Source of the DNA: an uncultured Veillonella sp.
GTDB taxonomy: Bacteria > Bacillota > Negativicutes > Veillonellales > Veillonellaceae
Direction of reading: 5' to 3'
Assembly: GCA_934216375.1 (NCBI GenBank)
Contig: CAKQBP010000015.1
Location: forward strand, 1 to 13,684
DNA length: 13,684 nucleotides
Position numbers and translations under genes: made by a program. Under the pieces are notes generated by a model, which was given only the letters and a program-made list of their open reading frames with translations, did not search any database and had not been told where the DNA came from. Position 1 is the stretch's first letter. Each line of letters opens with the position of its first letter. Below are positions 1 to 13,684 of the stretch, in pieces.

Positions 1-370
1 CAGTGTTCTCCTTTATGACTGCACCAGCAGCAATAATAGAACCAGAGCCAATATGACAACCGCTCAATACAATAGCGCCCATTCCAACTAATACATTATC
101 TTCGATAGTACTAGCGTGTACTATTGCACCATGGCCAATTGTTACATAATCTCCAAGAATGCAAGCCCTGTCGTCATCAACGTGTAATACAGAGTTATCC
201 TGTACATTAGAATAGCGACCTACTACGATTTTATTTACATCACCGCGAAGTGCACAGTTTTGCCAAATGGAAGCATATTCTTTTAGTTCAACATCACCTG
301 CAAGTTCTGCACCAGGCATAACACAACTTTTAGGATCTAATTTGGGGTATTTTCCGTGAAATGGTAACAT
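1..370 (-). CDS. Gamma-carbonic-anhydrase-family hexapeptide-repeat protein (3' end outside window)
   Basis: The 123 visible codons, read leftward from an ATG at 370, give a left-handed beta-helix protein of the YrdA/PaaY/CaiE gamma-carbonic anhydrase family. The N-terminus (MLPFHGKYPKLDPKSCV) and the early W36, R42-G-D44 positions are typical. Three histidines fit the family's trimer-interface metal ligands: H63 in NSVLHV, and H80 and H85 in TIGHGAIVH. Hexapeptide turns run through the rest. Known members bind Zn or Fe; some hydrate CO2, others have no proven activity, so the substrate is unknown here. GGAG lies 6 nt before the start. The start is only 21 nt after the stop of the FabK-like gene to its right, so the two are probably co-transcribed. 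About 50-60 C-terminal residues are probably missing beyond the left edge. Confidence 0.88.
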   Translation of the reverse strand, partial: MLPFHGKYPKLDPKSCVMPGAELAGDVELKEYASIWQNCALRGDVNKIVVGRYSNVQDNSVLHVDDDRACILGDYVTIGHGAIVHASTIEDNVLVGMGAIVLSGCHIGSGSIIAAGAVIKENT

Positions 371-391
371 AAGGAACTCCTAATTTATTAA

Positions 392-1345
392 TTATACGAT
401 TTCAATAAGACGTTGTGCTTTACGAATAGACATGATAGCTTCGTTCATTACTGTTTGCACTATAGTATGAGCAGGTTCAATAGTAGTAAGTCGGTTCAAA
501 CCCTGTCCAACTTGTACGGCACCATTTACAACATCACCATCGATAGCAGCACGTTTGTTAGTGCCTTGGGACATTTTGGTGCGTTCTTCAGGCGTAGTAA
601 CACCATCTGTTTCGGCAGCTAAGTAACGCGTAGTGAATTCGTTTTTTAAGCTACGTACTCCACCGTGACCGGAGAGCAGACCCGTTACAACAGAGTCTGT
701 ATCTGTGGCTTTGATAATTGCTTCTTTCATATTTATGTGGGCTTGGCATTCTTCAGCTAACAAAAAACGGGAACCCATTTGTACACCTTCAGCACCCATC
801 AACAATGCTGCTGCAATACCACGACCATCTACGATAGCGCCTGCTACAACAACAGGAATGGAAATCTCAGGTAAAATATTTTCCATCAAGGACATGGTTG
901 TTTGGCTACCAATATGTCCACCAGCTTCCATACCCTCAATAATAATTGCATCAGCACCAGCCTCTTCAATGCGTTTAGCAAGTTTTAGAGATGGAACAAC
1001 AGGGATAACTTTAATGCCTGCATCTTGCAATGGTTTAATATATGGTACAGGATTGCCTGCTCCAAGTGTTACAAATGCAGGCTTTTCTTCAATGATAATA
1101 TCCACTAGTTCGTCTTTATTGGGAGCCATTAACATAAGGTTGACTCCGAAAGGCTTATCCGTTAAGTTTTTACAGGCACGAATTTCGTTGCGCGTCCATT
1201 CTGCATCACGACCACCAAGAGCAATTACACCTGTAGCACCTGCATTAGCTACGGCAGCAACTAGTTTGTGTTCAGATACCCAAGCCATAGCACCTTGGAT
1301 GATAGGGTATTCGATTTGTAAAAGTTGTGTTAACGCTGTTCTCAT
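392..1345 (-). CDS. FabK-family enoyl-ACP reductase-like flavoprotein (paralog 1)
   Basis: This 317-residue TIM-barrel flavoprotein belongs to the FabK/nitronate monooxygenase superfamily. It matches FabK along its length: N-terminal LLQIEYPIIQGAMAW, DKPFGVNLMLMAP at about 64-76, LGAGNP at about 94-99, KVIPVVPS at 112-119, and EGMEAGGHIG with H144, the position of the catalytic histidine of pneumococcal FabK. VVVAGAIVDGRG (about 165-176) and GVQMGSRF are the phosphate-binding elements for FMN. FabK enzymes reduce trans-2-enoyl-ACP using NAD(P)H and FMN. A closer FabK lies in the main fab operon at 5738, so this copy may be a second reductase with a different chain-length preference or may act on another substrate; its true reaction is inference. 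QGAMAW and GATGVIALGG differ from the usual QGGMAW and GGLGIIG. AGGAGG precedes the ATG by 6 nt. It probably heads an operon with the downstream carbonic-anhydrase-like gene. Confidence 0.88.
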   Translation of the reverse strand: MRTALTQLLQIEYPIIQGAMAWVSEHKLVAAVANAGATGVIALGGRDAEWTRNEIRACKNLTDKPFGVNLMLMAPNKDELVDIIIEEKPAFVTLGAGNPVPYIKPLQDAGIKVIPVVPSLKLAKRIEEAGADAIIIEGMEAGGHIGSQTTMSLMENILPEISIPVVVAGAIVDGRGIAAALLMGAEGVQMGSRFLLAEECQAHINMKEAIIKATDTDSVVTGLLSGHGGVRSLKNEFTTRYLAAETDGVTTPEERTKMSQGTNKRAAIDGDVVNGAVQVGQGLNRLTTIEPAHTIVQTVMNEAIMSIRKAQRLIEIV

Positions 1346-1384
1346 AAAGCCTCCTATGATAACAATTAGATTTACTGAAACTTT

Positions 1385-1390
1385 ATTATA
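1385..1390 (-). promoter_or_regulatory. Candidate -10 box for the leftward FabK-like gene
   Basis: On the minus strand the sequence reads TATAAT here, about 40 nt before the start codon at 1345. At 17 nt upstream the hexamer is only TATATA, a poor -35 match, and it lies inside the left arm of the perfect inverted repeat at 1403-1442. An activator-dependent or repressor-controlled promoter would fit, but this is inference. Confidence 0.4.
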
Positions 1391-1402
1391 CCTTTATAGG
1401 AG

Positions 1403-1442
1403 AATTTTATATAAGAATGATTTTATTTTCTTATATAAAATT
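1403..1442. repeat. Perfect 15-bp inverted repeat upstream of the FabK-like gene
   Basis: The arm AATTTTATATAAGAA (1403-1417) is matched exactly by its reverse complement at 1428-1442, around a 10-nt centre. Both arms are almost pure A/T. The repeat lies just upstream of the candidate leftward -10 box, covering the -35 zone. It is probably not transcribed into the leftward mRNA and has no GC-rich stem, which argues against a terminator. An operator site for a regulator is the simplest reading. Confidence 0.6.
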
Positions 1443-1762
1443 AGAGTATTAATAAAGTCAAGAATATTCATCAGTATATACTTATATACTAAAGAGATTA
1501 AGCGTAATATTATTTGGAGATTATATGTAGTCACATAATCTCTTCTCTATATAATAGTATAATATAGTAATTATGTACACCTTAGATAAGGTTATTATAG
1601 TTATTTATTTAAACAATATGTTTTCAGAATTAATTTCTAATTATCAGATTAGAATAAACTGTTTAGCAGTAGTCTAAAGATAAAAAAACTAAATGATAAT
1701 ATATTTCAAATGACTTGAGTAGTAGAAAACCGCATAGTATCTATGATTATTAAATATTATAA

Positions 1763-1817
1763 AAAATGAGAAAATAAGAAAATGAGTATTGAAAAGTTTC
1801 GATGTCTTTGATATACT
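1763..1817 (+). promoter_or_regulatory. Promoter of the rubredoxin gene, with possible UP element
   Basis: TTGAAA (1789-1794) and TATACT (1812-1817) are separated by exactly 17 nt and match the vegetative sigma consensus well. Immediately upstream, 1763-1786 is an almost pure A/G run with A-tracts and a repeated AAAATGAG, placed where an UP element for the RNA polymerase alpha subunit would sit. The transcription start should fall near 1824, giving a leader of about 70 nt. Confidence 0.7.
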
Positions 1818-1823
1818 ACATTA

Positions 1824-1838
1824 CAGATAGAGTATCTG
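1824..1838. repeat. Small inverted repeat at the predicted rubredoxin transcription start
   Basis: CAGATA (1824-1829) and TATCTG (1833-1838) are perfect 6-bp arms around GAG. The position, at the predicted +1, would suit a repressor site, but a 6-bp palindrome in AT-rich DNA can occur by chance and I recognise no known regulator's consensus. Confidence 0.3.
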
Positions 1839-1893
1839 AATTAATTAAAGATAAACATTAAACAATAATTTTCAAGTGAAGGAGGAAATACAC

Positions 1894-2028
1894 ATGGAAA
1901 AATATGTATGCGTAGTATGTGGTTGGGTTTATGACGAAGCTGTTGAAGGCGTAAAATTCGAAGATCAACCAGCTGATTATGTTTGCCCTATTTGCGGTGT
2001 TGGTAAAGACCAATTCGAAAAAATGTAA
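1894..2028 (+). CDS. Rubredoxin (short, 44 residues)
   Basis: A small one-electron carrier with a single iron held by four cysteines, C6 and C9 in CVVCG and C31 and C34 in CPICG. The N-terminus MEKYVC, aromatic W11/Y13, and the [14 protein letters not shown] segment are standard rubredoxin. Usual rubredoxins have about 52-54 residues; here the loop between the two CxxC knuckles is shortened, as I recall for the 45-residue Desulfovibrio desulfuricans protein. In anaerobes rubredoxin commonly passes electrons to oxygen- or peroxide-reducing enzymes, or to other redox partners; the partner here is unknown. AAGGAGG lies 8 nt before the ATG. It has its own promoter and a terminator directly downstream, so it is probably a single-gene transcript. 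Confidence 0.95.
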
Positions 2029-2036
2029 TTGACTTA

Positions 2037-2076
2037 CCAAAAGGCTATCTTAAGTCCACTTGAGATAGTCTTTTTT
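2037..2076 (+). terminator. Intrinsic terminator after rubredoxin
   Basis: A 12-bp stem (2043-2054 with 2059-2070, including two G-U pairs) closes a TCCA loop and is followed by six T's (2071-2076). The A-run before the stem could pair with the T-run, so it may also stop leftward transcription. It separates rubredoxin from the promoter of the next gene. Confidence 0.88.
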
Positions 2077-2078
2077 AT

Positions 2079-2107
2079 TTGACAAAGCACCATGTCATGT
2101 TTATAAT
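2079..2107 (+). promoter_or_regulatory. Consensus sigma-A-type promoter for DUF177-rpmF
   Basis: TTGACA (2079-2084) and TATAAT (2102-2107) are both perfect consensus hexamers with a 17-nt spacer. The transcription start should be near 2114, only about 15 nt before the start codon at 2129. High constitutive expression would suit a ribosomal protein operon. Confidence 0.9.
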
Positions 2108-2128
2108 ATTATGAGTCGAGGTAAGATT

Positions 2129-2641
2129 ATGAAACTGCAAGTAGAGCAAGCAAAAGAACATATAGGAAAGAAATTTCCTTATAGCTATACGATATCAGCC
2201 TCTGAGCTTGGTGACGTAACTGCTTTTCCTTGGAGCCGTCATGATATAACCATTAGTGGTGAGTTTTGGTTTGATGGTCAAAATTACATCGTTCAAGGTT
2301 CGATTCAGTCTAAAGGCAATTATGATTGTTCCCGTTGTTTAAATACAACAGAACATTATCGAAAAGATTTGTTTGAGGAAATCTTTAGTGATTGTCGAGA
2401 TGCTGCGGATGATGTGAATTCTTTTGATGGAGAAGAAATTGACTTAACTGAACTAATTAGGGATACATTAATCATCAATGAGCCCTCTCAAGTGTTATGT
2501 CAGGATGATTGCAAAGGATTGTGCGTTCATTGCGGAGCAAATTTAAATGTTTCACCTTGTTCTTGTGAATCCTTTGTGGTGGATCCTCGATTTGCAGAGT
2601 TACGTGCTTTGCTTGATGAGAAAGATGATAGATTATCCTAA
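2129..2641 (+). CDS. yceD: DUF177 family (YceD-like) cysteine-rich protein
   Basis: A 170-residue protein of the YceD/DUF177 family, widely conserved next to rpmF and linked in the literature to 23S rRNA metabolism; its exact role is not settled. The family marks are CSRC at 67-70, and a C-terminal cysteine group (C124, C128, C132, C135, C144, C146) in [18 protein letters not shown], which probably binds zinc. An upstream in-frame ATG at 2111 falls between the -10 box and the predicted transcription start, so it cannot be used; the ATG at 2129 has GAGG 7 nt upstream. It is followed by rpmF after 25 nt, forming a two-gene operon bounded by the terminator at 2857-2886. Confidence 0.93.
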
Positions 2642-2666
2642 TGATTGTACTAAGGAGGTGCAGATA

Positions 2667-2843
2667 ATGGCAGTACCTAAACGTAGATTGTCTAAATGCC
2701 GTCGCGATCGTCGTCGTGCTAATTGGAAATTAGAAGCTCCTGGTTATGTAGCATGTCCACAATGCCACGAACCTAAGATGCCTCATCGTGTTTGCCCTAC
2801 ATGTGGTCACTATAAAGGTGAACAAGTAGTAGCTAATGCTTAA
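2667..2843 (+). CDS. rpmF: Large ribosomal subunit protein bL32
   Basis: A 58-residue protein with the invariant start [10 protein letters not shown], a basic RNA-binding segment ([10 protein letters not shown], 11-20) and a zinc ribbon made of C30/C33 (CPQC) and C43/C46 (CPTC). All four ligands are present, so this is the zinc-binding (C+) form rather than the zinc-independent form that some bacteria use when zinc is scarce. bL32 sits in the large subunit near the peptide exit region. A strong AAGGAGG lies 8 nt before the ATG. A longer in-frame reading from 2547 would overlap the DUF177 gene and add residues foreign to L32. Confidence 0.97.
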
Positions 2844-2856
2844 TATGTGAGTGGAG

Positions 2857-2886
2857 AAAGACGCCTACCTAGTAGGCGTCTTTTTT
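2857..2886 (+). terminator. Strong intrinsic terminator after rpmF
   Basis: GACGCCTAC (2860-2868) pairs perfectly with GTAGGCGTC (2872-2880) around a CTA loop, followed by six T's. An A-run before the stem extends pairing. This separates the ribosomal operon from the fab operon, whose E. coli counterpart has no such complete break by gene order alone. Confidence 0.95.
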
Positions 2887-3081
2887 ATATACTTTCAAAT
2901 TATACACTCATAATTTTATATGTTTCGTTATCAATAGCAAGTGTGTCACTATTTTATAGTAAGATTATTCTATAAGATGGTGATACATTTTTATTTTTTA
3001 TAAATAAAAATACTAAAATATAAAAAAACAACTATATTTTGTATATGCTATGAAAATTTCTTACTATATGTATGAAAAGTC
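2887..3081. other. AT-rich intergenic stretch before the fapR promoter
   Basis: No gene is visible. It contains a perfect 10-bp inverted repeat (ATTTTTATTT, 2987-2996, with its complement at 3002-3011, loop TTTAT) made only of A and T, and a weaker 6-bp pair TTATAG/CTATAA at 2954-2959 and 2970-2975. Neither resembles the FapR-like site downstream. The full gap between rpmF and fapR is 307 nt. Confidence 0.5.
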
Positions 3082-3110
3082 TTGCCAATAAGGGAATTAT
3101 TGTATATACT
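3082..3110 (+). promoter_or_regulatory. Promoter of the fapR-fab-rnc operon
   Basis: TTGCCA (3082-3087) and TATACT (3105-3110) are separated by 17 nt. The predicted start is about 3117, which gives a leader of roughly 34 nt to the fapR ATG. The FapR-like palindrome begins about 6 nt after this start, so repressor bound there would obstruct initiation or early elongation. Confidence 0.7.
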
Positions 3111-3122
3111 TAGGATGTAATA

Positions 3123-3139
3123 TTAATACTAGGTCATAA
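3123..3139. promoter_or_regulatory. Candidate FapR operator
   Basis: The 17-bp sequence TTAATACTAGGTCATAA is an imperfect palindrome of the form TTAnnACnnnGTnnTAA. FapR sites in Bacillus and Staphylococcus are 17-bp AT-rich inverted repeats near their promoters, and this symmetric core agrees with what I recall of them. It lies between the predicted transcription start and the fapR ribosome-binding site, consistent with autoregulation of the whole operon. No second clear copy was found elsewhere in the window. Confidence 0.6.
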
Positions 3140-3150
3140 AAGGTGGTCCC

Positions 3151-3711
3151 ATGAGTCGGTTAAAGAAGCAAGAGCGCCAGAAGCAGTTACAAGAAAAACT
3201 GAATATTACGCCATTTCTTACTGATGAAGAATTGGCAACACACTTTGGTGTAAGTGTGCCAACAATTCGTCTCGATCGACTAGAATTGGGTATTCCTGAA
3301 TTGCGTGAACGCATTCGTGTTATGGCTACAGGTCAATCACATGAAATGGCAGAACATGTATCATATGAAGTGGTTGGCGAATTGATTGATGTCACCGAGG
3401 GGCACCAAGCATTATCTATGTTGCGTACTACGGCTGATATGGAAGATCAATTCGGATATGTAGAACCGCAGTATTTATATGCTCAAGCAAATTCCCTTGC
3501 AAAAGTGGTTATGGGGACGACTGTTTGCTCTGCGGAAGTTGGAAATATAAAATATAAGAACCCGGTAGGATCTGGTACTAATTTGGTAGCGAAAGCAGAA
3601 ATTGTTCGTCGCCGAGGTAATAAGTTCTTTATTTGGGTTATAATAAGAGATAAAATAAAAGAAGTGTTTCGCGCAAAATTTATTATGGAATCCGTAGAGA
3701 ATAGGGTGTAA
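3151..3711 (+). CDS. fapR: FapR, malonyl-CoA-responsive repressor of lipid synthesis
   Basis: At 186 residues it is nearly the length of Bacillus subtilis FapR (188). The N-terminal helix-turn-helix is strongly conserved: PFLTDEELATHFGVSVPTIR (21-40) followed by LDRLELGIPELRERI. A linker leads to the hot-dog effector domain (about 70-186), marked by YAQANSLA at 110-117 and GTNLVAKAEI at 142-151. In Bacillus, FapR represses fatty acid and phospholipid genes until malonyl-CoA binds. Here the two residues before the QYLYAQAN segment are E105-P106, where the Bacillus protein, as I recall it, has R106-G107; R106 contacts the malonyl group. Ligand response may therefore differ. AGGTGG lies 5 nt before the ATG. 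The gene leads the operon, with plsX 3 nt downstream and a candidate operator in front. Confidence 0.93.
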   Translation: MSRLKKQERQKQLQEKLNITPFLTDEELATHFGVSVPTIRLDRLELGIPELRERIRVMATGQSHEMAEHVSYEVVGELIDVTEGHQALSMLRTTADMEDQFGYVEPQYLYAQANSLAKVVMGTTVCSAEVGNIKYKNPVGSGTNLVAKAEIVRRRGNKFFIWVIIRDKIKEVFRAKFIMESVENRV

Positions 3712-3714
3712 ATT

Positions 3715-4743
3715 ATGAAAATTGCAATAGACGCCATGGGTGGCGACTTTGCTCCAATGGAGACTGTACTTGGATCCATTGAAGCCGTACGAGCAAATCA
3801 ACACATTGAAGTGGTGCTCGTCGGCGATGAGCAGCAAATTTTTGATATATTAGAAGCTAATAATGAAGCTAAGAATCCACGTATTTCTGTACATCATGCT
3901 AGCCAGGTAATCGGTATGGATGAACATCCCGGTCAAGCATTGCGCAAGAAAAAAGATGCATCTGTTGTGGTCGCTACTTCGTTGGTTCGGGATAATCGTT
4001 GTGATGCTGTAATTGCTCCAGGTAGTACGGGAGCTGCTGTTGCAGCGGCTTTGTTTGGGCTTGGTCGCATTAAAGGTATTGATCGCCCTGTCATTGCAAC
4101 TCCAATGCCAACGGTAAGTGGTATAACAGTTATGTTAGACTCTGGTGCAAATTCTAATTGTAAACCTAAACACCTTGTACAAGGAGCTTTAATGGGGTCT
4201 GAATACGCTAAGCTTTTATTAGGAAAAGAAAATCCTACTGTGGGATTGTTAAATATTGGTGAAGAGGCCACAAAGGGGAACGATGTCGTATTGGCGACGT
4301 ATCCAATCTTGGAGGGTATGAAGACTATCAATTTTAAAGGAAATATTGAAGGTCGCGATATTCCTAAAGGTGCCGTTGATGTTGTCGTATGTGATGGATT
4401 CGTAGGCAATGTGGTACTTAAATTTGCGGAAGGTTTAGTAACAGGCCTTACGCAATTAGTAAAGGATAGCATCATGGCAGGAAGTATTTTCGCCAAGATA
4501 GGAGCTATGCTTGTAAAGCCAGCTTTGAAAAAGATGGCAAAACGTTTGGATCACACGGAAAATGGTGGTGCTCCGCTCTTAGGAGTTAATGGGGTATTTA
4601 TGATTGCTCATGGCAGTTCTAAAGCAAAAGAAATAAAAACTGCTATTGAAATTGCTAGTGATTTAGTAGAGCGTAAAATTATTCAACACATAAGAGAAAC
4701 GATGGATATTGAAGGAGCCTTAAAGTATGACTATGATGAATAA
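3715..4743 (+). CDS. plsX: Phosphate acyltransferase PlsX
   Basis: PlsX converts acyl-ACP and phosphate to acyl-phosphate, the acyl donor for PlsY in making 1-acyl-glycerol-3-phosphate; it works at the inner face of the membrane. The 342-residue length and the motifs are standard: MKIAIDAMGGDFAP at 1-14, VGDEQQI, DEHPGQALRKKKDAS, APGSTGAAVAAALFGLGRIKG, MLDSGAN, LLNIGEEATKGND, FKGNIEGRDI, DVVVCDGFVGNVVLKF and GGAPLLGVNG. An AGGGTG Shine-Dalgarno sits 6 nt before the ATG inside the end of fapR. The last 17 nt overlap fabH in a different frame, suggesting translational coupling. The fapR-plsX pairing is the Bacillus arrangement; plsX-fabH is the E. coli one. Confidence 0.97.
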   Translation: MKIAIDAMGGDFAPMETVLGSIEAVRANQHIEVVLVGDEQQIFDILEANNEAKNPRISVHHASQVIGMDEHPGQALRKKKDASVVVATSLVRDNRCDAVIAPGSTGAAVAAALFGLGRIKGIDRPVIATPMPTVSGITVMLDSGANSNCKPKHLVQGALMGSEYAKLLLGKENPTVGLLNIGEEATKGNDVVLATYPILEGMKTINFKGNIEGRDIPKGAVDVVVCDGFVGNVVLKFAEGLVTGLTQLVKDSIMAGSIFAKIGAMLVKPALKKMAKRLDHTENGGAPLLGVNGVFMIAHGSSKAKEIKTAIEIASDLVERKIIQHIRETMDIEGALKYDYDE

Positions 4744-5722
4744 ACCTGTAGGAATCATTGGTACTGGGAGCTTCCTTCCTGACAATGTAGTAACAAACTT
4801 TGATCTTGAAAAAATGGTTGATACCAATGATCAATGGATTAGAGAGCGTACGGGTATAGAAGAACGACGCATTGCACCGGAAGGTATGAATACATCCTAT
4901 ATGGCGACCGAGGCAGCAAAAAAAGCTATGCAAATGGCTAGTGTCTCTGCAGAGGATATCGACATGATTATCTTTGCTACCTTAACACCAGATATGATTA
5001 TTCCTTCGGCAGCTTGTGTATTGCAAGCAAACTTAGGAGCTAAAAACGCTGCAGCCTATGATTTACAAGCGGCATGCTCTGGGTTTGTATATGGATTGAT
5101 TACTGCCGCTAGTTATATTAGCTCTGGTATTTATAAAAAAGTACTCGTTGTGGGGGCGGAAATTCTTTCTCGTCGAGTAAACTGGAATGATCGTGGTACA
5201 TGTATCCTCTTTGGTGATGGTGCTGGGGCTGCAGTAGTATCTGAAGTACCTGAAGGCTATGGCATTAAAGGTATTGACATGGGCGCCGATGGCACTGGAG
5301 GATCAGCGCTTTGCATTCCTGCAGGTGGCACTGCTGTAGTAGCAAATGATCAACGCGTAGAAGAGGGCTTAACATTTATTCATATGGATGGCCCTGAAGT
5401 ATATAAATTTGCCGTTAAAACGATGGGACGTACGGTTTTAAAATCCTTAGAACGTGCTGATATGGAGTTAAATGAATTAGATTACTTCATTCCTCATCAA
5501 GCGAATATTCGTATTATTGATTCGGCAGCCAAACGTTTACATCTGCCGATGGAAAAAGTTTTTGTTAATTTACATAAGTATGGTAATACATCTGCCGCGT
5601 CTGTAGCGATTGCACTTGATGAAGCTAATCGCGAGGGACGTTTCAAACGCGGTGATAATGTTGCGTTTGCAGGATTTGGTGCAGGCCTAACATGGGCAAG
5701 CCTGGTCTTGAAATGGTATTAA
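4727..5722 (+). CDS. fabH: 3-oxoacyl-ACP synthase III
   Basis: FabH starts fatty acid chains by condensing an acyl-CoA primer with malonyl-ACP. The 331-residue protein has the thiolase-fold catalytic triad: C117 in QAACSGF, H257 in IPHQAN and N287 in YGNTSAAS. The conserved opening GIIGTGSFLPDNVVTN, TNDQWIRERTGIEERR, GDGAGAAV and the closing GFGAGLTWAS agree with FabH. Primer choice (acetyl versus branched or other short acyl-CoA) cannot be read from sequence by eye. The start at 4727 has AAGGAG 9 nt upstream; ATGs at 4733 and 4736 are alternative but are more distant from it. It overlaps plsX by 17 nt and its stop codon overlaps the Shine-Dalgarno of fabK. Confidence 0.97.
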   Translation: MTMMNKPVGIIGTGSFLPDNVVTNFDLEKMVDTNDQWIRERTGIEERRIAPEGMNTSYMATEAAKKAMQMASVSAEDIDMIIFATLTPDMIIPSAACVLQANLGAKNAAAYDLQAACSGFVYGLITAASYISSGIYKKVLVVGAEILSRRVNWNDRGTCILFGDGAGAAVVSEVPEGYGIKGIDMGADGTGGSALCIPAGGTAVVANDQRVEEGLTFIHMDGPEVYKFAVKTMGRTVLKSLERADMELNELDYFIPHQANIRIIDSAAKRLHLPMEKVFVNLHKYGNTSAASVAIALDEANREGRFKRGDNVAFAGFGAGLTWASLVLKWY

Positions 5723-5737
5723 GGAGGACACATCAAG

Positions 5738-6682
5738 ATGATTAAGACTGACATTTGTGATTTATTGCAGATTGAGTATCCAATCTTTCAAGGTGGCATG
5801 GCTTGGCTCGGTACTGCAGAATTAGCGGCAGCCGTTTCTGAAGCTGGTGGACTTGGGATTATTGGTGCTGGTCATATGCCTCCTGATATTTTCCGTAATG
5901 AAATCCATAAATTAAAAGAGCGCACTAGTAAGCCTTTTGGCTGTAATATCATGCTCATGTCTCCATTTGTAAAGGAGGTTATGGAAGTAGTTGTGGAAGA
6001 ACGTGTTCCTGTTATCACTACGGGTGCAGGTAATCCTGGTGTTTATGTTCCCGCTTTGAAAGAAATTGGCACAAAAGTTATTCCTGTAGTTGCATCAGTA
6101 TTACTAGCAAAGCGCTTATTACGTGGCGGTATTGATGCAATTATTGCTGAAGGTACAGAGTCTGGTGGTCATGTAGGTGATATTACAACTATGGCATTAA
6201 TTCCTCAAGTAGTTGATGCTGTAGATGTACCAGTTATTGCTGCCGGAGGTATTGCAGATGGTCGTGGTATGGCTGCGGCATTTGCATTAGGTGCTAAAGC
6301 TGTACAAATGGGGACACGATTCGTATTATCCGAAGAATGTATTGCCCATGAAAATTATAAAAATGCTGTATTGAAAGCAAAAGATCGTGCTACAGTTATG
6401 ACTGGTTTAACAACAGGTCATCCTGTACGTATTATAGATAATGCGTTAGCTCATAAATATAAATCCCTTGAATTCAGTGGTGGATCTAAAGAGGAATTGG
6501 AAGCATTAGGTGCTGGTACACTTCGTTTAGCTGCTATTGAGGGTAATGTAAAAGAAGGTTCTGTAATGATCGGTCAAATTTCTGGTATGTTAACAGATGT
6601 TAAACCATGTGAAACTATCATTAAAGATATTATGACTGAAGCTGAAACTGTGATTAAGAATCTTCAAGGTCTTAGTAAATAA
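5738..6682 (+). CDS. fabK: Enoyl-ACP reductase II (FMN-dependent FabK)
   Basis: FabK reduces trans-2-enoyl-ACP in the last step of each elongation cycle, using FMN and NAD(P)H; it replaces FabI and gives triclosan resistance in other species. The 314-residue sequence matches pneumococcal FabK closely: LLQIEYPIFQGGMAWLG, GGLGIIGAG, KPFGCNIMLMSPFV, TTGAGNP, KVIPVVAS, EGTESGGHVG with the catalytic-position H145, PVIAAGGIADGRG and AVQMGTRFV. Of the three paralogs here this is the best candidate for the main reductase, because it sits between fabH and fabD in the operon. AAGGAGG precedes the ATG by 10 nt, and fabD follows after 11 nt. Confidence 0.95.
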   Translation: MIKTDICDLLQIEYPIFQGGMAWLGTAELAAAVSEAGGLGIIGAGHMPPDIFRNEIHKLKERTSKPFGCNIMLMSPFVKEVMEVVVEERVPVITTGAGNPGVYVPALKEIGTKVIPVVASVLLAKRLLRGGIDAIIAEGTESGGHVGDITTMALIPQVVDAVDVPVIAAGGIADGRGMAAAFALGAKAVQMGTRFVLSEECIAHENYKNAVLKAKDRATVMTGLTTGHPVRIIDNALAHKYKSLEFSGGSKEELEALGAGTLRLAAIEGNVKEGSVMIGQISGMLTDVKPCETIIKDIMTEAETVIKNLQGLSK

Positions 6683-6693
6683 GGAGGCCCCTA

Positions 6694-7635
6694 ATGAAAA
6701 CGGCATTTGTTTTTCCTGGTCAAGGTTCTCAAAAAGTAGGCATGTTACAAGATTTGTATAATGCGTACCCTATTGTGAAACAACGTTTTGAAGAAGCTGA
6801 CGAGGCACTTGGTTATTCTATCAGTAAATTATGCTTCGAAGGTCCTGATACAGAGCTCGTTAAAACAGCAAATACACAACCAGCTATTTTGACTGCATCC
6901 GTAGCTTGTTATGAAATTCTAAAAGAACAAGGCTTTACGCCTGACATCGTAGGCGGACATAGTCTTGGTGAGTATAGTGCTCTGGTAGCAGCCGGTGTAT
7001 TGAACTTTAAAGACGCAGTATATGTAGTTCATAAACGCGGTGAATATATGCAAGAAGCTGTGCCATTGGGTAAAGGCGCTATGGCAGCAATTTTGGCATT
7101 ACCTCGTGAGCAAGTTGTAGAAATTTGTGAAGAAGTAAATGCTTCTGTAGGTTCTGTACAAGCAGTTAACTTCAATTGCCCTGGACAAATCGTTATTGCC
7201 GGTGAAACTGCAGCGGTGGAAACAGCAGCTGAAAAAATGAAAGAAGCAGGAGCAAAACGCGCAGTAATGCTTCCGGTAAGTGCTCCATTCCACAGCCGTT
7301 TGATGGAACCCGCAGCTCTTCGGTTAAAGGAAGAGTTGGATAAGATCCAAGTGTGTGATGCACAAATTCCTGTAGTTGCAAATGTTACTGGCAAGATTTT
7401 GACTAATGCAAATGACATTAAAGAGTCCTTAGTCACTCAAGCCGCTAACCCTGTCTTGTGGGAAGATTGTGTAGCTGAAATGGTAAACTTTGGCGTTACT
7501 CACTTTGTTGAAGTGGGGCCTGGGAAAGTACTTACAGGTTTTACTAAAAAGATCAACAAAGATATGGAATTAGCCAATGTTGAAGACATTGCATCCTTAG
7601 AGAAAACGCTTGAATTTTTGAAGGGGGTTCGATAA
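6694..7635 (+). CDS. fabD: Malonyl-CoA:ACP transacylase
   Basis: FabD moves malonyl from CoA to the phosphopantetheine arm of ACP, supplying the extender for FabH and FabF. The 313-residue protein has FVFPGQGSQKVGM (5-17), the nucleophile S90 in GGHSLGEYSALVAAG, R115 in HKRGEYMQ, and H200 in VSAPFHSRLM, which together form the usual catalytic set. NFNCPGQIVIAG and EVGPGKVL are further family motifs. AAGGAGG lies 6 nt before the ATG and overlaps the fabK stop. Only 1 nt separates its stop from the fabG start. Confidence 0.97.
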   Translation: MKTAFVFPGQGSQKVGMLQDLYNAYPIVKQRFEEADEALGYSISKLCFEGPDTELVKTANTQPAILTASVACYEILKEQGFTPDIVGGHSLGEYSALVAAGVLNFKDAVYVVHKRGEYMQEAVPLGKGAMAAILALPREQVVEICEEVNASVGSVQAVNFNCPGQIVIAGETAAVETAAEKMKEAGAKRAVMLPVSAPFHSRLMEPAALRLKEELDKIQVCDAQIPVVANVTGKILTNANDIKESLVTQAANPVLWEDCVAEMVNFGVTHFVEVGPGKVLTGFTKKINKDMELANVEDIASLEKTLEFLKGVR

Positions 7636-7636
7636 A

Positions 7637-8380
7637 ATGCATTTAGAGGGTAAAGTAGCCATTGTAACTGGCGCATCCCGTGGCATTGGTCGCGCTGTAG
7701 CTATCAATCTAGCACAATCTGGTGCTGATGTTGTTGTAAACTATAGCGGTAGCGAAGGTGCAGCACAAGAAACTGTTGAAGCTGTACAAGCGTTAGGCCG
7801 AAAAGCCATTAAATTTAAAGCTAATGTAGCAAATGCTGATGAAGTTGCTTCCATGGTGGAAGAAGCTCATAAAGAATTTGGTCACATTGATATTCTCGTG
7901 AATAATGCGGGGATTACGCGTGACGGTTTGTTAATGCGAATGAAAGACGAAGATTTTGATGCTGTTATCGATATCAACCTTAAAGGTGTATACTTGGTAA
8001 CTAAAGCAGTATCTAAAATCATGATGAAACAACGTTCTGGTCATATTATCAACATGACATCTGTTGTAGGTGTTATGGGGAATGCTGGTCAAACTAACTA
8101 CGCTGCTTCTAAAGCGGGCGTAATTGGTTTTACTAAGTCCTGTGCTAAAGAATTGGCTAGCCGTGGTATTACAGTTAATGCTATTGCTCCAGGCTTTATC
8201 AACACAGATATGACCGATGTATTACCAGAAAAAGTTAAAGAAGCTATGGTTACTGAAATTCCATTGGGCCGTATGGCTGATGCTGAAGAAGTAGCAACAG
8301 TAGTAACATTCCTTGCTAGCGATTTTGCTAATTATATTACGGGTCAAGTCATCAATGTTGATGGTGGCATGGTAATGTAG
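7637..8380 (+). CDS. fabG: 3-oxoacyl-ACP reductase
   Basis: FabG reduces 3-oxoacyl-ACP to 3-hydroxyacyl-ACP with NADPH. The 247-residue short-chain dehydrogenase has the cofactor motif TGASRGIG at 11-18, NNAG at 89-92, and the catalytic tetrad N114, S142, Y155 and K159 (YAASKAG). GRMADAEEVATVVTFLASD and ITGQVINVDGGMVM at the end are typical of FabG rather than other dehydrogenases. The GGGGG-type ribosome site lies in the last codons of fabD, 9 nt before the ATG. The adjacent fabD and acpP fit a conserved fabD-fabG-acpP block. Confidence 0.97.
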   Translation: MHLEGKVAIVTGASRGIGRAVAINLAQSGADVVVNYSGSEGAAQETVEAVQALGRKAIKFKANVANADEVASMVEEAHKEFGHIDILVNNAGITRDGLLMRMKDEDFDAVIDINLKGVYLVTKAVSKIMMKQRSGHIINMTSVVGVMGNAGQTNYAASKAGVIGFTKSCAKELASRGITVNAIAPGFINTDMTDVLPEKVKEAMVTEIPLGRMADAEEVATVVTFLASDFANYITGQVINVDGGMVM

Positions 8381-8431
8381 TTGTAAAATTAGACTATATA
8401 TAAATACACTTTGAAAGGAGGTGAACCACTA

Positions 8432-8662
8432 ATGAACACTTTCGATAAAGTTAAAGCAATCGTTGTGGAACAATTAGGCGTTGATGAAGCTGAAGTTACC
8501 ATTGATTCTACATTCATCGACGACTTAGGCGCTGACTCCTTAGATATCGTTGAATTGATCATGGCATTTGAAGAAGAATTCAATGTTGAAATCCCTGACG
8601 ACGTTGCAGAAAAAATTAAAACCGTTAAGGATACAGTAGAATATATTGATTCTGCTAAATAA
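8432..8662 (+). CDS. acpP: Acyl carrier protein
   Basis: A 76-residue acidic helical protein that carries acyl chains on a 4'-phosphopantetheine attached to S36 in the [12 protein letters not shown] motif. Length and the ending [20 protein letters not shown] are standard for ACP. An in-frame TTG at 8411 is rejected as start: AAAGGAGGTG at 8414-8423 is an almost perfect anti-16S match and lies 8 nt before the ATG at 8432. Strong initiation fits the need for abundant ACP. The gene is set apart from its neighbours by 51 nt upstream and by a strong hairpin downstream, so its transcript level may exceed that of the genes after it. Confidence 0.98.
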
Positions 8663-8681
8663 GCTGTAAAGCTAACAATTC

Positions 8682-8723
8682 AACCGAACGGGAGGCCGAG
8701 TGGCCTCCCAACCGGTTTTATTT
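8682..8723 (+). terminator. Hairpin between acpP and the FabX-like gene (partial terminator or mRNA stabiliser)
   Basis: GGGAGGCC (8690-8697) pairs perfectly with GGCCTCCC (8702-8709) around GAGT. After a symmetric AAC/AAC internal loop, AACCG (8682-8686) pairs with CGGTT (8713-8717), followed by TTATTT. The weak, interrupted T-tract suggests partial termination, and the next gene's Shine-Dalgarno starts only 3 nt later with no visible promoter between, so some read-through is needed. The same hairpin could protect the acpP mRNA 3' end. Confidence 0.75.
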
Positions 8724-8739
8724 ACAGGAGGATTTGATA

Positions 8740-9696
8740 GTGAAGCTCCCTGAACTTCGCATTGGGAATCTAGTGGCCAAAGTACCTATTATTCAAGGTG
8801 GTATGGCGATTAGATTGTCTACAGCTCGCTTGGCAGCAGCCGTTGCAAATGAAGGTGGTATCGGCCTTATTGCGGCATCGGGCTTGCCTTTCGATGAATT
8901 ACGATACGAAATACAATTAGCTAGAAAATTATCACCTACGGGTATTATTGGTATAAATGCGATGGTAGCAGCAACTCAATTTGCTGGTCTAGTAAAGACT
9001 GCCATCGAAGAAGGCATTGATCTTGTAGTAGCAGGTGCTGGTTTTTCAAGAGATATGTTCGCAATGGGCAAAGAGTCTGGTACTCCTATTGTACCAATTG
9101 TTTCGTCCGCAAAATTAGCTCGCATTTCTGAAGGTTTAGGTGCTGCAGCTGTAATCGTAGAAGGCTGTGAAGCTGGTGGACACCTGGGAACGGATCGTTC
9201 AGCTCGAGAAATCGTTCCCGAAGTTGTAGCAGCGGTAAAAAATATTCCAGTAATTGCTGCTGGTGGTGTTCTAGATGGCCGTGATATCGTTGAAATGTTA
9301 AAAATCGGCGCTAGTGGTGTTCAAATGGGTAGCCGTTTTGCTGCTTCTGATGAATGTAATGCATCTGATGAATTGAAAAAAATGTATGTACGAGCTACAA
9401 ACCCTGAGGATATAGTATTGATTCAAAGTCCTGTTGGTTTGCCTGGTCAAGCAATAAAAAACAAATTTGCTGAATCTGTTTTAGATGGTACTGTAGCGCC
9501 TCCAACGGTGTGTGATAACTGTTTAAAACATTGTTCCCATAAATTCTGCATTATCCGTGCTCTTTCTCGTGCACAACAAGGTGATGTGGAAACGGGGTTG
9601 GTGTTCTCTGGCAATAATATGAGAAAAGTCGATAAGATTATGCCAGTTAAAGATATCTTTGCACAATTGAAACAGCAAGTAGCAGAGATTGATTAA
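8740..9696 (+). CDS. FabX/UfaA-like flavoprotein with four-cysteine cluster (FabK/nitronate monooxygenase superfamily)
   Basis: A 318-residue TIM-barrel flavoprotein with VPIIQGGMAIRLS, GGIGLIAASG, VAGAGFS, EGCEAGGHLG (H148), VIAAGGVLDGRD and GVQMGSRF. Unlike the two FabK-type paralogs it carries C258, C261, C265 and C270 in CDNCLKHCSHKFC, a likely iron-sulfur site, then IIRALSRAQQGDVETGLVFSG. Automatic annotation would say nitronate monooxygenase. Its place between acpP and fabF, and the cysteine cluster, instead suggest the group of Neisseria UfaA and Helicobacter FabX. FabX contains FMN and [4Fe-4S] and converts a saturated acyl-ACP intermediate to the cis-unsaturated one. That role is inference. 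Start: AGGAGG at 8726-8731 is 8 nt from the GTG at 8740 but only 2 nt from a TTG at 8734, so GTG is chosen. It lies in the same operon as fabF, 35 nt upstream of it. Confidence 0.85.
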   Translation: MKLPELRIGNLVAKVPIIQGGMAIRLSTARLAAAVANEGGIGLIAASGLPFDELRYEIQLARKLSPTGIIGINAMVAATQFAGLVKTAIEEGIDLVVAGAGFSRDMFAMGKESGTPIVPIVSSAKLARISEGLGAAAVIVEGCEAGGHLGTDRSAREIVPEVVAAVKNIPVIAAGGVLDGRDIVEMLKIGASGVQMGSRFAASDECNASDELKKMYVRATNPEDIVLIQSPVGLPGQAIKNKFAESVLDGTVAPPTVCDNCLKHCSHKFCIIRALSRAQQGDVETGLVFSGNNMRKVDKIMPVKDIFAQLKQQVAEID

Positions 9697-9731
9697 TTTA
9701 AAGGGCTGTATAGCTATAAGAGGTGGAATAA

Positions 9732-10976
9732 TTGGAAAAACGTGTAGTAATTACTGGCTTAGGGGCAGTGACTCCTGTAGGTATCGGTAAAGAGAACTTC
9801 TACAATGCGTTATTGGCAGGTCAATCTGGTATTGGGCCGATTACACGCTTTGACGCATCTGACTATGCAACACGCATTGCGGGTGAAGTAAAAGATTTTG
9901 ATATTACAAACTATGGGGTAGACAAAAAAGAAGCTCGTCGTATGGACCGTTCTGTAGAATTTGCTATCGGTGCAGCTGTTCTTGCTTGTGAAGATGCTGA
10001 TCTTGATTTAGATAAAGCAGATTTAGATCGCTGTGGTACTGTAGTTGGTACAGGTATAGGCGGCATTGACTCTATCCATGAGGTGTATGAAACATTATTC
10101 GAGAAAGGTCCTGGCCGCGTAAGTCCATTTGCAGTACCTATGATGATTGCAAATATGACATCTGCACGCGTATCTATTCGCCTTGGTCTTAAAGGTCCAG
10201 TTATTACCGACGTAACTGCTTGTACTTCTGGTACAAATGCGATTGGTGATGCATTCCGTATCATCCAACGTGGTGATGCTGACGTGATGTTTGCTGGTGG
10301 TACTGAAGCTGCAGTATCTCCGGCTGCTGTGGCTGGTTTTGCGGCTATGAAGGCTATGTCTACACGCAATGACGAGCCAACAAAAGCGTCCCGTCCATTT
10401 GACCGTGACCGTGATGGTTTCGTAATGGGTGAAGGTTCTGGTATCGTAGTTCTTGAAGAATTAGAACACGCAAAAGCACGCGGTGCACATATCTATGCTG
10501 AAGTTGTGGGTTATGGTAGTAATGGTGATGCTTACCATATCACTGCACCAGCTCCAGGTGGTGTTCAAGCTCGTAAATGTATGGAATTAGCAATTAAAGA
10601 TGCAGGTATTGATCCTAAAGACGTTAACTACATCAATGCTCATGGTACATCTACTGGCCTTAATGACCAAAATGAAACATTGGCTATTAAAGAATTGTTC
10701 GGCGATCACGCTAAAAATATCGCTGTTAACTCTACTAAATCCATGACAGGTCACTTATTGGGGGCTGCTGGTGCTATTGAAACTATCGTAATGGCAATGG
10801 CGATTGAAACTGGTAAAGTTCACCCTACAATTAACTGTGACAATCCTGATGAAGGTTTGGATCTGGACTATGTTCGTGAAGGCGCACGTGAACTCCAAGT
10901 AAAATGTGCACTTTCTAACTCTTTCGGTTTTGGTGGTCATAACGGTACACTTTGCATTCGCCGTTATGAAGCTTAA
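9732..10976 (+). CDS. fabF: 3-oxoacyl-ACP synthase II
   Basis: FabF condenses malonyl-ACP with growing acyl-ACP and in many bacteria elongates the unsaturated C16 intermediate. The 414-residue protein has the Cys-His-His triad: C164 in TACTSGTNAIG, H304 in NAHGTSTGLND and H341 in TGHLLGAAG, with K336 nearby. The N-terminus MEKRVVITGLGAVTPVG and the end NSFGFGGHNGTL match FabF. The start codon is TTG, supported by the N-terminal alignment and by AGAGGTGG 5 nt upstream; no ATG or GTG offers a better fit. Its stop shares one base with the rnc start (TAATG), so the two are translationally coupled. Confidence 0.97.
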   Translation: MEKRVVITGLGAVTPVGIGKENFYNALLAGQSGIGPITRFDASDYATRIAGEVKDFDITNYGVDKKEARRMDRSVEFAIGAAVLACEDADLDLDKADLDRCGTVVGTGIGGIDSIHEVYETLFEKGPGRVSPFAVPMMIANMTSARVSIRLGLKGPVITDVTACTSGTNAIGDAFRIIQRGDADVMFAGGTEAAVSPAAVAGFAAMKAMSTRNDEPTKASRPFDRDRDGFVMGEGSGIVVLEELEHAKARGAHIYAEVVGYGSNGDAYHITAPAPGGVQARKCMELAIKDAGIDPKDVNYINAHGTSTGLNDQNETLAIKELFGDHAKNIAVNSTKSMTGHLLGAAGAIETIVMAMAIETGKVHPTINCDNPDEGLDLDYVREGARELQVKCALSNSFGFGGHNGTLCIRRYEA

Positions 10977-11716
10977 TGGTTACTATCGAAACGCATAAGA
11001 GTAAGATAACACAAGCTCGTGAAGAATCTCTTCATGAGCTTGTTGCTCGTTTAGACATACCTGTGTCAGATATATCCATTATAGATTGTGCTTTTACACA
11101 TACTTCTTATGCGAATGAACATAAATCAAAGCATATTCATCACAATCAGCGATTAGAGTTTTTAGGTGATGCTGTTTTGGATCTTATTATTGGTGAATAC
11201 CTATTTAAAACATATCCAGATATGGCTGAAGGTAATTTAACGAAAATTAAGGCCGCTACAGTGTGTGAAGATTCTTTAGCATCTGTGAGCCGGTCTTTGA
11301 AACTAGGACAATATTTATTGCTCGGTCATGGAGAACGCGCTTCCGGTGGTAATGATCGAAACTCTATATTAGCGGATACCTTTGAGTCTCTCATCGGTGC
11401 TATTTATATTTCTACAGATTATCAAACGGCTATGATCTTCGTTTTAAAACATTTAACTACTTATATCATGCAAGCCTTAGAAGGTAAGCGGGGCAAAGAT
11501 TATAAGACATTATTACAAGAATATGTGCAAAGAGATGGGGATAAACATATTGTCTATCATTTGCTCAGTGAAAGTGGTCCCGACCATGCTAAAACCTTCC
11601 ATATGGAGGTTGAAATCAATGGTGTTACTTACGAGGCCGGCTCTGGTAAAAGTAAAAAAATTGCAGAACAACATGCGGCTCAATTGACTTTAGAAAAGTT
11701 GATGGCTGATAAATAG
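10976..11716 (+). CDS. rnc: Ribonuclease III
   Basis: RNase III cuts double-stranded RNA in rRNA maturation and mRNA turnover. The 246-residue protein has the signature NQRLEFLGDAVLDL with E61 and D65, and the second metal-ligand pair D134 and E137 in LADTFESLIGAIY. A C-terminal double-stranded RNA-binding domain runs from DYKTLLQEYVQ (175-185) through GPDHAKTFHMEV to GSGKSKKIAEQHAA. The N-terminal extension before the nuclease domain is a little long, but ATG overlapping the fabF stop is the only natural start. Membership of the fab operon is shared with Bacillus, where rnc follows acpP directly. An intrinsic terminator comes right after the stop. Confidence 0.97.
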   Translation: MVTIETHKSKITQAREESLHELVARLDIPVSDISIIDCAFTHTSYANEHKSKHIHHNQRLEFLGDAVLDLIIGEYLFKTYPDMAEGNLTKIKAATVCEDSLASVSRSLKLGQYLLLGHGERASGGNDRNSILADTFESLIGAIYISTDYQTAMIFVLKHLTTYIMQALEGKRGKDYKTLLQEYVQRDGDKHIVYHLLSESGPDHAKTFHMEVEINGVTYEAGSGKSKKIAEQHAAQLTLEKLMADK

Positions 11717-11740
11717 AAAAGCGCCGAATGGCGCTTTTTT
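11717..11740 (+). terminator. Intrinsic terminator ending the fab-rnc operon
   Basis: AGCGCC (11720-11725) pairs with GGCGCT (11730-11735) around GAAT, preceded by A's and followed by a T-run to 11740. The stem begins directly after the rnc stop codon at 11714-11716, so it marks the end of the long fapR-rnc transcript. Confidence 0.9.
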
Positions 11741-11743
11741 CTG

Positions 11744-11792
11744 TATAATAGTATGTGAGTAATAATCTATATAATAGTAGATGAGTAATAAT
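11744..11792 (+). repeat. Tandem near-duplicate carrying TATAAT boxes; candidate promoter of the radical SAM gene
   Basis: Two 23-nt units, at 11744-11766 and 11770-11792, differ at two adjacent positions and repeat with a 26-nt period. Each begins TATAATAGTA and ends GAGTAATAAT. Each unit therefore presents a -10-like TATAAT (11744-11749 and 11770-11775). Neither has a good -35 at 16-18 nt, so promoter function is uncertain, but a promoter is needed here because a terminator precedes it and a new gene follows. Confidence 0.5.
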
Positions 11793-11817
11793 TTTTACAT
11801 AAGAAGAGGAGGTGTCT

Positions 11818-13008
11818 ATGAAACCATTTGGTATGATTCCCTTTTTTATACCTCACGTAGGTTGTCCCTATGTGTGTACATTTTGTAATCAATCTCGTAT
11901 TACAGGCCAATCTGGTATTAGTCACCTAACTCCAGAATATATACAACAAACAATCAAAGACTATGTAGGAACAAAGTGGAATGAAAAGTTTTGGGAGGTT
12001 GCCTTTTATGGTGGATCATTTACGGCTATTATTAAAGATTTACAACATAAATTATTAATGCCTGCCTATGAAATGCTTCAACAGGGCCTCATTGATGGCA
12101 TACGCTGTTCTACAAGGCCCGATGCTGTAGGAGATGAAGCGATTACTTTATTACAGTCTTATGGAGTAAAAACTGTGGAACTTGGTGTGCAGTCTATGAA
12201 TGATGGTATTTTATTCGATGCTAAGAGGGGGCACACGGCACAAGAGGTAGTAGAGGCTGTTACACGATTAAAACAGCGTGATATGATCGTTGGGGTTCAA
12301 CTTTTACCAGGACTAAAAGGAGAGACTTGGCAAACCATAATAGAAACGGCCATTGCAGTAGCCGCATTACGACCTGATTTTGTACGTATCTATCCCGTAC
12401 TAGTTATAGAAAATACAGAGCTAGCCGAACAGTATAGAGCTGGAGAATATAAACCACTAAGTACTGAGCTAGCTATACAGTATTGTGCATTTTTAAAAGA
12501 TTGGTTTGAACAGCATGGCATTGAAGTCATTCGCACGGGTTTACAAAGTACAGAAGAATTAGATTCCGGTAATAGCTTAGTGGCAGGTCCATATGAGCCA
12601 GCTATGGGGGAGCTAGTTGTGAATGAACAGTATAAGCAGCGAATTGAACGTTGTATTGATGAGCATGTATCACAGTATAAGTACTCACTAAGTAACGATT
12701 GTTTTAATTTAACTGAATACGCTATTTATGAAAATCTAGGATTTAGTAGAGTTAATGCTGATAATACTGGATGTAAAGATAAGACTAATAATGATAAAAC
12801 AAATTATATTGGGAATAATAGTATTGCAATAAAACATAATATTATTATTTCTTATCCTAGAAGCTTAACATCTAAGGTGCGAGGGCTTAACAATAGAAAT
12901 GTGTTATATTTCGCTGAATTATATCCACAATATAGTATACGATGGTGTGAAGAAAGTACGAGAAATACCGTTAGGTGCTGTATTGATGGCCTACAATATG
13001 TGTTATAA
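11818..13008 (+). CDS. Radical SAM protein, Elp3-like core (COG1243 type) without acetyltransferase domain
   Basis: A 396-residue radical SAM protein. The cluster-binding cysteines are C16, C20 and C23 in GCPYVCTFC (C-x3-C-x2-C), followed by YGGSFTAI, the glycine-rich SAM contact, and by the barrel segments CSTRPDAV, VELGVQSMND, KRGHTAQEVVEA and VGVQLLPGLKGET. This is the Elp3-related family often found next to rnc and smc in Firmicutes. Full Elp3 has a C-terminal GNAT domain that modifies tRNA wobble uridine; here only a short C-terminal region is present, so the reaction is unknown. Residues from about 282 to 344 are unusually rich in Asn, Lys and Ile and in A/T bases, then family-like sequence resumes (SKVRGLNNRNV). 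The ATG at 11818 is chosen over a GTG at 11812 because the latter overlaps the AGGAGG site, which is 5 nt before the ATG. Confidence 0.85.
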   Translation: MKPFGMIPFFIPHVGCPYVCTFCNQSRITGQSGISHLTPEYIQQTIKDYVGTKWNEKFWEVAFYGGSFTAIIKDLQHKLLMPAYEMLQQGLIDGIRCSTRPDAVGDEAITLLQSYGVKTVELGVQSMNDGILFDAKRGHTAQEVVEAVTRLKQRDMIVGVQLLPGLKGETWQTIIETAIAVAALRPDFVRIYPVLVIENTELAEQYRAGEYKPLSTELAIQYCAFLKDWFEQHGIEVIRTGLQSTEELDSGNSLVAGPYEPAMGELVVNEQYKQRIERCIDEHVSQYKYSLSNDCFNLTEYAIYENLGFSRVNADNTGCKDKTNNDKTNYIGNNSIAIKHNIIISYPRSLTSKVRGLNNRNVLYFAELYPQYSIRWCEESTRNTVRCCIDGLQYVL

Positions 13009-13009
13009 T
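13001..13009 (+). promoter_or_regulatory. Possible extended -10 promoter for smc
   Basis: TGTTATAAT spans the end of the radical SAM gene and fits an extended -10 element (TGnTATAAT). The best -35-like sequence, TTGATG at 12983-12988, is 15 nt away, which is short. The predicted start would be near 13016, about 38 nt before the smc ATG. Co-transcription with the radical SAM gene is equally possible, as the gap between the genes is only 45 nt. Confidence 0.4.
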
Positions 13010-13053
13010 AAAAGATATGATTATTTAGGGTTGTTAGTAGAAAGGAGGCAGTC

Positions 13054-13684
13054 ATGCAATTACTTCGGTTGGAATTAAAGGGCTTTAAATCGTTTGCAGA
13101 TAAGACGGTTGTAAAATTCTCACCAGGAATGACTGCCGTTATTGGTCCTAACGGAAGCGGTAAAAGTAATATTACGGATGCCATGAAATGGGTTTTAGGG
13201 GAATCCAATGTTCGTAATTTACGTGGTCAAAAAGCAGAGGATATTATTTTCTCTGGTACGGAAAAGCGCAAACCTATGAGCGCTGCTGAGGTTACACTTG
13301 TGTTTGACAATAGTGACCAACAATTAGATATAGATATGGCTGAGGTAGCCATTACACGCCGTATATACCGCACTGGTGAAAGTGAGTTCCTCATTAATAA
13401 GCGATCTTGTCGTTTAAAGGACATACATCTTTTACTAGCAGATACCGGTCTTGGTAGAGACTCCATGGCTATCATTGGGCAGAACCGAATTGATGCTATT
13501 TTAAATTCTAAACCTGAAGAACGGCGCCTTATCTTTGAAGATGTAGCAGGTATTTCTCGCTTTAAGATCAATAAAGAAGATGCATTGCGTCGTATTGCCA
13601 GTACAGATCGTAATATGGAGCGTGTACGGGACGTAATGGCTACCATTGAAGAGCAACTAGGACCTTTGTCTGAAAAAGCGGAAA
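13054..13684 (+). CDS. smc: Chromosome segregation ATPase SMC (N-terminal part, 3' end outside window)
   Basis: The 210 visible codons are the N-terminal ATPase half-domain of SMC, the coiled-coil condensin that, with ScpA and ScpB, compacts and separates chromosomes. MQLLRLELKGFKSFADKT opens the protein, followed by Walker A GPNGSGKS at 31-38, WVLGESNVRNLRG, and the Q-loop region IIGQNRIDAILNSKPEERR with Q143. The start of the first coiled coil follows (KINKEDALRRIASTDRNMERV). Most of the roughly 1,180-residue protein, including hinge and Walker B, lies beyond the window. AAAGGAGG is 5 nt before the ATG. The rnc-smc order is the Bacillus one with the radical SAM gene inserted. Confidence 0.96.
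   Translation, partial: MQLLRLELKGFKSFADKTVVKFSPGMTAVIGPNGSGKSNITDAMKWVLGESNVRNLRGQKAEDIIFSGTEKRKPMSAAEVTLVFDNSDQQLDIDMAEVAITRRIYRTGESEFLINKRSCRLKDIHLLLADTGLGRDSMAIIGQNRIDAILNSKPEERRLIFEDVAGISRFKINKEDALRRIASTDRNMERVRDVMATIEEQLGPLSEKAE

Follow-up and report, generated by a model that had tools for sequence, protein, structure and literature searches.

The fab operon in the window, i.e. the whole stretch of 13,684 nucleotides from an uncultured Veillonella sp. that was analysed here, raises the question of what a flavoprotein usually labelled nitronate monooxygenase might be doing inside an operon for fatty acid synthesis, and whether its gene (hereafter X) supplies the cis double bond of unsaturated fatty acids in an anaerobe, as an earlier note on this DNA had proposed. 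Veillonella makes unsaturated fatty acids, and X probably helps to make unsaturated membrane lipids without oxygen. In particular, and with moderate confidence, we take it to be a compact flavoprotein of FabX type that acts in type II fatty acid synthesis and releases cis-3-enoyl-ACP for FabF.

On the + strand the genes are arranged in the order fapR-plsX-fabH-fabK-fabD-fabG-acpP-X-fabF-rnc (Table 1), and X lies directly before fabF, as had been described; the names plsX, fabH, fabD, fabG, acpP, fabF and rnc are presumed from the sequences. X starts with GTG, encodes 318 residues and is preceded by an AGGAGG motif. Its product is 99% identical to the counterparts in V. rogosae (L099) and in G001, the nearest of the genomes compared, in which 71% of the sampled words are shared; it belongs to the Pfam NMO superfamily (PF03060) and, at 196.7 bits, fails the cut-off of the NCBI FabK equivalog TIGR03151 (453.1). 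The cysteines of X are found at positions 143, 206, 258, 261, 265 and 270, and the last four form exactly the C-x2-C-x3-C-x4-C pattern claimed for it, an arrangement that arises in 4 of 100,000 shuffles of the protein. Also the statement that this cluster is absent from the two FabK-type copies holds, as the cysteines of the operon-borne FabK (7, 69, 201 and 291) and of the second FabK-type protein (58 and 200) give no such pattern. In the tree, the second copy clusters with the sole FabK-type protein detected in Dialister succinatiphilus (L190), which suggests that proteins of this type can serve as enoyl-ACP reductase.

Table 1. Features of the window and the evidence for each
Feature	Position	Strand	Evidence or remark
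Second FabK-type protein, no cysteine cluster	392..1345	-	TIGR03151, 370.9 bits, under the cut-off of 453.1; tree
fapR	3151..3711	+	NF003359, 204.7 bits, cut-off 183
plsX (presumed)	3715..4743	+	ORF
fabH (presumed)	4727..5722	+	ORF
fabK, enoyl-ACP reductase II, no cysteine cluster	5738..6682	+	TIGR03151, 479.9 bits, cut-off 453.1
fabD (presumed)	6694..7635	+	ORF
fabG (presumed)	7637..8380	+	ORF
acpP (presumed)	8432..8662	+	ORF
acpP-X spacer with strong hairpin, core 8690-8709	8663..8739	+	-28.4 kcal/mol, z -4.03
AGGAGG, likely ribosome-binding site of X	8726..8731	+	Read directly
X, short FabX-type protein, 318 aa	8740..9696	+	Predicted to bind FMN and [4Fe-4S]; usually labelled nitronate monooxygenase
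His148 codon, aligned with the catalytic His182 of FabX	9181..9183	+	Alignment
Codons C258-C270, C-x2-C-x3-C-x4-C, predicted [4Fe-4S] ligands	9511..9549	+	Alignment with FabX
fabF (presumed)	9732..10976	+	ORF

The hairpin between acpP and X might possibly be a 3' attenuator or stabiliser of acpP. A stem of the form TCCCGT...CGGGA/G follows acpP in 26 of 38 acpP-X-fabF loci, with carriers including Negativicutes, Heliorestis and Desulfosporosinus, and is missing in Veillonella; no Rfam match at the gathering threshold was obtained for these structures from five sources.

With respect to relatives of solved structure, X is closest in sequence to C. difficile FabK and then to H. pylori FabX, with the C-terminal cysteine region aligned in the latter; the top fold match is H. 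pylori FabX (PDB 7e1q), with 37% identity over the structural alignment, and sequence identity to FabX amounts to 32-37%. In an IQ-TREE phylogeny (122 rows thinned to 88, with the exclusion of three short-type genes re-found as NMO matches), short proteins like X, a longer type and FabX are separated from every one of the 30 FabK and NMO rows at an SH-aLRT of 100, and this split is kept in a tree of the barrel alone (85 rows), so that the suspected kinship with FabX is borne out. H. pylori FabX itself is placed among the long proteins (support 98 in the full tree). The short type is the sister of the long clade on all columns (support 93, L135 counted as short) and does not form one clade in the barrel-only tree. 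A nitronate monooxygenase identity, against which the earlier note had argued, was rejected, as X clades away from the NMO rows in both trees, these rows being genome matches to PF03060 and not assayed enzymes.

The residues were compared with those listed in the structural study of FabX (PMC8626469). The cysteines C258, C261, C265 and C270 of X align with C300, C304, C308 and C320 of FabX (PMC8626469). They are kept in all 50 short rows (46 distinct after removal of four near-identical repeats) and in all 44 long rows (43 distinct after removal of one) and in none of 21 FabKs, which argues for a conserved pattern and not for chance. The positions of Asn99, Glu175, His182, Gln240 and Phe339 (FabX numbering) are likewise unchanged in all 50 short rows (46 distinct); the first four are also common to FabK, Phe339 being missing, together with the four cysteines, in 21 of 21 FabKs. 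Equivalents of the catalytic and FMN residues of FabX are thus present in X as H148, E141, N73, Q195 and G176, all shared with FabK. At the position of Ser273, which holds His182 in FabX (PMC8626469), Ser is found in 44 and Thr in 6 of the 50 short rows, and K152 corresponds to Lys or Arg in 49 of them.

The ACP-docking site of FabX, consisting of helix alpha7 and a chink (K152, R160, R164, T130), has no full counterpart in X. Arg164, the loss of which lowered FabX activity about 80-fold (PMC8626469), falls in a gap in all 50 short rows, Leu133 and Arg104 are found in X at R160 and T130, respectively, and the T130/N131 positions are invariant Arg/Asp in the short type. Therefore, ACP docking of the short type must differ from that of FabX, and X is a variant and not FabX itself. 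In comparison with H. pylori FabX (HP0773; 7e1q), X shares the TIM barrel and the C-terminal [4Fe-4S] domain with four ligands (both cluster and ligands being predicted in X) as well as the FMN residues, the catalytic His, F339 and the S273 position. However, it differs in size (318 versus 363 residues), in ligand spacing (x2-x3-x4 versus x3-x3-x11), in its sister position in the full tree and in its anaerobic host, H. pylori FabX using O2 (PMC8626469). Of the proposed FabX identity, kinship and cluster ligands accordingly stand, whereas the protein belongs to a shorter sister type lacking Arg164. FabK, in turn, lacks the cysteine cluster, forms a separate clade and has other residues than X at the S273, L325, F339 and Y277 positions.

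For the cofactors of X, its reaction, the direction of this reaction and the electron acceptor, we infer the following. Judged by kinship and conserved residues, X would bind FMN in the TIM barrel and, in a small domain at the C-terminus, a [4Fe-4S] cluster on C258, C261, C265 and C270. By analogy with FabX, a medium-chain acyl-ACP would enter a tunnel ending at the cluster, and His148 together with FMN would handle the hydrogens at C2 and C3 of decanoyl- or undecanoyl-ACP; alternatively, the substrate might be trans-2-enoyl-ACP made by FabZ. The cis-3-enoyl-ACP released would then be elongated by FabF to unsaturated fatty acids. FabX oxidises decanoyl-ACP with O2 and then isomerises the product, the isomerisation needing no O2 (PMC8626469). 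Since the host of X is an obligate anaerobe, O2 cannot take up the electrons as it does in H. pylori, and either the reduced FMN or cluster may hand electrons to a carrier, or X may catalyse a redox-neutral trans-2/cis-3 isomerisation. In Veillonella, FabM would be active alongside it (see below).

The genomic setting was read from 38 short-type loci (from 95 phylum genomes), 19 long-type loci and, in addition, the best 80 of at least 545 loci from named organisms, one long contig being counted in both sets (L057, L166). The order acpP-X-fabF is recurrent, as it was found in 16 of the 38 short loci of the phylum sample and in 22 of the 41 short loci among the best 80 from named organisms, its carriers ranging from Negativicutes via Heliorestis and Desulfosporosinus to WOR-1. 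X is divergent beside fabH in two further loci (L077, L078), two are broken or cut (L115, L139), and 37 of 79 short-type loci have no fab genes, i.e. no tblastn match to FabH, FabD, FabF, AcpP or PlsX of the window in a stretch often ended by the contig end. Short-type genes also occur in Bacillaceae and Paenibacillaceae (L127, L129-L134), with no fab operon genes in the stretch examined. The long type occupies the acpP-X-fabF slot in none of 58 loci and lies in stretches with fab genes in 8 of them, among which are four Clostridium loci where it is located about 550-650 bases before fabH on the same strand.

Among 299 genomes of the phylum, the short type was recorded in 95 and the long type in 45, with no genome recorded for both and one (G079) intermediate, the types being told apart by score and length; many genomes were scored in part (e.g. 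7 of 14 candidates), for rows of at least about 168 bits, and a weak second type could be missed. The long count went from 46 to 45 with the exclusion of G079 for its wider last cysteine spacing, G279 having been checked and found to be long. With 46 long genomes taken, 14.6 genomes with both types would be expected and none was observed, a figure that ignores kinship, by which exclusivity is confounded. The locus of G079 (L256) encodes a short body with CLKxC, but with a spacing of nine residues ahead of the final cysteine.

Within the order of Veillonella, the short type is present in 28 of 28 genomes of the window's own family (f1), in 15 of 16 of family f4 and in one of four of f3, the other three having neither type, while f2 has the long type in 11 of 12 genomes and the short type in none. 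Family f4 is of Megasphaera type, since its proteins share 94-96% identity with most of those compared that bear a Megasphaera label, and the long proteins of f2 share 68-85% identity with the one from Dialister succinatiphilus (L152). In the latter locus and in four of five f2 loci (L221, L222, L227 and L228; not L220), there is no X between acpP and fabF, and the long gene lies divergent from fapR. In family f20, the same site beside fabH is taken by the short type in L077 and L078 and by the long type in L053. Since both types exchange places beside the same operon they most likely do the same work. Small f3 genomes (G030, with the loci L223 and L224; G033; G039) have FabK and neither X type nor FabM.

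The alternative to be weighed first, although we consider it unlikely, is that X is a cluster-fed enoyl-ACP reductase, with electrons passing e.g. from ferredoxin via [4Fe-4S] to FMN, that replaces or supplements the NAD(P)H-using FabK. It would account for the finding that none of the 16 Megasphaera-type genomes has a FabK-range match (best non-X matches at most 38.4 bits) and that fabK is missing from both f4 operons read (L062, L226). Also, neither FabI (at E<=1e-25) nor FabV/TER (PF12241) was matched in 60 relatives. However, the FabI search had no positive control and the FabV/TER controls were silent, so that absence of FabI, FabL or FabV/TER is not implied. In M. cerevisiae, 2-enoyl-ACP reduction is described in a 2026 paper as 'notably absent' from the annotation, but a FabI-like protein carrying a FabG label is named there as well (PMC13400456). 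Similarly, overexpression of F. nucleatum FabX eases FabK inhibition (inhibitor MIC 3.1 versus 0.4 ug/mL with the empty vector), but according to the authors FabX cannot replace FabK (PMC11091888). Moreover, fabK is present in most acpP-X-fabF loci whose stretch reaches far enough, FabX was characterised as a dehydrogenase, and the His found at the Y277 position in 21 of 21 FabKs is Leu, Met or Tyr in proteins of the X type. As X is present and no FabK was found in Megasphaera, a reductase role is a serious alternative. We regard it as rather improbable that both activities are combined, the short FabX being a reversible bifunctional anaerobic enzyme that performs ferredoxin-fed reduction of trans-2-enoyl-ACP and diverts C10/C11 intermediates to cis-3; were this true, X of Megasphaera would be both enoyl-ACP reductase and double-bond source.

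The assignment of X to the double bond had also been argued by elimination, as neither FabA nor FabM is encoded in the locus. This is true of the locus, but FabM is found elsewhere in the nearest genomes, to which, and not to the window's own genome, our statements on FabM and FabZ refer. A crotonase of G001 passes the NCBI FabM equivalog NF050134 (431 bits, cut-off 400), and FabM over the cut-off is present in 27 of the 28 genomes of the window's family (all except G017), in none of the 32 genomes from the three remaining families of the order, and in 2 of the 299 phylum genomes (G001, G351). A FabM-type gene of Veillonella relatives lies at 5332-6123 (- strand) of L217, and its horizontal gain is possible. 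One FabA/FabZ-family gene each was found in 59 of 60 relatives and none in one incomplete genome; that of G001 fails the FabA models and is FabZ, located beside genes that we take to be lpxC and lpxA. Desaturases over the cut-off occur in 14 of the 299 genomes, with no match in G001, G031 and G034; two short-type genomes (G082, G278) have a desaturase as well. Given FabM in 27 of 28 family genomes, the elimination argument fails for the window organism, and X is probably not the sole unsaturated route in Veillonella. The argument is not affected in the remaining 94 of 95 short-type genomes sampled, including those of Megasphaera and Selenomonas type, which have no FabM over the NCBI cut-off, although crotonases scoring below it occur in many.

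FabM belongs to the unrelated crotonase family (PF00378), is a separate gene in the relatives of Veillonella and probably yields the same product as X, cis-3-enoyl-ACP. From its score and its near-confinement to the window's family one might suppose that the Veillonella double bond comes from FabM and that X performs another acyl-ACP step, e.g. a back-oxidation tuning the ratio of saturated to unsaturated chains. This, too, is improbable, as X is found in all 28 family members including the FabM-less G017 and is far commoner than FabM (95 versus 2 of 299 genomes), and its role therefore does not depend on FabM. Finally, that X is a genuine nitronate monooxygenase for nitroalkane detoxification, as its superfamily membership (PF03060) and the names of its relatives would have it, is disfavoured by the tree placement and highly improbable. 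The overall reading of the earlier note can thus be retained with regard to FabX kinship, ligands, place in the operon and replacement by the long type in relatives, but not with regard to the exclusivity of the route.

FabX homologues in anaerobes are already known (PMC8626469), and hence so is the kind of enzyme. The homologue UfaA of N. gonorrhoeae (NGO1024) is stated to be essential for anaerobic unsaturated fatty acid synthesis, its electron acceptor being stated as unknown (PMC11300592). For the F. nucleatum homologue (C4N14_08920), cluster cysteines and FMN residues are reported as well as 50.8% identity to H. pylori FabX, which makes it a closer relative of FabX than X is (PMC11091888). 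The published FabX census applied a threshold of over 50% identity (PMC8626469), by which the short protein would be missed. A short type is mentioned in none of the titles and abstract openings found, subscription papers not being covered; such homologues might be listed by Isabella and Clark 2011. The present analysis adds a compact type that is encoded in the operon, is exchanged for the long type in relatives and coexists with FabM.

For Megasphaera, these observations raise the sharp question of which enzyme reduces enoyl-ACP. In C. acetobutylicum, insertion of the double bond was ascribed to 'a novel and unknown enzyme' (PMC2700279). Two FabX types that can replace each other are named and testable candidates for the clostridial cis double bond under a misleading label: the short one is part of the fab operon in many Negativicutes, several Desulfosporosinus and a Heliorestis, and the long one lies beside that operon in genomes of Dialister type and in four Clostridium loci.
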